Assembly (NCBI GenBank): GCA_020354625.1
Contig: CP070651.1
Coordinates: 1,495,799-1,534,373 of the forward strand
Length of the DNA stretch: 38,575 nucleotides
Reading direction: 5' to 3'
Source of the DNA: Trueperaceae bacterium
Lineage (GTDB): Bacteria; Deinococcota; Deinococci; Deinococcales; Trueperaceae
Positions 1-38,575 of this stretch are shown one piece after another (positions within the stretch are counted from its first letter, which is position 1; every line of letters starts with the position of its first letter). The position numbers were made by a program, and so were the translations under genes. The notes under the pieces are model-generated. The model saw nothing but the letters and a program-made list of their open reading frames with translations. It ran no database searches and was not told the DNA's origin.

Positions 1-86
1 TAGTCTATAAGCCAGTCGTCGATGTAGACGAACACTGTGAGGAACAGATCTTCTAGGGTATGCTGGTATCGGGGATGGGTGTTCAT
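1..86 (-). CDS. N-terminus of a probable transposase, cut by the window edge
   Basis: On the minus strand an ATG at 84-86 opens a frame that runs off the window without a stop (28 codons visible). The visible protein contains the block LEDLFLTVFVYIDDWL. A hydrophobic 'TVFVxxDDW' opening near the N-terminus is typical of IS982- and IS4-like transposases. No domain beyond this is visible, so the family call is inference from one short motif. A TTGACC hexamer lies upstream at about 122-127 on the same strand, but no convincing -10 box follows. It could instead be an unrelated helical protein. Confidence 0.4.
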   Translation of the reverse strand, partial: MNTHPRYQHTLEDLFLTVFVYIDDWLID

Positions 87-152
87 AACAAAACCACCAT
101 CCCCCTTTCCTTACCCTCAGGTCAAGTAGCAAACGACGTAAGTTGGTTGTGC

Positions 153-1037
153 TTAGCTGCCGGTGATCCGGTCGATCTCGGCCAGCTCCTCGCTCGAGAG
201 CGTCCAACCGGTCGCTGCCACGTTGGCCTGCACCTGCTCTGGCCGGGTGGCCCCCGCGATGACCGAAGTGATCGTGGGCTGCATCAAGAGCCAGGAAAAG
301 GCCAGCTCCAAGATGGTGTGGCCCCGCTCCTCAGCGAAGGCGATCAGGCGCTCGGCGGTGTCGAGCTTCGCCTCATCGATCTCGCGGTCGGCGAGACGCG
401 TGCCGGCCGGCACCGGCTGGCCGCGGCGGTACTTGCCGGTCAGCAGCCCGCTCGCCAGCGGAAAGTAGGGCACGAAGCCGAGACCGAGCTCACCACACGC
501 TTCCAGCGTGCCCTCTTCCGGAGCGCGGTGAAGCAGCGAGTACTCGTTTTGCAGGGCGATGAAGCGGGCTCCGCTCGCCGCCGCCTCTGCCTCGTGTAGC
601 TGTTCGGGTGAGAGGTTGGAACAGGCGATCTCTCGCACCGCTCCCTGCTGAACCAGCTCGTCGAGTGCGCCCAAGGTGTCGGCGATCGGCACCGACGGGT
701 CGGGCTTGTGCAGGTAGTAGAGGTCGATGTGGTCCATGCCGAGGCGTTTCAAGCTGGCCTCGGCGGCGCGTTTCGCCGTCTCAGGGGCAGCGCCATCGAG
801 ATAGCCGAACTTGGTGGCGATCACGACCTCGTCGCGGCGGCTGCCGAGGGCGCGGCTGAGCAGCCCTTCGCTCAAGCTGTTGCCGTAGATATCGGCGGTA
901 TCGAAGAAGTTGATGCCGGCGTCGAGGGCGGCTCCGACCACCGCGTCGGTGCGGGCGGCGTCGATCCGGCCGCCGAAGTTGTTGCAGCCGAGGCCGACGA
1001 CGGAGACGGTATAGGGTCCGAGGGGGCGCATGTCCAT
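153..1037 (-). CDS. aldo/keto reductase
   Basis: NAD(P)H-dependent oxidoreductase of the aldo/keto reductase superfamily, about 294 residues, the usual length for a single TIM barrel. Early in the protein the block GINFFDTADIYG carries the catalytic Asp and Tyr. ATKFGY carries the catalytic Lys and LYYLHKPD the catalytic His, so the tetrad is complete. The C-terminal IAGATRPEQVQANVAA is the usual cofactor phosphate-binding region. Three in-frame ATGs lie close together (1046, 1037, 1031). I chose 1037 because an AGGATGG Shine-Dalgarno sits about 5-8 nt upstream of it. The natural substrate is not predictable. It is transcribed in the same direction as the cyclase gene upstream, about 110 nt away. 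Confidence 0.9.
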   Translation of the reverse strand: MDMRPLGPYTVSVVGLGCNNFGGRIDAARTDAVVGAALDAGINFFDTADIYGNSLSEGLLSRALGSRRDEVVIATKFGYLDGAAPETAKRAAEASLKRLGMDHIDLYYLHKPDPSVPIADTLGALDELVQQGAVREIACSNLSPEQLHEAEAAASGARFIALQNEYSLLHRAPEEGTLEACGELGLGFVPYFPLASGLLTGKYRRGQPVPAGTRLADREIDEAKLDTAERLIAFAEERGHTILELAFSWLLMQPTITSVIAGATRPEQVQANVAATGWTLSSEELAEIDRITGS

Positions 1038-1149
1038 GCGGACCATCCTACCATCTCGGTATCGATGCCACTTCCCGATATTCGCACCAGGGGATCGAGC
1101 GGGCGATCTCTGGCACGCCTACAGTCGCGCCGCATCCTTCCCTTAGAGA

Positions 1150-4100
1150 CTATGCTGGCGCTCGTCTGCTACTCCACGCTGCCACGATGTCTCGGTGCCA
1201 GGGGATATCCTCGAGGTAACGGCGCCGATCGGCCTCGTTCGGAATCTGGTCGGCGCGTTGCTGCAGGAAGCCGAAGGCCTCTTCGAGGATCTGATCGGCT
1301 CGTGGATCATCGACTTGTTCGAGCACGTCAAAGCACGTCAGGTAGATCCGCAGCGGCTCCCAGGTTCCGTTGAGCGTGCCCCCTTTGGCAAGGTAGCTCA
1401 CGATCTCGTCGATGTGCTTCCGTGCCAAAGTCAAGTCGCCTTTTGTTGCAGCGACCCGGGCCAACCCGGCCAGCGCCCCCGTGGCGAGGTGAGTTTGTTC
1501 GAGCCTGCGTCTGATGTCAAGCGACTCCCGGTAGGCGGCCGCCGCCTTTTCCGGTTGTTTGAGACCCAACCAGGCGTGACCGAGCCACACCAGACCTTCG
1601 GCGGCAGCCTCGTGATGATCGACCTTCTTCGTCAGTTCGACTCCGGTCAGCGCATGCTCTCGGGCCAGATCCCAGTTGCCTTGAGCCGAGCTCACCCAGC
1701 CGAGGTTCACATGGGTCATGGCCTCGTACACCGAGTCTCCTATCTCACGTGAGATTTCGAGGTGCTGCTGGTATTTATCCCATGCATCTTGGAAATCGCC
1801 GAGGAGCGTGGAGACGACCCCGAGATTGTTGAGGGAGACCGCCACGAGTTTCGGATCCCCCGACTTTTGAGCCAGGGCCAAGGCTCGCTCGTTATGATCT
1901 CGTGCCGTCGTGTAGGCCCCAAGGGCCATATGGATCATGGCAAGGGCATCGAAGCTGGACTTTTGTGCGCGAGGGTCTCCCGTCTGTTGTGCCAGCTCGA
2001 GCGCTGTCTGGGCATGGCTGAGAGCAGCTTCGTGCTCGCTCAATTGAATTTGCGCCCAGGCTAGGGCGAGATAGGCCTTGCCGACCAGGTCCTGTTGCTG
2101 GGCGGTCTCCGCAAGGTCGATCGCGCGCCCGGCTGCGGCTTCCATCTCGGCGAAATCGCCGATCCAAAAAGCGAGCCAGGCGTACTCGAAGACGACCTCC
2201 GCTCGCTTGCGTTCGTCTTCCAGGCGGTCGGCGACACCGGTCATCGATGCGAGATCTTCCCGCTGTGCAACCCGGTTGCCTTGAGTGGCGTAGACGTTCA
2301 TCCTGCCCTTCAGGAGCTGGTACCGTTGCGCTAGGTCCTCATCCGGAACGAGCGCCAGCGCTCGGCTGTAGAAGTCTACGGCTTCGTTGACGGCGTAGTT
2401 GGCCACGGCCGCTTCGGCGGCCTGCTTCAGGTACTCGAGCGCTTCAGCCGCCCTTCCGGCTTTCTCGAGATGCCCCGCGATCAGTCCGCTGATCTGTCCT
2501 GCCCTGTTACTGCTGTGCTCGATCAACCAATCGGCCACCATGGCGTGATAGCTTCGGCGCATGCGTTTCAGCACGCTCTCGTAGGTCACCTCTCGCAAGA
2601 TGGTGTGTTCGAAGAAGTACTCTGCGGCATCGGAGAAGGCTGAGGTCACCTGCTCGAAGATCATCTCGCGGGCCGTCAAGGCGTCGAGGCACCGTTTGGT
2701 TTCTTGGGCGCTCGTGGGTTCCCGCATTCGATCGGGAGGCTTACCCTGGTTGAGGTAGCAAACTGCCTCATCCCAGAACACCCTGCCCACCACCGAGGCC
2801 TGTTGCAAGACGCTGCGCTCGGGCTCCGGTAGGCCTTCCAGCCTTGCCTGGATTACCCCGGTGAGGGTCGGTGGGATCCGCACCACCCCCAGGCGCTCGG
2901 GGTGCAGGCGCCACTGGGGCTCGCTCTTTTCAATGACACCATCTTCGATCAACATCTTGATCAGTTCTTCTAGGTAGAACGGGTTGCCTTCGGCGTTTTG
3001 GATGATGAGATCGCGGAGCGAGTGGGGCAGCTCGACCACCTTCTTCAGGACCTCCCCGACCAACTGCTGGCTCTCTCGGCGCGTCAGCGGTTGCAGCTCG
3101 AGCCGCTGGTCATGCGTGACGGTTTCCCATGAGGAAACTCGCTCGAACAGCGAGGGGCGCGTGAGGGCGATGACGAGAGCGGGTCGACTGGAGAGCTCAC
3201 CGATCAACGGCAGCAGGAGGTCGAGCGAGCTTTCGTCGGCCCAGTGCACATCTTCGAGAAAGATGACGAGCGTGCGCTCGGCGGCGAGGGCGGCCAGATA
3301 CCCATTCAGGTAGTTCAGGGTGCGGTCACGGAGCTGCCGGGGGTCGTCCAGCACGCCCTGAAGATAGGGGCTGTCGTGGAAGTCGAAACCGAGCAATTGC
3401 CCCACGAAATGGGCGTTCCTTTCCCCGTTTACGTCTTCCCCAAGCGCCTCTGTGAAGCCCGCAACGAGCTTTGTTCGGACCTCTGAAGGGGCGTCGTTCT
3501 CCAGGATCCCGACCCGATCGGCGATCAGGTTGCTCAGTAGTCCGTAGGGTAGCTCCAAGGTTTCCGGAGTGGCCCGTCCCTTGAAGAGTTCGATGGGCGT
3601 GGGCCCTAGCCCCAGGTCCAACCAGCGCTCGAACTCTCCAAGCAGGCGCGACTTGCCGATCCCGGCCTCACCGACGATGGTGACAAACCTGCCGCCTCGT
3701 TCTCGCCTAACGGCTCCTATCGCCTCCTGCAGGGATCTGAGCTCCGCCTCTCGGCCGATCATGGTGGTCTCGACGCCCTCGATCCCGCGAGTCGTCGAGT
3801 CGAAGGCGCGTGGTTTGGCCTTTTTGACGCGGTAGACTTGCACCGGTTCCGCGAAGCCTTTCGCCGCGATCGCTCGACCCGGTTCGACCTCGAAGAGTCC
3901 CCGCACGTGTTGGTAGGTGTCTTGGGAGATGAGCAGTCCACCCGGTGGGGCAGCGCTTTCTAAGCGCGCTGCCAGGTTGACCGTCAAGCCGGTCAGGGCC
4001 CCCTCTCCCTCTGTCACACCGCCCGTCACGACCAGTCCGGTGTTCACGCCCACCCGCACCTGAAAGCCTTCGAGCTGGTGTTCGCTTTCCAGATCCGCAG

Positions 4101-4524
4101 CGATTTTGCGCGCTGCGTCCAAGATCCCCAACCCTGCGCGCACCGCCATCTCGGGGTCGTTCTCCCGGGCGCGCGTGAGCCCGAAGGCCGCTTTGAAGCC
4201 GTCTCCCATGAAGCGCACCACACGCCCCCCGCGGGTTGCAACCGGTAGCGCCAATCGCTGAAGGACGGCGTCCATGATGGCCAGGTTTTCCTCGGGGTCC
4301 AGCTCGCTCACCAGCCGGGTAGAAGCGACGACATCCATGAACAGCACCGTCATCAGCTTGCGTTTTTGAGCTGCCGACTTGCTCTCTAGCTCGTCGAGTT
4401 GTTGTTGCAGCGCGGCGATGGTCGCATCGACGATCGCGTGACCCAACGTGCCGCGCAGTCCTTCTTGCGCGGCGATGGCTCGTTTGAGCTGTTCTTTTTT
4501 GGCTTCGCGATCTTCTATTGTCAT
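1150..4524 (-). CDS. class III adenylate/guanylate cyclase fused to AAA ATPase and TPR domains
   Basis: Large signalling protein of 1124 residues. Residues 1-55 are a charged predicted coiled coil. Residues about 56-235 form a class III nucleotide cyclase domain: LFMDVVAS carries metal-ligand Asp64, FMGDGF carries Asp108, and TVNLAAR (Asn183, Arg187) carries the transition-state pair, so the domain looks catalytically complete. Residues about 250-600 hold a signalling P-loop ATPase module with Walker A GEAGIGKS (285-292) and a Walker B-like LVIFLEDVHWAD. The rest, from about 690, is Ala/Leu-rich TPR repeats. The cyclase-ATPase-TPR order is known from large bacterial regulators, often annotated 'adenylate/guanylate cyclase domain-containing protein'. 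It lacks the C-terminal LuxR-type HTH of the related LAL regulators, so output is probably cyclic nucleotide or protein contacts. ATP versus GTP preference is unknown. It is probably cytosolic, since no membrane segment is seen. Confidence 0.9.
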   Translation of the reverse strand: MTIEDREAKKEQLKRAIAAQEGLRGTLGHAIVDATIAALQQQLDELESKSAAQKRKLMTVLFMDVVASTRLVSELDPEENLAIMDAVLQRLALPVATRGGRVVRFMGDGFKAAFGLTRARENDPEMAVRAGLGILDAARKIAADLESEHQLEGFQVRVGVNTGLVVTGGVTEGEGALTGLTVNLAARLESAAPPGGLLISQDTYQHVRGLFEVEPGRAIAAKGFAEPVQVYRVKKAKPRAFDSTTRGIEGVETTMIGREAELRSLQEAIGAVRRERGGRFVTIVGEAGIGKSRLLGEFERWLDLGLGPTPIELFKGRATPETLELPYGLLSNLIADRVGILENDAPSEVRTKLVAGFTEALGEDVNGERNAHFVGQLLGFDFHDSPYLQGVLDDPRQLRDRTLNYLNGYLAALAAERTLVIFLEDVHWADESSLDLLLPLIGELSSRPALVIALTRPSLFERVSSWETVTHDQRLELQPLTRRESQQLVGEVLKKVVELPHSLRDLIIQNAEGNPFYLEELIKMLIEDGVIEKSEPQWRLHPERLGVVRIPPTLTGVIQARLEGLPEPERSVLQQASVVGRVFWDEAVCYLNQGKPPDRMREPTSAQETKRCLDALTAREMIFEQVTSAFSDAAEYFFEHTILREVTYESVLKRMRRSYHAMVADWLIEHSSNRAGQISGLIAGHLEKAGRAAEALEYLKQAAEAAVANYAVNEAVDFYSRALALVPDEDLAQRYQLLKGRMNVYATQGNRVAQREDLASMTGVADRLEDERKRAEVVFEYAWLAFWIGDFAEMEAAAGRAIDLAETAQQQDLVGKAYLALAWAQIQLSEHEAALSHAQTALELAQQTGDPRAQKSSFDALAMIHMALGAYTTARDHNERALALAQKSGDPKLVAVSLNNLGVVSTLLGDFQDAWDKYQQHLEISREIGDSVYEAMTHVNLGWVSSAQGNWDLAREHALTGVELTKKVDHHEAAAEGLVWLGHAWLGLKQPEKAAAAYRESLDIRRRLEQTHLATGALAGLARVAATKGDLTLARKHIDEIVSYLAKGGTLNGTWEPLRIYLTCFDVLEQVDDPRADQILEEAFGFLQQRADQIPNEADRRRYLEDIPWHRDIVAAWSSRRAPA

Positions 4525-4593
4525 GACGATAGCAGGGAGACCTTGAGCGTGTCGAGGTGAATTTCTCTTGGTGAGAGCAGATCGGTCACTACA

Positions 4594-5502
4594 TCAGATC
4601 AGACTCTCGACGTGTTCGCGGATCCCGAGCTTGAACGGCGTTGAGGGGATGGTGAGCCGGGCGGTGCGGAGGCGTTCGAGGTCGTAGATCCGGTGGCATA
4701 GAAAGGGGGCGTCGCCGGGATGCGCTTCGAGGTGAGCTCGCACGCTGATCTCCTCGATGGGAGCGGGGTCTACGCCGAGCACGTGGGCGATCTCGTCGTA
4801 GTAGCTGCAGGACTCGATGATGTCCGGACCGGCGGTGCAGAAGATCTGCTCATAGGTGCGCTCGTTAGCTGGACAGCTCAAGATCAGCTCCGCCAGGTCC
4901 CGGGCCAGGACCGGCTGCTGGAGGAAGTGCCCACCGCCGACCAGCCGCAGCGTCTCACCCCGGCGGATCCTGTCCAAGAGATCGGGATCGCGGCCGTGCC
5001 GGGGCAAACAACCCAGCAAGGAGCCGGGTCCAAAGATGTGGCACGGGCGCACGATCGTCCAGCGGGTATCGCCCAGGTCGGCGCTCTCGAGGATGCGTTC
5101 GCAGGCCCGCTTCTTGCCGCCGTAGCCCTCGCTGAGGTAGTACTCCGATTCCACGCCTTGCGGGAAACTCCGGTGCGCGGGATCGAACACGAAGTCGGTC
5201 GAGACGAACACGAAGTGCGCGGCCCGGTCCCTGAAGACCCGGGCGTCTTGTTCTGCATCCGCCGGTTCGTAGCCGATGCAGTCGACCACCAGGTCCCACT
5301 CGCCCGGCACCGCGTCGATCGCGCGGGCAAACGCGTCGCGGTCGCTCCGGTCGGCCGTCAGACCCATCACGCCGGCTGGAAGCGGACGGAGGCCCCGCGT
5401 GACGGCCCAGACCTCGTGTCCCAAGGCGGTTGCCGTTTGTGCCAGCGTTCCACTCACAAAACCGCTTCCGCCGATCAACAGGATGCGCAGATGGTTTGCC
5501 AC
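4594..5502 (-). CDS. NAD(P)-dependent epimerase/dehydratase (extended SDR)
   Basis: Nucleotide-sugar epimerase/dehydratase-like protein, about 302 residues. The N-terminus LRILLIGGSGFVSG is a Rossmann GxxGxxG dinucleotide-binding loop. LTADRSDRD fits the following acidic region, FVSTDFVFD the strand before the active site, and YGGKK supplies the YxxxK catalytic pair. I use the GTG at 5500-5502 as start because GAGGGGG lies about 6 nt upstream and the Rossmann strand begins immediately after. The frame stays open to 5691, but those residues are not domain-like and would run into the hicB promoter region. Divergent from hicBA. The substrate is unknown. Atypical SDRs of this kind often act on sugars or cofactors rather than as true UDP-sugar 4-epimerases. 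Confidence 0.82.
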   Translation of the reverse strand: MANHLRILLIGGSGFVSGTLAQTATALGHEVWAVTRGLRPLPAGVMGLTADRSDRDAFARAIDAVPGEWDLVVDCIGYEPADAEQDARVFRDRAAHFVFVSTDFVFDPAHRSFPQGVESEYYLSEGYGGKKRACERILESADLGDTRWTIVRPCHIFGPGSLLGCLPRHGRDPDLLDRIRRGETLRLVGGGHFLQQPVLARDLAELILSCPANERTYEQIFCTAGPDIIESCSYYDEIAHVLGVDPAPIEEISVRAHLEAHPGDAPFLCHRIYDLERLRTARLTIPSTPFKLGIREHVESLI

Positions 5503-5656
5503 GAGATACCCCCTCGAGAGCTCAAAACTGTACCGGCGATCGTATGTTACTTTTTCGACTGGCGCAACCGATGAGGCTTGCGAGAGAGTAAGCCATTGTC
5601 CAAGACTGCATCCTGCCCCAGTTGGCATTGCCTTATGATGATGTCGAGGAGCGAAT

Positions 5657-5908
5657 GTGATCCGGGAATATATCGATGCCGCCTTGCGCAAGGCTCACTA
5701 CGAGATTATCGACGACGATGAGCCGTTCTATGGCGAAGTTCCGGGTTTGCAGGGTGTCTGGGCGACCGGTGAGACGCTCGAAGCGTGCCGCGATAATCTC
5801 GCCAGTACGGTTGAGGGCTGGGTCCTTATCCGTCTCTCCCGCCACCTGGAGATTCCCTCTTTGGATGGCGTGACCGTTGCTCTCCCAAAAGACATGAATG
5901 TCGCCTAG
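5657..5908 (+). CDS. hicB: HicB family antitoxin
   Basis: Small antitoxin of 83 residues with the HicB partial RNase H-like fold. The protein shows DEPFYGEVPGLQGVWATGET followed by LEACRDNL, matching the HicB pattern of a 'GxIPGlpGvwa.GeT.eEa' core, and no added DNA-binding domain. Its expected role is to bind and neutralise HicA and repress the operon. The start is GTG at 5657 with GAGGAG five bases upstream. It is the first gene of the pair and overlaps hicA by 11 nt. This antitoxin-first order is the reverse of the common hicAB order but is frequent for short HicB forms. A possible -10 TATGAT lies at 5634-5639. Confidence 0.85.
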   Translation: MIREYIDAALRKAHYEIIDDDEPFYGEVPGLQGVWATGETLEACRDNLASTVEGWVLIRLSRHLEIPSLDGVTVALPKDMNVA

Positions 5909-6149
5909 TAAGCTCACGCCGGTTTCCTGGCGGGTTCTGGTGAAACGCCTTCGTGAACTCGGTTTTGAAGGGCCCTTCGAGGGTGGGAAACACCCCTATA
6001 TGATCCGCCGCGAGACCGTTCTCACGTTACCCAATCCTCATGAGCGGGACATCGGGGTAGCCCTTCTCAGCAGATTGCTGCGCCAAGCAGGCATCAGTCG
6101 CGAGCAGTGGCTTCAGAGTCGAAGGGATCGAGACGGACACGGCTCCTGA
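5898..6149 (+). CDS. hicA: HicA family mRNA interferase toxin
   Basis: 83-residue HicA toxin with a dsRNA-binding-like fold. It is expected to cleave mRNA in a translation-independent manner. Visible signature: a start region with LVKRLRELGF, then FEGGKHPYMIRR, where His of GGKH is the catalytic residue, then LPNPHERDIG and LLRQAGIS. Length and motif order are normal for the family, so the toxin looks intact. It begins at ATG 5898 inside the end of hicB, which implies translational coupling. It is the only toxin in this window that begins with ATG. Confidence 0.87.
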   Translation: MSPSKLTPVSWRVLVKRLRELGFEGPFEGGKHPYMIRRETVLTLPNPHERDIGVALLSRLLRQAGISREQWLQSRRDRDGHGS

Positions 6150-6169
6150 AGGGAGCGACCCCGCCCACG

Positions 6170-7177
6170 CTACAGCGCTTCCAATTGCCCCTCGCTGACA
6201 TACGTCTTTACCGGGGAGGCGGCGACCTCTTCGGCGGTGATTCCCAAGGGCTCGCCCAGCACCTCTTCGAGCCGCCTCACCAGACCGTAGGCGTCGATGC
6301 CGTACTCGGCCATCAGGTAGCGCTTGCTCGAGCCGTGCAGGTAGCGGTCGCCGAGACCGATCCGGGTGAGGGGCCGGCTCAGACCCGCTTCGGCCATCCG
6401 CTCGGCCACGGCGCTGCCCAAGCCGCCGATGGTGCTGTGATTCTCCATGGTGACGACCCCGTGAGCAGCCTTGGCGGCGGACGCTGTGATCTGCGGGGAG
6501 TCGAAGGGTTTGAGGGTGCTCACGTGGACGTGCTCGAGCGAAACCCCCTTGCTCTTGAGGAGCATCCCTGCGCGCAGCGCCTCCTCGGTACAGATGCCGG
6601 TGGTAAAGAGGGTTATGTCGGTCCCCTCGCTGAGCACCCGTGGCGTGTCGAGGCGCATCGGTTCCGAGGTAGGGAAAAGCCGTGGGATCTCACCGCGGAT
6701 CATGCGGATGTATACGGGTCCGTCGATCTGCTCGCTGAGGTCGAGCACGCTCTCGACATCGGTGGCGTCTCCGGTCTCGAGGACCGTCAGGTTGGGGAGC
6801 GTTCTGAACACCCCGACGTCGTTGGTCGCCTGGTGGGTGGCCCCGCCGGGGGTGGTGACGCCGGGTAGAAAGCCGAACATGCGGACCCTGAGGTTCGGAT
6901 AACAGATCGACATCTCGATCTGGTCGAGGGCGCGGCGGTACATGAACACCGCAAAGGTGTGCATCATCGGCACGAAACCTTCGCGCGCCAAGCCGGCGCA
7001 GAAGCTCATGGTGTTCTGCTCGGTGAGGCCCATGGAGAAAAAGCGTTCGGGGTAGCTGTCGCGGAAGGTGTCGATCTCGCAAGACGAGGTGAGATCGCCC
7101 GATAAGACCAGCACTTCCGGCCTCGACTCGGCCCAGGCCACCAGGTTGCGGGCGTGAACGCGCTTATGCATCTCCAC
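6170..7177 (-). CDS. transketolase, C-terminal subunit (pyrimidine-binding plus C domain)
   Basis: 335-residue half-transketolase. Visible features are SMGLTEQNT with the Glu that activates the thiamine diphosphate aminopyrimidine ring, the block TTPGGATHQATNDV typical of the pyrimidine-binding domain, and a C-terminal domain with MENHSTIGGLGSAVAE. Together with the preceding gene it would transfer two-carbon ketol units in the pentose phosphate pathway or a specialised sugar route. The GTG start at 7177 has GGAGG six bases upstream, and the start overlaps the end of the N-terminal subunit gene by 14 nt. Split transketolases occur in many archaea and bacteria. Some act on unusual sugars or in isoprenoid-like pathways (DXS-like), so the exact substrate is open. 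Convergent with hicA, only 20 nt away. Confidence 0.88.
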   Translation of the reverse strand: MEMHKRVHARNLVAWAESRPEVLVLSGDLTSSCEIDTFRDSYPERFFSMGLTEQNTMSFCAGLAREGFVPMMHTFAVFMYRRALDQIEMSICYPNLRVRMFGFLPGVTTPGGATHQATNDVGVFRTLPNLTVLETGDATDVESVLDLSEQIDGPVYIRMIRGEIPRLFPTSEPMRLDTPRVLSEGTDITLFTTGICTEEALRAGMLLKSKGVSLEHVHVSTLKPFDSPQITASAAKAAHGVVTMENHSTIGGLGSAVAERMAEAGLSRPLTRIGLGDRYLHGSSKRYLMAEYGIDAYGLVRRLEEVLGEPLGITAEEVAASPVKTYVSEGQLEAL

Positions 7178-8108
7178 CGGTGACCTCCTCGGATCGCTTC
7201 AGCGCCAGGAATTCCCGGTAGCGCCGGCGCTCATCTTCGCTTTTGAAGCGGACGTAGTGCAGGTAGGGGTAGCGCTCTTGTAGGATCTCGAGCCCCTGGG
7301 TGGGACTGGTGTAACCCAGGATGACCAGGGGTCTGCCGGGGTGCTCGGTCTCGGTGGCTGCCTGGATCGCTTCGATATCGTGGCCGTTGACCACCACCAC
7401 CTCTGCCCCGAACGCGCGGAGTTTTTCGGGGAGCGGTTCGATGGCCATCACATCGCTCATGCGCCCGTCGACCTGCTGATTGTTCATGTCGACCACGACG
7501 GTGAGGTTGTCGACCTGGTGGAATGCCATGGTGAGGAAAGACTCCCAGGTCTGACCCTCTTGAAACTCACCGTCGCTCATGAACACCCAGACGTGCCCAG
7601 GCTCGCCCTTTAGACGGCGGGCCACGGCGACGCCGGCGGCCTGGCTGACGGCCTGTCCGAACGAGCCGCCGTTGACCTCGTGCCCCGGCGAGTGCTCACC
7701 GCCGATCATCTCGACCGAGCTGCCGTCCTGGTTGAACTGCGCCAACCCCTCAGGCGCCAAGCGGCCGACTTCGATCAGGGTGGCATAGAGCGAGAGGGCG
7801 TAGTGGGTGGGGGAGAAGAAGAAGCGGTCGTAGTGGGGTGCTTTCGGCCCGTTGTAGGCGGCGCCGCTGTGGTGGCTGGGGTTGCCGGCGCCGGGCACGT
7901 CATCTTTGCCGAAAGGGGGCGGGATCATCGGCCCCTCGCTCGGGCCGAGCTTCATGGCCCGCAGATAGAGGGTGGTAAGCATCTCGGCTGAAGAGCAGGC
8001 CTGGCTGAGGTAGCCGCCGTGCTCGATGGTGTGTTCCAGCACCCGCAGCCTTACCCCGCGAGCCGCGCGCCGGATCTCGGTCTGCCAGTGCTCAGCGGTC
8101 GTGGTCAT
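7164..8108 (-). CDS. transketolase, N-terminal (thiamine diphosphate-binding) subunit
   Basis: 314-residue partner of the gene just downstream. It contains the Mg/ThDP-binding motif as MSDGEFQEG followed about 20 residues later by VVVDMNN, that is (G/S)DGx(~25)NN, and the conserved GGEHSPGHEVNGGSFGQ, where the His/Gly loop contacts the diphosphate. Classical transketolase has GDG, and this copy has SDG, which is tolerated in split forms. An internal insert around residues 55-95, rich in Pro/Gly (SEGPMIPPPFGKDD), is longer than in the common split enzymes. ATG at 8108 is preceded by AAGGAGGCGCGAG. The two genes form a two-cistron operon. The transcription start probably lies in 8109-8200. Confidence 0.88.
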   Translation of the reverse strand: MTTTAEHWQTEIRRAARGVRLRVLEHTIEHGGYLSQACSSAEMLTTLYLRAMKLGPSEGPMIPPPFGKDDVPGAGNPSHHSGAAYNGPKAPHYDRFFFSPTHYALSLYATLIEVGRLAPEGLAQFNQDGSSVEMIGGEHSPGHEVNGGSFGQAVSQAAGVAVARRLKGEPGHVWVFMSDGEFQEGQTWESFLTMAFHQVDNLTVVVDMNNQQVDGRMSDVMAIEPLPEKLRAFGAEVVVVNGHDIEAIQAATETEHPGRPLVILGYTSPTQGLEILQERYPYLHYVRFKSEDERRRYREFLALKRSEEVTGGDA

Positions 8109-8279
8109 CTCGCGCCTCCTTGCAGCGTCAATGGCGTTCAGTATACGCCGCTGGTCCGTGGCCGAGGGCTCATGAGGCCCACGTCAGAAACCTCACCAAG
8201 GAGCGAAAGAGCGTTAGGGAGTACCTCTCACCAGTCTGTCGTAGGTACCATCGGCTGTCACAAAGGACCGCCAGTAACG

Positions 8280-8314
8280 TTGACTGGTAACCCTATTTGG
8301 TACTACCATATAGT
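8280..8314 (+). promoter_or_regulatory. leaderless promoter of the RHH-MazF module
   Basis: TTGACT (8280-8285), 18 nt spacer, TACCAT (8304-8309, TANNNT type), then 5 nt to the ATG at 8315. No Shine-Dalgarno lies upstream of that ATG, so the transcript would start at or very near the start codon. The run TACTACCATATAGTA around the -10 box is an imperfect inverted repeat that could be the antitoxin operator. Confidence 0.55.
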
Positions 8315-8572
8315 ATGAAAGCGCGTACGACCACATCGAAATTTTCCATCAGCATTCCTGCCGATCTAGCCAGGTTTGTGGAGAGCTATCGGAAAGAGCA
8401 TCGTGTTAGCCGTAGTGAGGTCGTTGCCGAAGGCCTCGAGCGGCTTAGGGGTGAAGAGCTGGCCAAGGCCTATCGGGACCACGCCGAGGCTTGGCAGCAC
8501 GACCCTGATAGAGAGTTTTGGGATTCGGCAGCGATCGATGACGGCCTAGACAGCGAGGGATCGGACTGGTGA
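8315..8572 (+). CDS. ribbon-helix-helix antitoxin (MazE/CopG type)
   Basis: 85-residue antitoxin. Residues about 8-45 form a ribbon-helix-helix DNA-binding domain: a beta strand (KFSISIPADLARFV) followed by two helices with SRSEVVAEGLERL. The C-terminal half is acidic (EFWDSAAIDDGLDSEGSDW) and is expected to wrap and block the MazF partner. I start it at ATG 8315, since the RHH strand follows directly and a promoter ends 5 nt upstream. Extending to 8297 would add residues overlapping the promoter. Its stop codon shares four bases (GTGA) with the toxin start. Confidence 0.82.
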   Translation: MKARTTTSKFSISIPADLARFVESYRKEHRVSRSEVVAEGLERLRGEELAKAYRDHAEAWQHDPDREFWDSAAIDDGLDSEGSDW

Positions 8573-8910
8573 GTCTGCGAAGAGGCGACGTCGTGCTGGT
8601 AGACTTCGAACCGGCCAGACCGTCTGAGGCCAACAAGATTCGCCCAGCCATTATCATCACGAACGACCAAGCGAATAGGTACGCCACCAACGTCATGGTG
8701 GTTCCCCTCACCAGCAACGTCGCCACCGTCTACCCCTTCCAACTTTTCTTATCTGCAGACGAGACGGGGTTGACTAAGGACAGCAAGGCGCAGGTTGAAC
8801 TTATGCGCAGTGTGAGTAGAAGCAGATTGGGCAAACGGGTCGCCAGCCTACCCCAAACCTTGCAAGAGGCACTTGACGACCGTCTCAAACTCCATCTCGA
8901 CCTAGCCTAA
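8569..8910 (+). CDS. MazF/PemK family endoribonuclease toxin
   Basis: 113-residue toxin of the MazF/PemK family (sequence-specific mRNA interferase). The N-terminus LRRGDVVLVDFEP, then IRPAIIITND, then MVVPLTSN, then KDSKAQVELMRSVSRSRLG match the usual MazF strand and loop order, and the conserved Arg after RGD and the Ser/Thr of PLTS are present. The start codon is GTG overlapping the antitoxin stop as GTGA. Its stop codon TAA is also the first three bases of a ~110 bp repeat element, so the C-terminus may have been set by insertion of that element. Length is normal for the family, so function is probably retained. Confidence 0.87.
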   Translation: MSLRRGDVVLVDFEPARPSEANKIRPAIIITNDQANRYATNVMVVPLTSNVATVYPFQLFLSADETGLTKDSKAQVELMRSVSRSRLGKRVASLPQTLQEALDDRLKLHLDLA

Positions 8911-9017
8911 GGACCTCCAACTTAAGTTTGGGGCAATGCCAAAACCGAAAGGCTACGGATGCGTTTTTGGTTCATCGATGCTTACCCAATTCTGCAAACA
9001 TAACTTGGACGTGCTTA
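8908..9017. repeat. MITE-like element, copy 1
   Basis: 110 bp element related to 15690-15801 and 29922-30028. The left end reads TAAGGACCTCCAACTT and the right end, reverse-complemented, TAAGCACGTCCAAGTT: imperfect terminal inverted repeats matching at 13 of 16 positions. Shared internal blocks are AACTTAAGTTTGGGGCAATG near the left end and CCAATTCTGCAAACA near the right end, while the middle diverges. No coding capacity. TA at the ends would fit an IS630/mariner-type target site, but this is inference. Confidence 0.6.
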
Positions 9018-9043
9018 GTCAGAGGTTCGGTTTATCGTGAGAA

Positions 9044-9064
9044 ACCACGTCCTATGGGCGTGGT
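9044..9064 (-). terminator. probable terminator of the GH3 operon
   Basis: ACCACG/CGTGGT arms extended through a T-G wobble and CC/GG pairs give a 9 bp stem with a TAT loop. On the minus strand it is followed by TTTCTC, a short T-rich tail. It lies 25 nt beyond the GH3 stop codon, in the right place for an intrinsic terminator. Confidence 0.55.
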
Positions 9065-9088
9065 CATGCGCCTAGCCTAGTCATACGG

Positions 9089-10753
9089 CTACTCCAGGAA
9101 CTCGCCGGTGAAGAACCTGGCCCAGCCGGCTGCGGGGTGGAGGGCGACCGGTTTGACATCACCGCTTCGCTGGCCCAGCTCCCGGCAGCGCTCCAAGTAG
9201 GTTTCGGACCCCCCCTTGGTCACGCGAAACACTCTCATGGCTTTTAGCTGGCCCAGCTCTCGGCAGTAACGGTAATGGAAACTGCCTTGTAAGCGTATCT
9301 CCAGTTCTGCGGCCGCTTGCCTGAGAGCGGTGTCGCCGGCGTCTCCTTCGATGAAGAGGGTGTAAGCACCAAGCGCCTCGGCAGGCTCGAACGCTACCAT
9401 GGCGAAGGTGGGGGTCACACATTGGCTTTTCAGTGCTGCTTCAAGTGCCGGCCCGAGAAAGCGTTCGTTGAGTTTCTCCCCGAAGTGATCTGAGACCAGT
9501 GCCTCCTTACCTAGAAAGCGCAGGAGGGGGCAGGACCGATAAAAGCCCGTCACCTCGACGAGATCCTGAAGCCGGTAGCGGTACAAACCGCCGGAGGTGC
9601 TCACGACCACCGAGTAGATCTCTCCTTGGACGAGTTCATCGGCGAGAAGGGTTTGGTTCGAACCTTCCGGTATGAATTCGAAGAAGTGCGACCTTATCGC
9701 CAGGGCGGCTCCCTCCCGACTCCAGAGTGGAATGGAGATGAATGCTTCGGTGGCGATGAGGCCTTTGGGTTGGATAGGTACCTGTGGGAACCGTTTTGCC
9801 AGCTCCCGTGCGTAGCTGCTGCTTTGGGCGTCGGCCCAACAGCTGATGAGAGCAAGCTGGGGCCATAGGGACTGGTGAAGCTCGGCCGGATCGTCAAGGG
9901 TGAAGGCTCTGGCAACCTCGGCTGCACGTTTCCTATCAGGAGCGACGTGGCGTGTGAGCCTAGACGATAAAGAGGAGGATAGATGTCCACTGGGGGGTGA
10001 GAGGGTTCCGTCACCGAGGTCGGCCAGGAGCTGCTCTCGCCAGGCGGGCAGGCGCAGGCGCTCGAGCAGCAGGCTGAGGAAGGTTGGGTTCCATACCGAG
10101 ATAAATCTCAGCGTGGCGTGGCGGAGCAAGAACAGCAGTGTCAGGTAGCGCAAATCGTCCATATCCCTGATGAGCCTTAGGATCCCGGGCACGGCGAGCA
10201 CTGACTCGGCAAGGTGGCGCTTGAGACCGCCGAGATAGGCACTGTCTTGATCGAAGCCGATGGGGATGCCACCACGGCTCAGCTCCTGCTCATGCGTGAC
10301 GGGACTTACAGACCAGTAAGCTTCACCGCCTCGTAGCTTAGGTACGTGGCGGAACAGATCTGCCATCCAGGTGGCGATGGCGCGGTCGAACTCCGCTTTG
10401 AGCCCCTTGGTGTAAGGGATCAGTTTGCGGGCCGAACTCGAGCCGCTGGTAGGTTCTAGCAGCACGACCGGTTCGCGGGTCAGCACGCCCTGTTCACCGT
10501 TTGCGATGCGCTCCACATCCGAAGCGTACTCTTCAAAGCGATGAAGCGGCACCTGAGCTTGGTAAGCTTCGATGCCGTCGAGCCGGGCGAACCGGTAGCG
10601 CTTGCCAAAGACCGTGTCTTGATTGCGCTCGAGGAGGCTTCGAAGGATCGAGCTTTGCTGTAGACGGATACGGCGACAGGCTCGTTGAAAAGCGGCTGCC
10701 TCGTATAGGGAGGCGGCATACCAGAGGCTGTTGGCGAGGTAAGTAGTCCTCAC
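9089..10753 (-). CDS. GH3-family acyl-adenylating amide synthetase
   Basis: 554 residues, homologous throughout to the GH3 (auxin-responsive promoter) superfamily. Members activate a carboxylic acid as acyl-AMP and usually conjugate it to an amine or amino acid. Visible motifs are LLEPTSGSSSARKLIPYT (about residues 98-115), the ATP-phosphate-binding loop; LIATEAFISIP, corresponding to the adenine-binding strand; and SGGLYRYRLQDLVEVTGFY (the YRxxD nucleotide-binding motif), followed by FLGKEALVSDHFGEKLNE, which leads into the C-terminal cap. All core motifs are present, so it looks active. Last gene of a five-gene minus-strand operon. Its start codon shares 4 nt with the stop of the GNAT-like gene. 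In the cluster it is the best candidate for the condensing step that joins an acid to an amine. Confidence 0.85.
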   Translation of the reverse strand: MRTTYLANSLWYAASLYEAAAFQRACRRIRLQQSSILRSLLERNQDTVFGKRYRFARLDGIEAYQAQVPLHRFEEYASDVERIANGEQGVLTREPVVLLEPTSGSSSARKLIPYTKGLKAEFDRAIATWMADLFRHVPKLRGGEAYWSVSPVTHEQELSRGGIPIGFDQDSAYLGGLKRHLAESVLAVPGILRLIRDMDDLRYLTLLFLLRHATLRFISVWNPTFLSLLLERLRLPAWREQLLADLGDGTLSPPSGHLSSSLSSRLTRHVAPDRKRAAEVARAFTLDDPAELHQSLWPQLALISCWADAQSSSYARELAKRFPQVPIQPKGLIATEAFISIPLWSREGAALAIRSHFFEFIPEGSNQTLLADELVQGEIYSVVVSTSGGLYRYRLQDLVEVTGFYRSCPLLRFLGKEALVSDHFGEKLNERFLGPALEAALKSQCVTPTFAMVAFEPAEALGAYTLFIEGDAGDTALRQAAAELEIRLQGSFHYRYCRELGQLKAMRVFRVTKGGSETYLERCRELGQRSGDVKPVALHPAAGWARFFTGEFLE

Positions 10754-11505
10754 GATTCCTTATCCAACGCACCCACCAGCCGCTTACCGGCAGGCGTGAG
10801 GTTGGCAGGATGGAGTTCGGCGAGGCACACGAGCTCATCGCCGCGCTTGTGGCCGGGATTCATCTGCAAGAAGAAGCGTACATGGGGATCCTTGAGGCGC
10901 CTGGCTTCGATGTCGGCGATACCCTGCCTCAACGGTGCCGCTTCCCGGAAGCGGACGACACCGCGACCGCGGTCGTACTCGCCATCGAACTTCGAGCCGG
11001 CGAGCGTATGCATCACCGCTTGCTCGAAACTCGGCGTCTGCGCGAGGTGGCTCGGAAAGAAGTTGCGGTAGGCGACCGGTAGGAAGCGGTAGGTCTTGTA
11101 TCCGGAACTGATCAACAACCAGTACACCTTGACCCCGGGTGTCTTCTTTCGGAGCTTCGCCGCCTCGTCAAAGGCATACTGTCCCCAGAGCCGGGTCAAC
11201 TCGGTCTGCCCCCAGAAGCGGTGCGCTACGATCGTGTCCCCCGAGAAAAACGCCGTAACCAGAACCCCTTGTACACGGGCTTCCAGCCGCATGAGCGTCG
11301 AGAACCCTTGGAGCCGCCCATCCCCATCGCGTAACAGGATCACGGAATCCTTCTCCGCAAGGTCTTTGGCGAACCGCGTCTCAGTGAGGTTTTCGAAGTA
11401 GACATCGAGCAGCTCGAACATCTCCCGCATTTCGCAGCGGCTCAAGTGGGCTACGGCAGACAGCGTACCCTGGAGCGTTCGGTTTTTTTCCTTGGCTTTC
11501 GTCAC
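10750..11505 (-). CDS. GNAT-like protein of unknown function, cluster member
   Basis: 251 residues with no family I can name confidently. The region SVILLRDGDGRLQGFSTLMRL looks like the central beta strands of a GNAT N-acetyltransferase fold, and FWGQTELTRLWGQYAFDEAAK like the helix after the acetyl-CoA loop. It shares GNAT-like layout and the LWxQYA block with the upstream gene product (LWDQYA), suggesting distant paralogy. The C-terminus PHVRFFLQMNPGHKRGDELVCLAEL is a distinctive tail. I chose GTG 11505, which has GAGGTG six bases upstream and lies 10 nt beyond the preceding stop. A longer frame to 11553 overlaps the upstream gene. Probably an acyl- or acetyltransferase modifying the cluster product. 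Confidence 0.6.
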   Translation of the reverse strand: MTKAKEKNRTLQGTLSAVAHLSRCEMREMFELLDVYFENLTETRFAKDLAEKDSVILLRDGDGRLQGFSTLMRLEARVQGVLVTAFFSGDTIVAHRFWGQTELTRLWGQYAFDEAAKLRKKTPGVKVYWLLISSGYKTYRFLPVAYRNFFPSHLAQTPSFEQAVMHTLAGSKFDGEYDRGRGVVRFREAAPLRQGIADIEARRLKDPHVRFFLQMNPGHKRGDELVCLAELHPANLTPAGKRLVGALDKES

Positions 11506-11515
11506 AAGATCCACC

Positions 11516-12628
11516 TCACAACGTCGCAATCTCGAGGAAGGGTACGCGGGCATCCAATGAACTGAAGAAGTCCTTGCCGAAGTCGACTGAGTAGAGCGTG
11601 CTCTCGTAAAGTAGATGCGGGAGGCGGGTGGCGACCTGCAAAAGGGGGTCGGTGGTACAGAGACCCAACATCAGATATGTGTAACCACGTGCGCAAGCCT
11701 GTTGGTAAAGGTGATCTAGCAGGCTGGCAAAGATGTCCTCTCGGTTGTCCTTGATGCAGATGAAGCTAGCGTAGATAAAGGGAATAGGCTTCCCCGCCGC
11801 CGGCAGCGGGCGTCCTCCGCGCAGACGAGTGTAGGCGTTATAAAAGGGCCTGGCGAGCTGCAACGATGGCGTGTAGGAGCGTATCACCGTCTGCTTGTAG
11901 GCATACTGATCCCAAAGGCCGGCGACACCTACCAACTCTTCCCCCTCGCTGGCAAGGACCAGATCGGCCAGTTTGAGTCCGAGCGTCCGCTCACCGAGGA
12001 AGTCGCGCATTTGATAGTGCGGGTAGAACTGTTTGTCTGCACCCACCCGATTCAGAAACGTCACGATCTTCTCGAGCTCACCCTCCTGTGCTGCGCGAAG
12101 CGAGAACGGTGACCTTGCGACACGTCTGCGTCGGAGGATGAGCGCCAGGGTGTGTAAGGTGGCCAGCCTCGAGAGGGTGGGATAGCCACGCCGTGCCCGC
12201 TTGATGAGCACCCCTTCAGCCGTAGCGTTGCCGGAGGTCAAGGTGGTGATGTAGCCCTCCGGTGGGTCTTGGGCATCGCGCTCTCGGAAGAAGTGCACGC
12301 CTCTGGCGAGGAGCATGCGGCCTTGAAACTCAGGCGCGATACGCAGCTGACTGATGTAACCGAGTTGGGTGGGAGAGCCGTTGATATAGCAATTTCTCAG
12401 CGCTCTCGTGCACATGGCCACTAGCTGTTCTCCGTAGTGGAGCGTCAACGTCTCGACGGTCTCACCCGTGACTCGGCAGCCGAGAAAGTAGCTTGGCTCC
12501 CGCTCGTAACTGACGGTGACTTCGCCCGGTATGGGGAGTCTGCAGAGATCACGGAGGGCCTCGTCATCGTCTAGCCCAGCAAGCTGGGTTCGAAACGCGG
12601 CCGGCTCGGACTTGCGTTTCGAGGTCAC
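11516..12628 (-). CDS. double-domain GNAT-like acyltransferase, cluster member
   Basis: About 370 residues. The N-terminal half contains LGYISQLRIAPEFQGRMLLARG, a recognisable GNAT acetyl-CoA pyrophosphate loop (R/Q-x-x-x-x-x-G type). The C-terminal half repeats a GNAT-like order with LVLASEGEELVGVAGLWDQYA and ends in a long tail with MLGLCTTDPLL. This suggests a tandem-GNAT enzyme with one or both sites active. GTG at 12628 overlaps the stop of the upstream radical SAM gene as GTGA, so coupled translation is likely. The frame also allows a GTG at 12652. Neither has a clear Shine-Dalgarno. Predicted role: acyl-CoA-dependent acylation of an intermediate made by the radical SAM enzymes. Confidence 0.68.
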   Translation of the reverse strand: MTSKRKSEPAAFRTQLAGLDDDEALRDLCRLPIPGEVTVSYEREPSYFLGCRVTGETVETLTLHYGEQLVAMCTRALRNCYINGSPTQLGYISQLRIAPEFQGRMLLARGVHFFRERDAQDPPEGYITTLTSGNATAEGVLIKRARRGYPTLSRLATLHTLALILRRRRVARSPFSLRAAQEGELEKIVTFLNRVGADKQFYPHYQMRDFLGERTLGLKLADLVLASEGEELVGVAGLWDQYAYKQTVIRSYTPSLQLARPFYNAYTRLRGGRPLPAAGKPIPFIYASFICIKDNREDIFASLLDHLYQQACARGYTYLMLGLCTTDPLLQVATRLPHLLYESTLYSVDFGKDFFSSLDARVPFLEIATL

Positions 12629-13977
12629 GCTTTGAGCAAGGTACCTTGCCACGACGCGTCGCCAAGGGGATAGTTGTCCCGAAGGCTTACCTCCTTGCGA
12701 AACATACCGTTGATGAGAAAGAAGTTACGGAACATCAGACCGCTTGAGCGGTTAACCTCATCGAGGCTGCGTCTTACGATGCTGGGGAGCGTGTAGAAAC
12801 TGCGTCGCGCCTCTACGCAGCCGTGCTGCAGCTGTTCGGGAGTCATGTTTTTGGGTTTGAACGGGATCATGTTGTACTTGTAGCGCTTATCGAGCCACCA
12901 GGAGGGATAGAGGAGGCGCCCTTCACGCTCGAGGCGCTGGTAGAGCGGCGTACCGGGGAAAGGGGTGAGGTGGTTGAAAGCCGCGATGTAGAAGGCGTTT
13001 CGTTTGGCGAACGCGACCGTTTCCGTAAACGATTCGGGCGTGTCCTGATCGTAGCCGAACACGAAGGTGATGTAGAGCCGGACGCGGTGGCGGCGTAGAT
13101 TTTTCAAGGCTTCCTCGAAGCCACCACGCATCGTGTTGAACTCCTTGTTCATACCCTTCAAGTTCTCGGGGTTGAGGCTTTCGAAGCCGATGAGAATCGC
13201 CTGACAGCCGCTTCGGACCATGAGGTCGAGCAGCTCGGGATCGTGAGCGACGTTGATGCTGGCCTGACTTACCCAGCGCACGCCGAGGGGGATGAGGGCC
13301 TTGAAGAATGCCTTTGCCTCTTTGGTGTTTGCAGTGACGTTGTCGTCTACGAAAAAGATGAGCTTGCGCTGTGCAGCGACTCGGATAACCTCTTCGAGAA
13401 CTTCGTCGAGAGGGCGGCGGTTCTGGGTATTGTTGAACACCGTCTGGATGGCACAGAAATCGCAGTTGAAATAGCAGCCGCGACCGGCCTCGACCAGCCC
13501 GATGGGCAGGTAGCGTTTACCTCTGAAGATGTCGCGCCGCGGGCGTAATCCCCGTAGGGACGGTCGCTCTAGCGCCCGGTAGGTCTTTTCGAGTCGACCG
13601 TGTCGGAAGTCGTCGAGGACCCCTTCCCAGATATCCTCTGCTTCGCCAATGACCAGGGCGTCGGCGTACATGGCGACCTCGTCGAGACGGAGGGTGGCGT
13701 GAAAACCGCCCATGATGACGGGAACACCGCGACGCCGATATTCGCTGGCGAGTTCGTAGCTGCGCCGCGCCGTGTAGGTTTCGACGCTGATGGCGACCAG
13801 GTCGGTCGGTTCATCGAACGGGATTTGCTCCATCCGATCGTCGTAGAATTTCACGTCGATCTCTTTTGGGGTGAGCCCGGCCAGGGTCGCTGCCGGCAGA
13901 GGCTCCATCTGCCAGGTGCCGATGTAAGGTTGATTGGATCTGCGCCCGATGCAGGGATGTACGATCGTGAGTCGCAT
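12625..13977 (-). CDS. B12-binding-type radical SAM protein
   Basis: 450 residues. Residues 1-140 form a Rossmann-like cobalamin-binding-type domain (LTIVHPCIG; VPVIMGGFHATL; ADALVIGEAEDIW). Residues about 160-370 are the radical SAM TIM barrel with CYFNCDFC (Cys168, 172, 175) binding the [4Fe-4S] cluster, then LIFFVDDN and ILIGFESL. The C-terminus has LTPFPGTPLYQRLEREGRLL, the DUF4070-like end of BchE/HpnP-type proteins. Such enzymes catalyse radical methylations, cyclisations or other C-C chemistry. The block DDRMEQIPFDEPTDLVAI (46-63) is identical in the gene at 17155, so the two are paralogues. Good ribosome site (AGGAGCGGTGAAG). Second gene of the minus-strand operon. Confidence 0.88.
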   Translation of the reverse strand: MRLTIVHPCIGRRSNQPYIGTWQMEPLPAATLAGLTPKEIDVKFYDDRMEQIPFDEPTDLVAISVETYTARRSYELASEYRRRGVPVIMGGFHATLRLDEVAMYADALVIGEAEDIWEGVLDDFRHGRLEKTYRALERPSLRGLRPRRDIFRGKRYLPIGLVEAGRGCYFNCDFCAIQTVFNNTQNRRPLDEVLEEVIRVAAQRKLIFFVDDNVTANTKEAKAFFKALIPLGVRWVSQASINVAHDPELLDLMVRSGCQAILIGFESLNPENLKGMNKEFNTMRGGFEEALKNLRRHRVRLYITFVFGYDQDTPESFTETVAFAKRNAFYIAAFNHLTPFPGTPLYQRLEREGRLLYPSWWLDKRYKYNMIPFKPKNMTPEQLQHGCVEARRSFYTLPSIVRRSLDEVNRSSGLMFRNFFLINGMFRKEVSLRDNYPLGDASWQGTLLKA

Positions 13978-14037
13978 AGATCTTCACCGCTCCTTACTGG
14001 CGTCTTCGACCCGGTATTTTCTGCAGGGCCTGCCTCA

Positions 14038-15423
14038 TCACGTCGGTACCGCGGGTGCCGATGTGCTTGGTGCGGGCAAGCGACCCCAGTCACAAGTGTA
14101 ATAGCGGTGCAGGTGGCGAGCGTAGAAGCGGTATCCCAGGTTGGCGGCCAAGGTCACGGGCAGTTGGATGCGAGCTCCGGCCAGCCTCTTGAAGATCGAT
14201 CGGTATCGGTAGGTCTCCTTCCAAGCCCATTCAGTCCCCCGGAACAGGTGGTCGGGTGTCATGTTGGCGGGCTCGAAAACCACGTGCTGAGCGTCGTAGA
14301 GGCTCCAGTCCTCGCTCAGGATCCGCCCCTGATGCTTGAGACGTTTGAAAAGGGGTGTGGCTGGGAAGGGCGTCAAGATGGCGTAGCGGGGAAGATCGAT
14401 GTCGACTTCCTGTACGAAGTCGACCGTCTCGGCAAAGGTACTGTCGGCATCGTGATCGAAGCCGAACACGAAGCAACCCATCACAGCGATGCCGCGTTCG
14501 TGAAGCCGTTTGACCAGCGCGGTGTAGTCCTGTTTGAGGTTGAACCCCTTGCGGGTCTCTCTCAAGGCGGGCGGTGAGAGTGACTCGAAGCCCAACAGAA
14601 GGCCTCGGCAACCACTCTGATGGATGAGGTTCAGTAGCTCTTCATCCCGGGTGATCAGGGTGGTGACCAGCCCGCCCCAGGTAAGGTTGAGAGGGATCAG
14701 AGCCCCAAAGAGCTCTTTGGCATAGTCGGTGTCGGCGATGAGGTTGAGGTCTAAAAAGAGCAGCCGTCTCGTTCGCATCTGCCTTATCTCATCGATGACT
14801 TCGGCCACCGGGCGCTTGAGGTTGCCCCCCCAAGCGGTCGGGACCACGCAGAACTCACAGCCGTGAAGGCAGCCACGGGTCGCCTCGATTGTCTGCACCA
14901 GCGAGTATCTGCCTGCTGTGAGCAACTCCCGTTTGGCATAGGGCAGGCCTGCCAGACTAAGCGCCGGATCCTGGACATAACGGGCTTTGAGCCCGCCTGA
15001 ACAGAAGTCATCAAGCAGACGCGGCCAGCTTTCCTCGGCGTAGCCGACCACCACGGCATCTGCGTGCTGCTGTGCCTCGTCGGGCATGAGCGTGGGATGG
15101 ACCCCGCCCAAAACGACCGGGATGCTCTGCTTGCGGAATCGATCGGCCAGTTCATAGGCGCGCGGTGCCGTTCCGGTGATGGCGCTGATGCCGATGAGGT
15201 CGGCCTCGAGCTCTTCCGGAACTTCTTCGAGCCCCTCATCCACAAGCGTCACCTTCGCTTCGAGATCTTCGGGAATCAGGGCTGCGAGCGTGGTCAAAGT
15301 AAGCGGAGCATAGCGCAGCGAGCGCTTCCAGATCCCCGTCTTGTGACGGTAGAGGGGACCCCGGGGCGAGATCAGTGCGATACGCAGTGGCCTGGCGGGT
15401 ACGGGCTTCCGGTAGGTTGCCAT
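14038..15423 (-). CDS. B12-binding-type radical SAM protein, first gene of the minus-strand operon
   Basis: 461 residues from ATG 15423. That start has GGGGGAG five bases upstream. The frame stays open further but only with non-domain sequence. The N-terminal cobalamin-type domain shows VVLGGVHPTLMPDEA and VVGYAEESW. The radical SAM domain has CLHGCEFC (Cys185, 189, 192), RLLFLDLNL and LLLGFESLSPPALRET. The tail LTPFPATPLFKRLKHQGRIL is the usual end. It is the most divergent of the four cluster members (no DDRMEQIPFDEP block, residues RGPLYRHKTG near the N-terminus), so it probably does a different reaction. A -10 box is seen at 15490-15495. The next gene follows after 60 nt. Confidence 0.86.
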   Translation of the reverse strand: MATYRKPVPARPLRIALISPRGPLYRHKTGIWKRSLRYAPLTLTTLAALIPEDLEAKVTLVDEGLEEVPEELEADLIGISAITGTAPRAYELADRFRKQSIPVVLGGVHPTLMPDEAQQHADAVVVGYAEESWPRLLDDFCSGGLKARYVQDPALSLAGLPYAKRELLTAGRYSLVQTIEATRGCLHGCEFCVVPTAWGGNLKRPVAEVIDEIRQMRTRRLLFLDLNLIADTDYAKELFGALIPLNLTWGGLVTTLITRDEELLNLIHQSGCRGLLLGFESLSPPALRETRKGFNLKQDYTALVKRLHERGIAVMGCFVFGFDHDADSTFAETVDFVQEVDIDLPRYAILTPFPATPLFKRLKHQGRILSEDWSLYDAQHVVFEPANMTPDHLFRGTEWAWKETYRYRSIFKRLAGARIQLPVTLAANLGYRFYARHLHRYYTCDWGRLPAPSTSAPAVPT

Positions 15424-15820
15424 CGTGCTCCCCCAATCAGAAAAGAGCGAAGAACCAGATACCGTTGGCGTAACGCCGGTTGTAACCCAATTATAGCGCC
15501 CGCTCGAGCCAAACCTCCAGAAAGCGGTCGCTCCCATACGATTTCAACGTGCCTCGCCGAGTCTTTGGGGGTGCCGGGACATATGTCTCTGGCAGATTCA
15601 GGGTGCCGCGCCTATGTTGGCAGGGAACAGGTTGGCAGGGCAAGGGTAAAGCGCTTCGGTAGCCAGCCGTCATGGTAACCGTTGGCCGTTCAGGACCTCC
15701 AACTTAAGTTTGGGGCAATGCCTCAAACGTAAGGCGAGCAGAGCGAGTATGGATCGCGGCCGCCCGCGGTCCAATTCTGCAAACAAACTTGGATGTGCTT
15801 AGCGAGGGTGGAGAGTTTGG
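15424..15820. promoter_or_regulatory. divergent intergenic region between the two radical SAM operons
   Basis: Gene-free 397 nt. TATAAT on the minus strand at 15490-15495 is a -10 candidate for the gene starting at 15423, but no good -35 box is visible. GGCGTAACGCC (15467-15477 area) is a small inverted repeat that could be an operator. The words GTTGGCAGGG(A/C)A occur twice in tandem around 15615-15645. The right part is repeat copy 2 (15690-15801), and the plus-strand gene starts 20 nt after it with GGAGAG as ribosome site. No tRNA, riboswitch or open frame is recognised. Confidence 0.45.
15690..15801. repeat. MITE-like element, copy 2
   Basis: Second copy of the ~110 bp element, same orientation as copy 1. 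The left end AGGACCTCCAACTTAAGTTT is identical to copy 1 over at least 30 bases, and the right end is TCCAATTCTGCAAACAAACTTGGATGTGCTTA in two near-identical pieces. The middle is unlike copy 1 but resembles copy 3 (GAG(C/A)AGAGCGAG). Here the left terminus lacks the TA seen in copies 1 and 3. It lies in the divergent promoter region of the radical SAM cluster, just before the plus-strand operon. Confidence 0.6.
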
Positions 15821-17158
15821 ATGAAGCTGACCCTGATTCAGCCGCGAATGGGTTGTGAGGGGGCTACAGATGCGATGCAACCCCTGGCCTTGGGCATCCT
15901 CGCGGCTCAGACGCCCCCCGACGTCGAGGTGACCCTCGTCGACGAGCGGGTTGGGGACCAGCTTCTCTTTGACGACCCCACCGACCTGGTAGCCCTAACC
16001 GTCGAGACCTTTACCGCCAAACGTGCCTATCAGATCGCCTCGAGGTTTCGTGCCAGGGGTGTGCCGGTGGTGATGGGCGGTTTCCATCCAAGCCTGATGA
16101 CCGGAGAGGCCCTCCGTTTTGCCGACTCGGTGGTGATAGGTGACGCCGAGGGTATCTGGGCCGGTGTGATCGAGGATGTGCGCCGGGGGGTGCTGCAGCG
16201 CCTCTATCGGCAGCAGTCGCCTCCGCCTCTCGAGGGTATGTGGGTAGACCGGACGATTTTCGCGGAAAAATCCTACGCCCCGATCGGCTTGGTGCAGTAC
16301 GGACGGGGTTGTCGTTACGCTTGTGATTTTTGCTCGATCAGGGCCTTCTATCACTCCCACATCCGCCTCAGACCGGTTCCCGAGGTGGTGGCTGAGATCG
16401 CGTCGCTGGAAAGAAAGCTCGTCTTTTTTGTAGATGACAACCTCTTATCCGATCCGAAAGCGGCAGAGAAGCTCTTTAGAGCGCTCATCCCTCTGAACAT
16501 CCGTTGGGCCTGCCAGGTGAGCATCGACATCACGTCGTACCCCAAGCTGCTCGACCTCATGGCCGAAAGTGGTTGTATCTTGGCCTTGATGGGCTTCGAA
16601 TCGCTCGATGAGCACAACCTCCGGCAGATGAAAAAAGGCTGGAACCTCAAAATCGGTGACTACGAAGCTGCCATAAAGCGCCTCTATGAGCGGGGCATCA
16701 TGATCTATGGAACCTTCGTCTTCGGCTATGATCACGATACGAGCGACGCCTTCTCCGGCAGCCTGGAATTCGCCAAGCGACACAAGTTCTGCCTGGCCAA
16801 CTTCAATCCTTTGACGCCTACCCCCGGTACCGACTTGTACCGCAGGCTTGCGGCGGAAAAGAGGTTGATCTTCGACAGCTGGTGGCTCGACGACCGCTTC
16901 CGCTATGGTCAGGCCACCTTTCACCCGAGAGGGATGACGGCAGAAGAGCTCGAGCAAGGCTGTTACTGGGCACGTTGCGAGTTCAACCGCGCCACCTCGA
17001 TCCTCGGGCGCTTTCTCGATCTCAAGTCGAACCTGAGCAGTCTGGCAAGTGCGTATACCTACATCGTCGCCAACCTCATCTCGAAACGGGAGATCGCCCG
17101 CAAGCAAGGTCTTCGACTAGGCGACGGGAGTCGTTTGGGGCGCTTGGAGGAGGTATGA
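15821..17158 (+). CDS. B12-binding-type radical SAM protein, plus-strand operon
   Basis: 445 residues. N-terminal cobalamin-type domain (LTLIQPRMG; VPVVMGGFHPSLM; ADSVVIGDAEGIW). Radical SAM domain with CRYACDFC (Cys164, 168, 171), then KLVFFVDDN, LALMGFESL and YGTFVFGYDHD. The tail NPLTPTPGTDLYRRLAAEKRL is as in its relatives. It starts at ATG 15821 with GGAGAGTTTGG upstream. It overlaps the next radical SAM gene by ATGA, so the two are made together. It is divergent from the operon to the left and shares an intergenic region with it, which argues for one regulon. Substrate unknown. Confidence 0.88.
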   Translation: MKLTLIQPRMGCEGATDAMQPLALGILAAQTPPDVEVTLVDERVGDQLLFDDPTDLVALTVETFTAKRAYQIASRFRARGVPVVMGGFHPSLMTGEALRFADSVVIGDAEGIWAGVIEDVRRGVLQRLYRQQSPPPLEGMWVDRTIFAEKSYAPIGLVQYGRGCRYACDFCSIRAFYHSHIRLRPVPEVVAEIASLERKLVFFVDDNLLSDPKAAEKLFRALIPLNIRWACQVSIDITSYPKLLDLMAESGCILALMGFESLDEHNLRQMKKGWNLKIGDYEAAIKRLYERGIMIYGTFVFGYDHDTSDAFSGSLEFAKRHKFCLANFNPLTPTPGTDLYRRLAAEKRLIFDSWWLDDRFRYGQATFHPRGMTAEELEQGCYWARCEFNRATSILGRFLDLKSNLSSLASAYTYIVANLISKREIARKQGLRLGDGSRLGRLEEV

Positions 17159-18483
17159 AAGTAACCTTGATCCACCCGAACCTCGGCCACACCGAGGGGG
17201 AGATCAGTAGTGAGCAGGCCATGATGGAGCCCCTAACCCTCGGTGTTCTGGCCGGCTTGACACCGCCTGAGATCGACCTGGCGATGTTTGATGATCGGAT
17301 GGAGCAGATCCCGTTCGATGAGCCCACCGATCTCGTCGCCATCAACGTCCAATCTTTCACCGCCAAACGCGCTTACGAGATCGGTAGCGCCTATCGCCAA
17401 CGTGGCGTTAAGGTCATCCTCGGCGGCATGCACCCCACCTTGCTTCCCCAAGAGGCCGCAGCGTTCGCCGACAGCGTCTTCATCGGGGATGCTGAGTCGT
17501 TGTGGCCAAGCGTTCTCAGAGATGCGCAACGTGGCGCCCTAAAGCGGATCTACCGAGGCGTACCCGGTCCTCCCCAACCCGGCGCCATCACCAGGCGCGA
17601 CCTCTTCGAGGGCCGAGGCTACCTCCCCGTCACCCTCCTCCAGTTCGGCAGAGGCTGCCACTACGGTTGTACCTTCTGTGCCGTGAACACATTTTTCAAG
17701 GGGCACCATCACGTTCGCGATGTCCGTGAAGTGGTGCGAGAGATCGAGGCCCAAGAGCGGAGGCTGCTGTTCTTCGTCGATGACAATCTCATCGCCGATC
17801 CCGAGGCTGCCAAACGCCTGTTTCGAGCGCTGATTCCCCTCAGGATCCGTTGGGTATCGCAGATGACCATCGAATTGGTGCGCGATGCGGAATTGATGGA
17901 CCTTATGGTCGAAAGTGGTTGCCTGGGAACCCTCATCGGCTTCGAAAGCCTCGACCCCAAGAATTTGAAGGCCGTGGGCAAGGCGGCGAACCTCCAGGGG
18001 TTTGCCCGCTACCAACCTCAGCTGGACGTTCTCCGCGCATACGGCGTACAGATTTGGGCGGCTTTCGTGCTGGGCTTCGATGAAGACACTCCTGAAACGA
18101 TCGACGATACCCTGGCGTTTGCCCTGGAAAACAGGTTCGTGTTCGCCGCTTTCAACCTGTTGACCCCCTACCCGAACACCTCGCTCTACCGGCGTTTCGA
18201 AGAGGAAGGGCGCCTCCTTTACGATGGGCGCTGGTGGTTGCACCCGGACTATAAGTTCAATCACGCAGCTTTTATTCCGAAGCAGATGTCGCCAGAGGCG
18301 CTGACCGAAGCCTGCTTCAACGCCCGCGTCAAGTTCAACAGCCCCGGTTCGATCCTCAGGAGGGCGCTGGAACCCAGCAACCTGCGCTCGCTGTTTCGGG
18401 TGGCGACTTTTTTCTCTTACGCACCGCTGTTTCGCCGAGAAATCTATCGGAAACAGGGTATGACTCTGGGGACCGGGTCGTGA
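17155..18483 (+). CDS. B12-binding-type radical SAM protein, second gene of the plus-strand operon
   Basis: 442 residues from ATG 17155, which overlaps the upstream stop as ATGA and follows AGGAGG. A longer frame opening at 16882 lies within the upstream gene and is an artefact. N-terminal cobalamin-type domain (VTLIHPNLG; VKVILGGMHPTLL; FADSVFIGDAESLW). Radical SAM domain with CHYGCTFC (Cys168, 172, 175), LLFFVDDNLIADPEA and LIGFESLDPKNLKAV. Tail LTPYPNTSLYRRFEEEGRLL. Residues 46-63 are identical to the gene at 12625-13977, the closest paralogue in the window. Confidence 0.88.
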   Translation: MKVTLIHPNLGHTEGEISSEQAMMEPLTLGVLAGLTPPEIDLAMFDDRMEQIPFDEPTDLVAINVQSFTAKRAYEIGSAYRQRGVKVILGGMHPTLLPQEAAAFADSVFIGDAESLWPSVLRDAQRGALKRIYRGVPGPPQPGAITRRDLFEGRGYLPVTLLQFGRGCHYGCTFCAVNTFFKGHHHVRDVREVVREIEAQERRLLFFVDDNLIADPEAAKRLFRALIPLRIRWVSQMTIELVRDAELMDLMVESGCLGTLIGFESLDPKNLKAVGKAANLQGFARYQPQLDVLRAYGVQIWAAFVLGFDEDTPETIDDTLAFALENRFVFAAFNLLTPYPNTSLYRRFEEEGRLLYDGRWWLHPDYKFNHAAFIPKQMSPEALTEACFNARVKFNSPGSILRRALEPSNLRSLFRVATFFSYAPLFRREIYRKQGMTLGTGS

Positions 18484-18550
18484 GAGTGACCCGGCGGGTA
18501 TAGTTTGTGCCGGCCCGCTGCTGCAGCGGTTCACCACGGCGATGCCTCAT

Positions 18551-19490
18551 CCCACATTCCGGCGGTTAGTGAAACGCGCTGAAGGTATTTTGGGGCATGA
18601 CCCCAATCGATGGTTCAGAGCTTCAGTCGTTCAGTTTGGATCACTTGGGAATCGTTGCCGGCATCATCGACGAGATCGGCCTTGTTGAGAGTGTCAACGA
18701 GGAGTTTGGGATTCACTCCCAGGAGATCGTGAGTACAGGAGTGGCCGTCAAGGCGATGATCTTGAATGGACTTGGCTTCGTCTCAGCGCCGCTTTACTTG
18801 TTCGAGCATTTCTACCGAGGTAAGCCGTGCGAGCACCTGCTTGGAGAAGGCGTCACCCCAGAGCACTTAAGCGATGACAAGCTCGGCAAGGTGTTGGATA
18901 AGCTCTATGAGGCTGATCTCACCCGTTTGTTTGTGAAGATCGCGCTCAGGGCGGCTAAGCGTTACGGAGTAGAGGTAACGTCATTGCATCTTGATGCCAG
19001 CAGCTTCCACGTGCACGGCCGCTACGAGGGCGAACCGAGAGAAGAAGATGAGGAAGACGAAGGCGTGATTCACATCACCCACGGATACTCTCGGGAGAGA
19101 CGGCCTGACTTGAAGCAGTTCTTGGTCGACCTGATGGCCAGTAGTGATGAGGGGGTACCGGTATTCTTTGACGCGGCGAGTGGCAATGAGAGTGATAAGG
19201 ATCGTTTCGCCGATCTGATCAAGCGTTTTTCTGAGCTCACCGATGTCGACGCGCTTTTCATCGCTGATAGCGCCTTGTATACACAAGAGAATCTCCAGGC
19301 GCTTTCAAACCTACGGTGGGTGACGCGGGTGCCACTCACCTTGAAAGAGGCCAAGCGAGTTCTAGACGACGTTTCAGAAGATGCCTTCATGTCATGAACT
19401 TATCGGATGAGCGAAAACACGTGCTAGACTTCTTCTCTCCAGAATGTCGGAAATACGATCGGCTGTCGTGATGAACCAGCGGAATGTGGG
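18551..19490 (+). mobile_element. IS1634-like insertion sequence, internally deleted, both ends present
   Basis: Terminal inverted repeats: left CCCACATTCCGGCGGTT (18551-18567); right, reverse-complemented, CCCACATTCCGCTGGTT (19474-19490); 15 of 17 match. Between them lie the first 265 codons of a transposase and, in another frame, its last ~25 codons. The element is 940 bp, where an intact relative would be about 1.7-1.9 kb. No flanking direct repeat is evident (CCTCAT versus CTAAAG), so the target duplication has decayed or one flank was rearranged. Confidence 0.75.
18597..19471 (+). pseudogene. IS1634-family transposase, internal deletion with frameshift
   Basis: The N-terminal 265 residues (18597-19397) show the IS1634 opening SLDHLGIVAGIIDEIGLVES (DUF4277-like), an invariant LHLDASSFHVHG, and the first part of the DDE domain (VPVFFDAASGNESDKDRF, ALFIADSALYT). 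The frame then stops at 19395-19397. In the +2-shifted frame from 19394 the sequence reads LSDERKHVLDFFSPECRKY and ends with TGA at 19469-19471, which looks like the C-terminus of the same transposase. The middle, roughly 250 residues with the later catalytic acidic residue, is missing. The product cannot transpose. The element might still be moved in trans, since both inverted repeats remain. Confidence 0.75.
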
Positions 19491-19518
19491 CTAAAGGAAA
19501 GAGGATGGAGGCTCGAAG

Positions 19519-20631
19519 ATGAAGATCATCCGCGTCATCGCCCATCTCATCGAAGAGAGGGTCAAGCCCTTCACCTGGCAGGTGGACCGCCCCGGTTCGG
19601 GAGACGGGCACTTTATCGATCGCGCGTATACTTGCGTGCTGCGCCTTCTGACCGATGAGGGGATCGAGGGGCACGCCGTCGGCCCCAAGGGGCGGATCGC
19701 GCTCGACCTGGTGAAAAGGCGGGTGGGGCCGGAGCTCTTGGGCAAAAACCCTCTCAACACCGAATATTTGTGGGAGCGGATGTGGGATATCGACCGGCTC
19801 GAGGAGTTCCCGCTCTACTTTCTGGGTCTACCCGATATCGCCCTTTGGGACATCAAAGGGAAAGTTGCCAAGCTGCCCGTTTACCAGCTGTTCGGCGGCT
19901 ACCGTGATAGCATTCCGGCCTACGCTTCGACGACGAGTTACGACACCGAAAAGGAGTACTTCGAGGTCATCGACGCCTCGCTGCAAGAGGGCTACACCTC
20001 CATCAAACTCCACTTGCGCTACCGGGACGTCAAGACCAACGCCAAACTCTGCCGGGCGGTCCGAAAGCACGTGGGAGATGAGGTCGAATTGACGCTCGAC
20101 GCCTCTGCGCTCTGGGACTATCAGGACTCGCTCTGGTTTGGAAGGGTGCTCGAGGAGCTCGATTTTACCTGGTACGAAGAGCCGATGCGCGAGTTCGATT
20201 TGGAGAGTTACCGCAAGCTCTGCGACGCGCTCGACATCCCGATCCTTGCGGCCGAGTGCTCGGACGGCGCCCATTGGAACGCGGCAGAGTTCATCCGCCG
20301 GGGCGCATGCGACATCATGCGCACCAGCACGCACTACAAGGGGGGTTTTACCGGCGGGATGAAGGTGGGGCAGCTCGCCGAGTCCAACGGCATGCGCGCC
20401 GAGGTGCACGGTGGTGGTTTTGCCAACCTCCAGCTGGCTTTGGCGCTCCCCAACAACACCTACTACGAGGATCTGGTGATCGACGCGGCAGATGTCAAGT
20501 CCAAGAAGGAGGGACCCATCCCCTTTCACCGTGGCACGGTGAGCCTCCCTGAAGGCACGGTGGGCGTCGGGTGGGATCTGGATATCGCTCACATCGAAGC
20601 GCGGGCGCTCGATACGGTCGAGGTGGCATGA
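19519..20631 (+). CDS. enolase-superfamily sugar-acid dehydratase (mandelate racemase/muconate lactonizing type)
   Basis: 370 residues with the capping domain (1-~125) and a (beta/alpha)7-beta barrel. The visible metal ligands are Asp194 (LTLDAS), Glu220/221 (WYEEP) and Glu246 (AAECSDG). The base region reads SIKLHL, a KxH motif (Lys163, His165) rather than the KxK of mandelate racemase. His297 in EVHGGGF is the opposite-face acid/base. KxH plus a late His occurs in acid-sugar dehydratases of the rhamnonate/galactarate/mannonate-related groups, so dehydration of an aldonic acid is likely. The exact sugar is not inferable. GGAGG precedes ATG 19519. It is convergent with the uxuA-like gene. The IS relic lies 28 nt upstream and may supply or remove promoter elements. 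Confidence 0.82.
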   Translation: MKIIRVIAHLIEERVKPFTWQVDRPGSGDGHFIDRAYTCVLRLLTDEGIEGHAVGPKGRIALDLVKRRVGPELLGKNPLNTEYLWERMWDIDRLEEFPLYFLGLPDIALWDIKGKVAKLPVYQLFGGYRDSIPAYASTTSYDTEKEYFEVIDASLQEGYTSIKLHLRYRDVKTNAKLCRAVRKHVGDEVELTLDASALWDYQDSLWFGRVLEELDFTWYEEPMREFDLESYRKLCDALDIPILAAECSDGAHWNAAEFIRRGACDIMRTSTHYKGGFTGGMKVGQLAESNGMRAEVHGGGFANLQLALALPNNTYYEDLVIDAADVKSKKEGPIPFHRGTVSLPEGTVGVGWDLDIAHIEARALDTVEVA

Positions 20632-20677
20632 GCATGTGAAGATAAGGAGATCATCGCCGAGGCTTGGACCGCGCATC

Positions 20678-20702
20678 GGGGGCCGGTTGAAAGCCGGCTC
20701 CC
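20678..20702. terminator. possible bidirectional terminator between convergent genes
   Basis: GGGGGCCGG, loop TTGAAAG, CCGGCTCCC: a 9 bp stem with one G-T pair, between the convergent sugar-acid dehydratase and uxuA-like genes. No T-tract follows on either side, so it is a weak intrinsic terminator at best. Confidence 0.35.
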
Positions 20703-20727
20703 ACGCGAGCCTGACCGGAGATAGCCT

Positions 20728-21720
20728 TCAGCCTCCAGATGGTGAGCGTAGCGCGTCGATAAGACCCTTCATATAGCCGACGGCAAAGAGCTTGCCGCGC
20801 ACCATATAGCCGGGGTCATCGTTGGACTCCCCCTCCATGGTCGGGGCGTGGTCGGGTCGCATGGGGCCGTCGTAGCCGATATCGACGTAAGCGCGCATGC
20901 TGGCAGCCATATCGGTCTTGCCGTCGTCGTGAAAGCTCTCTTCGAAGGCGGGAACGCTGCCGCGAACGTCACGAAAGTGGGCGAAGAAGATCTTGTTGCG
21001 CTCACCGAAGTGGCGGATGGCCGTGGGGACATCGACACCGGGCATGGCGGCGAAGTTTCCCTGACAGAAGGTGATGCCGCTGTAGTCACTATCGGCCATG
21101 TCGATGACCCGCTCGAAGGCTTCGACGCTGCGCATGATGCGGGCCAAACCGAGCACGGGCGACATCGGGGGATCGTCCGGATGGAGCGCCAGTTTGACCT
21201 TCGCCTCTTCGGCGATGGGCAGCACGCGCTCGAGAAAATAAGCGAAATTGTCCCACATGCGCTCGTCATCGACCTCGCCCGCATAGGTCAGCGGAGCGTG
21301 AGATAGCTGACGCTGATCGAAGCGGGTGACGAGTGCGCCGCCTCGACTGCGCGTGGTCGTCGAGGTGCGCAGCCAATTGAACACGGCCATGAAGTTGTAG
21401 CAGTAGATCGGAATGCCCGCCGCGCCCATGTTGTGAATCGAGTGGCAGACCTTGTCCAAGTCTTCGTCGCGCCCGGGCAAGCCGAGTGTGATCCGGTCCG
21501 AAAGCTGATAGCCTTCGATCACCGAAAGCGTCAGCCCGGCATCTTCGACCTGTTGGCGCAGGTGCAAAAGCGGCAGGAACTCCCAAGCGGGTCCCTGCTG
21601 CCGTTCTGGGTAAAGGGGAGTGCCGGGCAGGGTGGTGACGATATCGGTGACGCCCAGCTGTTTAGCCAGGCGCAGATCGGACTCGCTGAGAGGTCGCGAG
21701 ACAAGCGCTAGTCTTATCAC
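20728..21720 (-). CDS. uxuA: mannonate dehydratase (UxuA-like)
   Basis: 330 residues of the UxuA family (D-mannonate to 2-keto-3-deoxygluconate, hexuronate catabolism). Family blocks seen: LALHPDDPP, ITFCQGNF, FFAHFRDVRG, SFHDDGKTDM, MRPDHAPTM and AVGYMKGLIDAL. These include the His/Cys/Asp metal and active-site residues. Length is shorter than E. coli UxuA (~394), as is usual for the shorter clade. It starts at GTG 21720. TAGAGT lies 7 nt upstream of the GTG, so it could be leaderless, since no Shine-Dalgarno is seen. It faces the enolase-type dehydratase, and the pair may degrade glucuronate or a related sugar acid. Confidence 0.9.
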   Translation of the reverse strand: MIRLALVSRPLSESDLRLAKQLGVTDIVTTLPGTPLYPERQQGPAWEFLPLLHLRQQVEDAGLTLSVIEGYQLSDRITLGLPGRDEDLDKVCHSIHNMGAAGIPIYCYNFMAVFNWLRTSTTTRSRGGALVTRFDQRQLSHAPLTYAGEVDDERMWDNFAYFLERVLPIAEEAKVKLALHPDDPPMSPVLGLARIMRSVEAFERVIDMADSDYSGITFCQGNFAAMPGVDVPTAIRHFGERNKIFFAHFRDVRGSVPAFEESFHDDGKTDMAASMRAYVDIGYDGPMRPDHAPTMEGESNDDPGYMVRGKLFAVGYMKGLIDALRSPSGG

Positions 21721-21941
21721 AAATCAAACTCTACCTGACAGAGGTGGTAGCGAGTAGTCCATGAGCCTCGCTCCCCTGGAATTGAACGTCAAGATCTTTT
21801 GGTAGTGGTGTTCGTTACAGGGGTCATTTCGAGGGTCTGACCGAAACTTTCGGTGGTTTACCTTTGCGTCTCAGATGCCCGTTTTCGCTCAGGGGAATCC
21901 TACTGATTTCTCCCTAGCAAACCGTTTGAAACGCTCGGAGC

Positions 21942-22946
21942 TTACTCGGCCAGCACATAATAGGTCGCTGGCCCCTTTCCTCTACGGTCTATGAGACCGG
22001 CGTTGAGCAGGTATTTGAAGTCTAGTGCCCGAGTCGCTTTCGCCCTGTCAACGAGCCGTGCGTATTCCCTGTCGGTCATAGACCCCTGCTCCTTTAGGAA
22101 GTTCAGGATCACCTTGTGGTGGTCTTTAAGCCTCAAGATCTTGGCCTCGTTACGCTCGAGCATCTTTTCAAGCCGTCGTAGTTCGCTCAAGATGCCCTCG
22201 GCGAAGTACTCGAGCCATGGCGTGAAATCCACGTTCAGGTCATAATAGTTGCCCTTTTCGCCGACCAACATGAAGTAGCGGGTGACGTTCTGGTTGTAGT
22301 AGTTCTCGAAGCTCAACAGCTTGAAAAGGTTAATGCCCAAGTCACGAAGTAGCAAGGTGCTGGCCAGTCTGACACTACGCCCATTGCCATCGATAAACGG
22401 GTGGATGAGCACGAACTGCTTATGAAAAAGCGCTGCCAAGATGACAGGGTCTACATCCCTGTTCGCTTTGACGAAAGCAAAAAGCCGGCGCATCAGTTTG
22501 GGGACGTCGGCGTGGTCCGGGGGCAAAAAGATTACCTCCCGGGTTCTGGGATCGTGAATGAATACAGGCTCTTTTCTGTAGGCACCTGTTTTTTCTTTGA
22601 CGAGAAGGTTCTTCATAACCGTTTTTTGAATGCCGAGCACGGTTCGTTCGCTGAACGATTTTGTTTGCAACTCGGTTAGAGCGGTGTTGTAGTTTAGAAT
22701 TTCCTGCTCGCTTTGCCTCAGGTGCCTTGGATGTCGTTTGAGCAGTGCTTTGACGGCGGTGAGCGCGAGTGGGTTGCCCTCGATGGTCGTGGATGCGTAG
22801 ACGGACTGCGCCTGTGCCTCATCCATCAGCCTCATGGTGACGGTTTCGTCCGGGCTATACTTATTAAGGTCGGCCACAAGCACCGCGATGCGCTTCAAGG
22901 TCTCGAGTAGCGCGAGGCTGATGTGGTAGTTGGGTTCAAACACCAT
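21942..22946 (-). CDS. Fic domain AMP-transferase-like protein with N-terminal inhibitory motif
   Basis: 334 residues. The Fic motif HPFIDGNGR is complete at residues 182-190, with catalytic His182 and the Asp and Arg that bind nucleotide. The N-terminal inhibitory motif [S/T]xxxE[G/N] is present as STTIEG (52-57), so this is a class II Fic, autoinhibited by its own helix. The C-terminal ~70 residues (LRLKDHHKVILNFLKEQG ... GLIDRRGKGPATYYVL) resemble a winged helix, so it may bind DNA and autoregulate. Fic enzymes AMPylate proteins. It has no antitoxin gene partner, fitting the class II layout. The inverted-repeat operator at 22944-22976 covers its start codon, and a TATAAT 6 nt from the ATG suggests leaderless expression. 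Confidence 0.88.
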   Translation of the reverse strand: MVFEPNYHISLALLETLKRIAVLVADLNKYSPDETVTMRLMDEAQAQSVYASTTIEGNPLALTAVKALLKRHPRHLRQSEQEILNYNTALTELQTKSFSERTVLGIQKTVMKNLLVKEKTGAYRKEPVFIHDPRTREVIFLPPDHADVPKLMRRLFAFVKANRDVDPVILAALFHKQFVLIHPFIDGNGRSVRLASTLLLRDLGINLFKLLSFENYYNQNVTRYFMLVGEKGNYYDLNVDFTPWLEYFAEGILSELRRLEKMLERNEAKILRLKDHHKVILNFLKEQGSMTDREYARLVDRAKATRALDFKYLLNAGLIDRRGKGPATYYVLAE

Positions 22947-22976
22947 CGTCTAATTATAGACGATAATTAGACGATG
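22944..22976 (-). promoter_or_regulatory. 14-bp inverted repeat operator and leaderless promoter over the fic start codon
   Basis: CATCGTCTAATTAT (22944-22957) and ATAATTAGACGATG (22963-22976) are perfect inverted copies separated by AGACG. The left arm includes the fic start codon. On the minus strand TATAAT occupies 22958-22953, with 6 nt to the ATG. An overlapping smaller palindrome, TCGTCTA-ATTA-TAGACGA (22946-22963), is nested in it, suggesting two staggered binding sites. The winged-helix tail of Fic itself is the obvious candidate ligand (inference). Confidence 0.7.
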
Positions 22977-23170
22977 ATTGGATTGTAGATTTCGTGTCCT
23001 CGGCTCGTTATCCCCCGTACTGTTTGGGTGCTCTACCTTTGTGCTCAGGCACGCTCTTGTGTTTGCTCGGTAGTTGTCATTACCATGATCGTACATAGAC
23101 GTAGTCGTAATCCGCTTTAACCACGAAGCTGAGAACTGCTGGGCGGGATGATTCAGATTAGAAAGGATGC

Positions 23171-24199
23171 ATGATCGTGGCAGGAGAGCACACTTTTGAA
23201 GAGATCCGTTCGCAACCCGAAGCTTGGCTGGCCGCCCTGGCCGATTTCGAGGCGCGCTCGAGCGAACTCGGAGGCATCCGCTTGGACGAGTATGACGAGG
23301 TGCTCTTCACCGGTTGCGGTTCGACCTTCTATCTGGCTGTAGCGGCGGCTGTGTTGCTGCGCGAGCAGACCGGCGTTGCCGCCAGAGGCCTGCCCGCCTC
23401 GGAGATCTGGCTCTATCCGCACTCGGCCTACAGCCCGCAGAAGAACACCTTGCTCGTCGCGGTGAGTCGCTCGGGCACCACCACCGAGACCGTGCGGGCG
23501 GTCGAGAGCTTCAAGCAGAAAGCGACCGGGACGGTGCTCACCCTCTGCTGCTACCCCGAAAGCGAGCTCGCCGGGCTGGGAGACCTCAAGCTGGTGCTCC
23601 CCTCGGGTCAGGAACGGAGCATCGCCCAGACCCGGGCCTTTAGCGTGCTCTACCTGGCCACGGTTGCACTGGTGCAGCTCTGGTCACAACGGGAACGCGC
23701 TTCGCTCTCTGGCTTGGCCGAAGTGTGTAGGCGGCTGCTGGTGGAGTATGCGGAGCTGGCGAGGCGCCTTGGAACCGACACCCGGCTCGAGCGCTTCTAC
23801 TTTCTGGGTTCGGGTCCCCGCTACGGCCTCGCTTGTGAACTGAGCCTCAAGATGAAGGAGATGACTCTGAGCCACAGCGAACCCTTTCACTTTCTCGAGT
23901 TCCGGCACGGCCCGCAGTCGATGGTCGACGAAAACACCCTCATCGTCGGCTTGGTGTCCGAGCAGAACGGAGCGAGCGAGCGGGCGGTTCTGGCGGAGAT
24001 GAAAGTTCGCGGCGCGCATATCTTGGCCTTGGCTGAACAGGAGGCCGATATCGTGTTTCACTCAGGTGTGCCGGAACCGCTTCGCAACGTTCTCTACTTG
24101 CCGGTCATCCAGCTCATGGCCTTCGAGCGCTCGATCGCCAAAGGCTTGGACCCCGATAGGCCTCACAACCTCACCGCGGTGGTGCTTTTGGATTCTTAG
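23171..24199 (+). CDS. double SIS-domain aminosugar isomerase/deaminase (GlmS-C/AgaS-like)
   Basis: 342 residues, two SIS domains and no glutaminase domain. The first SIS has VLFTGCGST, VAVSRSGTTTET and TRAFSVLYL; the second has FYFLGSGPRYG, EFRHGPQSMV and IVGLVSEQNG. This is the architecture of AgaS/FrlB-like proteins and of the isomerase half of GlmS, acting on a hexosamine or fructosamine 6-phosphate. No amidotransferase Cys is present, so it is expected to use ammonia or to deaminate. RBS GAAAGGATGC lies just before the ATG. It is monocistronic. The 220 nt upstream hold the fic promoter on the other strand. The sugar specificity is unknown. Confidence 0.85.
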   Translation: MIVAGEHTFEEIRSQPEAWLAALADFEARSSELGGIRLDEYDEVLFTGCGSTFYLAVAAAVLLREQTGVAARGLPASEIWLYPHSAYSPQKNTLLVAVSRSGTTTETVRAVESFKQKATGTVLTLCCYPESELAGLGDLKLVLPSGQERSIAQTRAFSVLYLATVALVQLWSQRERASLSGLAEVCRRLLVEYAELARRLGTDTRLERFYFLGSGPRYGLACELSLKMKEMTLSHSEPFHFLEFRHGPQSMVDENTLIVGLVSEQNGASERAVLAEMKVRGAHILALAEQEADIVFHSGVPEPLRNVLYLPVIQLMAFERSIAKGLDPDRPHNLTAVVLLDS

Positions 24200-24291
24200 C
24201 CGGAAAGCGGTTCGGCCTGGTATGGGAAGAGCCGCTATCCGGAGCATGCCGTGATTGCAAATGCAATTTCGAACCGCTAACTGATCCGGTT

Positions 24292-24311
24292 TTGGAGTAT
24301 AATAATTCCAA
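24292..24311 (+). promoter_or_regulatory. operator/promoter of Xre-RES module 1
   Basis: TTGGA and TCCAA arms flank GTATAATAAT, with TATAAT (24298-24303) inside the spacer. A repressor bound here would cover the -10 box. The ATG is 29 nt downstream. No clear -35 box is seen. Confidence 0.45.
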
Positions 24312-24331
24312 GAATGGAGTAAACGGCAGCG

Positions 24332-24775
24332 ATGGAGAGTTTTGTCCCGACGCGTACGCCCGAGCCTCCAGCGGGCACCCGAATCCTGAACTTGGAGGCT
24401 ACGAGTAGCCTGCAGGTCATCGAGCGCCTCGATGAAGGGCTGGCTACCGACAGCGTCGTGCGGCTGGCGAGCCACCTTGAACTACCCGTTGGACGGGTGC
24501 TCGAGTTGGTAGACATCAAGAGCAGCACCTTCCACGACCGCAAAAAGCGTCGCCGTCGTTTGAGCCCTGAGGAATCGGGACGGGTTTACCGTCTTGCCAA
24601 GGTTGTGGAAGCAGCCGAAGCCTACTTCGAAGAGGGTGGCGCGGCGCGGCGCTGGCTCAGCCACCCCAAAGTGGCGCTCGGCGGCAAGGCGCCACTGGCT
24701 GTCTCGCGGACGGCGGAAGGTGCCGACTACGTCATCAAGCTTCTGGGACGTATGGCGCATGGGGTCATCTCCTGA
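24332..24775 (+). CDS. Xre/MbcA/ParS-type antitoxin of a RES toxin, module 1
   Basis: 147-residue antitoxin. The N-terminal ~70 residues look like an Xre-type helical DNA-binding domain (ATSSLQVIERLDEGLATDSV; DIKSSTFHDRKKRRRRL). The C-terminal ~60 (DUF2384-like toxin-binding domain) shows WLSHPKVALGGKAPLAVSRT followed by LLGRMAHGV, the usual 'LGGxxPLxxxRTxxG' antitoxin signature. It neutralises the RES toxin and represses the operon. ATG 24332 follows a putative operator at 24292-24311. Its last codons give CTGA, which is also the presumed toxin start. Confidence 0.85.
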   Translation: MESFVPTRTPEPPAGTRILNLEATSSLQVIERLDEGLATDSVVRLASHLELPVGRVLELVDIKSSTFHDRKKRRRRLSPEESGRVYRLAKVVEAAEAYFEEGGAARRWLSHPKVALGGKAPLAVSRTAEGADYVIKLLGRMAHGVIS

Positions 24776-25272
24776 GCCTGATCACTGCCTACCGCATCAG
24801 TGACGCGCGCTACCGCGATGCCACCATGACGGGCTGGGGAGCCTATCTCAACGGAGGTCGTTGGAATACGTCTGAGAGGTTTGTGGTCTATCTCAGCGGC
24901 ACGGTGACGTTGGCCATGCTCGAGGTGTTGGTCCACATCGACGATGCCGAGGCTTTCTTGAGCAAACAACACGTCTACCACAGCGTCAGTTTTGATGATG
25001 CGAGCGTTGCGGTGCTCGAGCAAGATGCGCTTCCGCCCGCTTGGAACGCACGTCCCGAGACGCTTGCTAGCCAGGTGGTGGGGGATGAGTTTTTAGAGCG
25101 TGGCGAGCACGCCGTGTTGGCCGTGCCCAGCGTGGTGGTCCCGACGGAGTTGCGCTACGACCCCCTCTACATGAACTACTTGCTCAACCCCAGACACCCC
25201 GACCTCGCCACCACGGTCGAGGTCGGAGAGGTTCACGATCTGGACTGGGATCCGCGCCTCAGCCGGGGTTAG
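24772..25272 (+). CDS. RES domain toxin (NAD+-degrading), module 1
   Basis: 166 residues if translation begins at CTG 24772, which overlaps the antitoxin stop as CTGA. The first in-frame ATG (24826) would remove the conserved ITAYRISDARY that opens the RES fold. CTG 24778 is another option. Signature residues: GAYLNGGRWNTSERFVVYLS (GGRWNxxG-like), TLAMLEVLVHI, HAVLAVPSVVVPTE and MNYLLNPRHPD. RES toxins deplete NAD+. The conserved Arg, Glu and Ser appear intact. By comparison with module 2 the start region is complete only with a non-ATG start, so expression is probably weak and coupled. Confidence 0.8.
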   Translation: MSLITAYRISDARYRDATMTGWGAYLNGGRWNTSERFVVYLSGTVTLAMLEVLVHIDDAEAFLSKQHVYHSVSFDDASVAVLEQDALPPAWNARPETLASQVVGDEFLERGEHAVLAVPSVVVPTELRYDPLYMNYLLNPRHPDLATTVEVGEVHDLDWDPRLSRG

Positions 25273-25331
25273 CCTGTTGAGGCGATATGATCTCGATTTG
25301 ATGTCATCTGTCTTTGCCCCGGAGGGCGCGC

Positions 25332-25460
25332 TCAGGGGCTCCCGATCGTCAAGGTGTACACGCCCTCTTCGCCCGGTGAGAAGCCGGTGGCGAGGAGTTG
25401 GTAGCTTCCCGCGTCCAAACCGACCTCCAAACGAGCGTCACGGCCTCGGGGACCGTCGTC
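25332..25460 (-). pseudogene. orphan C-terminal fragment of a secreted pre-peptidase-C-like protein
   Basis: Directly beyond the alcohol dehydrogenase stop the minus strand encodes a 42-residue reading with no start, ending in a TGA at 25332-25334. It contains DARLEVGLDAGSYQLLATGF and then SPGEEGVYTLTIGSP. The pattern 'DG...ARLEVxLxAGxYxLLATG...GxYTLTI' is the end of bacterial pre-peptidase C-terminal (PPC) domains, found on secreted serine peptidases and lipases. Everything upstream of it is replaced by the dehydrogenase gene, so a larger gene has been cut. No frameshift is seen in the surviving part, which suggests a fairly recent event. Confidence 0.6.
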
Positions 25461-25461
25461 G

Positions 25462-26550
25462 TTATCCAAACACGATGACGTTGCGCAGCGCCTCCCCCTT
25501 CTCCACGGCTTCGATGGCCTCGTTGATCTCTTCGAGCGGATAGCGGGTGGTGATCAGCTCATCGAGCAGCAGCCCCCCGCGCTGGTAGAGCCCGACCAGG
25601 CGTGGTACGTCGATGCTCAAGCGGGTCGAGCCCATGTTGCTGCCCACAATCTGGCGCGGGCCATCGAAGACGAAGTCGGCGGCCGAAAGCGTCAAGGTCG
25701 TGCTCCTTTCGGGGATGCCCACCATCACGACCATCCCACCCGGGCGGATCGTATAGAAGCCTCCGGTCACCGCCGGAGCGCTCCCCACGGTTACCACGGC
25801 GTAGTCGGCTCCCCGGCCCGAGGTCAACTCTTTGATCGCTGCTGGCAGGTTCGCTTCGCGGCTCGCGTTCACGGCGTGGGTGGCTCCAAAATGACGCGCC
25901 GCGGCCAGTTTGTTGTCGAGCAGATCGACGGCGATGATGGGATAGGCGCCGGCCAACTTGGCCCCTTGCACGGCGTTGAGCCCGACACCGCCCGTGCCGA
26001 TGACCACCACGCTGCTGCCCGGTTCCACCTGCGCGGTGTTGACGACCGCACCGAGACCGGTGATCACGCCGCAAGCCAGCAGCGCAGCCCGGTCGAGGGG
26101 CACCTCTTTCGGAATGGTGACAAGTTGCGACTGATCGACCACCGCGTACTCTGCAAATGCGGCCGTGCGGAGGCCGTGGTGGACAGGCCTGCCTTGGGGC
26201 GTCCGCAGGCGGCCCTCGCGATCGAGCCCATACTCGCTATCGCAGCTGTAGGGGGCGCCGGTCGTACAGTAGAAACAGCGGCCGCAAGACCGCAGTAGCG
26301 AGACCACCACGTGGTCGCCGGGTTGAACGAGGCTGACGCCCTCTCCGACCTCTTCCACGACGCCAGACGCTTCGTGACCGGCCACGACCGGCGTCTCGCC
26401 ACCCCAATCGCCTTTGACGAGGTGGATGTCGCTATGGCAGATGGCGACCGCCGCCATTCGCACGCGGACTTCTCCCTGCTGTGGCGGGTCGATCTCCAGC
26501 TCTTCCACTACCAAGGGCTTGCCGAACTCGTGACAGACCGCTGCCTTCAT
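25462..26550 (-). CDS. zinc-dependent alcohol dehydrogenase (MDR superfamily)
   Basis: 362 residues from ATG 26550 (GAGGT upstream). A longer frame begins at 26580 but is not supported. Catalytic zinc: Cys38 in AICHSD, His59/Glu60 in GHEASG and a Cys near residue 165 (LLACGVITG). Structural zinc: four Cys in CGRCFYCTTGAPYSC (89-103). The Rossmann motif is GTGGVGLNAVQ. The sequence resembles the Rxyl_3153/NDMA-dependent and class III-like alcohol dehydrogenases that oxidise alcohols or formaldehyde adducts. The coenzyme is NAD-like. It sits between the two plus-strand Xre-RES modules on the opposite strand, with the PPC remnant at its stop. Confidence 0.9.
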   Translation of the reverse strand: MKAAVCHEFGKPLVVEELEIDPPQQGEVRVRMAAVAICHSDIHLVKGDWGGETPVVAGHEASGVVEEVGEGVSLVQPGDHVVVSLLRSCGRCFYCTTGAPYSCDSEYGLDREGRLRTPQGRPVHHGLRTAAFAEYAVVDQSQLVTIPKEVPLDRAALLACGVITGLGAVVNTAQVEPGSSVVVIGTGGVGLNAVQGAKLAGAYPIIAVDLLDNKLAAARHFGATHAVNASREANLPAAIKELTSGRGADYAVVTVGSAPAVTGGFYTIRPGGMVVMVGIPERSTTLTLSAADFVFDGPRQIVGSNMGSTRLSIDVPRLVGLYQRGGLLLDELITTRYPLEEINEAIEAVEKGEALRNVIVFG

Positions 26551-26614
26551 AGTGACCTCACCCTCTTTCCAGAACAGCATACGTGAGCAGAGTGGTTGCA
26601 GTATCCACCACCCC

Positions 26615-26646
26615 TTTCATGTGAAATGTTATAATTTCACATGAAA
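26615..26646 (+). promoter_or_regulatory. 13-bp inverted repeat operator of Xre-RES module 2
   Basis: TTTCATGTGAAAT (26615-26627), spacer GTTATA, ATTTCACATGAAA (26634-26646): a perfect inverted repeat. TATAAT (26630-26635) sits across the spacer. Each arm is itself nearly symmetric (TTTCA-TG-TGAAA), so two dimers could bind. The start codon is 8 nt beyond, with AAGGAT as ribosome site. Confidence 0.7.
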
Positions 26647-26654
26647 GGATAGCG

Positions 26655-27026
26655 ATGACTTTAGTCGAGCAGATTGCTGAGGTAGAGCAAGGGATCGACT
26701 ACCAGCGGTTTGGAGAGCTGGCCCGTCGTTTTGGGGCTTCGGAGGAGCGTCTCAGACGCGTCCTCGGCTTCTCGGCGACCACCTTACACCGCCGCAAGCA
26801 CGCCGGCCGCTTCAACACCGACGAATCCAATAAGCTCTACTGGCTCGAAAGGCTGTTGGATACCGCCGATCAGGTGCTCGAGGATCCTGAAGAGACCAAG
26901 GTGTTCATGACGACCAGTAACCTGGCCTTGGGAGGTGTGATTCCCCTCGATTACGCCCGCACCGCTCCCGGTTTGGAGGCAGTGAGGCGGCTTCTCCACC
27001 AGCTCGACCACGGGGTCGTCGTTTGA
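26655..27026 (+). CDS. Xre/MbcA/ParS-type antitoxin of a RES toxin, module 2
   Basis: 123 residues. N-terminal DNA-binding part with RFGASEERLRRVLGFSATTL; C-terminal toxin-binding part with TSNLALGGVIPLDYARTAPG and LHQLDHGVV. Same family as the antitoxin at 24332 but divergent: shorter N-terminus, and a different operator sequence (TTTCATGTGAAA here, TTGGA there). The two modules therefore should not cross-regulate easily. It ends in TTGA, shared with the toxin start. Confidence 0.85.
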   Translation: MTLVEQIAEVEQGIDYQRFGELARRFGASEERLRRVLGFSATTLHRRKHAGRFNTDESNKLYWLERLLDTADQVLEDPEETKVFMTTSNLALGGVIPLDYARTAPGLEAVRRLLHQLDHGVVV

Positions 27027-27496
27027 TCCTGTACCGCCTGGTTCCACTCAGCCACGCATCGACGGCCTTCAGTGGTGAAGGTGCCTACCGCTATGGGGGA
27101 CGCTGGAACAGCCCCGGTGTCAGGGTCGTCTACACCAGCTCGAGCGTGGCGCTCGCCGTGCTCGAAGTCCTCGCCTACCGAAAACCGAGAAGGCCTCTGG
27201 CGCAACGCTGCTTGTTTCGGGTTATCCTCCCCGACCGTCAACTCAGCCGTATCAGCGCTGAGACGTTACCCGAAGACTGGAACGCCTACCCCTATCCCGA
27301 GAGCACGCAGCTGGTGGGTGATGCCTGGGTGGAGCGGGGGGGAACGGTCGCACTCGCCGTGCCGAGCGTGTTGGCACCTCCGGAACAGAACGTCGTTCTC
27401 AACTGCGAACACCCCGCTTTCGCCGACCTCCGGATCGAAGGGCCTGAGGATTTCCCGTTCGACCCCAGGCTCGCTCCGGATGCTCGAAGGCAGTAA
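27023..27496 (+). CDS. RES domain toxin (NAD+-degrading), module 2
   Basis: 157 residues from TTG 27023, four-base overlap TTGA with the antitoxin stop. Start region ILYRLVPLSH, then GEGAYRYGGRWNSPGVRVVY, LAVLEVLAYR, VALAVPSVLAPPEQN and VLNCEHP. All core RES blocks are present, so it is probably active. The conserved YR near the N-terminus confirms that the TTG start, not a later ATG, is used. Related to but clearly different from the toxin in module 1. The intervening segment (dehydrogenase and PPC remnant) separates the two modules. Confidence 0.85.
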   Translation: MILYRLVPLSHASTAFSGEGAYRYGGRWNSPGVRVVYTSSSVALAVLEVLAYRKPRRPLAQRCLFRVILPDRQLSRISAETLPEDWNAYPYPESTQLVGDAWVERGGTVALAVPSVLAPPEQNVVLNCEHPAFADLRIEGPEDFPFDPRLAPDARRQ

Positions 27497-27565
27497 CGAG
27501 TGAGCAGTACATAGGATGAGTGCAGTGCTTGCAAACGGTTGGGTTGACCCCATATCACTCGCAAT

Positions 27566-27600
27566 ACTCATCACTCATAACTCATCTCTCATCACCTCAT
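27566..27600. repeat. five tandem heptamers, ACTCATM-like
   Basis: ACTCATC, ACTCATA, ACTCATC, TCTCATC and ACCTCAT follow one another without gaps. The sense strand upstream (27498-27525) carries GAGTGAG and GATGAGTG, which could pair with the repeat, so a long imperfect hairpin is possible. It lies between the RES toxin and the hydrolase gene. A role as terminator, promoter spacer or slippage tract cannot be judged. Confidence 0.55.
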
Positions 27601-27669
27601 AGGGCTTGTGGCTCCACGACATCTTTGGTATCAAAACCGTACGATGTTGTAGGAGTGCTGAGAACCGTC

Positions 27670-28467
27670 ATGACCGTCGTTCTGATCCTGATCGTGGCCT
27701 ACGCCTTGGTAGTGGCGACCGCCTATGTGTGGCAGCGGCGGCTGCTCTACTTTCCCGACACCCACAGGCCCTCTTCAGGCCAACTCCAGGTACTCGGTTT
27801 GCAGTATTGGCCGTCCGGCGACGGCTATCGCGGCGTGATCAGTGAGCCGGCGACCCCAGACATAAGAGGTACCGTGGTGGTCTTTCACGGCAACGCCGGG
27901 GCGGCCTGGCAGCGCGACTACTACCCGCAGGCGCTGGTGCCGCTCGGCTACCGCGTGGTGCTCGCCGAGTACCCGGGTTATGGAGGCCGCCCGGGGCGAC
28001 CCACTGAGGAGACTTTCGTGACCGACGCGAAGACGACAATCGATCGGGTCTACCAGGAGTTCGGTGGCCCCCTCTTCTTGTGGGGTGAATCCCTGGGCGC
28101 CGGGGTCGCGGCGGCGGTAGCGGCCGACCCGCCGGTGCCGGTGGACAGCGTCGTGTTGATCACCCCTTGGGACACCCTGGGCGATTTGGCGCAGTCGCTC
28201 TACTGGTATTTGCCCGCCAAGTTGCTGATGCGCGACCGCTATGACAACATCGGTAACCTGCGGTCTTTCGAGGGGCCGGTCGCCGTGCTGATGGCTGAAA
28301 GGGATGAGGTGATCCCGCCCCGGCGCTCGAGCCGCTTGTACGAGTCGCTGCCCGGACCGAAACGCCTCTGGGTCTTTCCCGGAGCCGGGCACAACAGCTG
28401 GCCGACGGGGCCGGCGGAGAAGTGGTGGCTGGAGGTGGTGGATTTCGTATCCGATGAGAGGCCTTGA
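27670..28467 (+). CDS. membrane-anchored alpha/beta hydrolase (BEM46/ABHD13-like)
   Basis: 265 residues from ATG 27670. The frame extends upstream to 27520 but is filled with repeat sequence. Residues 1-~22 (MTVVLILIVAYALVVATAYV) are one membrane anchor. The rest is an alpha/beta hydrolase: oxyanion loop VVFHGNAGA, nucleophile elbow GESLG (Ser), MAERDEVIPP (Asp) and GAGHNSW (His) complete the triad. Family role: serine esterase or lipase-like hydrolase of unknown substrate at the membrane. No Shine-Dalgarno is obvious. A GTG at 27655 is an alternative start. Its neighbour downstream, on the same strand, is the Phd-VapC module with its own promoter. Confidence 0.85.
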   Translation: MTVVLILIVAYALVVATAYVWQRRLLYFPDTHRPSSGQLQVLGLQYWPSGDGYRGVISEPATPDIRGTVVVFHGNAGAAWQRDYYPQALVPLGYRVVLAEYPGYGGRPGRPTEETFVTDAKTTIDRVYQEFGGPLFLWGESLGAGVAAAVAADPPVPVDSVVLITPWDTLGDLAQSLYWYLPAKLLMRDRYDNIGNLRSFEGPVAVLMAERDEVIPPRRSSRLYESLPGPKRLWVFPGAGHNSWPTGPAEKWWLEVVDFVSDERP

Positions 28468-28500
28468 AGTTATATGACTAGTCATTTAAACTGGTCATAT
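28464..28500 (+). promoter_or_regulatory. leaderless promoter and operator of the Phd-VapC module
   Basis: TTGAAG (28464-28469), 17 nt, TAAACT (28487-28492), 6 nt, ATG 28499. Inverted repeat ATATGACTAGT (28472-28482) and ACTGGTCATAT (28490-28500), one mismatch, with TGACTAGTCA (28475-28484) as a perfect palindrome inside. The right arm ends in the first two bases of the start codon. There is no Shine-Dalgarno. The antitoxin should repress here. Confidence 0.7.
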
Positions 28501-28744
28501 GAAAACGATCAACGCTGCAGAGTTCAAGGCGAAGTGCCTGGCTATCCTGGATGAAGTCGATCGAACGGGTGAACCCATCACCATTCTCAAACGCGGTAAG
28601 CCTGTGGCGCGGCTGGTACCGCCCGTTCCGAGGGAAGCTGTCTATCCGCAAACCACCCTTCTTGGAAGCGGCAAAATCATTGGGGATATCCTCGAGCCCC
28701 CCCTGCCTGCAGATAGCTGGGATGCGGAGCGTGGTGAGCTTTGA
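28499..28744 (+). CDS. Phd/YefM family antitoxin
   Basis: 81 residues. The N-terminus MKTINAAEFKAKCLAILDEV and then EPITILKRGKPVARLVPP is the classical Phd/YefM N-terminal fold with the GKP/ARL turn. The C-terminus, about 30 residues (ILEPPLPADSWDAERGEL), is the toxin-binding tail. It is followed after the TTGA overlap by a PIN toxin, which Phd-type antitoxins often pair with. Start codon and promoter overlap (see the regulatory entry). Probably represses its own operon together with the toxin. Confidence 0.85.
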   Translation: MKTINAAEFKAKCLAILDEVDRTGEPITILKRGKPVARLVPPVPREAVYPQTTLLGSGKIIGDILEPPLPADSWDAERGEL

Positions 28745-29139
28745 AGTTTCTGCTCGATACCCATGTCCTCCTCTACTGGCTCTGGCAAGACCCGCGTCTT
28801 TCTGAGAAGCAACGAGACCAGATCGAAGCAGCGGGTCCGGAGTCACCCCTATGGATATCCGAGATCACCCTGTGGGAAATCGCTACCCTTCACAGCCTGG
28901 GCAGAATCGAGCTTCACTTGTCGCTGAGAGATTTTTTGGAGCGCGCTACGGCACCACCCCTGGTGGAACGTATCGGTATCTCACCAGCGATTGCTGCTGA
29001 AGTCGCAGCCCTGCCGGATTCGTTTCATCGGGATCCGGGAGACCGGATCATCGTCGCTTCAGCACGCATCTTGGGCGCGACCCTGCTGACGCAAGATGAG
29101 CGGATAAGAAGTGCGAAGCTCGTGCCAACGGTGGCCTAG
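28741..29139 (+). CDS. vapC: VapC-like PIN domain toxin
   Basis: 132 residues from TTG 28741, overlapping the antitoxin stop as TTGA. The PIN opening KFLLDTHVLLYW carries the first metal-ligand Asp. WISEITLWEIATL carries the middle acidic residue. HRDPGDRIIVASARIL has the later Asp (DPxDR), and LLTQDERI the last conserved Asp. All four acidic positions are present, so ribonuclease activity is likely. The family cleaves tRNA or rRNA. An O-methyltransferase gene follows 149 nt downstream with its own promoter-like sequence. Confidence 0.87.
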   Translation: MKFLLDTHVLLYWLWQDPRLSEKQRDQIEAAGPESPLWISEITLWEIATLHSLGRIELHLSLRDFLERATAPPLVERIGISPAIAAEVAALPDSFHRDPGDRIIVASARILGATLLTQDERIRSAKLVPTVA

Positions 29140-29288
29140 CAGGCAGGTTGAGATGGTGAGAGGGCTCGGGGCCATCGAACCCGTCAAGTTGTGAGAACCG
29201 TTCAAAAACCGTTTCCGTCAGCGGAGTGGGTATTTTTGGTAGCGCGTTTCATCGCTACCCCAGGTACACTTGAGAGCGGAGGCTTGTA

Positions 29289-29924
29289 GTGCACGATTCG
29301 ATTCAACAACTATCGGCTTACTTGACCGCTCTGGTGCCGGAGCGCCCGCTGGAGCTTCAGGAGATGGAAGCCTACGCCAAAGAGCACCGCTTCCCCATCA
29401 TCGGACCGGCCGCGGGCCAGTTCTGCTTGCAGATCGCCCGTATGGTCGGGGCACAGCGCATCTTCGAGCTAGGCTCGGGCTATGGCTACTCCACCGCCTG
29501 GTTTGCCCGGGCAGTGCGTGAAAACGGCGGTGGCACCGTCTTCCACGTGGTCTGGGACGAAGACCTGTCCCAAAAAGCGCGCGGTCACCTGCGAGTGCTC
29601 GGATACGACGACCTGATCGAGTACCGGGTAGCGGAGGCGGTCGAGGCGCTTCGGGAGACCGAAGGATCCTTCGACCTCGTATTCAACGATATCGACAAGG
29701 AGGGCTACCCGGACTCTTGGCCCGTTATCGCCGAGAAGGTACGTCCCGGTGGCGTGGTGATCACCGACAATATGTTCTTTGGGGGAACGGTCTTCGATCG
29801 GGGAAACCGGGAAGAAACCACGGAGGGCGTTCGGGAGTTCACGCGGTTGGTGAGCGGTGACCCGGACTGGATCAGCCTGATCGTCCCTATCCGGGACGGT
29901 TTGATGGTGTCTTTCAAGCGCTAA
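29289..29924 (+). CDS. SAM-dependent O-methyltransferase (COMT-like)
   Basis: 211 residues starting at GTG 29289, with GGAGG nine bases upstream. Motif I, RIFELGSGYGYSTAW, is at about 57-71. FNDIDKEGY is the metal-binding or motif IV region, and ITDNMFFGGTV the post-motif strand. Class I methyltransferase of the catechol O-methyltransferase/caffeoyl-CoA type, often metal dependent. Substrate unknown. The last codon and stop (TAA) coincide with the first bases of repeat copy 3, so the C-terminus may have been shaped by that insertion. GFP-free check of length: 211 residues is normal for the family (~210-220). Confidence 0.87.
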   Translation: MHDSIQQLSAYLTALVPERPLELQEMEAYAKEHRFPIIGPAAGQFCLQIARMVGAQRIFELGSGYGYSTAWFARAVRENGGGTVFHVVWDEDLSQKARGHLRVLGYDDLIEYRVAEAVEALRETEGSFDLVFNDIDKEGYPDSWPVIAEKVRPGGVVITDNMFFGGTVFDRGNREETTEGVREFTRLVSGDPDWISLIVPIRDGLMVSFKR

Positions 29925-30028
29925 GAACCTCTAACTTGAGCTTGAGGCGTAATCTAAAACTCAAGACGAGAAGAGCGAGCTCGGCGCTTCGCTGATCCAA
30001 TTCTGCCATCATCACTTGGATGTTCTTA
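29922..30028. repeat. MITE-like element, copy 3
   Basis: 107 bp. Left end TAAGAACCTCTAACTT; right end, reverse-complemented, TAAGAACATCCAAGTG. It shares CCAATTCTGC near the right end and GAGAAGAGCGAG in the middle with copy 2. Its first three bases are the TAA stop of the methyltransferase gene. More diverged from copies 1 and 2 than these are from each other. The centre GAAGAGCGAGCTCGGCGCTTC is nearly self-complementary, so it could fold as a hairpin. Confidence 0.55.
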
Positions 30029-30139
30029 ACCCTGTAGTTGAAGGTCTGACCTCTGGCGATAGTCTCGGAAGGCGCCTTCTCCGGGGCAACTACGCCAGGA
30101 CAGATGATTACTCGAGGAAACGGCATCATCTCTCCAATG

Positions 30140-30157
30140 GTATCATTATGTAGATAC
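30140..30157 (+). promoter_or_regulatory. inverted repeat before AbrB-MazF module 1
   Basis: GTATC-ATTATGTA-GATAC (5 bp arms, 8 nt spacer). TATCAT (30141-30146) is a -10 candidate inside it. GGAGG (30158-30162) follows, so this transcript has a normal ribosome site, unlike the leaderless modules. Confidence 0.45.
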
Positions 30158-30166
30158 GGAGGCGCT

Positions 30167-30409
30167 ATGACCTATGAAATCAGACGTTGGGGCAATAGTC
30201 TCGCCCTGAGAATACCCAAAGATCTAAGTCAGACACTCGGTCTGGATGAAGGAAGTCAGGTCGAAATGATCCTCGAGGACGGTAGGCTCATCATCACTCC
30301 TAAACAGGCACGGCTCAACGCTCTCCTAGACGCCCTGGAAACTTACGGACAGTCCGATCCTCACGGTGAACTGGACTGGGGCGAGGATGTTGGAGGAGAA
30401 CGGCTCTGA
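30167..30409 (+). CDS. AbrB/MazE-type antitoxin, module 1
   Basis: 80 residues from ATG 30167 (GGAGG four bases upstream; the frame extends back to 30104 without support). The N-terminus MTYEIRRWGNSLALRIPKDL and then GLDEGSQVEMILEDGRLIITP is a swapped-hairpin AbrB DNA-binding domain, the MazE type. The C-terminal ~30 residues (LDALETYGQSDPHGELDWGED) are the toxin-binding tail. It is paired with the MazF gene that overlaps its stop as CTGA. Confidence 0.85.
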   Translation: MTYEIRRWGNSLALRIPKDLSQTLGLDEGSQVEMILEDGRLIITPKQARLNALLDALETYGQSDPHGELDWGEDVGGERL

Positions 30410-30738
30410 CTCCGCCCAAACGAGGTGATATCATCTGGATCACCCTGAGCCCACAGATAGGCGTTGAACAGGCGGGTCGTCGCCCTGTGCTCGTGCTCTC
30501 CAACAGCCGCTACAATGCTTTGACCAAGCTCGCTATTATCTGTCCTATCACGAACCAAATCAAACATTATCCTACCGAGGTACCGCTGCCTGAGAGTTTG
30601 AAGACGAAAGGAGTCGTCTTGGCGGGACAAATAAGAACCCTAGACTGGCACACTCGAGGCTTTGATGCGGTTGAGACCGCTCCGGATGAGTTGCTGAAAC
30701 GGGTTCTCGATATTGTGGTGGCGGTGATCGAGGGCTGA
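30406..30738 (+). CDS. MazF-like endoribonuclease toxin, module 1
   Basis: 110 residues if read from CTG 30406, which overlaps the antitoxin stop as CTGA. The first GTG in frame (30487) would delete the essential N-terminus. That N-terminus reads KRGDIIWITLSPQIGVEQAG followed by RRPVLVLSNSRYN, the canonical MazF opening (RGDIxWxxLxPxxGxEQAGxRP). Further on, ICPITNQIKHYPTEVPL, GVVLAGQIRTLDWHTRG and VLDIV follow the family. The catalytic Arg/Ser positions look present. It is one of the toxins that depend on a non-ATG start. A few bases later, on the same strand, the M20 gene begins. Confidence 0.82.
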   Translation: MTPPKRGDIIWITLSPQIGVEQAGRRPVLVLSNSRYNALTKLAIICPITNQIKHYPTEVPLPESLKTKGVVLAGQIRTLDWHTRGFDAVETAPDELLKRVLDIVVAVIEG

Positions 30739-30767
30739 ATCCAAAGCGAATGAGGTGGCATCGACCC

Positions 30768-32186
30768 ATGACTTCTCAAGAGACGATTCTCAGTTATATC
30801 AGCGAGCGGCAAGAGCGGCTGACCCAGATCGCCCAGGAGATCTGGGACCGTCCCCAGGTCGCGTTGCAGGAAACCTTCGCCTCAGCGCTACTGGCCCGGG
30901 AGCTCGAAGAAGCCGGTTTCGAGCTCGAGTGGGGGGTTGGGCAGATGCCCACCGCCTTCGTGGCGAGCTGGGGTGAGGGCAGCCCCATCATCGGCTTTTT
31001 GGGGGAGTACGACGCCTTGCCCGGGCTCTCTCAGCGGGTATCGGTAGAGATCGATCCCATCGAAGAGGGTGGGCCGGGTCACGGCTGTGGCCACAACCTC
31101 TTCGGCACCGCTTGTGCGGCTTCGGTCATGGCGCTCAAGGCCGCAATGGAACGCGAGAACCTCAAGGGGACCATCCGCTTTTACGGCTGTCCGGCCGAAG
31201 AGACGCTGGTAGGGAAGACCTACATGGCGCGCGCCGGTGCCTTCGACGACCTCGACGCCGCCCTGAGCTGGCACCCAGGGGACGCCAATATCGCCTTGAA
31301 CGGCTCCTCGCTCGCCATGAACTCCTTCAGGGTGAACTTCTATGGAACCGCTTCCCACGCCGGGGGCGCGCCCGAGTTGGGTCGCAGCGCATTGGACGGC
31401 GTCATGCTGATGGATGTGGGCGTGAACTACCTGCGGGAACACGTCATGCAAGAGGCCCGGATCCACAGCGTGGTGACCAGCGGGGGGCAGGCGCCCAACG
31501 TGGTGCCGGCTTATGCCCAAGTCTGGTATTTCGTGCGGGCCCCTCACCGGGAACAGGTCGACGAGATCTATGCCCGCGTGCTGGACATCGCCAAGGGAGC
31601 TGCGCTGATGAGCGGCACCAGCCACGAGATCGATTTCGTCACCGGCTGCTACGACGTGTTGCCCAACGACACGCTCGCGGATCTGTTACTCGAGAAGATG
31701 CAGGCGGTAGACGATATGCGCTTTACAGACGAAGAAAGGGCGTTCGCCAAGGCGCTCCAGGCCACCTTCCCGGAGGGTTCGGTCGGGCGAGCATTTGAGG
31801 AGATGAAGAAATCGACTCCGATCGACCTTACAGATAGAGACCTCCACGACCCCTTGTGGGAGCGAGTCTTGCCCCACTCCGCCACGCCGCCGTTAGGGGG
31901 TGGCTCGACCGAGGTGGGCGACGTCAGCTGGATCACGCCCACCGGTCAATTGTCGACCTGTTGCTGGCCGCTGGGGACACCGGGCCACAGCTGGCAGACG
32001 GTGGCCTCCTCGGGATCGAGCATCGGTACCAAAGGCATGCTGTTCGCCGCCAAGGGGATGGCGCTGGCCGGCTTGGATCTCCTCACCAAGCCCGAGCTCT
32101 TAGCGCGGGCGCGGGCCGAGTTTTCAGAGGCCAAGAAAGGCAAGGAGTACGTGACGCCGTTACCCGAGCACACGTTGCCGAGGTAA
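30768..32186 (+). CDS. M20 family amidohydrolase (AbgB/p-aminobenzoyl-glutamate utilisation-like)
   Basis: 472 residues from ATG 30768 (GAGGTGG 11 nt upstream; a longer frame from 30750 has none). Metal-site motifs: GEYDALPG (Asp), GGPGHGCGHN (His), CPAEE (Glu pair), then an exchange domain around 170-300 with NVVPAYAQVWYFVRAP. GSTEVGDVSW and STCCWPLGTPGHSWQT match the AbgB subunit of p-aminobenzoyl-glutamate hydrolase. It likely hydrolyses amides of glutamate or similar conjugates. No partner AbgA is seen. A decayed second fragment of the same family lies 720 nt downstream, so a tandem duplication existed. Confidence 0.87.
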   Translation: MTSQETILSYISERQERLTQIAQEIWDRPQVALQETFASALLARELEEAGFELEWGVGQMPTAFVASWGEGSPIIGFLGEYDALPGLSQRVSVEIDPIEEGGPGHGCGHNLFGTACAASVMALKAAMERENLKGTIRFYGCPAEETLVGKTYMARAGAFDDLDAALSWHPGDANIALNGSSLAMNSFRVNFYGTASHAGGAPELGRSALDGVMLMDVGVNYLREHVMQEARIHSVVTSGGQAPNVVPAYAQVWYFVRAPHREQVDEIYARVLDIAKGAALMSGTSHEIDFVTGCYDVLPNDTLADLLLEKMQAVDDMRFTDEERAFAKALQATFPEGSVGRAFEEMKKSTPIDLTDRDLHDPLWERVLPHSATPPLGGGSTEVGDVSWITPTGQLSTCCWPLGTPGHSWQTVASSGSSIGTKGMLFAAKGMALAGLDLLTKPELLARARAEFSEAKKGKEYVTPLPEHTLPR

Positions 32187-32249
32187 GCAGAGACTTTTTT
32201 CTTTCACGACGTCAAGGCGTCTCTTGCCGTGACCAACCCGCTTGCCAGC

Positions 32250-32263
32250 TACCATATATGGTA
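32250..32263 (+). promoter_or_regulatory. 14-bp perfect palindrome before the RHH-VapC module
   Basis: TACCATATATGGTA is its own reverse complement. It abuts TGGTAAGAT, an extended -10 type sequence (TG-n-TAAGAT, -10 at 32262-32267). The ATG at 32274 is 6 nt from this -10 and the ATG at 32268 directly follows it. The palindrome is the probable RHH antitoxin operator. A related ACCATATA core occurs before the RHH antitoxin at 8315. Confidence 0.6.
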
Positions 32264-32267
32264 AGAT

Positions 32268-32507
32268 ATGGCGATGCATAAGACGACGATCTATCTTCCC
32301 GAGAAGCTACGTCTCGATATCGAGGCCTTGGCCAGACGTGAAAAGCGTGCTCAAGCCGAGGTCATTCGTGAGGCGCTCGAGCGCTACATCGCCTCCAAGC
32401 CGAAGCCGGTGGCCAGCTTTATCGGCATGGCAGACGATGATCGTGTCAGCGCCGCCGAAAGCGAAGACTGGATTCATGAGGCGTGGGCAGAGGAGAAGAA
32501 GCATTGA
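32268..32507 (+). CDS. ribbon-helix-helix antitoxin (CopG/VapB type)
   Basis: 79 residues (ATG 32268). The second Met, ATG 32274, fits the leaderless promoter better and would give 77 residues. The N-terminal TTIYLPEKLRLDIEALARRE and then EVIREALERYI is a ribbon-helix-helix. The C-terminal part (VASFIGMADDDRVSAAESED) contains the Gly/Ala linker and acidic tail that contact the PIN toxin. Same general class as the RHH antitoxin at 8315 but paired with a PIN toxin here. The stop overlaps the toxin start as TTGA. Confidence 0.82.
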   Translation: MAMHKTTIYLPEKLRLDIEALARREKRAQAEVIREALERYIASKPKPVASFIGMADDDRVSAAESEDWIHEAWAEEKKH

Positions 32508-32905
32508 TAACGCTCGATACCTCTGCGGTGGTGGCCTTGGCCAACCGGGGTGACCCGGACCACGCAAGGGTCAACGAATCGTTCGTAGAGGACGGGGGAC
32601 CGTATTTCGTTCCGACAGGGATCCTTGCCGAGGTCTGCTACTTTCTCGAGACCAGATTCCATCCCGATGTGCTCGACGCGTTTCTGGATCATCTCGAGCG
32701 ATCCCTTTTCACACTCGATTGTGGCGAGGGAGATCTGGTGCGTATTCGGTCCTTGGTCCGCCGCTACGCCGATCTACCGCTCGGTTATGCGGATGCGGCT
32801 GTGATCGCTTGTGCCGAACGATTCGGTGGCAAAGTACTCACCCTCGACCGGCACTTCACCGTGGTGGCAAGTGAGGGGGCGATCGAGGTCTTCCCCTCGC
32901 GGTAG
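32504..32905 (+). CDS. vapC: VapC-like PIN domain toxin
   Basis: 133 residues from TTG 32504, sharing TTGA with the antitoxin stop. The ATG frame from 32483 would add residues lying within the antitoxin gene. Opening ITLDTSAVVALANRGDPDHA (first Asp), then ILAEVCYFLE (acidic residue), then LPLGYADAAVIACAERFGG (Asp) and VLTLDRHFTVV (Asp). All acidic positions of a VapC are present, so it is a probable RNase. Immediately downstream lies a fragment of a second M20 gene (32906-33070). Confidence 0.87.
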   Translation: MITLDTSAVVALANRGDPDHARVNESFVEDGGPYFVPTGILAEVCYFLETRFHPDVLDAFLDHLERSLFTLDCGEGDLVRIRSLVRRYADLPLGYADAAVIACAERFGGKVLTLDRHFTVVASEGAIEVFPSR

Positions 32906-33070
32906 CTGGTCAGTTGGGCGAGGAGTTCGTGAAGATCGCCGAGCACCCAGACATCGGTGATCTTCCCCTCGCGAATGAGGAGCGAGTCTTTGCCCAGGCG
33001 CTCCAGGCCACCTTTCTCGAGGGTTCGGTCGAGCGGGCGTTCGAGAAGATGAAGCGTTCGGCCCGGTCGG
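32906..33070 (+). pseudogene. fragment of a second M20-family (AbgB-like) gene
   Basis: Begins right after the VapC stop. Its translation NEERVFAQALQATFLEGSV and ERAFEKMKR matches DEERAFAKALQATFPEGSV and GRAFEEMKK of the intact gene at 30768, residues about 322-350. DNA identity is visible too (GCGCTCCAGGCCACC at 32998 and at 31752). No start codon, no other M20 blocks, and the frame runs on into unrelated sequence. It is a leftover of a tandem copy or of an exchange at this site, with the RHH-VapC module lying between the two copies. Confidence 0.7.
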
Positions 33071-33530
33071 GCGTCGCAACTCAAACCGGGTTAGCTATCT
33101 TGTCTCCGTCTTTGAGGATGATTCCTACGTGGCGGTAAAGGGATATGGCCACCCGGGAAAGTTTACCTAACTTGTCGAGAATGTATGTCTGTGACGGGGT
33201 GGTAAGAGAGAGGTAAGGGCTAGGAAAGGGGGAGGGATGCACACTGAGGACTATCCAGGGATGACACACGGCATGTTCAACCGTCATCCGTGGAAAGGAA
33301 AGGGGATGAAAACCGATGAACCAGTGTAAAGGGTAGGTTGGCTTCAACGAATGTGGTCACAAAGAGCGTTGGTGATACACGCCAAAGGCGTGACCAGGCC
33401 CTCCTACCCGTGAACTTGTCGGTGTCCGTACGGACAGAGTTAGGACCTACGGTGATGGACGCAGGGGAGAGGCCTTGGGAAGCCGTTCCCGAAGCCTATG
33501 CGACCAGATCACCCTCCAAGGAGGAGATCG
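33071..33530. promoter_or_regulatory. gene-free 460 nt with two palindromic sites upstream of a secreted protein gene
   Basis: TGTCCGTACGGACA (33423-33436) is a perfect 14 bp palindrome, the shape of a TetR-type operator, 94 nt before the next start. GGATGAC/GTCATCC (33259-33265 and 33283-33289) is an inverted repeat with a 17 nt spacer. No -35/-10 pair or further gene is convincingly visible. An open frame on the plus strand from 33338 overlaps the next gene and has no recognised domain. Confidence 0.5.
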
Positions 33531-34070
33531 ATGAAACGCTTGACCGTCTTAGTCGTAACCGCTATTCTTACCCTTTTGGTGACAACTGCAGTAGCCGGCA
33601 TGCCGGTGACCTTGACAGTGAACGATTCCGGTATCGACTTCGAAACGTACGGAGAGCATACCAGCTATATCCAGCTCGCCTTCGAGGATCATCAGCTCGA
33701 AGTCATCATGAGCGATACAAAGCTCATGAGTGCTCTGCCGGCGATCGATATCACGGTTCCGCCGGTCAACACCGAGGATCTGTTTGGGAATGAGGTCACG
33801 GCAGGTAACATCGAGCAGGTAGACGAAGTCGAACTGATCCGCTACGGTAACAATTTCCGAGGAATACAGGTCCATCACCCAGGGGTGAGCCTCAAAGAGG
33901 TGTCGACATCGTACCTCGCGGCCTTTGCGAAAATGGGCTTTACGTCTACTCTCGACTCGCACTCTAACCACAACGTGCAGATCTACTATTTGGATCAAGG
34001 CGATGACCACTTGCGAGCCGTTTTTCACCGGCTAGGTGACGAGGTCGAAGCCTTCTTGTACGGTTTGTAA
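33531..34070 (+). CDS. small secreted protein of unknown function
   Basis: 179 residues from ATG 33531, chosen because AAGGAGGA lies 5 nt upstream. The frame extends to 33498 but this site is perfect. Residues 1-~23 are a clean signal peptide (MKRLTVLVVTAILTLLVTTAVA then G). The mature part has no domain I recognise. It has Asp/Glu-rich patches (DDHLRAVFHRLGDEVEAF), motifs such as VNTEDLFGNEVTAG and a possible beta-sheet fold, and no Cys or membrane segment, so it is probably periplasmic or extracellular. A strong hairpin (34122-34145) follows. A palindromic operator-like site upstream suggests conditional expression. Confidence 0.65.
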   Translation: MKRLTVLVVTAILTLLVTTAVAGMPVTLTVNDSGIDFETYGEHTSYIQLAFEDHQLEVIMSDTKLMSALPAIDITVPPVNTEDLFGNEVTAGNIEQVDEVELIRYGNNFRGIQVHHPGVSLKEVSTSYLAAFAKMGFTSTLDSHSNHNVQIYYLDQGDDHLRAVFHRLGDEVEAFLYGL

Positions 34071-34121
34071 GCCACTTTCAGACAGGGGTGTCTGCCTCGA
34101 GCAGATCGCCAGGAGTCTCGT

Positions 34122-34145
34122 GGGCTGGGAAGATCTTCCCAGCCC
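34122..34145 (+). terminator. hairpin terminator after the secreted protein gene
   Basis: GGGCTGGGAAGA (34122-34133) followed by its exact reverse complement TCTTCCCAGCCC (34134-34145): a 12 bp GC-rich stem with no unpaired loop beyond the tip bases, followed by GTCCCGTTTGTCT. The T-tract is short. A smaller hairpin, AGACA-GGGG-TGTCT (34080-34093), lies between the stop and this one. Confidence 0.65.
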
Positions 34146-34186
34146 GTCCCGTTTGTCTAAAGACTCGATGAAGGGAGACATCGCTG

Positions 34187-34279
34187 ATGCAATCACACCC
34201 GTTCTTTCGCTCTACGACGCTTGGCAACGGCGCTATGAAGGTGGGAGCCCGGGCTGCGGTTTTCTCGCTGTTTCTATAG
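34187..34279 (+). other. 30-codon open frame with a good ribosome site, possible gene start remnant
   Basis: ATG 34187 follows AAGGGAGA by 9 nt. The frame reads MQSHPFFRSTTLGNGAMKVG and then ARAAVFSLFL, and ends in TAG. The MKVGARAAVFSLFL piece looks like the start of a signal peptide, so this may be the cut-off head of a secreted protein gene. Too short to be sure it is translated. Confidence 0.25.
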
Positions 34280-34317
34280 CCGCGTCTGTCTAGGCAAACT
34301 CCTTCACAGATACGGGC

Positions 34318-34339
34318 GTAATTACGCTATAATTACATC
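34318..34339 (+). promoter_or_regulatory. inverted repeat and leaderless promoter of AbrB-MazF module 2
   Basis: GTAATTA-CGCTA-TAATTAC (34318-34336), perfect 7 bp arms. TATAAT occupies 34328-34333, and the ATG at 34340 is 6 nt later. There is no Shine-Dalgarno. TTCACA (34303-34308) is a possible -35 with a long 19 nt spacer. Confidence 0.65.
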
Positions 34340-34597
34340 ATGGCGGAACTCATTCGAATTGGCAATTCCAGAGGCGTCCGAATTCCCAAAGCGCTGATCG
34401 ATCAGGCGGGGCTAGAAGGTGGTGAGTTGGAACTCAAAGTGGTGCGAGGCGGCCTGCTCATCAGACCCCTCAAACGGCCGCGTCAAGGCTGGCGCGAGGC
34501 CGTCGACGCAGCGCTCGAGCATTGCCAGGTCGAAGACGAGCAAGCGTGGCTCGAGGCTGACCTCGACAGCGAGCTCGACAAGTTTCCATCTCCCTAG
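34340..34597 (+). CDS. AbrB/MazE-type antitoxin, module 2
   Basis: 85 residues. The N-terminus MAELIRIGNSRGVRIPKALI and then GGELELKVVRGGLLIRP is a swapped-hairpin AbrB domain. The C-terminal half is helical and acidic (AALEHCQVEDEQAWLEADL). It pairs with the MazF gene 5 nt downstream. ATG 34340 directly follows a leaderless promoter. Related to but distinct from the antitoxin at 30167. Confidence 0.85.
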   Translation: MAELIRIGNSRGVRIPKALIDQAGLEGGELELKVVRGGLLIRPLKRPRQGWREAVDAALEHCQVEDEQAWLEADLDSELDKFPSP

Positions 34598-34602
34598 ACC
34601 TC

Positions 34603-34923
34603 GTGCACGTCAATCGCTTCGAGGTCTACCGTGTCAACCTCGAGCCTTCCAAAGGCAGCGAGATGAACAAGATGCGCCCTTGTGTAGTGCTGTCACCCGA
34701 CGAACTCAATCGCTTGGCAACGGTCATCGTCGCCCCCTTGACCAGCCGAGGCTTCGAGTTTCCGAGCCGGGTTCCCTGCACCTTCCGGGGGAAGCAGGCC
34801 CTGATCCTTCTCGATCACCTCCGCGCCGTCGATAAGGTGCGGCTTGGGGACTTGCTCGGGGTCATCGATCTGGAGAGCCAGCAGGAGGTCTGCGACACGC
34901 TTCAGGAGATGTTCGCCTGGTGA
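34603..34923 (+). CDS. MazF-like endoribonuclease toxin, module 2
   Basis: 106 residues from GTG 34603, 5 nt after the antitoxin stop. RFEVYRVNLEPSKGSEMNKM followed by RPCVVLSPDELN, then VIVAPLTSRGFEFPSRVPC, then LILLDHLRAVDKVRLG and LQEMFAW. This is the usual MazF order with the EMNKxRP motif and PLTS. It is the last toxin of the run and reads toward the HigA gene on the other strand. Confidence 0.87.
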   Translation: MHVNRFEVYRVNLEPSKGSEMNKMRPCVVLSPDELNRLATVIVAPLTSRGFEFPSRVPCTFRGKQALILLDHLRAVDKVRLGDLLGVIDLESQQEVCDTLQEMFAW

Positions 34924-34998
34924 GGTTGATTGCCGTAAGGCAAGGGTTTGGCAGGCTCTTCACACGTTGCCACGTCGCCCCCATCGCTCCTTGGGAAC

Positions 34999-35412
34999 CT
35001 ATAAAAAAGCTCCCGGGTTGGTGTGGAAGCGCTTCGCCAGTCGCTTGGCTAGCTCCTTGCTGATGGTCCGCTTTCCGCTTAGGATCTTTGACAGCAAGGT
35101 GCGGTGAGCGATCCCTTCACGCTCGAGGTCGCTCTGATTCAGACCGTGCTGATCCATGTAGAAGGCCAGCATCTCGGCGGGGTCCGCTTCAGGGATATCC
35201 TCGTGCTCTTGTTCCCAGTCTTGCAGGTAGTGGCTGACCAGGTCGAAGAGGGATGCAAAGGGCTCTTCGTCGCAGTTTTGCGCGTCGGTCAGCTCATTCA
35301 ATAAGCTGAGGAGGCTGAGGTAATCCGCTTCTGTTTGGGGACGTTGTAGACCCCCACTGCGCGCCTGGAACACTTCCCAAGCAGCTATGATGGTATCACG
35401 ATCGGCGATCAT
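34999..35412 (-). CDS. HigA-like antitoxin / HTH regulator without a toxin partner
   Basis: 137 residues. Residues ~20-80 are a helical dimerisation part (LSLLSLLNELTDAQNCDEEP; FDLVSHYLQDWEQEHEDI). The C-terminal ~60 form an HTH (MLAFYMDQHGLNQSDLEREG; LLSKILSGKRTISKELAKRL), the order seen in HigA of HigBA and in Xre-like regulators. No RelE/HigB-like frame is present in the flanks (34924-34998 and 35413-35522), so it is an orphan antitoxin or a stand-alone regulator. A direct repeat ATGTCACA (35427-35434, 35444-35451) upstream is its likely operator, and TTGACA lies in it on the minus strand. Confidence 0.78.
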   Translation of the reverse strand: MIADRDTIIAAWEVFQARSGGLQRPQTEADYLSLLSLLNELTDAQNCDEEPFASLFDLVSHYLQDWEQEHEDIPEADPAEMLAFYMDQHGLNQSDLEREGIAHRTLLSKILSGKRTISKELAKRLAKRFHTNPGAFL

Positions 35413-35426
35413 ACCGGTCTTCCATC

Positions 35427-35451
35427 ATGTCACAGTTGTCAATATGTCACA
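35427..35451 (-). promoter_or_regulatory. direct repeat upstream of the HigA-like gene
   Basis: ATGTCACA occurs at 35427-35434 and 35444-35451, 17 nt apart, in the same orientation. TTGACA on the minus strand (35442-35437) is a -35 candidate. A good -10 box is not visible. The direct repeat rather than an inverted one is unusual for HigA operators. Confidence 0.45.
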
Positions 35452-35522
35452 TCTTTTCCTGGTAAGTCATTGGGAAAAGGGGTTGCTGTAGCAGGTGTAT
35501 CGAGTAGTGTAAGCTGCAACGC

Positions 35523-36344
35523 ATGCAAGGCATCGATCATCTCACCATCGACCGTCTCATCGTCGACATGGACGGCGTGCTGTGGCACGGTGACACCCCC
35601 GTCCCCGGGCTCACCGACTTCTTCGCCACCCTGGACGCTCTCGACATCCCCTTTGTGCTGGCCACCAACAACGCCATGAGGGTCGCCGACCAGTACACCG
35701 AGAAGCTCGCGCGCTTCGGGGTCGCGGTTGCTCCGGAGCGGATCCTCACCTCATCCGAAGCGACCGCGAGCTACCTGCGGCGCACCTTTCCCGAAGCGGA
35801 CCGCGTCTACGTGGTGGGGGAGTCGGGCCTGGCTCGAGCCGTGCTCGAGCAGGGCTTCGAAGTCCTCGGACCCGCCGAGGTGCGCTCCGGAGCGCGCGCG
35901 CCCTTGGTGGTGGCCGGCTTGACCCGGGATGCCCTCAGCTACGAACTGCTGGCGATGGCCAACATCCTCATCCGCCAGGGAGCCCGCTTCGTCGCCACCA
36001 ACCACGACGCCACCTTCCCGACCGAGATCGGGCAGTTGCCCGGTGCGGGCGCCATCGTCTCGTTTCTGGAGACCTCGACAGGGGAGACGGCGACCGTGAT
36101 CGGCAAACCGAACCCCCACATGTTCGAAGAGGCGCTCGTTCGCTTGGGTGGCTCGGCCCAGGGCGTGGCGGTGGTCGGCGACCGTCTGCAGACCGATATC
36201 GCCGGTGGTAAGGCCGCGGGCCTGCAGACCATCATGGTCCTCTCGGGCATCTCCACGCGTGAAGATATCGAAACGAGCGGCATCCGCCCCGACGCGGTGG
36301 TCCAGGACATCACCGAATTGGCTCGAGCGCTGCGGGGACGGTGA
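35523..36344 (+). CDS. HAD-superfamily phosphatase, NagD-like (HAD-IIA)
   Basis: 273 residues. Motif I IVDMDGVLWHGD carries the nucleophile Asp and the following Asp; motif II is LATNN; motif III ATVIGKPNPHMF carries the Lys; motif IV VVGDRLQTDI carries the acidic pair. The cap domain is of the C2/NagD type. Family members dephosphorylate nucleotides or sugar phosphates (UMP, phosphoglycolate, p-nitrophenyl phosphate). Start ATG 35523. There is no ribosome site but a TAAGCT lies 7 nt upstream, so it may be leaderless. Its stop faces the convergent isomerase stop, 28 nt away. Confidence 0.88.
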   Translation: MQGIDHLTIDRLIVDMDGVLWHGDTPVPGLTDFFATLDALDIPFVLATNNAMRVADQYTEKLARFGVAVAPERILTSSEATASYLRRTFPEADRVYVVGESGLARAVLEQGFEVLGPAEVRSGARAPLVVAGLTRDALSYELLAMANILIRQGARFVATNHDATFPTEIGQLPGAGAIVSFLETSTGETATVIGKPNPHMFEEALVRLGGSAQGVAVVGDRLQTDIAGGKAAGLQTIMVLSGISTREDIETSGIRPDAVVQDITELARALRGR

Positions 36345-36372
36345 GTCGAGGGGGGTCGGCGGAGGGTGGTGC

Positions 36373-37176
36373 TTAGCGGGCGCCGCAGGCCTGTAGCGAC
36401 GCCTGCATGTGGCCGCGGGCTTCAGCTGCGATTACGCAGCACTGCTCGAGCGTGTGGCCTTTGGCCCTGGTGCCGATGACCTCGAGGTTGAGGGGCCCCT
36501 GGTAGCCGTGGCGGTGCAAGGTGGCGACGTAGCCGAGCAGATCGATGTCGCCGCGGCCGTTGGCTTGATCCTCGGGTTCTCCCGGCCCCTGTTGGCGGCC
36601 TTTGCAGTCGCGGATGTGGACGTGCTTGATCCGCGAGATGACCGCTCCGAGCGCCTCGACCGCGTCCTCGCCGGCGCGGTGAATGTGCGACGGGTCCATG
36701 TCGAGCCCGAAGGCCGGTGAGGTGATGGCGTTGAGCACCCGCAGGCTGGTAGGGGTGTTATAGATGGCGGCGCCGACGTGGGCCTTGACACAGAGCGTCA
36801 CTCCGTAGCGCTGGGCCATGTCGGCCAGTTTGCCGAGCGAGTCGATCGAGGCCTGCAGGCTCTCCTCGTCGCCTTCGGTGCCGCCGGGGCCGCAGTTGAT
36901 GATGGGGATGCCGATCTCGGCGGCGGCCTGGAAGGCTTGTTCCATGATGTCCGGGTCCTGCTTCGGTTGCTCCATGGCCAGCAGCTCGAGGCCGTAGGCC
37001 TTGGACAGGTTCTGGATCTCAGCGATCTGCTCGCGCCAGCGGGTCAGGTCCAGGTGGTCGCTCATCTCGGGAATGGCGGAGAGCTCGATCCCGTCATAGC
37101 CGGACATGGCCAGGTACTTGAAGGAAGTCTCCATGTCGAAGCTGCCGAACAGGACCGAATTTGCACCTAGTTTCAT
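36373..37176 (-). CDS. sugar phosphate isomerase/epimerase (AP endonuclease 2-like TIM barrel)
   Basis: 267 residues of the xylose isomerase-like TIM barrel family. Metal ligands likely from LLAMEQP (Glu), GLDMDPSHIHRAG (Asp, His), KHVHIRDCKG (His, Asp) and NLEVIG (Glu). Such proteins isomerise or epimerise sugars or inositols, for example hydroxypyruvate isomerase, tagatose epimerase or IolE/IolI. It is downstream of the sulfatase-like gene by 9 nt in the same direction, so they probably form an operon, and a role on a sugar released from a sulfated or phosphorylated substrate is plausible. Start ATG 37176 gives the usual MKLGANSVLFG N-terminus. Confidence 0.82.
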   Translation of the reverse strand: MKLGANSVLFGSFDMETSFKYLAMSGYDGIELSAIPEMSDHLDLTRWREQIAEIQNLSKAYGLELLAMEQPKQDPDIMEQAFQAAAEIGIPIINCGPGGTEGDEESLQASIDSLGKLADMAQRYGVTLCVKAHVGAAIYNTPTSLRVLNAITSPAFGLDMDPSHIHRAGEDAVEALGAVISRIKHVHIRDCKGRQQGPGEPEDQANGRGDIDLLGYVATLHRHGYQGPLNLEVIGTRAKGHTLEQCCVIAAEARGHMQASLQACGAR

Positions 37177-37185
37177 CGTTTCAAC

Positions 37186-38575
37186 CTACTCTTCCTTGCG
37201 GGATTGCGCCTGGAGGCGAGCCCCCTGGCTTACGTCGCCGATGTGCAGGGTGTCATAGGCCTGCTGTGAGGTCTTGAAGGCCCCAACGCCCTTGTGGCCG
37301 TGCCAATCGCCTTGGATGTGGATCGGGTTGGTCAGGCCGGTTTCGCGCTCACGCTTCTCGATCCAGGCCTCCATTCGACCCGTAAGCAGCGCCACCATCT
37401 CCGGCTCGCTCGCAGCCAAGTTTTCGTTCTCTTCAGGATCATGCACCAAGTTGTAGAGTTCGACCTCGGGCTTGAAGTGGAAGTCGGGCTCGAGCGCCCG
37501 GATCAGCTTCCACTCTGGGGTGCGCCAGCCGTGCTTGCGCTTCCAGGTGCACTCGGTGAGGTAGATCTCGCTCTCGAACGACGCCTCTTCGCCCCGCACC
37601 AGCGCCATCAGGCTGCGCCCGTCGAAGCGCTTCTCGCTGGGCCAGTCGATATTGGTGGTATCGAAGCCGGCCAGCTCGAGCAGGGTCGGCAGCAGGTCCT
37701 TGTGCTGGTTGAAGCCCGCCACGCGCTTGCCCGCCGGTACCTTGCGGGGGTAGCGGATGATGAGCGGCACGTGCAGCACGTTGTCGTAGATGCCGTGGTG
37801 GTCGAACCAGCACTCGTGATCGTAGAGGGTCTCACCGTGATCACCGTTCACGACCACGATGGTGTCGTCGAGAATTCCGTGGGCCTCGAGCGCGGTGAAG
37901 ATGGAGGGTATGCAGGCGTCCATGTAGGCGATAGCGCCGTCGTACTGGGCGATCACGTAATCCTTGTCGCTGATGCCAGGAGGCATCCAGGTAGCGAAGA
38001 AGTCCCGGAACGGCTTGAAGGCCATGACCGGCTCCATCGAAGTGTTGTCCGGGTCGGTCTCGTCGCCGTGGTAGAACATCCGCTCATAAGGTTCGGGTGG
38101 CAGGTAGGGTGCGTGCGGGTCCATGTGCCGCAAGAACAGGAAGAACGGCTCGTCGTTGGCGATCAGGCGCTCGAGCTCCGGTAGGGCCACCTCGTTGAGA
38201 TTCTGCGCCTTGGGGCTGCGCCCCTCGTTCCAGCTCCCCCAACCGGGATAGTCCAGGTAGCGCTCAAAGCCGCGCGAGCTGGGGTTGCCGCTGAAGCCGA
38301 CGCAGCTGGTGTCGTAGCCGAAGTCTCTGAAGATCTCGGCGGCGGTCTTGACCTCGCTTCGCAGCGGCCCCTGGTGCCGCAAGGCCACCACCTGGGTGCC
38401 GAAGCAGTCCATGCCGGAGAGCATCGAGGCGTAAGCGCTGGTGGTGGGAACGTGGGCGCTGTAGGTCCGTTCGAACAGCGTCCCCCCCTGGGCGAAGCGA
38501 TCGAGGTGAGGGGTGGTCAGACGGGAGTAGCCGTAGCAGCTCATGTGGTCGGCGCGCAGCGAGTCGATGCCTAGC
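37186..38575 (-). CDS. sulfatase-like hydrolase, 5' end beyond the window
   Basis: The frame continues to the window edge without a start: the visible N-terminus reads LGIDSLRADH just before MSCYGYSRLTTPHLDRFAQ. In sulfatases this stretch follows the first metal-ligand Asp. The nucleophile loop reads SAHVPTTSAYASMLSG. The canonical sulfatase signature C/S-x-P-S-R is not present, and Thr occupies the equivalent place. VNGDHGETLYDHECWFDHHG supplies the metal-binding Asp/His pair. C-terminal LTECTWKRKHGWRTPEWKLI is as in long sulfatases. Alkaline phosphatase superfamily; sulfate or phosphate ester hydrolase. At least 462 residues. Operon partner of the isomerase. Confidence 0.85.
   Translation of the reverse strand, partial: LGIDSLRADHMSCYGYSRLTTPHLDRFAQGGTLFERTYSAHVPTTSAYASMLSGMDCFGTQVVALRHQGPLRSEVKTAAEIFRDFGYDTSCVGFSGNPSSRGFERYLDYPGWGSWNEGRSPKAQNLNEVALPELERLIANDEPFFLFLRHMDPHAPYLPPEPYERMFYHGDETDPDNTSMEPVMAFKPFRDFFATWMPPGISDKDYVIAQYDGAIAYMDACIPSIFTALEAHGILDDTIVVVNGDHGETLYDHECWFDHHGIYDNVLHVPLIIRYPRKVPAGKRVAGFNQHKDLLPTLLELAGFDTTNIDWPSEKRFDGRSLMALVRGEEASFESEIYLTECTWKRKHGWRTPEWKLIRALEPDFHFKPEVELYNLVHDPEENENLAASEPEMVALLTGRMEAWIEKRERETGLTNPIHIQGDWHGHKGVGAFKTSQQAYDTLHIGDVSQGARLQAQSRKEE

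Follow-up and report, generated by a model that had tools for sequence, protein, structure and literature searches.

A recurring, modular bacterial gene cluster that combines a GH3 ligase, two GNAT-fold proteins and paired radical SAM enzymes, with a putative small amide product

Enzymes of the GH3 family adenylate a carboxylic acid and then form an amide, and GNAT enzymes transfer acyl groups, mostly onto nitrogen. A bacterial GH3 enzyme, OlsH, is encoded in a lipid operon and makes N-acyl-ornithine, a fatty acid-amine amide, from free fatty acid and ornithine in the OlsH/OlsI ornithine-lipid pathway of planctomycetes (PMC12493201); among radical SAM enzymes, Tes carries out chemistry on unactivated alkyl carbons (PMC9433317). 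We have analyzed a 38,575-nt stretch of the genome of a Trueperaceae bacterium (contig CP070651.1; hereafter the window) that shares with the ornithine-lipid pathway a bacterial GH3-like ligase but has genes for GNATs and radical SAM enzymes where that pathway has the OlsI and OlsG genes. The parts belong to known families, and their combination and modular distribution appear to be new: no description of this gene combination or pathway was found in the open-access papers searched.

The seven genes and their products

The cluster occupies positions 9089-18483 and, as the initial annotation had it, consists of seven intact ORFs in a divergent arrangement, with five genes read leftward from the minus strand (rB, rA, GN2, GN1 and GH3) and two read rightward from the plus strand (rC and rD). 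The minus-strand genes had been described as joined by overlaps of 4 to 28 nt or by short gaps; the tight packing is there, with overlaps of 4 nt between GH3 and GN1, of 38 nt between GN1 and GN2 and of 28 nt between GN2 and rA, and a gap of 60 nt separates rA from rB. On the plus strand, the reported ATGA overlap of the two radical SAM genes is present (4 nt) and sets the start of rD at 17155, replacing the mechanically assigned 16882. The start of rB probably lies at 15423, within an ORF that opens at 15537. With this start, the intergenic region between the divergent operons grows to about 397 nt (15424-15820); it is delimited by gene order and presumed to hold both promoters. Searches found no match to sigma-70-like promoters or terminators between the two operons, and none to Rfam RNAs, the cobalamin riboswitch included, within the window.

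GH3 (9089-10753, minus strand) encodes a 554-aa protein of the acyl-acid amido synthetase family. Its GH3, GH3_M and GH3_C Pfam domains score 169.8, 69.4 and 30 bits against a cut-off of 23.6, its top PDB match is the plant enzyme JAR1 (residues 21-533), and the nucleotide-motif regions TSGSSSARK and GGLYRYRLQD are visible in the sequence. The similarity to JAR1 extends over nearly the full length, nucleotide-motif regions included, whereas the window GH3 is bacterial and clustered with radical SAM and GNAT genes. Identity with the lyso-ornithine lipid synthetase OlsH was rejected, since the window GH3 reaches 42.8 bits with a model whose cut-off is 620 (NCBIfam NF052613); unlike OlsH, the cluster-linked GH3s fall into a single clade of their own in the GH3 tree (support 1.0), with one intruder from Thiomargarita.

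GN1 (10750-11553, minus strand; 267 aa), which serves as the marker of the cluster family, is a single-domain GNAT-fold protein, and GN2 (11516-12652, minus strand; 378 aa) is a tandem GNAT. Both had been called GNAT-like from the sequence, and AlphaFold models searched with Foldseek bear this out despite sub-threshold Pfam GNAT matches, placing both proteins in the GNAT superfamily by predicted fold. The GN1 model (pLDDT 86.6) has GNATs such as AAC(2')-Ia as its top matches, and SGDT, GxxTY and one Cys are invariant across 29 GN1 members. The GN2 model (pLDDT 85.5) matches over its full length glucosamine N-acetyltransferase, the mycobacterial tandem GNAT MAB_4324 and N-myristoyltransferases.

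The four remaining products are predicted B12-type radical SAM enzymes in two pairs, rA (12625-13977, minus strand; 450 aa) with rB (14038-15423, minus strand) and rC (15821-17158, plus strand; 445 aa) with rD (17155-18483, plus strand; 442 aa). PF04055 is above cut-off in all four (63 bits in rA, 51 in rC and 58 in rD, the Pfam scores of rD being those of a protein read from 17152), and this domain together with the CxxxCxxC motif, kept in every detected homologue, places them in the radical SAM superfamily. For the B12 part of the initial designation the domain matches are uneven: the B12-binding domain PF02310 exceeds its cut-off in rB alone (53 bits versus 32.1) and is sub-threshold in rA, rC and rD. 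The DxHxxG motif is missing from the B12-type domains, the two matches among rB homologues lying elsewhere. Besides the CxxxCxxC triad, each family conserves between one and three additional Cys columns, rA shares about 54-69% identity with its homologues in other clusters, and the rA relatives detected in its own genome are confined to these four radical SAM genes.

The best-scoring NCBIfam models, those of BchE, HpnJ and PhpK (TIGR02026, TIGR03471 and TIGR04479), share the domain layout and the CxxxCxxC motif, but the window proteins score about 70-94 bits where the cut-offs are 481-600, and they stand apart as four subfamilies of their own that occur in pairs. Scores far under the curated cut-offs for BchE (best 94 bits versus 481), HpnJ (89 versus 578) and HpnR (45 versus 650) dispose of the possibility, raised at the outset, that a hopanoid or bacteriochlorophyll step accounts for the radical SAM set. 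Identity with Tes or Mss was likewise rejected, the auxiliary Fe-S cluster cysteine sets of Tes being absent from all the radical SAM families.

Recurrence, modularity and distribution

The seven genes form a true recurring gene cluster, beyond chance neighbourhood. Among 33 GN1 loci, a sample drawn mostly from metagenome-assembled genomes (MAGs) and with several loci ending at contig ends, GH3 lies nearby in 28 and is missing from 5, GN2 is present in 24 and missing from 9, and rA and rB are each found in 17, forming 16 complete pairs. rA and rB accompany each other in all loci but L006 and L119, both of which are cut off on that side by the end of the contig, and the rC/rD pair, present in 8 of the 33, always occurs as a pair (8/8). 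Not one of 68 control loci with GH3 and without GN1 carries GN2, rA, rB, rC or rD; fatty-acid desaturase and Rieske genes (12 GN1 loci each) and SnoaL and PAP2 genes (9 each) are also found in 0 of the 68. Since these controls were matched to GH3 and come mostly from planctomycetes and from relatives of cyanobacteria, they represent a fair background that is not taxonomically matched. The initial annotation had proposed, as a check, that other genomes should keep GH3, at least two radical SAM genes and both GNAT genes in one place, and had named scattered homologues in relatives as the counter-case; the genes are co-located across distant phyla, and the counter-case fails.

Protein distances among GN1, GN2, GH3, rA and rB correlate with one another (Mantel r 0.75-0.85, p ~0.0005), as expected under co-inheritance, be it vertical or horizontal. 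The distances of rD correlate more weakly (r 0.31-0.58, and 0.31-0.54 with the core), so that rC/rD may have been exchanged independently.

The first proposal of one co-inherited biosynthetic system is right in keeping GH3, two GNATs and paired radical SAM genes together, and it can be refined: the family is modular, with GN1, GH3 and GN2 as the most constant core and radical SAM pairs that are exchangeable and missing from some loci. The conjugate of an unusual acid, which the first proposal gave as the product, would be a prediction from the enzyme families. The core is accompanied by rA/rB alone, by rA/rB and rC/rD, by Rieske, desaturase, SnoaL and PAP2 genes, or by both sorts of tailoring genes (e.g., L011, L118, L133 and L136). 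Versions free of radical SAM genes are found in Acinetobacter baumannii (HlyD, EmrB-like, GN1, GH3, OEP, GN2, SurE), Burkholderia arboris and several MAGs, and in one locus, L113, rC/rD accompany GN1 with GH3 missing. Further neighbours in related loci include AurF-like, hexapeptide, UnbV/FG-GAP, P450, FA_hydroxylase, CDP-alcohol phosphatidyltransferase and GDSL lipase genes; in these loci we noticed neither a dedicated acyl carrier protein nor a consistent exporter.

The distribution of the cluster is patchy. The cluster relatives returned by a GH3 search of the genome collection come from MAGs of Halieaceae (L006), Bacillaceae (L008), Chromatiales (L010) and Acidobacteriota (L011) and from Desulfobacula (L009); the search also returned many GH3 genes without other cluster members. 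GN1 profile searches were positive in 4 of 111 genomes of the window's own small phylum, 9 of 369 Gammaproteobacteria (the class of the Halieaceae MAG), 4 of 345 Desulfobacterota (the phylum of Desulfobacula; one match is weak), 11 of 347 Acidobacteriota and 1 of 300 Bacilli (the class of the Bacillaceae MAG). Three relatives of the window's own family have a five-gene version without rC/rD, and when plasmids were searched by tblastn with GN1 as the query, all seven genes came to light in one row (GN1, GH3, rB, rA, GN2, rC, rD) on NZ_CP134684.1 of Citrobacter portucalensis 64A:C. Complete E. coli genomes contain no near match to the Citrobacter cluster, viral contigs no GN1 relative, and phages nothing but a distant radical SAM protein, in Streptomyces phage SF3. 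In distance comparisons, the nearest relatives of the window's GN1, GN2 and GH3 are in other phyla and not in its own family, and those of rA and rB are, marginally, in its own family. These gene-by-gene differences, which are differences in distance only, hint at horizontal transfer and module exchange, and we infer that the cluster has moved horizontally between phyla.

Proposed chemistry and its alternatives

The reading that we favour, by a slight leaning, is that of a horizontally moving modular gene cluster that makes a small, likely lipoamino-acid-like amide, a model in which all reactions, substrates, the product and its lipid nature are proposed from enzyme families. GH3 would adenylate a carboxylic acid, whose acyl group is probably fatty or otherwise hydrophobic, and join it through an amide bond to an amine or amino acid. 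GN1 and the N-myristoyltransferase (NMT)-like tandem GNAT GN2 would draw on CoA or ACP as donors to place additional acyl groups on nitrogen. The pairs rA/rB and rC/rD would modify unactivated carbons without O2, by C-methylation, rearrangement or dehydrogenation. Elsewhere in the family, Rieske, desaturase, fatty-acid hydroxylase, P450 and AurF-like enzymes supplement the radical SAM enzymes or take their place. Because the radical SAM enzymes keep CxxxCxxC, carry a putative B12-type domain and are without the Tes cysteine sets, methylation, rearrangement or dehydrogenation is likelier than chain coupling. That a fatty product is the better guess is suggested by the lipid-type genes nearby (FA_desaturase, FA_hydroxylase, PAP2, CDP-alcohol phosphatidyltransferase and GDSL lipase), by the likeness of GN2 to N-myristoyltransferase and by the precedent of OlsH (PMC12493201).

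An unlikely but substantial alternative is a polar, amino-acid-derived and alkaloid-like product, in which GH3 and the GNATs would acylate an amino acid or polyamine while the desaturase-fold hydroxylase, Rieske, SnoaL and radical SAM enzymes would tailor the amino-acid moiety in the manner of guanitoxin-type pathways. Enzymes of the FA_desaturase fold can also hydroxylate amino acids, which, together with a weak match of the desaturase-fold protein of L133 to guanitoxin GntB (20 bits), makes a non-lipid product possible; the GN1 fold moreover resembles aminoglycoside acetyltransferases, SnoaL, Rieske and AurF genes typify specialised metabolism, and a neighbouring gene in the Desulfobacula locus encodes a fusion of a GNAT with a HisC/CobD-like aminotransferase. 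The GntB and CobD matches, however, are far under their cut-offs, and PAP2, FA_hydroxylase, CDP-alcohol phosphatidyltransferase and the NMT-like GN2 favour lipids.

We consider it improbable that two or more separate pathways adjoin here, namely a GH3/GNAT system and independent radical SAM operons. Such a division would accommodate the cores without radical SAM genes in Acinetobacter, Burkholderia and several MAGs, as well as the locus that pairs rC/rD and GN1 without GH3, but rA/rB adjoin GN1/GH3 in different phyla, with several gene orders and orientations, are absent from the 68 controls and have distances that correlate with those of the core. Quite improbable, too, is a membrane-spanning or ring-forming lipid pathway whose radical SAM enzymes would act as Tes/Mss or Grs do, joining alkyl chains or closing rings in them: the radical SAM pairs adjoin lipid-type genes and, if the lipid reading is right, would share with Tes/Mss an action on unactivated alkyl carbons, for which Tes is the precedent (PMC9433317), but they are without the auxiliary-cluster cysteine sets of Tes, and no Tes entry is found among the PDB sequence matches of rA and rB. 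A RiPP pathway, with radical SAM enzymes acting on a precursor peptide that GH3 and the GNATs cap, is very improbable: weak matches to the RiPP radical SAM models ApyD and rSAM_ocin_1 speak for it, but they are far under their cut-offs, and among 578 ORFs from 16 clusters no small ORF recurred in a second cluster as a shared precursor would.

We see the chances as evenly balanced that the family represents a class of amide natural products or lipids of bacteria that has not been described before, built on a GNAT-GH3-tandem-GNAT core with exchangeable B12 radical SAM or oxygenase tailoring modules, moved between phyla and present on an enterobacterial plasmid. If true, this would be a biosynthetic cluster family without NRPS or PKS that combines a plant-hormone-type ligase with paired radical enzymes, and the swapping of O2-free radical enzymes and O2-dependent oxygenases on one core would offer a test of how tailoring chemistry is exchanged among bacteria. 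The Citrobacter plasmid, with the whole set, would be a tractable starting point; there, the seven-gene row is followed by PAP2 and a SnoaL-like gene and, divergently, by a fifth radical SAM gene and a fatty-acid desaturase.

Versions of the cluster in Citrobacter and Acinetobacter

The Citrobacter portucalensis plasmid NZ_CP134684.1 carries all seven genes, together with PAP2, SnoaL-like, fifth radical SAM (rSAM) and desaturase genes (51417-63512; related locus L087, 1418-13513), and no near-identical match to this cluster was found among the other plasmids of the collection searched. The source of the plasmid was a gull. Judged by its gene content (HlyD, EmrB-like MFS, the single-domain GNAT GN1, GH3, OEP, the tandem GNAT GN2 and SurE), the Acinetobacter baumannii locus (L084, 5186-13963) is a cluster version with export genes and without rSAMs; its record, NZ_CP064203.1, spans 3.97 Mb and is classed as a plasmid in its entry.

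Fusion proteins at related loci

In Desulfobacula, a FeeM-like GNAT is fused to a HisC/CobD-like aminotransferase (L009, 222-1991), and this gene, lying 39 nt upstream of the rSAM gene rB, may be a member of the rB operon. One 919-aa protein combines an NQR2/RnfD-like membrane part with FG-GAP and UnbV/ASPIC repeats (L115, 5315-8074) and recurs across three gammaproteobacterial cluster versions (L114-L116).

Cluster edge and other window genes

A 266-aa DUF4277/DDE transposase fragment (18597-19397, +) lies 113 nt downstream of the rSAM gene rD. Because its DDE domain is only partial, the fragment probably represents the remnant of an IS bordering the seven-gene cluster. The window also encodes an Xre antitoxin/RES toxin pair (24332-25272, +) and a second Xre-type antitoxin nearby (26655-27026, +). 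Adenylate/guanylate cyclase, AAA and TPR domains occur together in a further protein of 1124 aa (1150-4524, -).
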